Part shown: piece after piece, positions 1-64,000 of the stretch
Layout: each line of letters starts with the position of its first letter
Position numbering within the stretch: position 1 is the stretch's first letter
The notes under the pieces: generated by a model
The model's input: the letters and a program-made list of their open reading frames with translations, nothing else
The model's database searches: none
Told to the model about the DNA's origin: nothing
Assembly (NCBI GenBank): GCA_947561715.1
Contig: OX387203.1
Span: 8,060,001 to 8,124,000, forward strand
From: Ascidia mentula
Taxonomy: Eukaryota; Chordata; Ascidiacea; Phlebobranchia; Ascidiidae
DNA length: 64,000 nucleotides
Reading direction: 5' to 3'
Made by a program: the position numbers and the translations under genes

Positions 1-2
1 CT

Positions 3-209
3 AGCGACAAGTTATCGGAGCGCAGACGGTCGCGAGGTGGCAATAGTGAACGTTCAAGTATGGTCGATTATGGCAGGACAGCCACGCCAACGACATCCTC
101 AGCAACTGCACGAATGCTGAGAGACTTCGTGACCACGATTAAAGCCACGGAAACGATACATAGAGTACAGCCGGGCATATCAGATAACGAAGAACCTCCG
201 GTACCCTGA
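3..209 (+). CDS. 3' terminal coding fragment, unrecognised protein
   Basis: An open frame runs from the left window edge to a TGA at 207-209 (68 residues, ending ISDNEEPPVP). It is rich in Ser, Arg and Thr, which suggests a disordered or cytoplasmic tail. I see no domain and no start codon, so this is taken as the last coding exon, or part of it, of a gene that begins upstream. Possible poly(A) signals (AATAAA) follow near 827 and 919. The frame could be chance, but its composition is more protein-like than the AT-rich DNA after it. Confidence 0.45.
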   Translation, partial: SDKLSERRRSRGGNSERSSMVDYGRTATPTTSSATARMLRDFVTTIKATETIHRVQPGISDNEEPPVP

Positions 210-3200
210 GATGGGTTTTGTCACTTTTAATTAAGTTTCAAGTTAAGTCGTGTCATGCTGACACATTGATAGGCAATTTTATGAACGATTTGCCACTATG
301 TCGTAAGAGCTTTGTTACCATTTTTATGGGAACCACTTTACATCGTTATACTTTTAAGTCCACAAATTTACGTAAAATCAATGTGCTACAACACCAGTAT
401 GAGGTCATAACACAAGTAAGTGGAATGTTTTCGAGAATTCAAAGCCACATATTCGAATCGCAAGTCAAAGCCCCTTATTTCAGAGTGTATTATATTCGAT
501 TGTTGTTTTTTGGTCAAAGTATGCACTTGTTTACAACCACCCAGGGTTTGGGGGGATTTTCGCCCTTTGAAAAGGAAATACTTGCATCTCCATATCACAG
601 GTTTCGTATGCGCCAGTCAATGCAACTTTGCTGAAGCAAGTATAACCTTCTTCAATATTCTTCCGGAAAATCGTTTGTGATAAAAGCTGTACTTGTGTGG
701 TGGAACAAACCATACTGTCAATTTACGCCTGTGTTTGCTGGCACAAAATTTTACTTTTACGCTGCAGGACACCGATTAAAACAACAAAAATGCCACAGAG
801 TCGTATTACCACGATGCGTCGTATAAAATAAACTTATCAAAAAGATTGCCAATCCAGCAACAATACACCAATTACCACTCAACAAAACAATATTAGCAGC
901 ACACCAAATGTAACACATTTAATAAACCCGAAACAAACAAAAAAATTAAATCCAAGTCTGAGCTGCTTAGCGTAATCTCAGGTCAGCTTTACAGAAAGGC
1001 TAAGTATCAGAACAGCTTTAATGTGATACCCCAAGTCATTAATCATTTAATAGGTGACTTACGTATAGACTATTCCATGTACTTTCAATGTTCTTGCTTC
1101 TATCAATATACCACATAAAATCTGAAACCTCGTACATTATTATACGCGCTAATGCGAGCCCTGGCACCAGCGAATGTGAGGCGGTTGCCAGAACGGTCGC
1201 GCTAATTCCGGAGTAGCGGTTTATCGTCCAACAGTAATGCAATTAGGCTATTGTAGAGCTACGGTTTCTGGGGTGTTACGTATAGCAACTCGACCGCACA
1301 GCTTGGTGACAGGGTCAGGTGTTGGCAAAGCGTGACCGACGTGGCTTTGTTGTTCACGTTACGCATATGAAAGTTATTGGTCGGCGCTGTTGGTACGAGA
1401 ACGTCTTGCGTCACCGATTGATCGGAATTTGGTTTGTCATGACAAACAAAATTCCAATGACAAAAAGGTGCAATTTTTCTGTCCCAAAATTCACAATTCT
1501 TTAAAACTTGGTGAGAAATGGTGTTGTTGATGTACAAGGAATAACGTATTTGTAGGCGTGGCACGACACGAAAGTAATCACTTATCAAAGCCTTTTTGAT
1601 ACTATCTTGCATTAATCATAATTGGAGTGGTGAGTAATTGAATAGGTATTAAATAAATTGCTGTTCAAATACACAGGTGATACATCGGTGAATAAAAGTT
1701 GCGTTTTTTGTGTCCGAGGGATAGATTAATAAAATATGATATGCCTGGCAACAACAGCAACATAATACCAGTAGTGTTGCAGCTTGATCCCGACTGTAAG
1801 CCTTTTCTACTCAACAGAATTTATCTTTTTGCTTCAACATTTGTAAATCTAATGATTGTGGCCACCGACAAAAGGCATGTATCGTCGCAAATACACGACA
1901 CACGTTTTATTGCATGTAGCAAAGACCGATTAGAGGAAGAAGACTCAATGAAAAGTTCAACCACAGACGATATCGGCGCTAATAAAGACTTTCCACACGA
2001 ACCAATGGTTCTTTCTAGGACCGTGCGCACAATTTTGAAACCCACAACATAATCTACTTTAGCTTTATTTCCGTGTCTCGATTTGCGCGGGGCTGCAAAC
2101 TTCCTGGTGTAAAACGTGAGCAATAAAAATCACTGACATGTTTTCGTATTTTCCGCAGTTCGTCTCAACAAAAATAATACAGCGTTAAAAGTGTGTTTGT
2201 TGTTTTTGAATATTTATGTAAATCGCGAAAAAAATGTTTTTTTGGCTTCTACGCCTCGGCTGTTATGCCAGGGAACCATTTTCTATCAGTACTTGCCAAA
2301 GTAAGTGTTTTGTTAGTTTTATTATTTCTATTCGCAGATACTGATAATGCTTCATAAGCGAAACGGATTATCCTAAATAAATCTCCACATATAAATTGTG
2401 CGCTTGTTACTGCAAACGACATATTTTAACAGTTTTTGAACGACAGTTGCTACCAGCAGGTTTTAATTAATTTTCAATTCGTTTTCGTTGTTTTTAAATT
2501 AAAATTACAGAAAGGTTTTTAAATCAATGAGTTTCGACTATTTTTTTATTAAAAAAAAGTAATTTTCCTTGGCGTTAGAAAGCACATTCCAAAGTTGGCC
2601 ACAAGTATTACGGTCAAATAATGTGGCTGAAAATCAGTGCGGTGCTATTTTTTTTTTTACTTATAGTTTACACGGTGCTGCGATATTGGAACCATGACAG
2701 CCTAACAAAACAATCAAACGGTTGGATCACTGCCTTGATCTGAAGGTGTGCGTTTGCATTGTTCAGAACATAAGCAAAATCGAATTGAAAGGGGGTGTTT
2801 CGTGGAAGAGTTGTGCACTCTCGCGCGGATGGGAAAATTGCGTTGCAGCCTCGAGCAATGTTTTGCTGACACTTTTGCACACGGCACTACGAGAGACGCA
2901 TCTTGTCGTCGTATGCTTGTGTGTCGGGCGCATAAGCGTGGAGACAAGGGCGGTTATCAATTGGCTCACTATCAGTAAGGAGTTTGTGTAAAAATGTCAA
3001 AAACTTTTCTGACCTGGCATTTTAGAATGCAAGCGCGACTGTTGTGTATGTTAAATGTAGTATTGGCGTGTTAAAGTGTTACGTATACGTTTGTTTAAAA
3101 TGGGGATATTACGTGAGTGAAATGTGTGCGAACAAAAAGTAAGACTGGCTTAGAATGGTTACTTGCAACAAATCTGATTAAAATTCAATTGATAATGGGT

Positions 3201-5631
3201 AATTTGTTTATCTGCAGCTGACAGGAACAAAAATATATGTATTGCTGTCAGTCTTTCAGTATCTTGAAAATGCGGCCGAAAACACTTAGTAACGCTGGGA
3301 ATATATTTTCTTTTCAACCTGATCAATATATTGAAGCCGACAAATAGAAACAAAAAGGTTAAAAAGAGCGTTCTCCGTATGACATTTTGTTGTTTCGGTG
3401 AGAAATTGTAATCACACGAAAAATTTGCCAAGGTGCCTTGCAAAGGAAACTCGCAGCGTTGGCGTTTAACTACGCAGAAATAACAGATGCTAGTGTAAAG
3501 AGCGTTGTAAACACGGTTAACCAGCATGTTCTCTGGTTCATGGTACGTGTATTAGATAAGATGGAAAGCAGGGGTGGTTTGACGTAGTACTGTCTATCGC
3601 AGTTTATTGCGTAGAAATCAGGACACAATTTGTAAGCTTTCTCGGGTTCGCTTTGTATTTGATAATATTTATCCAAAAACACCCACAAAAAGTGATTGAC
3701 GATCAGTGCCTGTGTGTTCTGGTATTTAGTTTTGTAAAAACATTACATTGTAAACAATTGTAAAAATATTGTAAAAACATACAAATGGTTTGTCTGTGTT
3801 TTTTTGGTCTACACGTAAATGCAAATGTGTTGCACACAAGCAGTGCATCCTATATTTGTGAAAATTAATTTTAATATTGTTTCCAATAAGTTTAAATAAT
3901 ACTCAACAAGGTACGTTGAAGGTAAAAAGGCAGAAAAGAAAAGGTGCGCTAGAAAGTGTGGGCTCAAATCCCGGCGTGGTCACAAAAAATACGGACGTCA
4001 AATGAAGCGCACCAAAAACAAGTAGTGACCTTTCCCCCGACTCCAAATGCGATGATTCGACAAATCAACAAAACCGGGAGAATTTTTTCGGGATGATCCG
4101 GCGTCTTGAGAGTCACGAGAGGACGTCACTCTTTCACCAGCAATTAATCAACATTTGCGCGCGTCCATTAAATATGCACCCGGTCCGCGCAGTTATCAAA
4201 GGCCGAGAGACGAGAAAAATCGGTCGCGCACAAATCAAAACCATCTTCCGTTGTCCCTGGTTGTTAAAGACGTATATCGATTCCGACAATCGCCGCTTTG
4301 CATTAATATAGCCACTTAATGAGCGCTGGGACCAGCGACAACGACCCCAACATATGTAAATAATTAAAGCGGCACTGATGTTTGATTAAGGCCCTTTCCG
4401 CGCACCGCTACACGCTTGTCGAGTTGAATCTATGACTAGAAGCAATCTTTGCTTTCCCGAGAGACATCATGACGGCGTGTAATCGATGCACAATACGCAA
4501 TACTTTACGCGAAAAAGGCACTCACAGCAAAAAGCTGCTTGCAAGCTTTTGTCCTTTCCTCGCTTAAAACGTTCCACAATCCTGATTGCTTCCCCTGTGC
4601 AGCCGAAGCTTTCATATCAGTGGCATTATAGCAGTCTGTGCCACCACTCGACGCAGTCAGAACCCACGCTGGGCTTTATCTGATTTTCCACATACCGTAT
4701 AGTAGGTTGGACTGAAACTCATAGTTGTTTAGGTTGATACAAGCACCCGCGTTTATTGGGAACAAGACAACATGCAAGTAACGTGCCAGGGAAAAGAGTG
4801 TACGACTTATGTTTACAAAAGCACCCAAGTACGAGCCAACTCTGCTACAGTAACAGGCCGAGATGTTACTCATCACTCTTGCCATTATTAGGGTTTTTTT
4901 CTACTTGGTGGTTAATCAACAGTAGTTTGAAGGCAGTTTCAGATCAGTTGCTGAAGGCTAAGACATTTAACATACAGGAAGGAGAGAAGGCGAAAGGAAG
5001 CAATTCAGTAAATCTATTTTCAAGTCTCTGCTGGCATTTTAAGACGGCACAAGTACTGCTTCGAGGCACTTCCTAAAGGAAAACAGCTGGCAGTTAAACC
5101 GCGTACCGCGTTGCGTGTATTTCGCTTACCGTCCAATCTGGTTGCTTGCGTTAGTTGGGTGGTAAGTTGTAAACGCATTGAGACGCTTCAACCCATTCAG
5201 TAATATGGAAATCCCTGCCGATTCCACGAAATTTCCCGTTAGTTGCAAGCCCAATTCATTGAGTCAAGCGGAAAATATTTCTCATTTTGGGTAACCGGTG
5301 TTCATCGTTTTGTGTGTAGGCAGGTTTGGCTGTTGTCCGCCCTTGTGTACCGTACGTTAATAATACGTGGAATTTGAGTAAACATTTATTTACTAGGTAG
5401 CCACTTCGTTGTGATTATTTACCGTAGATTGGCTAAAATCCATCACCCTTTTGCTAGCGGCTTGATGCATAAAACCACAAATCAAACATCTCACCAACCT
5501 TATAGGCTGTTACGCAAAATCGGTTAGTAGGTTGACGCCCACAAACCGTTCTCAACTATGTGTATTTCGCAGCCCGGATAGGATCCAAATTTGGCACTGT
5601 AAAATTTGTTGAAACACCGACGAGAGACAAG
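210..5631. other. intergenic / upstream region, no gene seen
   Basis: About 5.4 kb between the upstream gene's stop and the zinc transporter start. Short frames on both strands (for example near 2700-2990) overlap each other and resemble nothing known. The only structured item I noticed is a tRNA-B-box-like stretch near 3970. The region probably holds the 3' UTR of the left-hand gene and upstream control DNA of the zinc transporter. An acceptor-like TTTCGCAG ends at 5572, 59 nt before the transporter's ATG, and could receive a 5' UTR exon or a spliced leader. Confidence 0.5.
3940..4000 (+). repeat. tRNA-derived repeat fragment (B-box-like)
   Basis: The stretch GGCTCAAATCCCGGCGTGG resembles a tRNA B box with T-arm and the 3' acceptor side. 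It matches the end of a second copy near 11705-11727. Without a clear A box here it is probably a truncated SINE. Confidence 0.3.
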
Positions 5632-8600
5632 ATGTCATTTCCCAAACCCGAATACATTCAAAACTTCATTGATGAGAAGCTACGGAAAGGCGGCAAGACG
5701 GAAAAGACGGCACTCATAGAAGACGACAGTCTGGCAAGGTAAACAGGAAATACTAGCGCCAAACCTTCACGCCCGCGTCATGTTAAAAGTTGATGTCTCT
5801 CTCTTGATCACCTTATTACACAATGGATACAGTTCATCAATGCATGTCAACGGTGTAATGTTTACCTACTTATCGCCATTGTGTGTATGTAGAACCTTAC
5901 GCGGATGGTTCGAGTCACTTACAGAAAAAGGCACTTATCATCCGTTTGGTCTAGAGTCTTAATATGAGCATTACAATGGACCGCAAATAACTGGTGTGCA
6001 TTTTTATGGCAAGAGGTTCTCTTGGGATTACAATTATAACCATTGAATGAACAAACGCAAAGAAGAAGTCATTCTTAAGCATTTAAATTATTTCCTAGCG
6101 GTAAAAACAATATTTGAATGCAAATTGTAGCGGCAGCGATCTGTTTGTTGATAACATTTAAATGATTTCTCGTTGCCGCGTCACGGCCTATGACAAAACA
6201 ACACACACACGTGCCTGTTTGTAAAAGGAACGCTTATGACCAATACGTGGAGTTAGAAAGTGTTGGCTAATTTGAAAGTTACTACGTCCGTTAAAGAAGT
6301 AATCACTATGACGCTGAAATCAAATGGAAACATTTTTATTGGCAATTGCCTAATTCCAACTGTTTTGTTCAAAATGCAGAGAATCCGAAGATTCGCACAG
6401 GAACGGTCGATCAACGCCAAAAACCAATCTCAAAACCCCACAACGATTCAACGGCAGCTCAGGGGAATCACCCGCCTTTTCTGAATCAGATGATTCCGCA
6501 CTAAACAAGACAGGACGGAGGCAAAAATCCAACGGCAGCGAGTCAGACTTGGACACGGACGATAGCGCCATCCTGGCTCGCGCGAGGTACGGCTCAACGC
6601 AGGGCAGCGCGCCCATCGCGACGAAACACAAACACAAAAAGACAAGAGACGTGCGCACACCTTTGCGGGCTGATGAAAGTCGCGGGGGAGCTTACGGAGG
6701 AACGGCGGAGGTTGAACTGGACACGGCCGAGACTCTTGCAAGTTACAGTCCCTCAAACGTGGTTAAAGGTATTCTAAAAGCGGGTTCTAGCGGATCCAAA
6801 CCTCAAGATCGGCAGGCTCTTGCCGGACGCTCTAATTCTCAAAAGGAGAGGAGTGCAAAAGGTAGAAGAGAAAACGCAGATGAAAACGGTGGCGATTCGA
6901 GTACTAGCGACGAACAAAGACAGTCATACGGGCTCGAGGTACCACATTCATCATCACACAACCACGGTAAGTCAAGTATGAGTCTAGATGTCTGGTAAGG
7001 GCAAAGAGTCTAAGAGTATTGATTTGCACATCTGGATAAAAATTCGACGAAACAATATCTTATCCCTCATAAGTGGGCATGGTTTTGAACATCGGTCGTT
7101 ATCAAAACAGTTGTGTATGTAAATAATTTTTTTGAGCGGATGTAACCTTAGGAAGCACACACACAACTGTGCAGGAATTTCCTCGTATTTTACCACCTAA
7201 TACCAACAAACAAACCCAAGTTTCATAGCTGTTTAAACTCCACGCAAGATATTGAACGCTTAACTATTTTATGCTTGGTAAAGAGCATTTCGAAAGAAAA
7301 TAGAGATATTTAAAATTAAATCAACACAAATCAGAAGGTTTGTACACTGTATGACCAATACCAGTAATGCAACTCTATACCCCATTGATTGACGTGAGAA
7401 TCAACGTGTTTGTCTTAATACTCATCGTCCCTGCTGTGCTCTAATGTTTGCCTTCGGGTCATGTGCTAACAATGTTCACTAACGTCATTTTTCGCCTAAA
7501 ATGGATACACCTGCAACAGTGCGGCTGCGTTCCCATCGTAGTAAACTATGTTGAAGATTGAGTTCCTGTCCACGTTGCACCTGTGGAGGTTTTAAACAAT
7601 TTCGGATTAGCTTCATGTATTCCTTGATTGAAAACGTGGTAATAAAAGCATGAAACGAAATTTTCTGTGTAGCAGTTCCTTGCATCACTCAAGTTTGTTC
7701 AAATACGCATGACTTTGTCGCAAAATATTAACAAAAGCCATCAATATAGTACCAAAAGGAGATTTGGCAGAAACATAGAAATCATATTTTCAATTTGGTG
7801 CTTGTCACTTCTGTCGTAATTATGGGTTAAGCCGCCCATGCGTTTTATTGCTGGGTGACAATTTGCATGTCCTAGCATATTACCCTAAATTACAGTCAAT
7901 CTTCCATGCCAGCTTGTGGGAAAATGTTGCAAATCGCAGTAATGCACACCTCATGGACACGCAGCCATACTCTTTGATAAAAATCCGTACAGAAATAAAC
8001 ATTATTCACGCCAATCGAGGGCGTTCCTTGTGGGGATTCACGTTCAAATGCCAAATCGGCATTAGTTTGGGAGCAGAACAGAATTCTGGTGGACTCTTAT
8101 CAGTTTGAAGGGCGTACCTTTCATGTATTGGTGCATTACGCCCTGTCGCACACACTAATTACAATCAACGTCAAAACGCATTACCATTGATGCTTTAGAA
8201 GTATTGGAAAACTTTCTCTATAGAGGGCGCGGATGCTTTAAAACGGACATTTTACGAGTACTATGCTTTCTCCATAAAGCCAAAGGTGGTTGATAACTTG
8301 AGTAATTCATCTTGCGTGTACAAATATACAATGCGGTGCACTTAACCCGGCATTATAAACGGTTTAAGCAAAACGTGTTTTGTGATCCGACACAAAGGCA
8401 TGCAAAACCTGATAAAATGTTTCAAAGCCCAGAAGGCACAGATGATTGTGTGTTTATTGAATGTAGATCTAATTTTCGTTTCTTCTAATAATCAGAGTGG
8501 AACCTGCATTCTGTGAGGTTTGGTAGCACAGCTAAGTAATAAAAAATGTTACTGAGCTTGTAGCTGTAAGGAGCCAAGGTTCTTCCGGACAAATTCCAAA

Positions 8601-11600
8601 TTAAATGTTTTTTTAATGTTAAAGGCGCTGCGCACTCGGACGTTGAATCGGAGCACTGTCACGACTCATCGGATGAAAAGACGGAAATCGAGCAGAAGAA
8701 GCGAAATCGGGCAATGCGAAAGTTGCTAACAGCAACCTGCTTGAGTTTCCTCTTCATGGTTGGAGAAATTGTAGGTACGTCAAACTTTGACGTAATATAT
8801 ATATTATAAGCTGGTGTGTACTTCTTCAAACAGTTTTCTTAAAGCTTCCATTAGCACCAAACCAATAGTGAAATTCCGTCGCTACTAATAGAGGCCCTGA
8901 TGCCTACACCATAGAATTATTTAAGGATTAAAGCTTTTGGATTGAGTTTCACGTGGTTTTAAGAAGCATGTATAGAATTATTCAAGCAAGCATTGGAGCT
9001 TTCCCTATTTAGGCATCATTGCAAAGTGGGGTATACAATTGTATTAAAACGCTACTTCACAAAAAAAACTATTATGTTTAATTTGTCAGAACGGTTTTAT
9101 TTTCCTATTGCGAACTAATATGCTTGACTTTTAAAGGAATATAACTATTTAATGGAGTAAAGGGGTTTGTAAATGGCGTAAACACAAGTACCTCATAATC
9201 TGCAAAACGAATTGCAAAATGATGAGTCACCGCAAAGGTTGTAGTTGTGTATATAGAGGTTAGCAGACTTTTCCGTGTGGGAACCAAACTTCCAGGCGGT
9301 GTTGAAATGTGTTGCACACGAACATAGAAATATTTTAATGCGGAGGTGCCGTGCGCAAAGCGGTGAAGCCGCAATTGTATACTTCGTAAGTACCTGGGCA
9401 AAGTAGCGGCAAGCCATGCACCTTCTAAGACCATGATAGTCATGGAAAAATGGCGGCGTGACATTCATTTATAAAAACAGTTGCTTGTGTCTTGAATTTA
9501 CCGTTGATTCAACAATGGATTACGCAAATGCTTCCCAGAAACTAAAATAAACCTTTGGTGAGTCTAAACCAATAATAGAGCAGGAATTTACATAAGTGTT
9601 CGGATGTGCGGCTTATAGAACAAAAATGTCTCACAGAATAGAAATATTTGAAAAGCAGAAAAATATATTTGCTAGCGTGGCTTTTACGATGTGTTCCATT
9701 TAACTTCTCAACAGGTCACAATCGTTCTGAAACAAACAACCAACAAAAAGAATATTTGCCAGTTTGGTTAATCACAGAAACGCAATCAGCGTGATTGTAA
9801 ATACCCCCTCAAAATGCAGCATTTGGGCAAACGCCCAATGTAACTCCCGACCGGCGCAAGTTCGAAGCAAATTAAAATTTAATTGAGTTGTTCCCAAGTA
9901 ATTGCAACATGAGAAGCCGCTCTGAAACCGTCTCCAAAATTCACGAACAAATTTAATCGATAAACTGACTCTATAACCCAAATTTGCAATCTTGAGGAAA
10001 GACTGATTACGAACCCACATATTCACAACCTACTCATTTTTAGCATCAGTCGGCTGGGTATTTGCAGTTCAACCACATTGTTTAAAAGCGACACATAAGG
10101 GATAAAAGCATTGCGTTAAAAATGCATGAGGAACCTGGAACTGTTTATGAGGGACTGTCTTGCGCATTCCGACTTTGCGGTGCTGCAGTAATTTTTGTGA
10201 AGTTTGCAAACGGAGGCTGCATATAGTTTATCTTCCGAAGTAATCTTAACAAAATTCGACACAAAAATTCGGAAATTGATTTTGAATGGTTCGGAAAAAC
10301 TGAAATCATTCGATTGAAAATATCAATGTCAGGCCATGGCTTTACGATAGGCTTATACCAATTCTTGCTTCAATAACGTACACCGCGATCTCTATATCTA
10401 TTTCCATTTTACGTTAAGTGATGGTAAAGTTGATGGCCTATGGTGCACTGTTGCAGTGTAGACTTCGTTTGCCAGTATGTCGTGTGCAAATTAACTGAAA
10501 GGCAACTTACTTTAGGTGGGTATCTTGCCAACAGCCTTGCTATCATGACCGATGCCAGTCACCTCTTGACTGACGTAAGCAGTTTTCTTATCAGTATCAT
10601 TGCTCTAAAGATGGCTGGGCGGCCGATTTCCAAGAAGATGACTTTCGGCTGGCATCGCGCAGGTATGTATTCCATTCCATATGCAAACAGAAAATAAACT
10701 GTGGCTTGCAAAGATAAAGCAGAATTAAATATCTATATGACGTAACGAACCTCATCCAACCTAAAAAGCACTACAAATTGCCAGCAAACTGATGTTTATT
10801 GGTTGCGAAAATTTACATACAGAGGTGATCGGAGCTATCGTGAGCGTCTTGGCAATCTGGATAGTTACAGGTGTACTTGTATACCTTGCTGTGATGCGAC
10901 TTATTACCAATGATTACAAAGTAAACGGCGAAACTATGCTGATCACCGCGTCTATGGCGGTTGGCTTCAACATCGTGTAAGTTTCTAAACTGTGTAACTT
11001 GAGAATTTCCTTGAATTGAATTTTATGTGTTTTTGTTCTTAATCGCAACATTTATTTTATTTAAGTTTTTTATTGTGATTATTTGACCTCTGGTAAGTTC
11101 AACATAACCGTGGGTCCTAAAAATACAAGTTATCGAATAAGGCTAAAATTTTTCTTATTAATCTTCGGACGGTACTGCAAAGAACGTTAAATTGTGAGCA
11201 CGTATTAAGTATGTTTGAAGTACAACCGGATTTTGTGATTCTAAAAGTTTGGGTTTTGGGGATCCTGAAATATAATATATTTTGGCCTACATGTATGTAT
11301 TACTAGCACTAAAACAGCTGATATTTTGTCGTACAATCTATAGTGAAACTGTGTTTTTTAGGATGGGATTGGTGCTCCATGAAGCTCACGAACACAGTCA
11401 CGGTCACAGTCACGGGCACTCTCATGGCGGTGATCACGATCACGATCACGAGGCTGGCAGCAATGCATCCAGCGCAGGAGGTACATTTGCGTTATCTATG
11501 CCAGCTATATAGTTTCATAAACTCGGAAACGCTATGCGGAAGTACGATTGTGCCGAGCGCAAAACTGGCAAACAAAGCTGGGAATTTTGAACGACAGAGT

Positions 11601-13516
11601 GTCGCAATATCCCGCGTGGGTTGGGAGTTATTTGGCAGCATTGGTCAAGCGCCCGACCTATATACCAAGAAGAAAACCTGATCGGGATTCGTGGCCAGGA
11701 CATCCCGGGTTCAAATCCCGGTGTGGTCAAAACAAATCGTTTATGGGTGGTGACATAGTTAGGGTCGAAGGAATTACACATAAATTAGGCGGCAGCCTGC
11801 TTTGTAAATAGTTGGTTAGTTTTTAGTTAATTTAATTTTTTACTACTAAAGCTCGTCGAGAATGCAAATACCGTGCACATAGACTGGGAAACGAAATCGA
11901 ACAAGCAAATGTAACATTGAATTTATAGTTAGTAGTAAAATGTGTGCCATGCGGCGTGTTTAGCGCAGCACATAAATGCATTCATGTTTTTTTAACATAA
12001 GGCTTTTTACATAAGAGTAGTAGCACTGAAAACCAGTTTGCCGTTTTTTATCCCTAAAACAATAAAGTTTTGCGCAATCTAAGGGGCAATAAATGGAAAG
12101 CAGTCAGAGTACCATAACCTATGCCTTACCGTTGTAATCACCTTGCATATACCGCAATTAACCGCGCCCATTGCCAAGAGTTGTTCCTTATCTTGAACAA
12201 AAACCTTTATGCAGAGAGCATTAGACGTCACGTACAGCATATACTTGGCATCACGCATATACATTAGTCATATGTTTAACCAGAAGCCGTCAATATTATT
12301 CCATACAGAGCAAAGCACTGGAAACGTGAACGTTCGAGCAGCATTTATTCACGTGATAGGCGATCTCCTGCAGTCCCTCGGGGTCCTTACAGCGGCTTTT
12401 ATTATTTATTTCAAGGTAAGAGAGTCGCTACGTGCGTTTGCGTGTCATTGCAAATAAACTTTTTGTCATATATTCACGTTAAAACGACCACAAATTACAT
12501 TATAAGCGTGAAGGTCACCATTTGTTGATTCAAGGTCGGATAAGTTCGTAAGCAGTAGTCTGTGATCTTTAATTGGTAGCTAGAAACTTTCGCGTTCCGT
12601 TCCTGTCCAGCTCACCTGTAACAGCCACTTTTTATGGCCATTGTAACCAGAATCTCAGTTAAATTCTGTAATTTTCTTTTTAGCCGGAGTACAAAATTGC
12701 GGATCCAATCTGCACATTTCTCTTCTCTGTTCTTGTCCTCATCACAACCATTACAATATTACGTGACACCGTCATCGTTATCATGGAAGGTAACATAACA
12801 ATAACTCCACTAAATGTATCTTAGACGTTCACGTGTTCGGAGATAAATGATTGTTTCACAAGCAGCAAAATAAATTTGCAAGCGTGACTGTTACGACGTG
12901 TTTCATTTTAAAATTCTCCAAGTTATGTTCTGAAGACAATACCCGAAAAGGATAACATTTGCCAGTTTGGTTTATCACACAAATCCTATTATCGTGTGTT
13001 TAACTCGAAATGCACCGTTTAAGTAAATGTACATGTGTCATCACTAATCAACCTAAAACAAAACCTTTAAAGGTAAACCTGTTGGAGTGGAGTACAACGT
13101 GGTGAAAGATAGACTCCTTGAGATCCAAGGCGTCACTGCGGTTCATGACCTGAGGATTTGGTCTCTGACACTTAACCAAACGGTTATGTCTGCTCATCTA
13201 GCAATTGGTATGTTTAATAGGAGCAGTGTAATATGTAGTCTCCCTGATGGTTTTGTTGGAAATATTACTGTGCAGACAAACATAGTTGATTACAGTAGGA
13301 GCATTGATGTTTTAGTGTAAACGAATTTAAAAGCTTCAAGATGGTCTTATAATATGTCCTTGATCTTTATCCACAGAGAAAGGTACGGATTCTAGTCAAG
13401 TTCTCAAGTACGCCACACGCAAACTGAAGTCACTTTACGATTTTCATTCGCTCACGATTCAAGTTGAGTATTACTCGGTGGACATGGACGACTGCAAAAA
13501 GTGCCAACCTGCTTGA
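5632..13516 (+). CDS. SLC30A2/3/8-like: Zinc transporter, SLC30A2/3/8 (ZnT) group
   Basis: Cation-diffusion-facilitator protein that exports cytosolic Zn2+ into vesicles in exchange for protons. Ten coding exons: 5632-5738, 6401-6966, 8625-8774, 10516-10662, 10823-10976, 11362-11480, 12309-12415, 12684-12789, 13073-13207, 13377-13516. All junctions are GT-AG and phases add to 576 residues plus stop. TM1 is in exon 3, TM2 in exon 4 with the zinc-site HxxxD (DASHLLTD), TM3-TM4 in exon 5, a His-rich loop ([20 protein letters not shown]) in exon 6, TM5 with the second HxxxD (HVIGD) in exon 7, TM6 in exon 8, and the cytosolic domain in exons 9-10 ending DDCKKCQPA, the C-terminal CxxC typical of ZnT2/3/8. 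Odd feature: exons 1-2 add about 225 residues of Ser/Lys-rich disordered N-terminus not seen in vertebrate relatives (about 370-390 aa). A poly(A) signal lies at 14068. Paralogue choice among ZnT2, 3, 4 and 8 is open. Confidence 0.93.
9590..9870 (+). repeat. Interspersed repeat, copy in ZnT intron 3
   Basis: Shares an interrupted match with 12830-13040. Common blocks include GTGTTCGGA, TTTGC-AGCGTG and TTTGCCAGTTTGGTT-ATCACA, in the same order and orientation. A shorter relative is visible near 45310 (GCCAGTTTGGCTTATTA). Ends and family are not defined; I see no terminal repeats or coding capacity. Confidence 0.4.
11600..11735 (+). repeat. tRNA-derived SINE-like repeat in ZnT intron 6
   Basis: Holds an A-box-like segment (TGGCAGCATTGG near 11633-11644) and, about 65 nt later, a good B box inside GGGTTCAAATCCCGG (11707-11721). 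The 3' part matches 3970-3990. Spacing suits a Pol III promoter, but no cloverleaf acceptor stem forms, so this is a tRNA-derived SINE or relic, not a tRNA gene. Confidence 0.4.
12830..13040 (+). repeat. Interspersed repeat, copy in ZnT intron 8
   Basis: Second copy of the family at 9590-9870, in the same orientation. The shared blocks keep their order but are heavily diverged, suggesting an old element. Confidence 0.4.
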
Positions 13517-15325
13517 TCTGCTCAGGGAGTTACAACTGAGCGCAGACAAAAATGTATCCTGTTTCTGTGTGGTCAAACTTTCACGCTCTGTACTATGTTA
13601 CCACGATACCGGCTACAAATTGTCATTATATTCTCAGTCGTCGTATTTTCGCATTTGTGTACCGTGGAAGTGCAAACTTCCATAGCTGGGCGGGTTTTGT
13701 CGGTATTTGGTGCTGTTTGCGCTTAACGCAACGAATTACTTTCTTCCTCGTGGTGGCAAATTGTGGGTTAATGGAGCAAACGTTTGGATAATAACAGCGG
13801 TGAATATATTTTGTTTCCTCAATTCTTTCTTTCTTATTTTTGTTGCATCTTTTCACCATTGCCATGTTTATGAACGTGTATGAAGCAGTGAGTTTAGGGC
13901 AACCTTTACCATACTCCGTTGAGCTTACAGTGTGCAAGCCGAGCAATAACGAACCTTCTATTTATTTTTCTATGTAATATTATCTACGTTCGTTCATCGT
14001 AAACCAGCATTTAGTTCGTCTCCCATTTGTGCTCATCAGTAAGCTACATTCGCATCTTCCTCTGTGCAATAAAAACACACAAAGCTACAGCGGAAATCGC
14101 GTGTTTTATTAAGTTTACTGCTTCCTCCGTTTCCGTCCCACGGAAGTTCCCCGTGTGCTTATCTCTCTCATCTCGCTTGAGGGCTCCGTTGAGCCTTTGG
14201 AGTTAGAGAGCCGGCGACTGAAGTCCTTGATTTTGGTTTGTAGCTCAAGCTGAGTGCTTCGTTCTGCTTAAGAATGTTTGCCCAATGCGCTAAGATTACT
14301 GTTGGCAATTTTGAGTACAAATAGTGTAACCAATATCAGATTTCGGTCAAAAACGAATGTTACATATTTTTTATGGTCTTGTCTCCTACGCCACTAGTGG
14401 TTGAATGTGATTTATATGACGGCTTTTGGGTTTGGTCGAATGGGAGATTGTGTGTGTAGCAGAACGCAAAGGATGTGTAGAGTGGATGAAACGGCTTACA
14501 TTTTTTAAAGGCATACATATATCCTAATGGTTTAAACTAGGTCCAACTAGTCTTGACGAAGGTAACTGTTACACGAATACCTAATTATAGTAGGACCAGT
14601 AAGACTGTGTCACACAAACGCAGCGCTCGTATACACACACGAGAAGAGATACATAATAACCTACCCAAAGCCAGTGCCTGTTGGAATCGCAATTCTCCAC
14701 TTGATGTGATGCTGTTCCTACGCATGCGCTCAATAGCACCGCTGGAACATGACGTCAGACCCAAGCCTTGGTCTCTTTGGTCGGCCGTCAGCGAGTATTC
14801 ATGCATGTTGTAGAGTTGACGAAACGAACTACTGGAATCAACCCTTTTTCGCTTCCAAACCGGTTGCCGTCGAGGGGACTTAATTTTCCATACTGCGACA
14901 AATGGTAAGGGGATATTGTGTCAATTAATAGAGCCAATAAAAGAGCTGCTTAAAACACCCTGGCCCTGGTGTTTCTCTGAGCATTTAGTAGCCTCCTGCT
15001 TAGTTTGGTACCTAGCGGAGTAACGATAACTGCAAGTCGCCACAAAGGGGTCTTGCCTGGCCTGACATCCATAGGTCGAAACAGGCTGGACTCTTAGACA
15101 CGTCCCCTGCTTAAGGATGACACGCAAAATCGTAAAGCGTCAAAAAACAAATAGTGTATACCGTAGGCAAGGGGAGCTTATTTGGTGCTTTTAAGCAGGA
15201 TGCACGTTTAAAGAATAAATGAGGCACTTCACGAATTTCTTCCAAACAATACAGGAAGTGTAAACACAGTACCACGTTTTGTCGTGGAGTTTTTCCTTTA
15301 CACGAGTATTCTAAAAATTCTTGGG
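13517..15325. other. ZnT 3' UTR and intergenic DNA
   Basis: The first 550 bases are probably the zinc transporter 3' UTR, ending at AATAAA (14068-14073). The rest separates it tail-to-tail from the minus-strand gene that stops at 15326. Apart from the degenerate repeat at 14985-15120, I see nothing coding. Confidence 0.5.
14985..15120 (+). repeat. Degenerate relative of the hammerhead-bearing repeat
   Basis: Aligns by eye, with gaps, to the repeat copies at 24080-24300 (same orientation) and 26311-26520 (read in reverse). Shared blocks include TAGTTTGGT, a CGCCACAAAG-GGG block, CTTGGCC-like CTGGCC and AGGTCGAAACAG. The catalytic CTGATGA is not intact here (CTGACAT), so no active ribozyme is proposed. 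Confidence 0.35.
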
Positions 15326-18300
15326 CTATATATAACCGAAATTCATATCATTTATGGTTTTAGCAATGACCATGGTTTTATGTACAATATAGAAAAGGTT
15401 TGTTTGGATACCTTTATCTTTAATAGCGGATTTGTCAGTATTTTCAACTTTGTTTTTGGCAAATGTTGAATCCTGCCTCGGATCTTTCAGACTTGTTTCA
15501 GTCATTGGCTTGTCCAAAATAATGTTGAAAGCTTTCGACAGATTCCTGTTTTTTGAGATTTGGTATTTCGCTTCGGCGAAAGTCGGTTCTTTGTCTAAAA
15601 TATTGTTTAGGTTCAACGGAAGATGGTCACGAACAAAGTCCTCTACTTCCTGGGGTGTACGCATACAAGCCGCCTCTTGAACCAAAAAGTGTTGAAGAAG
15701 TTTACAGGGAGAAGGCCATAATTAAATAACAATCTTTGCGCACTTTAGTTTACGACAGGATTTATTCTGGTAACTTGTGATGGAATTGCAAGTAGTATCA
15801 AGGTTTAAATACAAACCTAGGTGCGTGTTGGCAAGGTGGCGGGGTGTTGATCCTTCAAAGAGAAATGTGTGTTTTGGTGTGGACTCCTCATAGTCAATGA
15901 ATTCATGATTCGGATCATAGTTATTCATCTCATACCTGCGTTCACTCTCCGGCGACAAAACAACCGATTGCCGGAAGTGTGCAGCTGTCGCTGGTCTAAG
16001 AGTTAGAGTTGCACGTGTTGTACATGGATAGGTGAAATGGGGACAAAATACACGTGAAATAACAACCATATTGTCCTGGCGCACGTAATGCACAGTCAAA
16101 AACCGCACATATATGATAACGTGAAGCACACGGACTAAATCTTTTTGTTTCTTGCGCGCAACTACAACATCATGAAAACTAGAAATCGCACACTTTGTGT
16201 ACAAGCTTATCTCATGTAGGCAGTCGTTAGCAAGCTCAACTGTTCCAACTGGTTTAAGATTTAAAATAACGAAAATGCATTAAAATAACGAAAATGCAAA
16301 CATTTAAAACGGTACCTACCTAAAATTTCTTTCCTTGTAGTCATTTAAAGGCGGGTTAATTGAATCATAATAGCACTCATTATCGTCACCATCATCCTGG
16401 CAAACAACATCGTCTTCATATACAGGCTTCAAAATCGAGCGTCGACCAGCCGTCGATGTGAAGCCAGACATGCAACGACTTTTGCCCCCATGGCGCCATC
16501 GAGTGGCGAAATCCCCGCTCAAGCATGAGTTGCTTTGCAGAAAATCCGAACATTCTTCTCCCCGCACCATAGCCGTGCTTGGCGGTGCAGTAGACTTGGC
16601 CGTATCTGGAGCCTCAAAACGCTGTACATTGGGAGTGTGCGTGGCCAGCAAAGGCTCAATGCATTGCGCCGGTATGAATTTCCGGCTTTGGCTGTTATGA
16701 CACCACCCAGATGCAGGGAGCGGTTCACGATTAAATACGTTGTCAGCCACCATATCTGACTGCCAGCGGTGCACGGACTGCGGTATTTTGCTAGGTGGAG
16801 TTGGTGGGGAAACCTGATGTGGTTGCGATGACGACACATATACAGGGTTTTGCACAGTTTTGGATGGAGATTGCGAAACTTGTGGTAATACAGGAGAGGT
16901 CTTCGCTGGTTTATCGTCGACTGGTAGTTGTGAAAGATCATTCAGCACCACTTGATACTTTTTCGGCACGCGACCATTGCGAGTCGGATTCCTAAAACGA
17001 AATACATTACCTCTGCTTTCCGAGTCGCCACTGGGTTGTCCTTCCTGAGCAATTGACTCCTGGTCTTCTGTAATAGCGCATAGCTCGATACGGAACACCG
17101 GGTTCTCGAATTGTGACTGAAGACTCGGGACTACACGGGCAGACATTGGTTTCGCCATACCTCTTGTAAAGCTGGTGTGACTCTCGTTACGACCATACTT
17201 GGAGCAGTGATTTTCGTTATCAAGAGAGTTGCGACGACTGGTTTGGGTTCGAGAATCTGTGGTTTGTATTCTACTGGCCGTCATTGCGGCGACAGAGCTA
17301 GGAATAATGTTCTCTGTATTCGTATCCACAGTCTCTACGTCTTTACTTTTTTCCATCGTGTGTCGGAGGCTAGAATTGCTTTTTTCAGCGTCCACGCTTT
17401 CTTGAGCATCTGCGAACGCTTTAAAGGAAGCGATAGGTTTTCGCGAACCAGACGATGTTATGCTGCTTTTCCTGAGAGAAGGGTCGTGCTGAAGTTTTAA
17501 GCTTTCCGGCAAAGAAGTTATTGGAGAATGGTCTACAGGAGAAGCCACATTAGCACTGAGTCTACGTTCTTCCGCCTCAAAGCTAGAAAAACCGCTGGTC
17601 GAATTCCTTGTTGTCAACTTAACCGTTTCGGTGGGGGTGACGACAGGTGTGGGCTTCCTAAATACATTGGAGTTTCGTCCTGCGGTAATCCTTGTTTGAC
17701 TGCTGGGACCCACGCACTGCTGCGAGGGACAAGGGTAATATGGACCGTGGTATCCGTTGCACTGGAACTGGGCCTTAATATTAAGGTTATGTGACGATTG
17801 TGGTTTGTGTGTTTCGCAACTGACATGACCAGGTGGTATGGGATAATGTAATGGTGGCCCAGGATAATGAGTATATTCTTCGTTCGGTATTTGTTTGACA
17901 GGAACCAAATGTTTTCTCTGCGCTTTGCGCCACTTGAAGTGCTTCGAGCTTGCACGTTTAGGTGTTCTGTTACGCTCATCGGATTGGGTGTTTCGAGTGG
18001 AAACGCCCACCTCTTCGGTCGATGACGTCTCGTCGGAACTTTGAGTGAGAAACACGCCTCGTTGAGAACGATACGTGGGTCGCGGTGATTGGCTGGAGCT
18101 CGACGAATCAGAAGACGTACTGGCAGCTTGTTGCTTCACTTTTGCTCGAGACTTCACTCGGGTCGTTTGCCTGGGCCTTGCTGAAGTAACAACAATTGTA
18201 CAATGTAAAAGTATAATATTTTGTTTTGAAACGAAGCGTTTAGTTATGGCGTATTATAAGCGCCTGACTCAATATACTATTTTATAGCTTTATCGGTGCC

Positions 18301-19161
18301 CATGACATTTCCCTTCCCAGAGTTATTGCAAAGAAGAAATAAATTGCACAGTATTGTTATAGCTTGATTCAAAAGCAATACGATGGACAAGGCAAAAACA
18401 TAACCATTATTGAGATCACATAAATTTATTGCGATCACATAAACATAACCGTTATTGCGACCATTTCTAATCACATAAATGCGACTAGTGTCAAAAAAGA
18501 GCAAAATCTAGTCACAAACCTTTTGCGGTAGTGGCTCTGGCGTGAATTTTTTTATTCTTTTTGCCTTCCTTTCTCGCATAATTTCTGTGCTTTTGTTTTG
18601 TACGTTGATCCTCCCGATCAGAAAGTGGTAAATCAACTTCTTCACGGACAATGCGTGTTGTTGACCCAAGTGGCTGAAGAGATTGAAAAGGCGGCCAACT
18701 CTGCGTCGTCGTGCGCTTTTCATTTGGTTCCTGGCCCACGTCCTCAGTCTGCACTGGTTTGTTGTTGGGCGTCCACCAGCTCGGCCACATTTCCTTGTCC
18801 TCGACGACGTCATCACGGACGATGACGTAACGCTTGTCAAACTGTGTCCCTGCTTCCTTGAGACGAATAGTGCGTGGCGACTGACATCGAGTGGGCTCGA
18901 TTACTGCCAGACTCCGCTGCTGCTCTACACCGCCAACTGGTGGCAACGTAGAAGAGTTTGTGGTCGCCGCTTGATGATGCTCATTAATAATTTTAAGCAG
19001 ACTAAAGTATTCGCTGCAGGTTCGCGCTATGTTGTCGGTAAGAGTGAGATTTGTTGGACTTCGCATTAGGCGGTATTTGGCTGAAGTGCGCCTGGGTGGA
19101 AGCTTGGAATTGGAAGCAACTCTCTCTGTCCAGCCAGGGTCTACACTTCCTTCCCCGAATT
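15326..19161 (-). CDS. Large disordered protein, unrecognised
   Basis: Four minus-strand exons join in phase: 19161-18520, 18180-16320, 15995-15817 and 15675-15326 (stop). They give about 1007 residues. Acceptors and donors are all standard (for example TTTTTTAG at the first, GTTTGT and GTAGGT donors). The product is rich in Ser, Pro, Thr, Lys and Arg, with a Pro/Tyr-rich part near GPPLHYPIPPGH and no TM segment or catalytic motif that I can name. The C-terminal exon (MRTPQEVEDFVRDHLPLN onward) looks the most ordered and helical. The first exon listed enters in phase 1 and so needs an upstream coding exon. The exon at 20220-20704 is a candidate, but it leaves phase 2, so a further small exon or another donor would be required. 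I do not recognise the family; a scaffold or cytoskeletal role would be a guess. Confidence 0.7.
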
Positions 19162-20219
19162 CTAAAAAATTGTAACATTTAAAAAAGATATGTCGTAGCC
19201 ACGTGAGAGAACAAACAAAACTTGCACACTTCCGTACAAATCTGTCGAAACTACAATAAAAAAAACTTTGTTCAGAACCTGCAGAACTTAAAAGGTTTCA
19301 AGCCCCCAAGAGAGCTTTCAATACACAAGTGGATTTTCCAATTAAATGTTAGAGGCGCTTGAATGTGCAATCAACAAAGGCACCTATGGCGTTACCAAAT
19401 GATAACAACCTGTCATGAACAAGTGCACAGCATCGACCTGCGGGGTTTGGCCAGACTACAGGTCGGCCGTCAAGGGCGGATAAGGGCAATGTCAAGGACA
19501 ACGACTGCTGCTACCAGCACGTGGCTTTTGCCGCAAGGTTGCGAAACCCAATTGGACCTCCATGTCACGTGGTTTGTCCTGACACGTGGAGAATACCCGA
19601 TAAAAATTTAGTTGAAAGCATTCAGCGATATTGAAACACCAGAGCCTTGTTTCGAACGAACAAATCACGAAAATACCAAAATCTTCCAAGTTAGTCTACA
19701 CCTTCTCTTTGTATGTGTGTTGTATCGGGAACATTCATCTTTTTTTCGTGCATTTTATCTTCCGTTACAGCCGCAGTTTCTTCGCATCTATGGGTCTCTT
19801 TTCGGTAAAAAAAAAGCAAATTTAAGTAGGCTAGTATAAAATAAAAGAGCGAATATCATTCGATCAACCTTTTCCGTGACATCTTAAGCATTTTGCTATT
19901 TTCAAATTTAAATTTTTGTTAGAAAAGGTGATGCTACGTTTAGAGACGATCACCTTGTCGCACGTCATGTTTTTCCTTGTTGGCCGCGTTTTCCTTATTG
20001 GAGTTTTCAGTCACATCGGCGGTGGCGTTTAAACATTTTTCCTTGCTGCATGCAATCGAATTTTATATTATTTTGCACAAAAGGACAGAAATTACCTCTA
20101 AAAAAGCTCAGGCTACATTTAATTGTAGTCGAAATCACGAATCTTTATGATAAAAAGCAACAATTTCCTCATATTTATATTGAAGTTGTGTCTTTCTATA
20201 TGGAGTCAAGAACTTTTAC

Positions 20220-20704
20220 CTAAAGTCGGGAAGCTTTTCTTCTTTCGTCGAATGGGCGATTGCAACACGCAATTTTCTGTTCTTTCCGATTCGTTTCAAC
20301 AACACTTCATCGTTAACAATTGGAGGAGCAATGCCGTTAAGCCTGGAGGTCAAAGATCTCGGCATCTTGTCCAGCTCCAATCGGTATTTCTTCATCTCAT
20401 TCTCCAAGTTACGTAAAGCCTTCTTCTCTTTAAGGCGCAATGCATTAAGGGCGGATTCCAAGAACTTGAGTTCCATAGCATTGCGGCGTACAGCAACGCT
20501 GGCCGCCACGCTGTTCAAAAGAGACTTGGAATCCGTATCTTGGCCCGGAAAACGTTCGGAATCCAGCACGGTTCTCGTGCCTTGTTTAAACCTGGCGAGA
20601 TAAGCCGGTTCCTTCATACGACCCACGCAGGAATGTGGATTAAGACTAACAGAATGAGGAATAGCGCTTTTGGCGTCAGTCGTTGAGTTGAAATTAAAGG
20701 CCAT
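20220..20704 (-). CDS. Coding exon with N-terminal Met and coiled coil, unrecognised
   Basis: Starts MAFNFNSTTDAKSAIPHS at 20704 (an in-frame Met also lies at 20722) and ends at a good donor (AG then GTAAAA). Residues about 75-120 (VRRNAMELKFLESALNALRL and on) form a charged helix with leucine spacing typical of a coiled coil. It is probably the 5' exon of the minus-strand gene that continues at 19161, but the phases do not match directly (2 out, 1 in), so a missing exon or a separate gene remains possible. No family recognised. Confidence 0.6.
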
Positions 20705-20722
20705 TTGGTCTCGTTCATGCAA

Positions 20723-22415
20723 TAATTTCTAAATTGTTAATGGTGTCCTGTGTTTATAATGTTTTAACCTAGTAGATATTAATGCAAGTTTTCAAGCCTT
20801 TGCGTTAATTCTGGTACGCAATATGCTGGCAATTTTCATATGCATTATCGTTACCATTTCTTACCTCCAACCAACTTCTTCGCAATTTTATGACTAAAAA
20901 TGACCTTAAAGCAGGTCTTTAACCTAAACCGCCGAAATATTGAACCTTCTGTGATGCCCGAACTCCTCACGCCGCACGTTTGCCTTTCGATCGATTGTAA
21001 ATTGGCATTTAATCGACCCCGTCCCGTCAAATCCAATTACATATCGGGTATCCACTTGACACCACTCTATGCGCATGATTGAAGGTCTTTGTATATTTTG
21101 ATCGACAGGTAAACATCAAATTGGGACGGCGTTTGACATTCTTTGTTTCCATATTCGTTTTCGTATAGTGTAGGCTGCAGAGCCAACCTGATTAAACCGA
21201 ATAATTTTCCGAAATGGTTTTGATTTGACAAATCCAGTCACCACAATTTCTGCTTTTTCAGGCAATTATAATGTATTTCAACGACCAATGAGACTTTGAG
21301 AACAAGGTATGGACGATCTCTCCATGTATGTTGGCCTAAGCTAACGTAGGCAACTGTAGGTCAAGGCATTATTTGTACACTCACCTCGACAAGCCAACAA
21401 CTAAATTAAACTGACACACCCTCTGGCAATAGTTACTTATCATTCAGATAAATCAATGCACGTGTCACCTCCAGATACACAGAAAACGGCGTGTTAATTT
21501 ACAATTCAAGTATTGGTTTGTTTTGCCTGATACGAGCCAAGAAATTTACTGCACATATATGGAAACACCATTAAAGATATCACAACATTTCTACCGAAAA
21601 AAATTTTACCAGGGCTAACAGACATGTGCAGTGTTTGAGTAAACACGGAACACCATTAGGTGTGTCTGGAAAACTTTAATGAACAAGTAAGCAACGCCCA
21701 TTTGTAGGCGTTGGACGATGTATAATGACGCAGTAACGACTAAGGCGTTGTGGTCTCACGTTTGTTGCTTGGAGAGACTGGTTTGTCGAATAAAACTATC
21801 TACAGCCTCGGGGCAAATGGCATATTTTCTACTGCGCAGTTCAGTCTACACTGTCCCCCTAACTAACGTATGACAGCCAGTAATCAAGTATAGCTGCAGT
21901 CGACGTGATATTTCATGAACAAAGGTCAATGCTATCAGATTTGAAATTAGAAAGCTTGTGGTATTTGTTGAATCTTACTCCTCAAAGCCTTTGGTGACTG
22001 AAAAAAGTCCCATAAAATATAAGCAGGTGTGCTAGAAAGTACGTTCTTAGTTTTGTCCAAAAATGCACACAACAGGAATATCAATGTCGACAATATTTTC
22101 TATCAGGAACTTCTGTTTTTATTTTTGTCAGTTGCAGTAATCAGTTGTCCTATCAGCGTTTGTACCCAAGAGATATGTAGCACAAAAGGCTGACTTCCAA
22201 GTCGTTATTTTGTGAAATAATATGATGTTGGAAAATAGAAACCGGATTTCTCAAACGTGACGAGCAATCAACTACCATGAAAAGGTGGTCGCTGATCAGG
22301 TATATACAATGGTGTTTTAACAATAAATGTGTTTATTTTACTTGCATAATGTGTCAATGCATACCTATATAGACTATACCGGTATTGAGAAAGTATTCCA
22401 CTTAATTTACCTCAG
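20723..22415. other. intergenic region between divergent genes
   Basis: Separates the minus-strand gene from the plus-strand tetraspanin-PDZ gene. No convincing reading frame or RNA gene. The frame from 22327 runs into the first tetraspanin exon, but an acceptor (TTAATTTACCTCAG) ends at 22415, so the true 5' exon with the start codon probably lies in this stretch and is not identified. It should end with two bases of a codon. Confidence 0.45.
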
Positions 22416-25400
22416 GTGCTGCGAGCCATGCATAAATACCAAAGCAGCTGGGAAAATTCTTCGTGCTCTGGTCTTGATATTCAACATACTGTTGTGGGTG
22501 AGTAGTCCTGGTGTGTTTACAGATGGGTTCTTGCAAAACTTTTGTCTTTTTCTATACAGTTTGCTGGATGTGCATTATTAAGCGTGGCAGTATGGCTTCT
22601 CTTTATCAATCACGCTAGCACCATGTACTACAACACCTTTCCACCAATGTCGACAGGTACAGTTTTCTTTCCCAGCTTGTATTAGGTTAGAGAAGTGTGT
22701 TGATTCACGCAGGCAACATGTAAGTTACATATATAGTGTAAATATTACTGAATATGATTTTGTTTTCAATACAAACCTGTTTTATACTCTTGTATAGAAT
22801 CCAAAAAAAATCTTTTGTAGGCGATAAACGTATCATGAGACTTCAATAATATTAAACTTTCATATATTTTATAGGAATAAGAAACAGCTTACATTGTTTA
22901 TTTTTCACGATACAGCATTGTACTTGCTACTATCCGCTGGGATCATTCTCCTTGTTATTTCGTTTATCGGTACTTGCGGAGCCAATACTAAGAGTGAGGT
23001 ATTGTTGTCCTTGGTAAGTCCAACAATTAGTAGGTTGCACGGTTTGTTTATGAAGTGATTACCATTGTTGGTTACAGTCCCTTCTGGCGCACTTCTTGAT
23101 TGCAGTGGCACAAGTCGTCGCCATTATAGTGCTCATGCATCAGCGTGGACTGGTATGTACACAACGGGTTGTGTTTATGCATGTCATGCATTTGTTATTA
23201 ATTTCATGCAAACATTTATTTTGTTTAAGATTCAGGACGAGGCACAAAAATGGTACACTGATGTCTTTATCGGCTACCCTGTGTCTGATAAGGACAAGAA
23301 GATGGTGGACCACTTCCAGATGGCCGTAAGTGTTAACCAACATACTGAAAAACCCAACCACAAAATACTTGCTCTGCCAACCTTATTTGTGCATATTCCA
23401 TGTATTAGATAAGGTTCGTACTGTAGTAATGATTTAATTTGTTTAGCTTCATTGCTGTGGCCTCAACAAACCCTACGATTTTCGTCAGCGTTTTTCAAAC
23501 ATAACACTGACACCAGCCTCGTGTTCGGGTGAAACTGTTTTTCAAGATATACGCGTCACCAAAAAGGTTTATTCGGATGTAAGAAGCAAATGGCCAATGT
23601 CTGAAAAGAAATAAGTCATCATGAAGTTTAACTCAACAACATGTTTATTACATTGCATAATATTGTAACCAAACCTGTATATAACCGTGTGATTAATATA
23701 CTTCACCGGGTTTGTTGGATAACTTTCGGTGTCGCATCAACCTCAACCATTGTTGCGTTTTGAAATTTACACAGGGTTGTTTGGTAAAAATAAAAGAACA
23801 AGTGCGCTGGTTTATTCAATCCTGGCCGATATGGTTTTGTGCAACAGTTCTGTTCATAATCGAAATAGGAGGATTCATTTCAGGACTTCTGTACGTCATA
23901 TACCAGTGTAAGTACTTCAACATTCACGCCAAACCTGATCGGTTCAACATAGGCTATGATACTTTAAATTCCACCTGCTTTTCAACAGCCAATTAGTAGA
24001 AAGTGCAAGCGTTGGCATTACAAATGTAATTTCATGCAAAAATTACAAAACTTTAACTTTATGATAAGTAATTTTATTGTGACACGGGGCCTGACGGCAC
24101 TATTGGTTGAGCTTTGCTTGGTCATAGTGTTTCCACCTTGTTTTCTCCGTAAGGTTGCACCTAGTTTGGTGCCCAATGGATGACGGTGATTGTATCTTTG
24201 CTTGGCCGTTTGGTCAGCAAAGTCGTCTTATAGTCACACCAGCTGCACTGATGAGACCCTTTAGGTCGAAACAGTGGCCATCTGTCTGCAGCTTATACAC
24301 AATTTAACTTATGGTTATGTTTTTTTAGTTCGCAGAGGAAAGTTTGACTATGATGATGACGAAGATGATGAAAGTTCAGGATTAATAGAGTAAGAACCCT
24401 TCTAGCTTTTTCATCAAATTTTTGCCAACACAAAAGTTCAAGAATATCGACAGTTGAACCTATTGCACATTAATTTAATCATGTTGCAAATAGTTGGACA
24501 TACTTTAATATACAAGAGTTCCTCACTTTTCAGCGACAAGGATGCAGGAACATTTAAGCGCATGGCGAGTCTGAGAAAGCAACTTCCCATGATGAGAGGT
24601 ACGCGCTGCGTAAAATTAATTGGAGTTTTTACTAATACTCTTTGCAATGTTACCCACCATTTTCAGAGCTTCCACTACCTAAACTGTATCGTATTGCGCG
24701 TAAAACAACCGAGGATGGATTTGGATTTTCTGTCGATTTCAGCGGAGAGCGTAAACAATACGTCATTAGTCACGTGCAACAAGGATCAACTGCTGATTTC
24801 GCCGGACTGAAGGAAGGCTCCCACGTGATTGAGGTTAGCATGATTGTTGCACTTTGTTTCCTGGAAGAGATTCTAAATCCGTTAAGTTTCTACTTTTTTA
24901 AGTTTCGATAAACTGGCATCGCAGCCTGCGCAGTGCATGGGCGATCCTGCCTGTTCATGTTAACACTTCTGTGTTTCTACTTACATACGTTTATAGTTGA
25001 ATGGAACTATGACAGACAACGCCACAGAGGATGACGTGAGATATAAGTTTGAGTTCGCTGGTTACGAGATGAGAATTCTGGTCGTCGATCAAGCAACGAG
25101 CAATTTGTATCATAACAACAAAGTGGATATAAACCTTCATAATATGGAAGGTAAACATCTTGCAAGAAATACAAAAAAAAGTCTCGCAGCCAAAATTTAA
25201 ACGTTCATAACCGCTTAAATCCCTATATATGTCACCAATGAAAAAATTAGTATAGAAACACAAAGTATAGAACAGAGATAATTGTATGAAAATACCTTTA
25301 ACTTGCATGTTTAGGTGTCACCGATGGGAGTTGTGATTATCGTCCAAGGCTTTGTAAAGTCCAAAAGTGCGATTCCGGCTTTGGATTCAACTTATTGTAC

Positions 25401-28400
25401 CTGGAAGATAGAAAAGGAGAATTCATTGAGGATCTCAAACCAAACGGGTCAGGAGCGAACGCCGGTACGTTGTCACTACTTGTTTTAACGCGTATAGATT
25501 ATCTTCTTTGGTGTATTTTTAAAAAGGTGGAGCCTTCTCGAACATTACTGAATTATATGCCTAATTAAAGTTTTGGCGATATTTTTTACGTTATCAATAC
25601 ATCTGGAAGCACATCATTGAACAATTTGTTCAATTTGGGACTGCAAATCACTAACTAATCAACTAAAATTTGAAATATTTTAGGTTTGAAAATCGGAGAT
25701 CGGATTGTGGAGGTTAACGGAGTGAATATCGAACGTGAAAACTCAAGGGACGTAGTGAGGAGGATACGCATGAGTGGCGACACAGTGCATCTACTTGTAG
25801 TAGACCCTAAAACTGATGGATATTTCAGGTATTGATTACGGACAGAACGTGAAATTGGACAGAAAAAATGAATCAATGTTTTTGGATGTAGCTTACATAA
25901 AACAAGTTACATTTCTAAGTAGAATAGATTGAAGATTTCCACGACGCCACAAACACAAAGTTAAATATAGTTGTCGTGTAATTCACAGGAAGAAGTCGGT
26001 GACGACCACAGCTTCAATGGCTGAGGATTACTTTGTTGACTACATTGGTACCCAGCCAGAAACTCCAAGACGTAAGAAATCATTATATCTTAATTCTCAT
26101 TTGCATCCAAAAACATTCCTACAACTTTTTACGATTGCAGCAAACCGCAAAGGCCCGCGAAAATCTAAACCGCGTCATTGCCGCTTGCTGAAAGGAAGCA
26201 AAGAAGAGTTTGGTTTGTACGTTGTTATCGACAACAATCGAATCGGACAAGTAGGTTATGTCATTGGTTCTCAATCACCTTTCCATTAATTCTCATAACT
26301 TAAGTATTATTGTGTAAGCGCAGACAGATGGCCACTGTTTCGACCTAAAAGGTCTAATCAGTGCAGATGGTGTGACTTTCAGACGACTTTGCTGACCAAA
26401 CGGCCAAGCAAAGACTTCCACTTTGTGGTGACTATACAATCACCGTCATCCGTTGGGCACCTGCTGCACTGATGAGACCTTTTAGGTCGAAACAGTGGCC
26501 ATCTGTCTGTAGCTTACACAATTCATATTATTGGTTCCACTTTGCTCATCTTAAGTATTATGTTAAGGTTTTAGCACATTAGTTTTAACTATAATCCAAA
26601 GTCTGTTTGTGCTTAATGTTTAAGGTCATTCGTTGGGTGGACTGTGGAGGCGCAGCAGACCGGGCTGGACTAAGGATTGGTGACAGAATAGTGGAAGTAA
26701 ACGGCAAGAATGTGGAGTACGAAGCACACCAACGTCTCATCGAGGCGATTTGCGAGAAGGAAAACACGGCCGATTTAATCGTGGTGGACGAGGATTACGA
26801 CAACAGATATAAAAGGTAGCGAACACTATTTGCATTTAACCTACATTTAAACTGTTTGAGCAAAATTGTATCAATTGCTTCACAGGAATAAGCCTACACT
26901 TTGCCGGATATTTAAGGAAAATAACGTATTCGGATTTTGTGTTGAATATAATTCCGCCAAAGACGGACACTATGTGGATGAAGTTCAACCGCAAGGACCA
27001 GCCGACAGAGCCGGGCTCCACGTAAGCATTAGAAAAACAAACAAAAAAACTTAGGTCTCTCAAAATCTGATGCTGTTTGATTTTTGAAAACAGATCACCG
27101 ATAGAGTAATTCAAATCAACGGGGCCAACATAGACCGTGAAACGTCAGAAATGGTGTTGCAACGCTTGAGGGCGTGCGAGAGCGAGGTTGTGCTGCTGGT
27201 TATCGACAAGAAATCGGCAAAACATTACAAGCAAATCGCGAAGTTTAAAAACACGGTAAGGAAATAGCGCACGCACAATAAATGATTAAATTAAATGCTG
27301 GTCAGTTGAAAAAGTTTGAATTGACAAAAATATTTTTAAAAAAGAACACACTGACGCTGATCGTAAGACCGATCCGTTGGTATCACCTAACAAGATCAGA
27401 CTGATTCCTGCTGTATAAAAGGCATTTTTTTGCTCCTAAAGCCTTCTAAATTGACAAAACAGTTACAAATGTAAAAGCAATTGAACCAACAATAATCAAC
27501 CATATACAGACAGTGCATACTTTTGACTCATCAGGTCTCGGGAAGAACTCACCAACTGCACTGACATGGCTCATAATATATGACTCAATTACTATACATA
27601 TACTTTAATAGGAAGTAAATGACATCGACCTCGACGCAGTTTCACTGCCCGAAGAACCCGTGTTTGTCCCGGCAGCTGAAAAAGAATCCGAAACTCCGGC
27701 TACTCCTGAATTAAACCTGAATGAAGCGATAACGATGGTTGGCACAACAGACTATGCCGCTATAACCGACACAATACTAAAAGGTATTCAAAATCTCTTT
27801 CGACATATAGGTGGTAATAATAGCAAAGCTAAATTTGAACAAGGAATGTATGTAATCCTAAGTCGTTTGATAGACGTTATTGATGATACATATATTTCGC
27901 CTGTATTTACAGACATCAGTATCGCTTGTTCAAATAAATAACAAAAACGACTAAAGATTACTTACAGGAGTTGTTGTAAAATATGTTACGGAGTCTTCGT
28001 TGGCCATAGAGGCAACAGGAAATTTAAAGTATACAAATTTTCATTTGAAGGAGAAACAAAATTGTTTACCCACAGGGTGTACTGATAAAAACCTTGCATA
28101 TATAGGACGAAGTACATCTTCAGACCGGGAAGGTGAATCGCGCAAGTGCGTATTGAGAAAGGGGTCGGAAGAGGAGCACGGCTTCTTCCTCGCAATAGAC
28201 AGAGATCGCAAGGGTCAAGTTATTCGAAGGTACGTCACAAACGCATGGCGTTGTCCAACATTTACATACAAGCAACGTTAACAAGCAACTCTGGCGTTGA
28301 ATACCCAGTTTTAATTGTGACAAAAACGTATACTACATGCACAGTTAGACGCACAGAGCAACGTATAGCAGAAAATAACCTATAGCAAGAAGTTCTTAAC

Positions 28401-31400
28401 AAAACCATGTGTGGAAGTCAAATTAATTATTATTTATGAAAGAAAATTTTTGATTTCAGAGTGGTTGAAAACGGTGCAGCTGATCGGTCAGGCCTTCGGA
28501 ACGGCGATAGAATATTAGCCATCAACGATGTGCAAGTTACAGCAAAGAAACATGATGAGGTAATTCCTGATTGTATAATTGCCATCCGAGTAAAATTTGG
28601 ACATGGTTTGCGAAGTCGGCAATCTCTCATTACAAATTCAATGACTTAAAATCGATGAGATTTACAAACTTTTCAAACTGACCACAAGAAAACAAATTAC
28701 TTTCCTGTTTGGATAATGTCAGATACAGTTAGGTCGAAAAACATAACATCAATAAACATACTTTTAGCATCTCCCTGCTTTCCTAACATCAGTAGTGCTG
28801 GCAGTAAATTAAGGATTGCAGCATCACCCACTAAATGATAAAAGGCAACTGCATAATTAGGTCGACTTAATCATTTGCTTCGCAGAAAATAAAGTGACTG
28901 ACTACGGTAGTAAAGCAACAAGCATTTTTCAGGTTGTTTCTTTGATACACGAAAGCGGGGATGTGGTTGAGTTTATGGTGATCGATGAAAGATCGGATGA
29001 CCTCGGAGCAAGAAGTCGCGATTGCCTGTTCCGCATCAAGAGAGGGAAAGGAGGATACGGGTTCTACCTGTGGTACGATGAGGACGGCCATTATGTCCAG
29101 GATATCACAACCCATAGCCCTGCTGACAAAGCCGGTATGTTCCCAAATTTGTGTTATGAGCTCCAGCAAGGAATCTCAGCTTATTTAGATTTAGAAGATA
29201 ATGATGAGGCCAGTTGCTATATCAACCAATTGTATCTTCTGTAAGTGAGGCTGTCCCCAACTGTTCTATAAGCCAGCACCACGAAAAATAGTTTTTTGTA
29301 CCCTGAAATGCTTTCAATAAAAAATACTATGGAAAACAGAGAATGCTGTGCAAGACAACTTTTTGCCGATGCCAATGAACAACAACCTGCATTAACCAGT
29401 ACAAGAATTTACCCTTTTCGTTTGCGTTGTTATAAAGGGTTGCGGCCAGGTGATCGGCTGGTTGAAATTAACGGCATCAACGTTGAAGAGGAAACACATG
29501 AAGATGTTTTCTATCGAATCAAAGCCTGTACTAACGTGGTGACTCTGATGGCCCTGGATGCCAAAACCTACGCCTACTGCAAGAAGAATTCTGTAGATCT
29601 AAGTTCAAAGAAATTAAATACCGCCACATTGGAAAATAAAGCAGGTACACTAAACCAAGATCACATTATGTTGACAACTTGTGATGGTCAAAAATTGGTC
29701 AAATTTGCATAGCTTAGCACTATGACAAGTTTCAAGTCAAAACGCCTCACATGCTATGTATTTCGCAGTAGTTTACTATAAACTTGCAAAAATCAATCAA
29801 AAGATTGGCAAAATTTTGTACTGAAAATTGCCACCGGTTTTCGTATTTCAGACGCCGTGCAAAAACCCAAACCGACAGAGAAAAAGACGGTTCGGCACGA
29901 GGTGATTCTACGTAAATCGCGAAGGGACGACGGCTATGGTTTCCACCTCGCTTACTCCAACTCGTTTATGGAGGAAAGCGGGAGGAATGTTGGTCACGTG
30001 GTACACTGGGTGGAGAAGGGAGGACCAGCTGACGTTGCTGGAGTTCGTGATGGCGATCGAATAATTAAGGTACAGAAATTGCGAGGATATTCCTTGTAGA
30101 AACAGACGTTACTAACCTAACAACAATTCCAGGTGGAAGTATGTTTCAAAAAGTACAAATTTTAAGAAAAATCAAGCAAAACTATATAATCGCATGTGCT
30201 TAATTGCGCGTATGAAGCCTTGGTTCATGATTATCACATCTCTTTTCCTTCCAACAGACGAATGACTAAATCCAATTAACTTATGTGGCTGCATTAAACT
30301 CACAACAACTTTTTAGGATGTTTCAAAAACAGACCCAAATTATTTAAAACATTTATCAATAGGTCAAGTTTTAAAGTAAAAATTGCTGTCATTTCAAAAG
30401 GTGAACGGCGTAAACGTTGAACGTGAGGATCACGAGCAAGTGATGGTTAGAATACATAGTAACGGCATGAACACGGTTATCCTGGTGGTGGAGTTTCAAG
30501 AAGGCAAGTTTGTGATCAGTATGTTACAATGCATGTGTTGTTAGTGAAAACCATTCTGTTGTACAGACGCCATGTTGCCTCACGATGTGGTTATCAAAAA
30601 AGAAAATGGATCGTTTGGATTTTACCTCTGGTTCGATGAAAACGGCCATTACATTGAAGATGTAACCATCGGATCCACTGCAGATGAAGCGGGGTTAAAA
30701 GTCGGCGACAGACTAATGAAGGTATGTTTTCCATTTGGGAAAGCTCATAAGTTACAATTACATGTAAGGTTTGGGCTGACAAAATTTCGGAACGGAACAA
30801 CGATCTTATAAACAAATCAGTAGGTGTTTTGTTCTTCAGTAGGTACATCCACAATTACGGGATATTTTAAGGCAGAATATATTTTAGAAATATTACGATG
30901 CATGATCGACAGCCTGTCAGTGTCCTTTTTGCGCTATTAGATCCAGCTTATTTTCCACTGTACTTCAATACACTTGTGTATGACAGACTGCAATAGTCGT
31001 AATTTTTTAGTAGCCTTCACTTCCACTATGCAAGTTCAAAAATGGGAAACAAATTGATGAACAACTGACACAGTAATTGGTGATTTCGTTCATAGGTGAA
31101 TGACGTGGAAATCGAAAGCGACAACCACGAGATGGCGGTAGGGCGCGTGCGTGACGCCGGTGATGAAGTAACTTTGAACGTTGTCAGCGTTAAGTCGACG
31201 GAAACGAGACAGGAACAAGCAGCCCCGAAAGTTTGCAATGTAAAAGTAACATTTTGACACGAATGAACGGATTACTATCTACAAGTATTTTACAACAGAT
31301 CATCAAAAAGTTCGGATCGTATGGTTTTTGCATACAAGAAGACAAACAAGGGTTGTATGTGGAGTTTGTACAACCAAAGAGCGCGGCTGAGGATGCTGGG

Positions 31401-33395
31401 CTACATGCTGGAGACAGGATACTGGAAATCAACAACGAAAGTGCTAAAGGTTGGAAAACTATTGCCTTAGCTGGTTAAACGATACTTTTGCTTAAGGTGG
31501 GTTATATTCTTTACACAGGAATCTGTCACACGGAAGCTATAGGAATAATAATGCGCTCAAGATCATCAGTGGCCCTAACAGTCCTTTCCGCCAAAAAAGA
31601 TCCACACAACTCAAAGCGGAGCAACTCAAGGTGAATGACTTCCTGCAGCAAGTACTAACGTATAACTTAGGATCGTAACTCATGATTTTATGAATCTTCA
31701 AAGCAAACATTAAAGCCCATGTAACTGCTAAGAAATTCACTTTTTCAGACGTTTCGATTGGAACTACAAGGCATTTCACATTCAGAATGATTGTAGTTCC
31801 ATCGAAACGTCTGGAAAACTAAATTTCTTAGCAGTTACATGGGCTTTACAGTTTGTTTTACTAACGTATAGTGCAAGGTTGCAATTTTCGTTTTATCCTT
31901 GTACTCAGCAGCACTGGCCTGAAGCTTCAACACAACTCGGCTGCTGCCATCTTCGATCAACTTCTCGGAAACACACAATTTGATTACGTTGTGGAAAAAC
32001 GGGAATACGGAAAAGATGAAGGATTACAAAGATCTCAGCAGTCGGGAACAGATATGAGAAACGACGACAAAAATGATGCGCACGAGTGAGCTCAAACCCT
32101 AGTTGGATTTTTACCATATTCATGATGGAATTAGTGTGGAAATAAATTTACATACCCAGTTTGGTGCAGTAATTACACATTGACGCTGCAACACGTAACC
32201 ACAGTAACCTTTATTTTAGACTTCCTGTTATCAACATTCGCCACAGCTTGCGAAAACGCAACAACAAGAGAAGGAGCCTACGCAAAAAACTGAAGCCGTC
32301 GTTTAGAAGGTAACAGCCTTAGTTGTCTACTACGCCCGTTGGCTTTTGACTTTGAACACCTTCTGAACAGAACCAAAGCTGTTTCGGCTAAGACAAGGTT
32401 CTCCAAGGGAGAAGATAATGTTGCTTTTGCGGAAGAAAAACCTGAAGTGACCTTTTCAGAGGAAATCGTAAAAGAGGTGGGAGACAAAGCTTTAAAGTAA
32501 AGTCTTCCAAGGCACGGCTAACGTTTTTGTGCACAGGGCCATTACCTGGAGGAAACACTTAAGCGTGTAGAAAAAAGTGCAACCACTAGACGACGCACTA
32601 TTTCCAAAAGACCGAAAGTTCCAACGCTGGAAAAAGACCACAGCAATAAGGTAAAGCATTTGCACAAACATGTAAGGGCGACACAAAGACAAAAACTGAA
32701 GTTTGAAACTTGGACAACCTTGTGTTGCAAACACAATCGTAAAGAAAACCACGATCCTGCCAGGACTCGAACCTGGAATCTCCTGATCCGTAGTCAGGCG
32801 CCTTATCCATTGGGCCACAGGACCACTTGCTGAAGAGCTCTTAATGCTTCTTTATCTGTTTTGTGACCGAAGTTTCGTGAGGAAGCAATAATAACTCTTG
32901 GCTTCCTGTCCGCGACGCAACAGCCGCTGTGTTAATTCCTTATTATATTTTCTGATCGCAACGATGAAGATAATGCATGATATCTAGATGTAGCCATTGT
33001 TGGCCAGAAGAATCAGTTTTTGTGTAAAATATGCTTCATTATTGTAATAATCTCGAGTCATGCGTTCTATTCTATACAAGCTTATTTAAAAAACATAGGA
33101 AAATTAAACACCTTAATCTTCCGCTTAGACAAAAAACACGACCAGAAGAAAGTTTCACCTGGCAACATCCGGGACATTAAGATGGAAATTCGAGGAAACC
33201 GATTCGCGAAAACCTGGTCACGTGTTCACCAGAACGGTTCAGGACGACTTTGATGACCTTTTCACGCCTGCTGAGGGCAGCAACCAGACTACCCTTAATG
33301 CAGTGGTGCACGAAACTGAAGACGGTTTTGGTAGCGCTGTCGCGAACTTGGAAACAATGGAACTTGACAATAGTTCCAGACAAAGCGAAGTGTGA
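22416..33395 (+). CDS. Tetraspanin fused to nine PDZ domains
   Basis: A membrane scaffold, as I read it: a complete tetraspanin followed by an NHERF/PDZK1-like PDZ array facing the cytoplasm. The 29 shared coding exons run 22416-31630. Every junction keeps the frame, with lengths and phases matching throughout, including the two linker exons (24329-24389, 24534-24598) that join the membrane part to PDZ1. The shared part is about 1268 residues. Two alternative ends follow: a short last exon (31909-32089, about 1327 aa in all) or four more exons ending at 33395 (about 1459 aa in all). The true start exon upstream of 22416 is not found. Known tetraspanins bind PDZ proteins through short C-terminal tails; I know of none carrying its own PDZ domains. 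One intron (after 30503) is GC-AG. The alternative reading, two genes wrongly joined, is disfavoured by phase continuity and by the absence of a stop or poly(A) signal between the parts. Confidence 0.88.
24080..24300 (+). repeat. Hammerhead-bearing repeat, copy 1 (intron)
   Basis: Lies in the intron 23908-24328 of the tetraspanin-PDZ gene. Its middle (GATGACGGTGATTGTAT, CTTGGCCGTTTGGTCAGCAA) matches the reverse complement of the copy at 26311-26520. The right end carries a complete hammerhead. The left boundary is not sharp. Confidence 0.6.
24241..24293 (+). ncRNA. Type I hammerhead ribozyme, copy 1
   Basis: Every core element is present in order. Stem I 5' strand AGCTGCA (24241-24247); CTGATGA (24248-24254); stem II GACC/GGTC with loop CTTTA; GAAA (24268-24271); stem III ACAG/CTGT with loop TGGCCAT; GTC cleavage triplet (24284-24286); stem I 3' strand TGCAGCT (24287-24293), fully complementary to the 5' strand. 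Predicted self-cleavage falls between 24286 and 24287. The stem III loop holds the palindrome TGGCCA, which could help dimer formation. It sits in sense orientation in an intron of the tetraspanin-PDZ gene. Confidence 0.85.
26316..26366 (-). ncRNA. Hammerhead-like unit on the minus strand, core altered
   Basis: Reading the minus strand from 26366, the order is stem I strand, CTGATTA instead of CTGATGA, a perfect stem II (GACCT/AGGTC), GAAA, the ACAG/CTGT stem III, and a GTC. The core change should abolish or greatly reduce cleavage. It is the inverse partner of the intact unit at 26463-26513. Confidence 0.6.
26463..26513 (+). ncRNA. Type I hammerhead ribozyme, copy 2
   Basis: Stem I 5' GCTGCA (26463-26468), CTGATGA (26469-26475), stem II GACCT/AGGTC with a TTT loop, GAAA (26489-26492), stem III ACAG/CTGT with loop TGGCCAT, GTC triplet (26505-26507), stem I 3' TGTAGC (26508-26513). 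Stem I keeps six pairs with one G-U where copy 1 has G-C, so pairing is maintained between copies. Predicted cleavage lies between 26507 and 26508. Sense orientation within the host intron. Confidence 0.85.
31712..31847 (+). repeat. Long near-perfect hairpin (fold-back element)
   Basis: Left arm 31712-31769 and right arm 31791-31847 are inverted copies with about four differences over 57-58 bases, separated by a 21-base loop. It lies in the intron just before the alternative short last exon (acceptor at 31908). It could be a fold-back MITE. No clear target-site duplication is visible. Confidence 0.8.
31909..32089 (+). CDS. Alternative short last exon of the tetraspanin-PDZ gene
   Basis: Follows the TACTCAGCAG acceptor, a NAGNAG tandem site: either AG keeps the frame and adds or drops one residue. 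It enters in phase 2, matching the donor at 31630, and reads [20 protein letters not shown] through to a polar tail ending NDAHE and TGA at 32087-32089. AATAAA lies 51 bases further on (32141-32146), so this isoform can use its own poly(A) site. Its C-terminus is not a PDZ ligand. Confidence 0.75.
32141..32146 (+). terminator. Poly(A) signal of the short isoform
   Basis: AATAAA, 51 bases downstream of the short-form stop and before the next coding exon at 32220. Confidence 0.6.
32220..33395 (+). CDS. Alternative long C-terminus (four exons) of the tetraspanin-PDZ gene
   Basis: Exons 32220-32309, 32371-32476, 32537-32650 and 33129-33395 continue the frame directly from the donor at 31630 (phase 2 out, 2 in), skipping the short last exon. 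They encode a very basic stretch ([15 protein letters not shown]), then acidic and Thr/Ser-rich sequence without a known domain, ending SSRQSEV and TGA at 33393-33395. The final S-E-V is a class I PDZ ligand (S/T-x-hydrophobic). The last intron holds a tRNA gene in antisense. A poly(A) signal follows at 33812. Confidence 0.78.
32752..32824 (-). tRNA. tRNA-Arg (anticodon ACG)
   Basis: 73 bases on the minus strand. Acceptor stem GGTCCTG/CAGGATC (one G-U), A box TGGCCCAATGG, anticodon loop CTACGGA giving ACG, B box GGTTCGAGTCC and discriminator G. A TTTT Pol III terminator follows a few bases after the 3' end on the minus strand. No intron. It sits antisense inside the last intron of the long tetraspanin-PDZ isoform. 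Confidence 0.95.
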
Positions 33396-35510
33396 CGTCA
33401 TTTCTTCACAACGGTTTATGCATCGCGACGTTTCAGAAATATTTCATGTTCAATAGGGGTAAAAACAACTTGTTTATAACAAAAGTTGGGGGCAATCGCA
33501 GTAATTACATAACAGCTCTTACCGTTTTTTTAAACCTCGGTACGACCAAAGACAAAAAAGCTTACGAGCGTATTGGGAGTAAACAAGTGGAGTTACGTGA
33601 TGCGAAATACCACAGCATTTTCCACGAGAAATTGCGTTGAGATTCACATGTTTTCAGAAAGATTGTTACAACACACCTACGCGAGACAACACGTTTGACA
33701 GGAGTAGATGTTGTGTTACATATTTGTGGCACAGCAAACATGCTTCTCGCTTGTTGCCTCGTGTAAGCAATTTGCACAACAACACAATGACGTACTCGCT
33801 CGTACAACGCCAATAAATGCTTCACTGCGTATTGAAACCATTGAATGAAGAAGTGAGTTGACGCAACCGCAGTTGCGCGCTATTTTTGGGCGCCGGCAGA
33901 ACAATCAAGGAAACACTTGGTCATGAATGCACGTGCGCGCGAAGCAATCTATCGCATTAGGGACGCGAGCGCAGGGTCGAAGTTTGGTGCAGAGAATGGA
34001 ATGAATCAGAAAGCACCTTTGCACGCAAGTGTCAGTTGCCGTTTTGGTCTCAATACGAATTTTATGTGGAAGATATATAAGGGGAATGTCAGTGGAAAAT
34101 GGTTCACTGTAAGACCTCAGCAAACTATGCAGGGTTAACTAGGAGTAGGCATGTAAGAGACCGCCGAGCGCTGTAGCTTCGCATACAGCCACAATACATT
34201 TGTAGTCAGCGAAAAGAATGTTGCTGACCTAGTTAAGGGAATTGTTTACAAACTCGAAAGACGTAATGTTCACAAATGTAAGTGCACACATACACAGGCA
34301 AACATAGGCAGAATTGTAAAAAGTTACTACGGTATTGTCAGATGGAAATGTTAAATCTTTTACTGCTCGTCTACGGTATGTTTTCAGCCTTTACCCCTAC
34401 GGCAATGCGTCACCAAGTCCGCAAACCGTTCCTGAAGTAAACATATGCTTCAAAGGTTGACTGGAATTAACAACCATTTAAGTTAAACGTCGCAAGGAAG
34501 GACAGAGCCAACTATGGCTGACTCACAACATGATATAAGATGGACACAGCATGCGAATTTCACTGGTAAAGTTGAAATGAGTGAAATCATAGAGCAAAGA
34601 CCGGTCACGGTTTCATTTCGGACTGTTGCAGTCATGCGTTATGAGGTTATGGTTTTTCTTACGCTCTCTGGCATCAGTGATCAGTCCTATATATTACTAG
34701 ACTGTATGGAGTTTTAGGCGTGACAGAAAAAAGGCAAAGAATGCCGAAAGAACTTTTAGGTACAAGATCCTGTGCTCGCTAAGTGTTTTGAAGTCGCAAT
34801 GCATTGTTTTTGATTTGTGCTGTTTATCGTGTGTAGTTTCCACACATATGACGTACAAAGCCTTCCCACGCATCCCATACGCAATCCTCTGGTTGACGCA
34901 TCTTTTGGAGTAAGCGTTCGAGGAAACCAAAATTCAGCAACCGGTGTAGCTTAAAATGTAGTGGAAAGCAACTGTAGTGGTGGAGAGTCTGCTTTATGAT
35001 TAGACGCCAGACCTCCAGCTTCCTGGCTCGGGACCAAGTTGGTTGGGTTTTTTTAACATTTCTAGTTGCGACTAACATAGTTGAACTGCAACTTCCGCAA
35101 AGTTGTAGGAAGCTTCGAGTGTGCGAACTGACCAATTGATTACATAGGCCTATGCAGAGTAACAAGTAGAGCAGAGCTGAGTTGTTGATATAACCTGTGT
35201 TTCTTTTTCTAAAACCAGGGCAACTACAATGCTCAGCAGCTTACAACAGGCACTATTATGTCGAGTAAATCCGTTTCTGTCTAGCGCGTAAAGCGGTTTA
35301 CATTCTCCTGTTTCAACAGTCACGAGACAGCGATTCCAGCATGGTTTAAAGCACCCTGTACATGCGGAACGGGCACTTGAACCGATATGCAAATGTTCTA
35401 TTTGTTGACAACTGCTATTTTTCGCAGATGCAAAGTTGTATGTGTCCAATAATCGTTATGTACATGTGGCAGTATTGACGTAATGCACAAAGACCGATGA
35501 AAACTTTATC
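33396..35510. other. 3' UTR and intergenic DNA before the GPCR
   Basis: The start is probably the long isoform's 3' UTR (AATAAA at 33812). The remainder has only short frames overlapping on both strands. A CRE-like TGACGTCA (35512-35519) overlaps the GPCR start codon. Confidence 0.5.
33812..33817 (+). terminator. Candidate poly(A) signal of the long isoform
   Basis: AATAAA about 415 bases after the stop at 33395. It is the first good match on the plus strand that I noticed. Confidence 0.45.
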
Positions 35511-38500
35511 ATGACGTCATCGGTGGAACAATTTCGTTATCTTGGAATATGCCTCGGGAGTGTGGTTTGCGTCGTTGGTAAGTGCTTAATTTAAACGGTT
35601 TCATTGTGCGTCTTTATGTTAAAACAGCTTTCGACAATATGATTCACCATTGTGTTTACAGTGCAATTTAAGCACTCGTCACTTGATTCGATTAGATCGC
35701 ATGACTTCGCAGTATTCGTGTTACGTTTGTAAAAGTCACCAAAAAGCGCAGCAATCAATCCTGGTTTAAATCGGGGGCGAACGGTCGAACTGAGTTCAGT
35801 CGCCAGTGGACTTCCTGGTGTTTACTGTCAGAGTGTGATAAACGATAACGTTTAGTGCACGGGATTAACCCGTATGGTTGGTAGGAATACTTCCGAACTT
35901 GGCATAACTTTAGATATTCTAGTTCGCTATTATACACACCATTTACGCCTTGTTCTTATAAATTGGACTTTACCCCAAAAAATACACCATAAATCGGACT
36001 TAAACTGCTCTTAGGCAGCTTACATTTATTTGCCAAAATGCGCTTGTAAGTTGTGCGTGGTACATAATCATGCAATAATTCAGCTAATAACTACAGTAAT
36101 CAAATAATTGAGTTTACAGCTCATGTTGTTACGTATAACAGTTTGTGGGTTAACAATTTAATTGGATTAAAAATAACTCACTGACCACGCTTTGCAACGT
36201 ATTTTCAGCGAACGAATCAATGGCTGTGATAAGCGTTGCTGTAGTGTTTTATAATGTGTGACTTGTGACATTTAATTGACCTTTATGGCTATGCAACGAC
36301 CCTATACTGATGGGGTTTCAGTACATGGCGACATCCCAAATCGTTCCGAAATGTACCCTGTAATTCTTTAAAATATGTACACACTTTATCGGTTGATATA
36401 CGCAGGAACCATTGGCAACACGATGACCATTCTCGCTTACGCGACAAACCCACGCATGAGGACCGCTTTCAACATGCTGATAGTGAGTCTGGCTGTTATC
36501 GACCTCGGGCTTTCAGCATTCATTTTGCCTTTTATTATATACGGTGAGTAAACTTGCATATGTTGGAATGCACTTATGTCGCGGAAACAAAAGTTTATGT
36601 GAGTTTGCTACATACTTTCACTATAAACTATTTATATTTAGTGAACTTTTAGCAGTAGCTTTGGGATCAATATTTTACATGTTGTTTTGGTTTCTCGTAG
36701 CACACGAAATAGCAAGTTGCCAATCCAAATATTTCTGCAACACAATGACCACAATTAAAAGCGTAGGATTTTGGCATGTTTGGTAACTACTTCTGTTTTG
36801 TTTTTGGTACAGGTTATTCAAACAACGAATGGCCGTTTTCAATAAAATCTTGTGAGGTGTTTGCATATTTCTACTACGCGTTACACTATACCTCATCAGT
36901 GAACCTTTTCACCATATCATTTAACAGGTAAAGCGAACGACGTGTTTTATGACATAAGACACAATTGAGATGGTTTTATTCTCAAGTGGTAATTCTGTAA
37001 ACAAGCTTATTTAGAAGAGTTGGATTGCTAGGTGACAAACGGCAGTTAAATACACTCAATTGCCTTTTGGCGATTTCATAGCCATCATTAAAGGACAAAT
37101 AAGAGAATTTATGAACGTTCGATTGTTGGGAATTGCTATCACATTGCAGTAACCTTTGCTTAAACGCAATGTATCATGACATCATTCTTTTTGTCAGCAC
37201 CACCATGTACTGTGTGCATGGTAATAGAACTGTTTGTATTGCGTGATCCATAAAAAAAGCAGCCTTTTCGTGTCAAGCTATTTGTACGTATTCTTGTTCA
37301 TAGATACATGCATGTTTCACGGCCCCGTGCAGCATACAGAATTATATTCTCCAAACGAAAACGGAGGATTGCAGCTTTACTGATGTGGAGTTTTGCACCG
37401 GTCTGTTTGCTGCCTCTGATTTTTACTGGAGGTTTCGGCTGGTGGGAGAACGGCCTGATGTGCGCGTTTACAAGGCAAGAAAACTTGTTTTGTTGATGTC
37501 ACGTGTGTCGTCTTAAGGTTGTTTGCGCCAATATAGGGAAGTGCGTTTTGCTTCACAAACGCAAATAACACAGGGCATTTAGGTTAAAGGCTAAAAATAA
37601 TCTGTACCCGATTGACGCCTAGAACTATAACTGTGATTTAACGGATATATATAGGTGCGTGCAATAATAAGTGGTACACACTAATGTGTGTGGTACTACT
37701 GTAGTTGCATACATTAACCATTTCAACTAAACATAAAGACGTAAAGACAAAAACTGTCGAAACATGGTACTTACATACGAAAAAATACCACATTGTTAGT
37801 GTAATGCAACTCTTTTATATCGGAACGTTTCCAACAATTTAGTTGAATACATTTTCTTTCCACAGAAACCCAGGTTTCGCAGACACCTACTCCCTCGTAA
37901 TGCGCGTGTTGTTCCAGTTTGTTCCACTGTTTGGTATGGTGATCTTATACGCCCTCATTTTCCACACGGTGAAACAAAGCCACGCAAACATTGACAACCG
38001 CAAAGCCACTGGTAAACAGCACATATACATATATATATATATACTTATGATGGTTATTGGTACACCACTCCATCTTATATGGCATTTTTAACGAATGAGG
38101 CTTTGTGAAGTACAAAAACAGCGTTTTTAGCAAAAATAAGCTGAATGGATGATTAGTAAAGTGTTTTGCGGCTGTGAAAGTTTTGAAACTAAATAAGTTC
38201 AGACATAAGACAATGAAAAATGTGTTTCCTGTAGCATTTATAAAATACCAGCATCACCATAACTACATGAAGCGTTTAATCACTCACAAAACACACACAT
38301 TGCCTTTTTAAACAGAAGCCAGTGACAGCGGATTTCAGAGCAACGAGACTAGTAGAAGCGGTGGTCTTTCATCACCCTCAAGGCGCATTGGTTACGATCG
38401 TACGCCAGGTTACCAGTTACGACTCAGCTTTACTCCAACTAGCCCCACTGGTACAACAAAGACTTCCTTGGAAACCCCAGCGGACAACAGACGAGTTTGG

Positions 38501-39982
38501 AGGCAAAATCCAACGATCTTAGCACCAATTACCTCCACTTCAGAAAAGGTTATAGAACCAGAATATACAAAGAGTGGAACAAAATCAGACGACGACATTC
38601 AGCTTTACTCCTCAGTGTTACGACGCATGTCGGTCACCATGAAACATGCGAGACTATGTCGATCTGTCACTGCGAACAATTTAGGCGCACTGCCGGTGGT
38701 CGGTAACTTATCAGAAAGCGGAAAGCCGAATGACACAACATCGACCCATCAAAACTTTCAGCGCACACAAAATCAGTCCAATAACCACAGGATAGGTGCG
38801 GAAATTTGCCCAAACACTAACATTTCTTCCGTGCGCCCTCAGTCGTTGGTTATAAGAAACATTGCAACACCGCACGGTGGCGGCAAAAACCTTAAAAGGT
38901 CACTGTCTTTTACCCCACCGTCGCTTAAAAGGTAGGAAATATTTTCTTTACTTGGCATTTATTTGTCACTACAGTTTTTATGTTACTTAGGACTTTGTCA
39001 ACTTCAATATCCAAGATTGCGTCGACGCCAAATCGCATGAAAGAGAGAATCAGTTCAATGAGAACTGCAAGATCTAAAGAGGTAAAAAAATAACAGGATC
39101 ACCTTTATTCCAACACTGTGTAGGTGTCTGATGAGATACCGCCATATACATTACATTCATTTCGTCTCTTCTCTTCTCCCAACATTACCTTCTGCAGAAC
39201 TTGCTGAAAAAAATGTATAATACTGTTAACACAAACCTTTAAAGAGTAATGGTAGATTCTTTTGGAGTACTTCAACAATATGTGTAAACGTGATGTAGTG
39301 TCTATACAGTGCTAACAAATATGAATTTCCTTAATTTGCAGTCTACAATAGTAAGACGAACTTCGATTCAACATGCCCGAGCTCAAAGACAGCTTCTATA
39401 CATGAGCACTGTTATTTGCGCAACGTTTGCATTCTGCGCATTACCAAGGTAAGGTAAAACTGTTCTGTCACACGAGTGTTCAATTTAAGTCAGATTTCAA
39501 TTTGAAAAACCCTTTTCGAAGTAAACGCAGTAAGGATAGACGTTAAAATTAGAAGCAATAATAATCGAAAATCCACATGAAATTTTTATCACAGGAAACC
39601 TCCTATATGTTTAACCCAATATTTTTGCATGCAGTTTAATACTGAACTTGGTCGGACACTACAACTTTATTTCAACTGAACTTTTCATGGCGGCATCGAA
39701 TTTGGGATGGTTGAACTCCATGATTAACCCAATCGTTTACGCAGCGATGAATGTTCAGTTCAGAAAGGAATATTCAAGGTAAGGACATAAAATCGTTTCT
39801 TAGGCTTTTTTTTATTTAGGCGTTGATTAAAAAGCATTTTAATTTGTACTAAAACATCCAGTTGATAATTGCAACAATTTGTGTGCAGAGTCATGCAGAA
39901 AATAACCAACTTGGTTTGGCCGCGCCGGACCAAAGTTTACCCAATTAAGAGCAGCTTGAAGAAGGATATTTGTACTGCATAA
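35511..39982 (+). CDS. Class A GPCR, GPR84/Moody/Tre1-like
   Basis: Ten coding exons (35511-35577, 36406-36543, 36813-36927, 37304-37474, 37866-38011, 38316-38931, 38991-39081, 39342-39448, 39635-39778, 39889-39982), 562 residues. Seven-TM landmarks: GN in TM1 (GTIGNTMTIL), LAVIDL in TM2, extracellular Cys pair (KSCEVF and LMCAF), NRY in place of DRY at the end of TM3 (SFNRYMHVSRP), TM4 MWSF-APVCLLPL, TM6 FAFCALPSLIL and TM7 NPIVYAAMNVQFRKEY. The NRY motif and the AAMN-QFR-xY end of TM7 resemble GPR84, insect Moody/Tre1 and melatonin receptors. Odd features are an intracellular loop 3 of about 260 residues, rich in Ser/Thr, mostly from exon 6; CALP where most receptors have CWxP; and a GC-AG intron after 37474. 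Very short extracellular N-terminus without signal peptide. Ligand unknown. Confidence 0.9.
38028..38043 (+). repeat. AT microsatellite
   Basis: Short run of TA dinucleotides in a GPCR intron. Confidence 0.8.
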
Positions 39983-40913
39983 AATACACTCAAAAATCAA
40001 TGACCCGCAATTTTTGCCATCAGCACCTAAGTTAAGAACTTTAAATAGGTTATAGCCTAATATAGAAAACTTTTCTGGTCACGGAGAATCGACAGAAGCT
40101 GTTGTTTGTGTGGCATGATTAAAATGCGAACGAAAACCTAATCATTGCAGTGGCTCTTTTCTTCATATACTTCTACTGTTCGTTTGCTTTTTTAAAAACA
40201 TTGTATTTTTGCACTGTGCTATACCATACCCTTGTGATGCTGTCGATGTTTTCGTTGCCTAATTAGATTTCTCTGTTTTCGTTTACACTTCTTTTACAAG
40301 CGCGTGGCTGGCGTTGTTTATTCAAATAAACCCACAACATTTATACAATGTGATTAAAGAACAAAAAGTGGATCAATTTGAAAACCAAAGGCCCCTGACA
40401 AGCTGTCGATAGCACACCGTATCGATATAATTATTTTCTAAATTCAACAAAGCGAACCGTGGACAGCTCAGATTTTAGGCGAAATATGTTTTTCTCAATA
40501 AAAATCCATCTGAGCTGTCCACAGATCGCTTGTGGAATTTAACATATATATGACAACATTTATACATACACAGTTTTTACTGTAAATGAAACAGAAAAAG
40601 GAAACCCTCTCGCACGAGCATATTAATGATTTACTAGCCGACGATTAAGCACGTGGTACGCAGAGATGTTCACCAGTTGTACGCTAACGACCGAAGTGGG
40701 AAATATACGTTACGTTGTCATAGAGTTGCTACAACATTAAACAACGCTACAACAATAAAATATTGCATTTAAGTGAGGTGGATACTGGAAATATTGATCG
40801 TCAGATATTAGTGGTGACGGGAAGTTCACGATAGCATTATAGTCATTTAATTGTGTTAATCAACGTTAACGAACTATACGCTTCACCGCACCGGAAAGGT
40901 TTGGATCACAACT
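39983..40913. other. GPCR 3' UTR and intergenic DNA before the sugar transporter
   Basis: No reading frame of note. Contains the hairpin at 40440-40540. AATAAA-like motifs occur near 40327, 40497 and 40756. Confidence 0.5.
40440..40540 (+). repeat. Inverted repeat / hairpin
   Basis: Left arm 40440-40472 and right arm 40509-40540 are inverted copies (shared core GTGGACAGCTCAGA) with a few mismatches and a 36-base AT-rich loop. Possibly a small fold-back element or a structured 3' UTR segment of the GPCR. Confidence 0.7.
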
Positions 40914-43900
40914 ATGGCCGATGAGGTATGTAAATATGCCACGCCCCCTTTCGGGGGTTACTGGAATTATCTCAAGGTGGTTTTGTATGTAACTTAAGGT
41001 GGGCATAAAGTTATATGGTAAACAAGGTCGCAGTAGTTGTATGACAGACATTTAATAGCTGCACCAAAAGCATTTATACGTAATCAAGAAAGGATAATAT
41101 GAAACATTGGTGACGTCAAAAAGTTGTATTACAAAGCAATCTTACAATTGGTGACGTCATGCGAAAAGTTGCGTAATGAAGCTAACTTGATATTTTGCTG
41201 GTTCACGTGGCAAACACTTATGTACAAAGACCACATGGTACCATGTTAAAGTTTAACTAGTGTCTCGACGGCAACCCTGCTTGAACTTGAATTACAAAAA
41301 ACATGTGTTAATCAAAAATAAACATGTTTTTTAACCCAACTACATCATTCACTGCATAGCATTAAAGTCGGATAGGATTGAAATAATATTGCACTTTATT
41401 GAATACAGGAATGGAAACTTACCTCCGTACTTGTGGTTGCTGTGTTCATATCCGTTTTCGGCAGCAGTTTTCAGTATGGTTACAACATAGCTGTGATGAA
41501 TGCACCTGCACCTGTATGTCAAAACAATGTTGAAAATGTCATTCGTCTTGTACACAATATAACCAAACTTTTGACATTTACCAGCTTATGCAATCCTACT
41601 TCTTTGGAATTGACTCCACAGATCAAACCATTAGTTCTCCAAACAACAACACCACTCCCAAACCGGCTGCATATCCACAGGTAACTGACATTTACCTGTA
41701 CTTTCTCCAACACATAAAATGTTCGTGTGCATATAATACACTTGGTGCAGAATTCCACCCAAACAACAGTTACCAGTGAAAATGTAACTGAAACAGAGTT
41801 AACTACATCAGAACTCTTTTTGTGGTCGTTTACTGTATCCATTTACACGGTTGGTGGAATGATTGGTTCTTACCTAACGGGAGTGTGCATTCAGCACCTT
41901 GGCAGGTAATCAAAGACGTGGTGCCGCCTTAGGTCACGTAGCAACAAAGCCTTGAGCATTATTGCTCGTGCACAGGCTGTCTAGGAAATTGTTTACATGT
42001 CCAATGTACAGGAATTTCTTTTCATATTGCCGGCTTGCAAATATTGTCTGCGTGACAACAACATGTATCAAAAGCAATGAGCTTGCATTTAAGGAAGGTC
42101 AACCAGGTACAGAGTTGACGTCATTTTACCGGCTGCGTGTAATACAAATATGCAGCTTCGGTACCATACCGGCAACTGTGACCAACATGCAAACATAGCG
42201 CATTACGAAACAAATATTTAATGTGCTGTGGTTTAAAACAGGGTTCACACCAATGGTGTTAAAATGCGATAATGTCCAAGGTATATAGAATGTAATACTA
42301 ATAGTTGTATTTTTTCATTTCAGAAAAGGAACAATGCTTGCTGCAAACGCTTTGTCTATTGTAGCCGCCATACTAGAAGGCACGAGCAAGGTTGCAAACT
42401 CACTTGAAATGATCATAATAGCCAGATTTTTGCTCGGCATCTTTGCAGGTAAATTTATTGTCCCTCTTTTTACGAACTGATTTAGTTTGTATAAAATGGT
42501 AAAAAAACATTAGCTTTACCACAAACAAACCGTGTTTAAATTGCATTAGACACATCCCTTCTTTGCTTGCTTTGCTTTCGTTAAACTCCGTCCAGTTTAA
42601 TTATTCGTGCAAACATCAATCACCTAAATTTCAATAGCTTTCGTTTGACACCAAGCATTAAGCAACAGAAAACAAATGGACTTGACAATTATTTACAGCC
42701 AACAAGAATTGTGTTCGAATTCTTTGTGATGTCACAAGCCGCTGTATAACAGACGAAATATCGATCGAAAATATATTTAATATGGGAAGCAATTTGTGGA
42801 ATAAAAATTTCGTGACTTTTTTTGCAGGGTTGGCAACTGGGGTTGTTCCTTTATACAACGGAGAAATATCACCCAAGCCTATTCGGGGTGCCATTGGAGT
42901 TGCTAGTCAACTATTCATAACTATTGGTAAATTGGATTCAAAACTCAATGTACTTGTAGTTATAATTAGGGATGCACCGAAAGTTCGGTTTGCCGAATTT
43001 ATTCGGCCGAAACTAAGGTTTTTATAACAATAATAAAAAAGCAAAGTTTAGTATAGATTAGAATCAGTGTACAAAACTGTACGAATATGTTTTTTTTTGT
43101 TTGTATATTGTGACCGAAATAATGAAAATCAACTTTAAGCACATGTTTTGTTTAAATTTATTGCATTTAAAGAGATGGATACCAAAATTATTTTCGGTTT
43201 ATTCGGCCGAATTTATTAGGCAGCTTTTGCCGAATATTCGGTTTCGTCCGAATAAAAAAAATGCTGTTTCGGTGCATCACTAGTTATGATGTAAACTTTC
43301 ATGGCAAAGAGTACCACGTGTGCTAAGCCACCAAATCAACAGTTGCGTAAGAGATAATTATTAAACCATTCGGAGAGCGATTTGTCTGCCCCATATTTTA
43401 CGTAGGTGCTGTATGCTTTTAGGTATTTTGTCTGCTCAGTTGCTGAGTTTAAACGAAGCTCTGGGAACTGAGGAATTGTGGCCAATCCTACTTGCATTCA
43501 CTGCCATTCCCTCCATCACACAATTGTGTGTTCTTCCGTTTATTCCAGAAAGCCCCAGATGTACTCTTATTGACAGAAGTGACGAAGTAAAAGCAGAAAA
43601 AGGTGAGTCAACAAAATGAATAAAAATGTGTTATATTCTACAAAAATTCTGCTCATTTATTTAGCGATTTTGAGGCGACCACCAGTGCAACAAACGTATA
43701 TCGCCATTAGTTGCCTATGTAATACATCTAGCATATAGTATATGTTTTCAGCTCTTATAAAGTTTCGGGGAACCAGAGATGTGGGAAAAGAGATACAAGA
43801 AATGCGCGCCGAAGCAGCTGCCGAAGCCGCCACTGGCCAAATGTCTGTGCTTGAACTGATACGAGACCGTAATGTCCGTTGGCAACTGATTTCAATTGTC

Positions 43901-45704
43901 GTTCTGCAGATAACGCAACAACTGTGTGGCATCAATGCGGTTAGTCTTGCATAAATCGTCCTTCCTTAATGTTGCGACCTTGCTTAATCAAAAATACTGT
44001 TATATATTGAAAATAGTATTCTAGCGTTTACTAAATGAATGATCTGAACCATAAACTGCAGACATGCGATCATTGCCTTTTACGTAAGGCTACACACAAA
44101 AAGCACTTGCTTTGAAATCAGGATTAGTCTGGTATGCTAAAAAGGAATACCAGGCTGATCTGTTTTAAACATAACGTTCCCGATCATCCTTTTACTCATA
44201 ATTGTGACAAAATATACTTACGCAGGTGTAAACCGATTTATGTGAAGCACTGTGAGCAATAAGCTTTGTACAAATGCTATGACTATCACATCTTTTTATA
44301 CAAGCCGAGCCTTTGTTGTAATTTGTAGAAAAAGTGAACGTGGTTTTATGTCTGTTTTGCCTCAGATCTTCTTCTACCTGAACACCATATTTAAAGCTGC
44401 TGGTGTACCAGAGGAATCAAGAAACTACGCATCAGTAGGAGTTGGATCTGTTAACACTTTAATGACCATTGTTTCCGTACGTAATTATTTTTGCATTAAC
44501 GATAACCCTATGCAATCTTATAACCAACCACTAATAATGAGTACATATGTGAAATATTTGTTTCAGTTTAGTTTAATCGTCTGTGAGTGTCGTCACTTTT
44601 ATTACGTACGGAAACGAATAACTGTGGAGAATATCTTTTCTGTGAGCTGCATATACAGTAACACTATTTCTCTCTATCAGGCGGACAATCGCCATTATAA
44701 GTCACCTTGCTGCACCGGTGGGTCTCATTACGTCATAACAGTAGCACTGTCCGCAGCCCTGTTGCCATTATTTGCTTTATACTGCCTCAGAAGTATATAT
44801 TCCTGTTAGTTATTCATAAATGTTGTCCCCAAAGGTGTTGCTCATGGATCGAGCTGGACGAAAAATCCTACTTGGAGGGGGTTACGCTATTTCTGGCATA
44901 TTCTGTGCTCTTATGACCGTGTCCTTAAATCTACAAGACCAAGTTTCGTGGATGCCCAACATGAGCATTGCTTGCGTCGTCGGTTTTATCGTTGGTTTTG
45001 CCATTGGACCAGGTATGGTTAAAAACGTCGAAAACGAAGGAAGCAAATCACATTGTTATGCGAATTTTTCAGGTCCCGTTCCTTGGATTCTGACAGCTGA
45101 GTTCTTCAGGCAATCTGCCCGACCAGCTGCTTCGGCAATTGGTTGTGGGGTAAATTGGACAAGCAATTTCATCCTTGCCCTCGTTTTTCCTTTAATGCAG
45201 GTAGGGTTTTATTAATCAGATGTGCAACTCCACTATATTCACTGAAATCCGTACAATACATATTATTGAATGCATAGATTTTTGTGAAATAACAATGCGG
45301 AAAAAAATGTACGCCAGTTTGGCTTATTAGCCCCCAACAAGACCTCAAATTTAACTGTTTTGCGTTTAATCAACAGCACTATCACTACACATGGTGATTT
45401 TTCCATGCAAGTCTGTCTCATATTGAGTTTCTGTGTTTTTGTTTAAACTTTTTCCACCGGATTTTAAGTACAATAAAAATGTTTGAATCTACAGAAAGCG
45501 ATGGGTCCCTTTGTGTTTCTATTCTTTCTCGTCATTTGCGTCATCGCAACTGTTTACGTCATAATCGTGGTGCCCGAGACGAAGAATCAAACGTTCCAGG
45601 AAATCAACCTCTTGTTCGCGGAAAGGAACGGCATCAAACAAAACGACATAGAAATGGACGATGCGGAACGAACTCACATAGTGAAAGGAATAAGTCGAGA
45701 TTGA
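40914..45704 (+). CDS. SLC2A-like: Facilitative hexose transporter, SLC2A (GLUT) family
   Basis: Twelve coding exons: a four-codon first exon (40914-40925, MADE), then 41409-41513, 41585-41680, 41751-41905, 42324-42448, 42828-42926, 43423-43602, 43752-43939, 44366-44476, 44835-45012, 45073-45200, 45495-45704; 528 residues, all phases consistent. Landmarks are GSSFQYGYN in TM1 (as in class II GLUT5-like proteins), GRKGTM between TM2 and TM3, EISPKPIRGAIG after TM4, IPESPRCTLI before the central loop, QQLCGINA in TM7, DRAGRK between TM8 and TM9, GPVPW in TM10 and VPETKNQTFQEI at the C-terminus. The TM7 position that reads QLS in class I GLUTs reads QIT. The TM1-TM2 loop is long, Thr-rich and has several N-x-T sequons. 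Passive hexose transport at the plasma membrane is inferred from the family; the substrate (glucose or fructose) is not decided. Confidence 0.94.
41107..41172 (+). promoter_or_regulatory. Paired CRE-like sites in GLUT intron 1
   Basis: Two TGACGTCA octamers (41111-41118 and 41152-41159), each preceded by ATTGG or TTGG and followed shortly by AAAAGTTG, 41 bases apart. They lie just downstream of the tiny first coding exon, where an ascidian enhancer could be. CREB/ATF binding is inference. Confidence 0.4.
42967..43282 (+). mobile_element. Non-autonomous hAT element (MITE) in a GLUT intron
   Basis: 316 bases with terminal inverted repeats TAGGGATGCACCGAAA (left) and its inverse with one change (TTTCGGTGCATCACTA, right). 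Flanked by an 8-base target duplication GTTATAAT (42959-42966) / GTTATGAT (43283-43290), the size typical of hAT. The interior is AT-rich with inverted CGGTTTATTCGGCCGAA-like blocks and no transposase. Confidence 0.88.
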
Positions 45705-46015
45705 ACTGTTTGAAATGTTTTTATTCGAAAAGTCATTTCTGTTGGCAAAAAAAAGAAATTTTTTGCTTTGCTTTTAAATGAACTAATGGAGTATTTGTGA
45801 CTTTTGTTGACTATACCATAAAAACATTTTAATTTTTTTACGTCCTTAATCAATCCAATTGTGCAATCCAATAATTGTTACCAATAAAAAAAACATTGGA
45901 CAAATGGTTTTGCGAGAAAACAGTACAATGCTAAACGCAGTATGCACAAGTTACGCAAAATAAAACTACAATAGTCACAATCCAACACAGATTATTGCAC
46001 TAGAAGAACATGCAG
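45705..46015. other. Tail-to-tail spacer, GLUT and HSDL1-like genes
   Basis: 311 bases between the two stop codons. AATAAA at 45883-45888 is the likely GLUT poly(A) signal. No other structure seen. Confidence 0.6.
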
Positions 46016-48789
46016 TTACTTCAGCTTGGCAACCAACTCAGCAATGCCTTTAAAATATCCATGGGCCGGCGTTTTGGAATCAGAATTTCCAGCTTCCTCT
46101 GATGCGGCAGCACGGGATTTTATATGTTGAGGAAGGAGCAGTTTTACCCAAATGATCAGTTTTAATTCCTCTGGAAATAAGGAATACGCCCAGGACTGAA
46201 GCTGGTGTATCCAATGACCGCTTGTCGATCTTTCGTGTCCTAACTGTTTGAGGCAAGCTTTGGCAAAGCGTTCAGACTCAACCACCTATGTAACAAAAAT
46301 ACATTTCAAGTTTGTTGAAGTGTGAAAAGTGTTTCAGGGTGACATGATGCATTTCTTTCTTGTTTGGCCGATACAACGAAAAAAACTTTATATGTATTGT
46401 CGTTTCTAGCATTTTTAAATAGGAGACATGCTTCTACCATGAAAATAAACGAAATATTTGTGTTAAATTGTTTCTTTTTCTTTTTTTTATCTTGCATTTT
46501 AACTATCGTTTCAATGCCCGACGATAGCAGAAGCATCACAATATTTGAAACTATATATCCAAATACTAAAAGAAAACATGTTTATTTCCAGTGTTTAACC
46601 AATGTAAGAATGGTTCTCACAAAAACACTTTCAGGTTCCGTATCAGCTGCAGATCTTTTCTTTACCCCAAGTGGTTGAACTGACATGATGTCAATCTTGC
46701 TTTCATACTCAACCGAAGCAGCAACTGGAAATTATGTGACATGCAAAATAAAAGATAAAACAGTTGGATACAACAGTGGGACGATAAACCCCCGTATAAT
46801 GCGTTACAACACTGACAGAAACGCAGTATAGCAAACTAAAGTTTTAAACATTGGATTTTCATTCATAATTAGCGTGCTTTATCTGGCGTGTGCATGGCTA
46901 TCTACGTATCTCGTGCGTTGCAATGAATTTGGGATAGTAACCTCCCCCTTACAGAAAATTCATTGACCCGCTCCTGCTGTGGGTAAGTAGGTCAAATTTA
47001 AATTTAAAGATTTAGATTGATAATTTAAACACAACATAACACTTTTGCCTAATATGATCAGACCTGTAGAGTTTTTGTAGCACTAAAATATAAAATTTCC
47101 AGCCTTTAAAAACGCCCTGTTACATTTCACGTTCATGCTGAAGCAGAACATTAGTTCTTTCGCAATTCTAAGTTCGGATGAAATCCTTAATCATCATGAA
47201 CACGTGTATTTGTTTGCTGAACTTTCGTATGGGTCCATGGTCCATGGTCCAAGTCTATGTTTACCGGCGAACTGACGTAGAAATGCTTTGGCACCCGATG
47301 CAACCGCCATGCCTGGTATTGGTTGGTAAGCGTTTTCCCCACTGAGAATGATGATTGCGCTTTTGTGATAGCGATGCTGCAGTCGAGGAATCAAATATTG
47401 GCTCAACAGCACTGGAGCGAACATATTGGCCACCAAACACCTGTAAACACAGACCTTAGTTTTATGTATAGTTGACTGAGGTACAGTAAACAGCATGGCC
47501 GCACGGACAATAGCTATAGGAGGTATCACGCGAGATATGCTCTCTTTATTCGATTATATGTCACGTAAACGCGATAAACATGATTGCTTGCGGGAAAAAC
47601 ATGTAAATTAGGAGTCTAAAGCGTGTGGAACGTATCTTTACCATATAACGGTATAGAACATTTCGTTTTTTTTTTGTTATAATGATTAGGAATTAAGCAA
47701 CAACCGATTTTTTATCGACTAGGAATGTTTCCATACTTGAATACACACGAAAAGTTATTCGAATTATAGTTATTTTAAAAAATGACAGATTATACCCGAC
47801 AGAATTGGAGATTTTTTATTTAGTCTAATAATATTTTCTTCAGGAATATAAAAGCAGTGAAACCAGGAAAACCATATGTGTAAACACTCACTGTTTGTTT
47901 AGTTCGGCGTGTTGTTTATGGAATTTTTTCGACAGAGCCGCCATACCCGCAGCGTGAACGACAATGGAAATGTCGAGGTCCTCGACCTGTGCCAGAATAT
48001 CTGTGTAGAAGCTGAGGTCGATGGCAGTGCGGAAATCGGCGACCACAGTCCGTATCTAACCACAAATTTGATCAAATCGAAATGAGACAATGAGGTTAAT
48101 AACAATGGAAAAGAACGCTGCTTCGTCAGCTGAAATTGCTACACAGACCCTTTCACTCCTTTTTTTAGCTTTATCCAAAGGGTTGGTTGTATTATTGTAC
48201 ATAGGGTTCTTTCCATATTTTTACCTAGCAACGGTAAACCACGGCATTACAAGGTTTCACTCGTCACAACTTATTAGATGTTATTAGATGATATTTGTTA
48301 GGTTTCCAGCCCTGCACATTTCAGACATATTTGTTTACTGACGCTACCAGTCGTAATTTTCAGTCAATTAAAAATCTTTTCTTCTGGAAACAAACTATTT
48401 ATCAGAACGTCGTTTTGGACGTTAATTACTATCGACCTTCATTCAATCGACTTTAAATTAACTAAATGCAGTCATACCTTAATTCCATGACGTAATATAA
48501 GAAGATCTCTAATCTTGTGCAATCTCTCAATGTCCTTTCCGACCAACACAAGGTTGAAGCCCAGTCTAGCGAGTTGGACGGCAAAGCCGTGACCCGTGGC
48601 CGTAGTCGGGGCCGTTATCAGCGCCCACGTGCACTTTCCGTAACGTTCTGCCAAGTCGTGACCTTCCCGGAGAAAGAATTTACGCAAGGCAGTGAGGAAT
48701 TTCAACAAGGCAATGAAAAGGGTGATGCTGCCGACAAAGGCAAAGCTGGAGTAAAGATACGAATCGGACAGGCACCAGGCGTCCGACAT
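46016..48789 (-). CDS. HSDL1-like: HSDL1-like short-chain dehydrogenase, probably inactive
   Basis: Five coding exons on the minus strand: 48789-48478, 48055-47892, 47440-47265, 46724-46621 and 46285-46016, 341 residues (human HSDL1 has 330). N-terminal hydrophobic segment (YSSFAFVGSITLFIALLKF), then YGKCTWALIT and a Rossmann start. Similarity to HSDL1 continues through EYESKIDIMSVQPLG and the end STSGHWIHQLQSWAYSLFPE. Key SDR residues are missing: TGxxxGxG reads TAPTTATG, NNAG reads HAAG, and the YxxxK active site reads ASGAK, so Lys is kept but Tyr is Ala. Human HSDL1 also lacks the Tyr (Phe instead). A scaffold or regulatory role, as for a pseudoenzyme, is inferred. The donor of exon 4 is the least certain junction (GTGAGA chosen on phase; GTAAAG 60 bases earlier also keeps frame). 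Confidence 0.85.
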
Positions 48790-51700
48790 ATTGAAGATAC
48801 TCTGAAGCCTGAATAAATATATACGATTTATGGTTGCCGATTTTGGGCATAAGAATACCTTTTCTCAACAGTTGCACTTCACATACAATCGAACACTATG
48901 ATATTTACCCGAAGTAGGAAAGCCAAAGTTACATGTGGTGACAATATTTCTGAGGAACAGCACACTGGCCTGTACAATTAGATGACGTCGAAGCAAGTTT
49001 ACCACTTGTCCGTAAACCGTTTAATGCTAACTCAACTGTGATAAAGACAATATTGTAAACACTGACTTCGTGTACTAATTTAACTATGACTTGATTGCCA
49101 AAATAGCAGCAAGCCCTACTCAGGTCATTTGCCTGGCCCAGCGCAAATAAACCCACCCAGTTCTGCGACTTAACCTCAATGTGTAAGTTAATGATTACTG
49201 CTGTTGTGCTCCATTCGCCAACAAATTTAACAACATGTACCGTTCTACAGTGTTACAGTCAGGCCACTATTTCATTCAATTTGCAATTTAAAGATGAAAC
49301 TGTCTGTCTGAACCAATTTTTCAAAACTGCAAATATACTCGATTTGTATGAGTAAAAACCACTCAATATCTGCTAAATATTCGCCGCTGTTAACACTGTG
49401 TAGCCTAAGTGAGTACATATGTGGCAATATAGCTACACTGAATACACACACCCCTTTAGTGGTAACACACCATGAGTGGTTACTTTTAACACGTTTTAAC
49501 GCTTCACTGGAAGACAATGTATAGCTTTCCCACTTTTCAGATCAAACACAACACCGAGAAGGTGTTTGCGTAATATGGGCGTATAACAGACCTGTCAGGC
49601 GCCAATGTCTTTTCGCTCAGTCAAAACGTGGTTTTCAAAACCAGCGCGAAGGCTTGGAGAGAAAGTGAAATTTTATTTAGTGACATCTGAAATACAAATA
49701 GCGGGGGCCGATTTGAGGCAAGTAAATCTACGTTTCTAGAAAAAATAGCACGACCTTCAATTTTTTGGTGGGAGTTTAATCTCGGCCTGAAATGACTTCG
49801 TAAATTTAGGCTTCCCTGGACAGGTGCAAAAAACAACAAAATAATTAGGTATTTTAACTTACTACAACACAGCTTTTGCCCTGAAAATTTCGAAATATGC
49901 GAAGTGCCATTTTTGTACAAAACAGCTGTCAATTTCAATAAGACCTACAACAAGTTTAATCGTCAACACAGCCAAAAACTGTCGATCACTCATTAGTTAT
50001 ATTAACTGGATCACTAAAATCGCTGCAACGAATCAATTTTACAATCTGAAGGCTTGTTGTATTCATTTCAATGCTTCCGTGTCCTTATCGCACCTCAAAC
50101 AACTCATCACCAAGCTAACGGATCCGGAAGAAGCATAAAAACAAAAAAGAGTCACTAAAATGCGAGGGGCAATCACAGGAATTAAATTTAAGAACCATTA
50201 CCTAAGAAAGCGCAATTACAACGCTAATAAATAGTTGTGGTGGCGTGCTGTACTGATTTGGATGAAAAATAACTAAAATATGCGAGGGTATATTAAGAGC
50301 ACACGTTTACCAACTAAACATACAAGCTGTACATACGTATAGAGTAAGGCGACTCACACGCACACACATACACCAAAACCCCATACATTAACTATATACA
50401 CCAAGCGTTGTGAGAATGAACCGGGGTGGTTGCTGTGAAACGGATATAAATAAGAGGCTAAGAAGTAAAGGTGTTTAAAACTTGTACTTGAAAAGGTGCG
50501 GTTGTTTCTAGGGAAGAGTATAGAAAAGAAACGTAACACTTTTTACTGCGCAAGATGCGGAACGGTTGACAGTTGGTCAATTGGCAAAAACAGGCACTAT
50601 GATCAGAATTTTGGGAAAACTACTTGGCAGTGCGCGCCGGAGCAAAGTGACGTAATATGAGCTGGTTGGTTTCACGCAAGGTCAATAAAAGGGTCTACAT
50701 ATAATAAAACATTGTTTAAACCACGAATTGTTTTGGAGAAAACGCAAAGGTTGCAAATGTCATTATGACGTCACAGTGAGTTTCGAGTCGTCTCCCGAGA
50801 CCTGGCTTTAATGATTTAAAAAATAACATTCGAAAAGTCATCGAGTTTGGATGAGAGGTTGGGAGTCACAGTGTTTTGTTTTTAGACGCAAGAAATTTAA
50901 AAACTTTAGCTCCAAGAGCTTTTAGGATGTGGAGTATTATAGAACACTTCGCAACAGTACAATTCCAACCAGAAAGAGGAGCCTTTTGTTCTTCGTGAGG
51001 GTTGTGCGTTTTATATGAAAGACCAAGGTGTGGAAAAATGCACTGAATAAAAACTGGAAATTTCCTAAAGGCGGCAAAGTAAGGTCAGTATGCAACGGAA
51101 AAATGATAAAACTATGCGAGAAAAGGTGGAATCCGCGCGCGCACTGCTCCAAGCATGTGAGATTTAAATAAAGGCTTAGAAATAAACGCTGGGTCACTAA
51201 CGGAAAACCGTAAGTTAAGTTCCACTGCAGGAAATGGAGAATTGCAACTAGAAGTGGGCCACGCATGGTTGTGAAAAAAAAATTGTGACTTGAAGAATTT
51301 TAGGGCCACTAGGGGTGCTTTACAGTATAACACGCTCGAAATATTTGGCTGGCTTGGTCACATGGTCAGTCATTGTCAAAATAGGCGATCAGATAGGTTG
51401 TTAGTTCATATGTTCAAGCACAACCGAATATTTCCAAAGGAATTTGCGAAAAATTAAAAGAGGCGTTACCAGTACTTGCATATGATTTTGGGTAGGCGAG
51501 GATATAATCAAGTACTTGCATCTACAATTTGATAAAAACAGCCTGATGGCATTACGCAAAAGCAAACAGAAAAACGGGGCCTTGAAGCGCTGTAATAAAT
51601 ACTGGACTTTTATGTTCGTAAGTTGATCACGTTGCTTGTGACAAAAAAACACACAAGCCACCCGGATTGTAACGTATGTGGGTTGGTCAAAAAAGAAATA

Positions 51701-53009
51701 CAGAAATACAATGTAGGCTTAATTGGAACCGTCTGTTGCAAGGTTTAGGCCGTGCATATGATTAAAATTGCACCCGAAAATTAAAACGTTTCATAACGGC
51801 GTGTAATGAATGGAAAACAAGGCACTACAACATTGGGTTACTGGTGTCTGGGTTTCATGGCCACAGTGCCATTGTGGGTGGGGTATCTGGTTGAACCCAA
51901 CGGTCGATCGAATTATCTATTTTTGTGCATAGAAAGATAGTGGTAGAGATCTGTAGTTGATACAGGGCTAAAACAAAGTGTCTAACACCAGGTTTACGCG
52001 AAACAGTTTGATTTTTCCTACAAAAAAATAAAACAACGTGTATGCTTTTGAAAAGGATTTGTTGCTACTTTGTTCAAAAATAGAGTGCAGTCATTTTTCT
52101 GGCGTATTCGAGGTAGGATAAAGAAGGGTATTTAAAATGTAGCTTTGTAACCAGTTTCTTTTTGTAAAAGATTTGCCTTTGTGCAGGAAGGCACAATTAA
52201 ACACTTACGCACAAGACAGACTGTGGCATATTTGGGTTTAAGCAACAGTTAAGGTCCCAATTAAACTAGAATCGTGGAAAAATAAATTAAAGACCAATTG
52301 CAGTTGTGTGTGCAAACGATTGTGGGAATGCAAAGGTAAAAATGTACTGAAATGTTGAACCAATAATTCGAATATCATCATGTCGATGCTAAAAGTGGTT
52401 GGTTGAGCAAAGAGAAATCGGGGTCACCAGTAAGGACCCAAGTCCTTTTATATATACAAGGAATTTTTGTATGTACACATTACTGAAGCAGTGTTGAATT
52501 GAATTCTTGCTTTAAGTGTTTCAGGGCGGTTCTTTTAGCTCACGCTAATCAGTTCCAATCCAACGTTTGCTTGTGACTGTCTAAAAAAAACATCCTTTCG
52601 GCAGCTTCGAGCCGATGAAACGGCTAACGAAGCTTGACTTTCGATTTAGTGGGTTGTCAGCAGGTGTGGGTGGTTTCCCGCGTCACTGCGGGGATTGCAC
52701 GGAACGCGTCAATAATGGGGTATTGATGTCACACAGGCACACAACAGGACTATGAAAGCGAGACAACTTTATGTACAAGGACGAGTTTCTGAAAAAAATA
52801 ATAAAACGGATTTTACTGTTGATAATTTTTTTGTGGAAAGCGTCTAAAGCACAAAGCCAGTTTTCAATTATCAACATGAACACTTTAATCAAATTTAGTG
52901 AATTTTGGATCAATCGGTATACATTATCCATAGCTATTGCAAAGATAAATGCTGCATTTTTTGTGTTGACCTGCACAGGCAAGTAACCTTTCAAACAGTA
53001 CCAACCTCC
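48790..53009. other. 4.2-kb region with no recognised gene
   Basis: Upstream of the HSDL1-like start and downstream of the makorin stop (both on the minus strand). Minus-strand frames near 50937-51333 overlap each other, lack known motifs and look accidental. A CA-rich stretch lies near 50355-50372, and a CRE-like TGACGTCA at 50766-50773. Part may be the makorin 3' UTR and part the HSDL1-like promoter. I see no RNA gene or transposon with defined ends. Confidence 0.5.
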
Positions 53010-56000
53010 TTAATCATCAGAATCGTCCCACACTGTAGGGTCAAAAAAACCTATTGAATCAACCGAGAAATTGTCTTCATCACTGGATGTATAGGAATCG
53101 TCGCCCAACAGATATATGAGATCAAACAAATCCATGTCATCCTGTAGAAGGGAAAGCAATGCTTCCTGGTCGGCAGGATGGCCGTCTCTCTCTTCCAGGA
53201 AGTCCCATAACGTGCTTGGATCAATTGACTGCAATGCACAAGGTTATGGGTTAATATTTGATTTATCTAACCCAGTGATTCCCAACCTTTTTGTGGTTGC
53301 GTACCACTTGGGAAGTAAAACAATTTCGATGCGTACCACCTAGTTGAGTGTTACAAAGTAACCTAAGGGATGAAGTAACGAACATGGGATCACAGTTTTC
53401 GGTTTTCTCAATTCGAACTATATCTGCAAATTAAGGAAAAGTGCTCGCGTACCACCTAGAATACCGTCGCGTACCACTGCGCACCACCGTTTGGGAAACA
53501 CTGATCTAACCGTTGTTTTTTTTGAAAAAAATCGAGTTTTGAGAATTTATTATGCCTTGTTTATAATCTAGCAGTCAGTGTAACATTTGTTATTGAGCTT
53601 GATAGGACTTAGACACAGTTGAATAAAATTGCATTTGCCTAGTTAACAACAGAAACCAACGTATATATAACTCTAGTCAACCGTTATAGTCTACAAGTAT
53701 ATCGGTAAACACGTCACTAGTTTTAACTGGTCATTCTAGGTCGTTTACCGCAATCGTAAAACTCTTGAACCCGGTGCATAGAGAGTCGTTAGAACAGTAT
53801 TTCAAAGTGGGCCATTGTGGCTAGTTATATGGTACTGTGTAAATCTACTGTGTGACGTGGCTACGCAGTATGGAGTTTGTGAAAGGTTCTGCCCAAAAAT
53901 AAATGCTTTCTGACCACGACTGGTGCATTTACACAAGTCCTAAGGATGCAAAGGTATTCATACTGTTTTTCAACTACTTTTCAATACCACTGTATATTTG
54001 TCGAACGGAAAGGAAGACATTGCTTAATCACAGCACACAGAGCTTACATTGTGGTTAAACCTTAATTTGTTTTATAATAAGTATGACTAATGCATCGCAC
54101 AGAATAGCCAGCCTCTTTGCAATGAAACCACCAATCAAGATATAACAGCGTCGCTAACGCTACACAAGACCGGTAAAAGACCAAAGTATGTTTGATACAA
54201 GAACAATGCGATCTAATTTTGTACTATGAAAGGGCTTTTTGCTCCATAGGATCTCTGTACAAGTATAATATTTAACAAAGAAATGCCTTCCAATGCATTC
54301 GTATGGATATCAATGGGAAAATCAGGTTTAAAAAGCAACCGAAAGTACCTTTAGTTCACAACAATAACAGTCAACCGGTTAAAGCTTTTCAGCAGGTTTC
54401 CGTCTTATGCAAATAGAGCGCGGCTGCAGGGTAGATTAGGTTTGAGCAACTCACCCTAGAACGGCCTTCGCCATCCACAATATTGCGTGTCTTAATCTTG
54501 CTCCGGTCCTGCTTACTTCCGTCTGGGTAGGCGTGAAGGTAAAAGCAGTTGGCTCCGAATGGACACTTTCCTTTGCCCTTGTTGAAGTATTTGCATGCTT
54601 TGACACTGCAAAAAATATGTACAAAGCCTTTACAAGACGCTGCGGTACGTTCAAAGTGTTCTACAGAGGTTCTATATTGACGTCTTGTGACTAAGCCCAG
54701 CCAACGCAAAGCCTCGAGCCGGATGTGACGAAACAGGTTTGTATTGCGCGACCTGAAATGCAAGACTATTGTGCGCAGTGTATTTATGAACACACTTTAT
54801 CGTATATGTAAACAACAGCATCTGAAAAAAACACGCCCACACAGTAGCTAATGTTTACCTGCTAACCTTAATCACCTCTATGTAACATTGTCATGTAAAC
54901 TAACCCCATTATACTGCATGAAATTGATTTGAAGGTGACTTTTTGTTGGAAATTACCTTAGGTGATCTTTGTATCCTTGAATCAGCTTCTGTTTCTCTTC
55001 CTGGTCTTCGATCCATGTTTCACTTGGGGTTACAAACGACGAAGAAACTCGACATTGAGGACATGCTCTGATACAATAAACAAAAATGCTTGATGTAGAT
55101 ACACACAAATTAGTAAATGCAAACTGGTTAGAAAGTATTTCTTGTTTCAGGCAATAAAATCAACCATTTGAAATAGCTGCGACAGCAAACTGGTTTTGAA
55201 AGAATCCAAGCAACTGTACAATACATTTTGTTTCGTCAAATAACTTTCCACACAAAGTGTCTCTGTATAATACATGCCAAATAACTAGCTTAAAGTAATT
55301 TCATATTGCATCAGATTATAAGTCTGGTATTTCGAGCTCAGATCAGCTGATCATTGTGACGTTGTCAATTATTTACCCTGACTTACTTTACGACAGTGTT
55401 GTTGAATGCTTTTGCACTGCGCCATTTACGAATACAGTCCAAGCAGAAAGTATGGTTGCAATTTTCCAAAATGCCAAACTTTCGATCTTTCTTTTGAATC
55501 TTTTCCCAAACCTACAATAAACATTGTCTTTTTAGTATACAAATAGAACACGTAAATCACATACATCGACCAAAAACTACATGCAAACAACCAATTCTGT
55601 CCACAAGTAGGCGAAATATATAACTATGAACCGAATCTTTTACCCAAGCCTTTGTTGGCCATAAAGCTAACAGAAGAGTTCATTAAAGTAAACTTTCATT
55701 AAACACCCCATGAACTCACACAGAAGGCTTAAACACAAGAAGGAAGGCAGCCTTACCACTTCCATACAAATTCCGCAAGCTAGCTCACTACTTTTTGCAA
55801 TTTTAAAAGATTCCTTCATGTCCTCTTCATGGTACTGAAAGCATTCCTAAACATAACAAATTAATGTTATCATACCTATTAACTTTCGAAAACCATTACA
55901 ATGAATCATTCTTATACGGGTATATCAATTAACAAAGTGAATTTTGGTTTCAGTGGATAAAGATAGTTATAAAAACATATTACATCAGATAATGTTAAGT

Positions 56001-57247
56001 CCACAAACCTCTTTATGCTTTTCTTGTTCCTTAACATCAGTAGGGTGCAGTATGTACAGACCGCACATATCGCACAACGATCCATGAATGAATGCACAAC
56101 TTTCACCATTGCTGTAAAACAACACAAAGGATTTGTTATCAGTAAATTTCGATCAAGAGTCTGAAATTAATTAATTTAGGACTGTTACCTGCAGTCCCCA
56201 TTTAAAGCGAATGGACAAATTTCGTCAACTTTGCTGGTAAGCGTTGGTCTTTCCCCATCATCATTAATTCCAGCTTTAACTGCTGAACTGTAAGAACCAA
56301 CATCTGAAAAAAACAACGCTTGTGTTCATTTTCATCAAAAAAATAACTGAATTTTTTTCATTTTGCATTGCCCATTATTATACATATTTTGCGTTCAAAC
56401 TGTCTTTTCCAGTGGAAAGAAATCTTCCAAAACACTGATGATGAAGACAGTAGTGTTTAAAAAGTATTTTCTCTTTGTACCTCTTGGTGAATATTCCTTT
56501 CCTGGAACGAACTCAACAGCATTGGCCCAATCTGCATCTAATGACTTGGTTTCCAACGTTGCTGGCCTTAAAAGTAACAGAATTGGGGAATGTCTACAGT
56601 AACATTGCAACAATGTTTTTTATACCTAGAAACTGAAACAATCTCTTCTTCTGTCACTTTGTTGGGCTTGTCTAGCTTGATGTGGTCATATCTAGAAAAC
56701 AAAATTATCAAAATAAGCATCTGCATTGATTAATCACATAGGAACACTATTCACGGATCAACTAAATGTTTTATAATTTCATATTTCTGAGAACAAAAAA
56801 GCTAGCCCATACTGCAGAAAACAAATATATAAATAAAACATGTCTATGTTTTATGCAATATGGGCAGCCTTTTTGTTCTCAGAATATAAAATCATATTAT
56901 GTTCAGTTTGCCATATGTTCACCAATTATTTGTTTAGATATTACTTCATTGCCTGAAATAATGCATGTATTAACCTGCATTTATCTCCATACACACAGTT
57001 TCCACTCTGATAATATCTGCAAACCATGTCTTGTGGGTCTTTGCGATCATGTGAGTATTTACAGCTGGGTCCAAATTTACAAATTCCATGAAGGTAGTAC
57101 CTGCAATATGTGTGATAAGTTATTTGTTCAATTCACAGTTTATAATATCAATATATAGTGTTTGGGAATTTAAAACTGTTAGCCAAAGCACACATACCGG
57201 CATAATATTTTCTTTGACCATGGTTCACTTGCTTGCTGTGTAGCCAT
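53010..57247 (-). CDS. MKRN1/2-like: Makorin RING finger E3 ubiquitin ligase
   Basis: Eleven coding exons on the minus strand: 57247-57198, 57100-56975, 56691-56626, 56566-56481, 56303-56189, 56111-56009, 55846-55757, 55511-55387, 55067-54957, 54605-54455, 53228-53010; 413 residues. Domain order matches makorin: two N-terminal C3H fingers ([38 protein letters not shown]), a third ([19 protein letters not shown]), the makorin Cys-His block ([13 protein letters not shown]), a C3HC4 RING (CGICMEV ... [13 protein letters not shown] ... CPQC), a fourth C3H ([21 protein letters not shown]) and an acidic tail beginning [10 protein letters not shown]. Makorins ubiquitinate substrates and bind RNA through the C3H fingers. 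The last intron carries a hAT MITE. Upstream of the ATG there is no further coding exon. Confidence 0.96.
53273..53503 (+). mobile_element. Non-autonomous hAT element (MITE) in the makorin last intron
   Basis: 231 bases beginning CAGTGATTCCCAACC and ending GTTTGGGAAACACTG, inverted ends typical of hAT. The 8-base target duplication is perfect, ATCTAACC at 53265-53272 and 53504-53511, suggesting fairly recent insertion. Inside, the word GCGTACCAC recurs. No coding capacity. Confidence 0.92.
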
Positions 57248-58207
57248 TACCGCAGCCTCCTTACACTGCTGGATTTGACTGGCAAAGAAGGACACAAAAG
57301 CTGGCGTTGCCAATACGCACTCCAAACGTTTGCAAACTTGCGCAACAGATGGCAATATCTTGTGTTGACAACGGTATTCACGAAACAACGTCGAACGACA
57401 CTAGCGTTGGCACTATTCATACAACTTAGTTTAGTTAATTTCAGTAATTCATCAACGACGCAACACAAACACAACGAACAAAACTGAAAATAAAATCAGC
57501 TGACACGCTTTAATGAATGACTACAGCAACCTTTGTTGCGTCATAGTTAAAAAACAGCACCGGTCATGCTTGACTGACTTTAAGTCAAAACTATTTTCGC
57601 GATAATTGCTGCGTGCATATATCCTCTTATGAACGACCTTACAAGTTTTCAGCTATATGTTAATTACGAAACCATTTGGTCTTGAACAAAGTCACGATTA
57701 CTGTGATAAACCAGCGACTTCTCTTTCAAGTTGACATGGCGAATGGTTTTGTCTGTCGCTTGTTTAAACTTATCGCAACTTTTTTTGTTCGTTTTGCAAT
57801 GGCACCCTGAAGTGCTAATCCCGCTGACAGCAGACGAATTTTCGTACATCAAATATTCCCACCCTAGTCTCGTAGCTGGCGAGATGATACATTTGCTGGA
57901 TTTCTTCAAATGGAACAGATTAAACTAAATTTGATGCTTATACTCTAACTCTTCGTCGCAATGGAATTTATAGTCAACAGTCATTCTTAATTTGCGACAA
58001 ATATGATTTATTCTGAAAAAAATATACAACAACAAAAACACAATGGAATCAAGGTACAGATATGTCTTTGTTTTTCAATACCATCAAAGATTGCTTCAAA
58101 GTCGTTTGCTCATTCTCGTCCAAACCTGAGAATGGGAAATGTTCTATTTAACATTTACATATGTCACTTGTTTAAAGGTTCTTGCATTTATTGTGAAAGT
58201 GTAAGCT
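57248..58207. other. Spacer between makorin start and HAUS7 stop
   Basis: Holds the makorin promoter side and the HAUS7 3' UTR (AATAAA on the minus strand at 58012-58007). An 81-codon minus frame at 57664-57909 lacks an early ATG and resembles nothing known. Confidence 0.5.
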
Positions 58208-59961
58208 TTAATCAAATTTACCTTGAGATTGTGCTTGGCAAGATGAAGATACAATTTCTTGAAGTTTTTTGATATCTTTTAAATCTTCTATTATCTGCTC
58301 CAAATATTTATGATAAAAGTACAAACATAAATTATCTAAACCATAACACACTGTTTGAAAACTGAATTTAAATTCTGCATCAATCAACATAAATCAGATT
58401 ATTTAATAAACCATTTCTAAAAGGCATGACACATCAAAATTAAAAATGTTAAATATACAAAAAAAAATTACCAAAGTTAAAGACTTGGATTGTGAATATA
58501 GGCAAATATCTATTCCCACATTATAAAGATTCAAGTCAATGTGTGTGTGTGTGCGTGTGTAATTGTCATGTGACAGCATACAACTCGAATTTTGTACAGT
58601 TAAAAATTGATCATTTCAAAAAGGTTTTGTTTTCCAACCTGCAAGTAGGTGGACAGACGTCTGCCAACATTTTGAATGACTTTCCCCAGATTGCTAAATT
58701 CAGGTGCGCTTCTGTTGCAAAAGGCTTTCATGTTATTATCAAAAGTTTCATTGAAAGTAACTTCCAGTTGGTTCAAATCTCCAAGCATCAAGTTTGTGGA
58801 AAGTTTTAATTTTTCAACAAGTGACGGATCATCTGGCTTTTCAGTTAAATACTGGCACTACAAAATGTCATTTTTAAATGTAAGAAAAATAACAGTAAAA
58901 CAAAACCATACATTAACTTTTTCATCAGCAAGTAACTGTTCGAGCGAAGACAATTCCTGTTTTTGTTCTTCCAAGGTTGTAATTGTTTCTTGCGGTGAAA
59001 TTTTCAGTGCTCTGAAAAAAACACCACAAAAAGTATTGGAATGTTGTTGTTGATAATGCGATATAAACACTTACTTGGATTGTGGCAAAAGCTTTTGTAA
59101 CACTTGAAGTTCTTTTACAACAGAAGGTGGCAACAGCACACTGGTGTGAGATACAGCAGATGCAATATCACAGGTTTTTAGCAACTTCTCCATTGCTGAA
59201 TGTATTGCTGTTATTTTAGGAGTACAGGAATTCGCACATGTTTTGTCTGTAGATGTTGCTAACACAAGCAACCTTTCCCAAAAAGAGATCTGTTTTTGAG
59301 TAGGGGCTGTTCCCTGTGGGTTGAAAATAAATTGTTTTTTACTTTCCAATAAGTATGCACAACAATCATACATTCAAGAAAACACTAAAAAAGTTATGAC
59401 TAATAATTTATATTTATAATCAATTTTGAAGCAGCTTATACGTTTCAAAATCATTGTAATTTAAACTTTTTGAATGACAGGTTGTCAACAATTATATTAA
59501 AATACTTTGATCAGCTCGAAGTCATCTGAAGAACATAAAAATACGAGTGAAGCTAAAGATGTCAACAATGACACAATTCCTTCAACTTGCAAGTTGGCAA
59601 CATAATTTCCATGTTTTTGTGTGTAGGAATCTATTCTCCGTTCAAATTCGGGACTTAATCTAAGAAAATATTAGGCAATTTAACTCTCAGGATAAAATTT
59701 AATTGGTTAAAAATACACACCTTGAAATAACCCAAGTGAGTAACCTCATTCGATAAGGACTTGGTTGGAGCAGTAGTTCAGATAGATATGACGGGTCAAC
59801 ATCGCTTGTGTAGGGGCACCCAATCATCTATCAATCATAGATTAAGGTTTGAAATTTTAGGTTATAAAATCTCACAAACAGACCTCAAAAAAGTTCAAGA
59901 ATTCAACGGCAACAGAATGTGGTAACATTTCTTTTGGAAGTGTTGCGTTTTTATTATTCAT
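58208..59961 (-). CDS. HAUS7: HAUS augmin-like complex subunit 7
   Basis: Subunit of augmin, which recruits gamma-tubulin to existing spindle microtubules for branching nucleation. Seven exons on the minus strand: 59961-59884, 59827-59721, 59659-59506, 59313-59075, 59011-58912, 58857-58639, 58294-58208; 327 residues (human 368). Similarity to human HAUS7 is clear in VAVEFLNFFEMIGCPY, LLLQPSPYRMRLLTWV, SLVFLCSSDDFELIKGTAPT plus QKQISFWERLL, and at the end GKVIQNVGRRLSTYLQ. The second half is helical with coiled-coil spacing (TLEEQKQELSSLEQLLADEK). Starts head-to-head with CCDC103, 254 bases apart. The last exon could extend by another donor (CAAG-GTAAAT), but the stop nine bases later fits a terminal exon. 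Confidence 0.9.
58541..58560 (+). repeat. GT microsatellite
   Basis: Short GT run with one GC interruption, in a HAUS7 intron. Confidence 0.8.
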
Positions 59962-60215
59962 GTACAATTTTGAAATGGTTTTTTTAACTACTTAAGGCAA
60001 CGCTCAATACTTTCTGCAAAGAATTGCGGTCTCTGCTTCACGTTTATGTTTACCGCTGTCGGTTCCACTTCATTTGCCACGCAAATTAGTGAAGCATAAA
60101 ATTTCAACTGCCACCATAGAGATCTTATGTATGGAAACAAACGGGTTGTTAACAACGCCACTGGATTGCTATACAAGCGAGTTTTGATTTTGTAAAACCT
60201 TTTCCTTTTAGCACA
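59962..60215. promoter_or_regulatory. Bidirectional promoter region, HAUS7 / CCDC103
   Basis: 254 bases between the two divergent start codons. A strong acceptor, TTTTCCTTTTAG, ends at 60211, leaving only CACA before the CCDC103 ATG. This implies either a tiny 5' UTR exon within the interval or spliced-leader trans-splicing. Confidence 0.6.
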
Positions 60216-60890
60216 ATGTCAGACTTCAACGATACATTGGACTTCAAAGGTTTGGAAAAAGAGTTGTCAGCTGCTGTTGCAAAAGATGCCAAGTACCAAC
60301 GTGAAAACGACGCTAAATTCCGCGCTATTCACCAAAAAGTACAGAGTTATGAAGAGTTCAGAGATATAGTTGAGGCTTCCCATCTCAAACCACTTGACAG
60401 GGTGGACAAAATTGGCGGTATGTCGTATCAAAAATGGAATGCCTTATCAACTAACAAATCTGGTTGCTCGGATATGACAAACTCTAAACTAGACAAAGGT
60501 GCAATTAAACCTCCTCAAACAAGTCCGGAGTTTTTGAAAACATGGAAACACCAATGTTCTACTGCAGAATCCAAATATACCTTTCTTGTTAGCATTGACA
60601 AGAAAACGTTGTTGAAGTGCTTTGCTGTTGAATGTCCTTTGGGAGAAATTATTTCATGTATAAATTCAAATGGCAGAAACAGCAAAGCTGAAGATGTATT
60701 GTTGGTATTGGATGTTATACGAAAAGCCAAGCGTTTCAACCTGCAATTAGACTTTTTGTCGACCTCTGAACAAACACAATTAAAAAACATATTTTGTAAT
60801 CTTAAAACAGCCATTGAAGAAACTGGGCACGAGGACCAATTAAATAACCTGCAAACTTTGTGTGAAGATTACAAAACATGTTCTGAATAA
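60216..60890 (+). CDS. CCDC103: CCDC103 (dynein arm attachment factor)
   Basis: 224 residues in one uninterrupted exon. The N-terminal block (LDFKGLEKELSAAVAKDAKY, RENDAKFRAIHQKV, SYEEFRDIVEASHLKPLDR, IGGMSYQKWN) matches vertebrate CCDC103 closely, including its coiled coil. The C-terminal half (SPEFLKTWKH to the end) is the RPAP3_C-like helical domain. CCDC103 is needed for assembly and axonemal anchoring of ciliary dynein arms. The start codon has an acceptor four bases upstream. The gene ends tail-to-tail with UFSP1, 105 bases between stop codons, with no clear AATAAA of its own in that gap. Confidence 0.95.
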   Translation: MSDFNDTLDFKGLEKELSAAVAKDAKYQRENDAKFRAIHQKVQSYEEFRDIVEASHLKPLDRVDKIGGMSYQKWNALSTNKSGCSDMTNSKLDKGAIKPPQTSPEFLKTWKHQCSTAESKYTFLVSIDKKTLLKCFAVECPLGEIISCINSNGRNSKAEDVLLVLDVIRKAKRFNLQLDFLSTSEQTQLKNIFCNLKTAIEETGHEDQLNNLQTLCEDYKTCSE

Positions 60891-60995
60891 CCCTTTTTGT
60901 GTACTTTTTTGCACCTTGGTTCAACTTTTTTCCTGTACTAAAACTTCAACTATATAGTTGCTTAATTTATTTATTGTTTGCAAGCTACAGTGTCA

Positions 60996-61658
60996 TCAAA
61001 CAACAGTTGCTTGAGGCAAACAGAAATTATAGAATGATTTCTCATCAAAGCTGTTAATATTGCGCCATGACAACCACCCCTCATTAATTATTCTGTCCAA
61101 TGTCAATTCTTTATGTGAACAGTGAGGGTCCAAAACCAGAAAATATGTATCTGTTTCGGTGATTATGCTCTGTGCAACTCCTAATATACATTTTGATGCA
61201 GCGTCACGATCACCACCCATCATTACAGGGCTCCCAAGTTTTGAGAAATGCTCCTGTAGGATAGAGGCAGATAGGATGAGAGAATCAGATGGCTTTGAAT
61301 GATGCAACTTACAAGGGACATCAAAGAAATAGTCCATGCAATAGCTTACTTCCAATGACCCAATCCATTCTCTTGACTTAATGAATGTTTTTGGTTTGTC
61401 GTTCATATCTACTAATGCTTTTTGAACTTCAACAATGGATGGAACAGTTGTTGACTTTGATTTTGTGTTATATAAAGTCCAACTACAAAGTGTTTGTAAA
61501 GTTCTGTACCCACAACCCCAACCTTGATCATCAACCTTATCACAGCAGTAATGATAATATGCATATTTCCCTTTAACGATGTTGATTCTTGAACATGTGT
61601 TCGGAGGAATTAGGTTTTCATGAAGATTTTTCAGCAATTCTTCAGGATGACATGTCAT
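60996..61658 (-). CDS. UFSP1: UFM1-specific protease 1
   Basis: Cysteine protease of the UFSP family that matures the ubiquitin-like modifier UFM1 or removes it from targets. From the Met at 61658 the product is 220 residues, close to mouse UfSP1 (217). The catalytic Cys is in DDQGWGCGYRTLQ (about residue 49), and the Asp/His pair is in LVLDPH (about 177-179). Also conserved are REWIGSLEVSYCMDYF, GSPVMMGGDRDAASK and SFYNFCL. The frame stays open to 61832, but a clear acceptor (TTTTTTGTTTTAG) precedes 61677, so the exon begins there with a short 5' UTR before the Met. A plus-strand TTTATT (minus AATAAA) lies about 25 bases past the stop. Confidence 0.94.
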   Translation of the reverse strand: MTCHPEELLKNLHENLIPPNTCSRINIVKGKYAYYHYCCDKVDDQGWGCGYRTLQTLCSWTLYNTKSKSTTVPSIVEVQKALVDMNDKPKTFIKSREWIGSLEVSYCMDYFFDVPCKLHHSKPSDSLILSASILQEHFSKLGSPVMMGGDRDAASKCILGVAQSIITETDTYFLVLDPHCSHKELTLDRIINEGWLSWRNINSFDEKSFYNFCLPQATVV

Positions 61659-61677
61659 AGTTAAGCCTTGATGGAAA

Positions 61678-62368
61678 CTAAAACAAAAAATTTTGTGGAA
61701 TAAACATTGCACTTGATTATACTTAAATAAAAATATACGCGTAATGCAATCGTTTGTCCATACTATAACAATGGCATATTGTGTTACCATTTCAAATATA
61801 ACATATTTTTTTTCAAGCCCTTTTAAATTCATTCAGCCCGCTATGAATTACTCATGCGTTATCACAACAAACACAGACAAAAATAACACATTACTAAACA
61901 AGACAAAAATCGTTTTTTCAAGAGCACAGCAACGGCTTTCATAAAAGAAGAATTAAATTAACGAGTACATGTTAAGTAATAGAAAATTTTAATGCCATTA
62001 AAGACGTTTCTTATTAGTTTCCGAACTGCCGCGCTCCGGATAATTCGAATTCCAAAGAAGTGAATTACCGGTCGCGCAATTTTGGTTTGTTTTGAGCGTT
62101 GCGAAGCGTTTATTTAATATTCAAAAGTTCGACCAAGCGATTTTTCTCTGAAACGATTTGTGGGAAATTTTGTTACAAATAAAATTGGACAATTGAAAGT
62201 AGACAAATGTTGTTTTGAAAGTGGAACTTCTCTTTGGAACTACTTGTCTGGCGAATAAACGCTACAGTACAAGTACACACATGTTTTTTGACCTATAGTC
62301 ATTGTAAAATTGATCTTGTTTCTTTAGGTCAGTAAGATTAGGGTTCAAATTATAGGGACAGATTTTCC
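61678..62368. other. Divergent spacer UFSP1 / IFT46
   Basis: Contains the 5' flanks of both genes. An acceptor (TTGTTTCTTTAG) ends at 62327, about 41 bases before the IFT46 ATG, fitting a 5' UTR intron or a trans-splice site. No other feature seen. Confidence 0.5.
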
Positions 62369-63430
62369 ATGGCTGAAACAGAAAATGCGAAACTGGTAGT
62401 TAATCAGCATTATGATGAAAGTGTGGACGTGAATGACCCAGAAGAAATTGCAAGTCTGTACAGCCCAACACCACGAAAAACACCAACCGGAGGAATTGAA
62501 AGTGTGCACATTGCTGCCAGGCCTCCAGCACAGATGGAAATACCTCCTAATGCTGGTTCGGAGGACACAAGTTTGAGTGAGTTTGATCAGCAACAAGTCC
62601 CGAGAACACTCCCAAGGACTGAACCCAAACCATCTAATCCAAATGGGGGGTTGAGTGAAGGTGATTCTGATGACAGTGAATCTTCCTCTGATGAAGATGA
62701 TGAAGGAGATGCCCCAGAAGGAGCATACGATCCAGCAGATTATGAACATTTGACTGTGAGTCAAGAGATCAAGGAACTATTCCAGTACATCACCAGGTAC
62801 ACACCACAAACCATAGAGCTGGAACACAAGCTCAAACCCTTTAACCCAGACTATATTCCTGCTGTTGGGGACATTGATGCCTTCCTGAAAGTACCTAGAC
62901 CAGATGGCCAACCAGTAACACTGGGGCTTACTGTTCTTGATGAACCATGTGCTAAACAGTCTGACCCAACTGTCCTCGATCTACAGTTGCGGAACATTTC
63001 CAAGACATCTGGCATACGTGCAATGCAAGTTAGAAGTGTAAAAGAAGCTGACAGAAACCCCAAAGCTATTGATGCTTGGGTGGACAGTATCAATGATCTG
63101 CACAGATCCAAACCACCTCCCAATGTCCATTACTCTAAAAGTATGCCTGATATTGATCATTTGATGCAGGAGTGGCCACCAGAAATTGAAGAAATGTTGA
63201 ACAAACTTCAATTGCCTACAGCAAGCTTAGATTGCAGTCTTCAGGACTACGTTGACGTAATATGTGGGATGCTGGATATTCCAGTGCACAAGAACAGAAT
63301 CCAGTCGCTTCATGTCTTATTTAGTTTGTACTCTGCTTTTAAGCAAAACCAACAGTTCCAAACTGACAACATTGAGCAACAAGATGAAGCAGGAGATGCT
63401 AACGGCCCTGAAGTTCTTCAATTTGATTGA
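62369..63430 (+). CDS. IFT46: Intraflagellar transport protein 46
   Basis: 353 residues in a single exon. The first third is disordered and acidic (GDSDDSESSSDEDDEGD), as in known IFT46. The conserved core begins at YDPADYEHLTVSQEIKELFQ and includes KPFNPDYIPAVGDIDAFLKV, LGLTVLDEPCAKQSDPTVLD, NPKAIDAWVDSINDLHRSKP and MPDIDHLMQEWPPEIEEML. IFT46 is an IFT-B subunit that binds IFT52 and supports outer dynein arm transport into cilia. AATAAA lies at 63623-63628. Intronless coding sequence is unusual compared with vertebrate IFT46. Confidence 0.97.
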   Translation: MAETENAKLVVNQHYDESVDVNDPEEIASLYSPTPRKTPTGGIESVHIAARPPAQMEIPPNAGSEDTSLSEFDQQQVPRTLPRTEPKPSNPNGGLSEGDSDDSESSSDEDDEGDAPEGAYDPADYEHLTVSQEIKELFQYITRYTPQTIELEHKLKPFNPDYIPAVGDIDAFLKVPRPDGQPVTLGLTVLDEPCAKQSDPTVLDLQLRNISKTSGIRAMQVRSVKEADRNPKAIDAWVDSINDLHRSKPPPNVHYSKSMPDIDHLMQEWPPEIEEMLNKLQLPTASLDCSLQDYVDVICGMLDIPVHKNRIQSLHVLFSLYSAFKQNQQFQTDNIEQQDEAGDANGPEVLQFD

Positions 63431-63686
63431 TTTACTCCTGTGACTCGCAGGCTGGGAGTTGTGATTAGAAGCTGCAGCATTACAGACACCTCAGCTATTT
63501 TAAGTGGTTCCACCTTTTCCTGTAAATCTATCAGTATCAATGTTTAAGTTTATTTTCAGTTTTATCTGGTGTTTTTCTTGCATACATATATTTTTTTAAA
63601 TACGAGTGTAGCTGTTTGTAGAAATAAATTGAAACACACAACTAGGGTTTTGTGATTTATTAGCATGACAGACAAAATGCAGCAGC

Positions 63687-63770
63687 TTATTTCTGTTGGG
63701 CTTTTCTTTGAGCCTGAATGGCAGCTTGCATTTCTTCACGCTTTCGCTTGGCACGAATGTGAGATCCCAG
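63687..63770 (-). CDS. RPL36: Last exon of ribosomal protein eL36
   Basis: Minus-strand exon after a TTGTTTCTGTAG acceptor: LGSHIRAKRKREEMQAAIQ and a short Lys/Gln tail, stop at 63689-63687. It matches the eL36 C-terminus (vertebrate GTHIRAKRKREELSNVL...). The rest of the gene lies to the right; no further exon is certain in the last 230 bases. Minus-strand AATAAA at 63661-63656. Stop codons of this gene and IFT46 are 256 bases apart, so their 3' ends nearly touch. Confidence 0.93.
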   Translation of the reverse strand: MGSHIRAKRKREEMQAAIQAQRKAQQK

Positions 63771-64000
63771 CTACAGAAACAAAGCAAAACAATAAGGTCA
63801 AAAAATAAAGAACTAGTCTGTCACATAACAGCTGTTTTCTGAATTGGATAAGTTTTGGTTGTTAGTGTTTGTTGTTTTTTTTACCCCACAATTGGTTAAA
63901 TTTCAACTATTCTATACACTTTGCTCTGGTATCAATCACAATAGGATAACCACTTTTCTACAGTGATTATTTGTTACTTAGCCACAATGGTGAACAATCT

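Follow-up and report, generated by a model that had tools for sequence, protein, structure and literature searches.

The window, a stretch of DNA of 64,000 nucleotides, carries on its forward strand a gene of 35 exons (22277-33395), for which a script-built model with 34 introns gave a single open frame of 1,533 amino acids; its CDS is 4,602 nt long and contains no internal stops. Of the introns, 33 are of the GT-AG type; the exception, which follows exon 26, is GC-AG. The initial annotation had placed the start at 22416 and counted 28 shared junctions of matching phase. Position 22416 proved to belong to exon 2, and the initiator ATG (MKRWSLI...) fits an upstream exon at 22277-22299, which has an open frame and a GT donor and leads into exon 2 in phase 2; the open spliced frame was upheld, and the count of junctions had to be replaced by the 34 introns of the model. 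The frame closes at a TGA (33393-33395), and the first AATAAA past it, found in a hexamer scan of 33396-34000, lies at 33812-33817 and is a probable poly(A) signal. The locus was confirmed as real and well-formed, both as DNA and as a gene model.

Several further features were noted within the gene. The end of exon 28 (31096-31260) has two rival in-frame donors, AAT/GTAAAA and AAA/GTAACA, and its 3' end is ambiguous by 6 nt with the frame unaffected; if exon 28 were left unspliced, the frame would close after ...VTF and give an eight-PDZ form. A tRNA-Arg (ACG) gene lies antisense, on the minus strand, in the last intron (32751-32825), and intron 30 holds a MITE-like hairpin (31700-31859) with 59-nt arms that are 90% complementary and a 42-nt loop. 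Introns 8 (24071-24324) and 16 (26320-26520) carry copies of one dispersed element, which, compared with each other, form 95-nt inverted arms of 95% complementarity; relatives at ~80-97% identity occur on many contigs among the candidates that were scored (40 of 1,788).

Exons 2-8 (22416-23907) encode the four transmembrane segments TM1-TM4 and the large loop of a tetraspanin, as judged from Pfam and hydrophobic segments. Pfam PF00335 (Tetraspanin) matched once, at residues 24-239 (E=1.8e-27), with 96.9 bits against a curated cut-off of 32.1, which places this part in the family. Seven overlapping hydrophobic segments in the hydropathy profile spanned four places, at about residues 18-57, 62-92, 93-125 and 212-244, and the CCG of the loop occupies residues 158-160, with more loop cysteines at 181 and 201; cysteines 9, 10, 13 and 88, candidate sites for the palmitoylation that goes with partner webs in this family, are also present in this part. 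The best PDB sequence matches were CD9, CD53 and TSPAN7 (E 2e-17, 5e-15 and 5e-13, respectively), with which it shares the four transmembrane places, the CCG and a large loop with four cysteines. The complete four-transmembrane tetraspanin with a CCG loop, as first annotated, was therefore supported by the Pfam match, the hydropathy places and the CCG. The same holds for the acidic tail proposed to follow it, since the translation of exon 9 (24329-24389), the cytosolic tail, is basic and then acidic; a motif scan found ExxxLI there, which we class as an acidic-dileucine-like motif. Known tetraspanins end in short cytosolic tails. In contrast to CD9, CD53 and TSPAN7, the frame here runs ~1,270 residues further if intron 9 is spliced. 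Given that the C-terminal tail of a tetraspanin is cytosolic, the compartment where PDZ domains work, the topology of a tetraspanin-PDZ fusion is consistent.

Exons 11-30 (24667-31630) encode nine PDZ domains of the NHERF/PDZK1 type and their linkers, and exons 31-35 (31909-33395) a basic tail ending in ...RQSEV. Pfam PF00595 (PDZ) matched nine stretches (E=3.5e-112). Among the best 60 of 171 PDB matches, the best relative of PDZ2 was NHERF1 and that of PDZ3 and PDZ4 was NHERF3/PDZK1, and none of the best stretches fell on PDZ1; among the 47 matches listed for the later domains, PDZ5, PDZ6 and PDZ7 had NHERF1, 2 or 3 as their best relatives, and PDZ8-9 were covered solely by DLG4, Scribble and site-2-protease chains. 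Because of this pattern of PDB matches, the likeness to NHERF in sequence is less clear for PDZ1, PDZ8 and PDZ9. The nine NHERF/PDZK1-like domains of the initial annotation were recovered all the same, as nine Pfam stretches whose PDB relatives are mainly NHERF1/2/3. Pairwise identity among the nine was 16-45%. In their alignment all nine share the second loop glycine, and a helix histidine, which we take to be a mark of class I ligand binding, is found in six of nine (PDZ3 and PDZ5-9), the others having E (PDZ1) or S (PDZ2 and PDZ4). Under the class I rule, as we assume it, the C-terminal -QSEV apparently fits a class I PDZ ligand. Known NHERFs are cytosolic, have no membrane domain of their own and contain two or four PDZ domains; the array here would be cytosolic in this sense if intron 9 is left unspliced and membrane-anchored if it is spliced. 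The present array resembles NHERF1/2 and PDZK1 (NHERF3), its closest PDB relatives, in being a multi-PDZ array and differs from them in its nine domains; it also differs from NHERF1/2 in giving no EBP50 C-terminal match, as the ERM-binding/EBP50 C-terminal domain was absent from the six Pfam families matched at E<=0.001. The ERM-binding domain belongs to NHERF1/2 only, and PDZK1 likewise does without it.

The whole claim of a fusion hangs on intron 9 (24390-24533; donor AGA/GTAAGA, acceptor CACTTTTCAG/CGA), because without its splice the frame stops at once: translation that continues through the donor of exon 9 meets GAG-TAA, with the TAA at 24391-24393. The statement that neither stop nor poly(A) signal separates the two parts thus holds for the spliced message and fails for the unspliced one, which meets this TAA and the variant hexamer AATATA at 24507. 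An unspliced tetraspanin would end in ...DDESSGLIE, a plausible 21-residue tail. This raises the alternative of a tunicate operon of two genes, in which the tetraspanin ends in ...ESSGLIE with a poly(A) site no further downstream than 24533, and a spliced leader is joined at 24534, so that a separate, soluble scaffold is translated from the ATG at 24562 (or 24589/24592). We regard both halves of this alternative, the main rival of the fusion, as possible, at below even odds.

In leave-one-out scoring, the intron 9 donor reached 4.59 bits, which ranks 28th of 34 and is weak yet within the gene's range, and the acceptor reached 6.29 (14th of 34). The low rank of the donor speaks for the operon, as weak first donors accompany trans-splicing in Ciona, according to an excerpt of PMC11155486. 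However, the operon would need an in-frame donor to lie over the stop by chance, and simulation of 20,000 terminal exons yielded a donor equally good or better, in the right phase, in 9.8% of them. The pentamer GTAAG occurs nowhere in the 4,602-nt spliced CDS. The in-frame stop over the donor was rejected as proof of two genes, since the gene has eight phase-2 donors, of which five run directly into a stop when read through.

Exon 10 (24534-24598) is a linker that contains the ATG at 24562; this codon, Met274, is in frame with the PDZ domains and lies 12 residues ahead of exon 11. In the fusion frame no stop interrupts the 27 nt before this ATG, and their codon log-odds, calculated with codon usage learned from the remainder of the gene, was 5.45 bits. 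This value, for one short segment picked after the fact, was equalled or exceeded by 13 of 4,749 intronic 27-mers, by 14 of 3,048 coding 27-mers read out of frame and by 194 of 1,524 read in frame, the last set including training codons. Against the operon, such open, coding-like sequence before a start would have to be due to chance (0.3% and 0.5% on the two backgrounds). The start itself is awkward for an operon, as the base at -3 of the ATG at 24562 is C, and another ATG, out of frame and with A at -3, comes first at 24542; on the other side, the 24562 ATG has G at +4 and the later in-frame ATG at 24592 has A at -3, which would allow translation to start in exon 10. Each of the two cut ends resembles a natural terminus, judging from ...SSGLIE and the short stretch before PDZ1, which fits two genes. 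The coding-like linker codons also bear on another explanation, that the join arises only from occasional read-through of two normal genes, as a chimera without selected function. Tightly spaced same-strand genes commonly yield some read-through, and the weak donor (rank 28 of 34) would suit it; however, linker codons of this kind in the fusion frame suggest that the linker was once under selection as protein, and we consider such a chimera improbable.

In introns 8-10, a hexamer scan found neither AATAAA nor ATTAAA. The AATATA at 24507, which belongs to intron 9, lies 27 nt upstream of the acceptor of exon 10, as a poly(A) signal of an upstream operon gene might, and a variant hexamer occupies the equivalent position in 7 of 34 introns, intron 9 included. 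The missing canonical hexamer was rejected as proof of fusion and counts little, because 23 of the 34 introns lack AATAAA/ATTAAA, as does the gap of the control pair described below.

The operon alternative gains from the genome in which the locus lies. A 16-base leader, ATTCTATTTGAATAAG, followed by GTA, forms tandem arrays in this genome, with at least 46 exact places on C1:15.24-15.29 Mb, mostly at ~720-base spacing; with up to 2 mismatches, it was found at 2,522 places genome-wide versus 6 for the reversed control. Among the matches listed, the spliced-leader RNA arrays lie at C1:15239663-15292119 (mostly ~720-base) and C71:13038730-13054837 (281/430-base). A GTAAG donor and U-rich sequence follow in the two leader copies examined, whose first 80 nt did not contain the Sm motif AGCTTTGG of Ciona. 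An excerpt of PMC7986045 gives ATTCTATTTGAATAAG as the exact leader of Ciona intestinalis and AGCTTTGG as the Ciona Sm motif. Because arrays of a leader identical to that of Ciona are present, we infer that the source genome is that of a trans-splicing tunicate. About 20% of Ciona genes are in operons, typically without intergenic DNA, as stated in part of PMC2760879, and portions of the same paper and of PMC7986045 describe such operons as often mispredicted as fused genes by annotation pipelines. The leader and the abutting of operon genes both favour two genes here, and the fusion stays unproven because separate genes are often packed this tightly in tunicates and the leader is present.

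For comparison, we used one pair of genes as an operon control. At C1:25817661-25820948 (locus L025), URM1, identified by Pfam, is followed by a same-strand gene with a Surp module, which we take to be CHERP. An operon DTL-URM1-CHERP is given for Ciona in an excerpt of PMC2760879, and by analogy the URM1/CHERP-like pair presumably forms an operon in this genome as well. The tetraspanin-PDZ locus resembles the Ciona operons in having same-strand sequences packed together in a spliced-leader genome. In the control, 262 nt separate the URM1 stop from the next ATG, and the gap contains no AATAAA/ATTAAA but only TATAAA and CATAAA, a point on the side of an operon. The spacing from stop to acceptor was 140 nt at the tetraspanin-PDZ locus versus 208 nt in the control (best-scoring acceptor), which is likewise compatible with an operon. 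On the other hand, the control pair differs in that its upstream stop is not overlapped by a donor and the frame ahead of the downstream ATG is closed: the single GT in the terminal exon of URM1 scores 2.09 bits, and the 9 nt ahead of that ATG include an in-frame stop.

We also looked for related loci in the genome. The closest scaffold relative outside the locus is a second NHERF/PDZK1-like multi-PDZ gene (L038, C67:17386800-17396700, from about position 1640), in which an ATG (MTVDDGLREC...) lies fewer than 10 residues before the first PDZ. No tetraspanin match was found in the 9.9 kb of L038, ~1.6 kb of which is upstream of the first PDZ, and none of the genome tetraspanin matches listed was near it. 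The L038 scaffold looks soluble, if its first ATG is the start, a point in favour of a soluble scaffold at the present locus too. The best tetraspanin relative in an exon-by-exon search outside the locus was an open frame of 269 aa on C70, 27% identical. A duplicate of the fusion elsewhere was therefore rejected, with the C70 tetraspanin only 27% identical and the C67 scaffold without a tetraspanin match in the 9.9 kb covered. A retrocopy or second-haplotype copy of the spliced join was rejected as well, since exons 8-12 matched this locus alone, as its five exons (1/1 candidate); a genomic query of 23775-24850 was swamped by the dispersed repeat of intron 8 (40 of 1,788 candidates scored). 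The retrocopy search gives no help for or against the fusion. The unique match of the spliced exons 8-12 does argue against an assembly artefact joining two unrelated loci, as does the position of the junction inside a 19.9-Mb contig, and, with nothing seen that would speak for it, we consider such an artefact extremely unlikely.

Taken together, the fusion is favoured because the donor is within the gene's range, the linker codons are coding-like, the exon-10 ATG is awkward and the control pair differs. Most likely, with a probability of about 0.6, this is one gene whose main or alternative transcript would encode a membrane-anchored multi-PDZ scaffold. The initial claim of a single polypeptide holds for the domains and the open spliced frame; it had left out the operon, and the fusion is leaned to rather than settled. 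The domain architecture, should the fusion be real, is probably new: judging by titles and the starts of abstracts in the open-licence literature (on ascidians, fusions and shuffled domains), none of the papers found describes a tetraspanin-PDZ protein, a weak negative, and the earlier statement that none was known stands uncontradicted within that scope.

The weak donor of intron 9, given the link drawn in the excerpt of PMC11155486, leaves room for a switch between cis- and trans-splicing. Three products might then depend on one GTAAG. Its use as a donor would give the fused, membrane-anchored nine-PDZ protein, a part of the switch that we put forward tentatively; with the GTAAG unspliced, its TAA would end a free tetraspanin and a leader joined at 24534 would free a soluble scaffold, which is equally speculative. 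If the two genes instead form an operon, co-transcription may match the amounts of tetraspanin and cortical scaffold.

Returning to the fused protein, both its function and the cis-splicing of intron 9 in vivo are predicted from the gene model. A tetraspanin similar to CD9, CD53 and TSPAN7 would put the N-terminus in the membrane, and its cytosolic tail would run through an acidic, dileucine-bearing linker into the nine NHERF/PDZK1-like PDZ domains and then into the basic tail with -QSEV. The PDZ array would face the cortex, and up to nine C-terminal ligands could be held in tetraspanin membrane. In the manner of NHERF/PDZK1, several clients with C-terminal ligands (transporters, channels and receptors) would be kept at the cortex, with the scaffold fixed stoichiometrically in tetraspanin-enriched membrane, rather than brought there through contacts with ERM proteins or ligands. 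The C-terminal -QSEV might bind a class I PDZ of its own or of a neighbouring molecule and so chain or close the scaffold, and the acidic and dileucine residues of the linker could contribute to endocytic sorting.

Tetraspanins and PDZ scaffolds are both membrane organisers that meet via short contacts. CD63-syntenin-1 and TSPAN7-PICK1, as far as described in outline, are likewise PDZ scaffolds attached to tetraspanins, by a non-covalent contact of two proteins, whereas the contact here would be covalent. If true, the fusion would be a natural test of a permanent tetraspanin-PDZ contact and would offer a tool, already made by nature, for gathering transporters in tetraspanin domains. If the locus is an operon instead, it would be a warning that tunicate annotation readily invents chimeras. 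The switch, if true, would mean that cis- versus trans-splicing at one acceptor sets the share of scaffold locked in tetraspanin membrane, and would catch an operon becoming a fused gene. In the context of a spliced-leader genome, the locus may show how adjoining operon genes merge into one.
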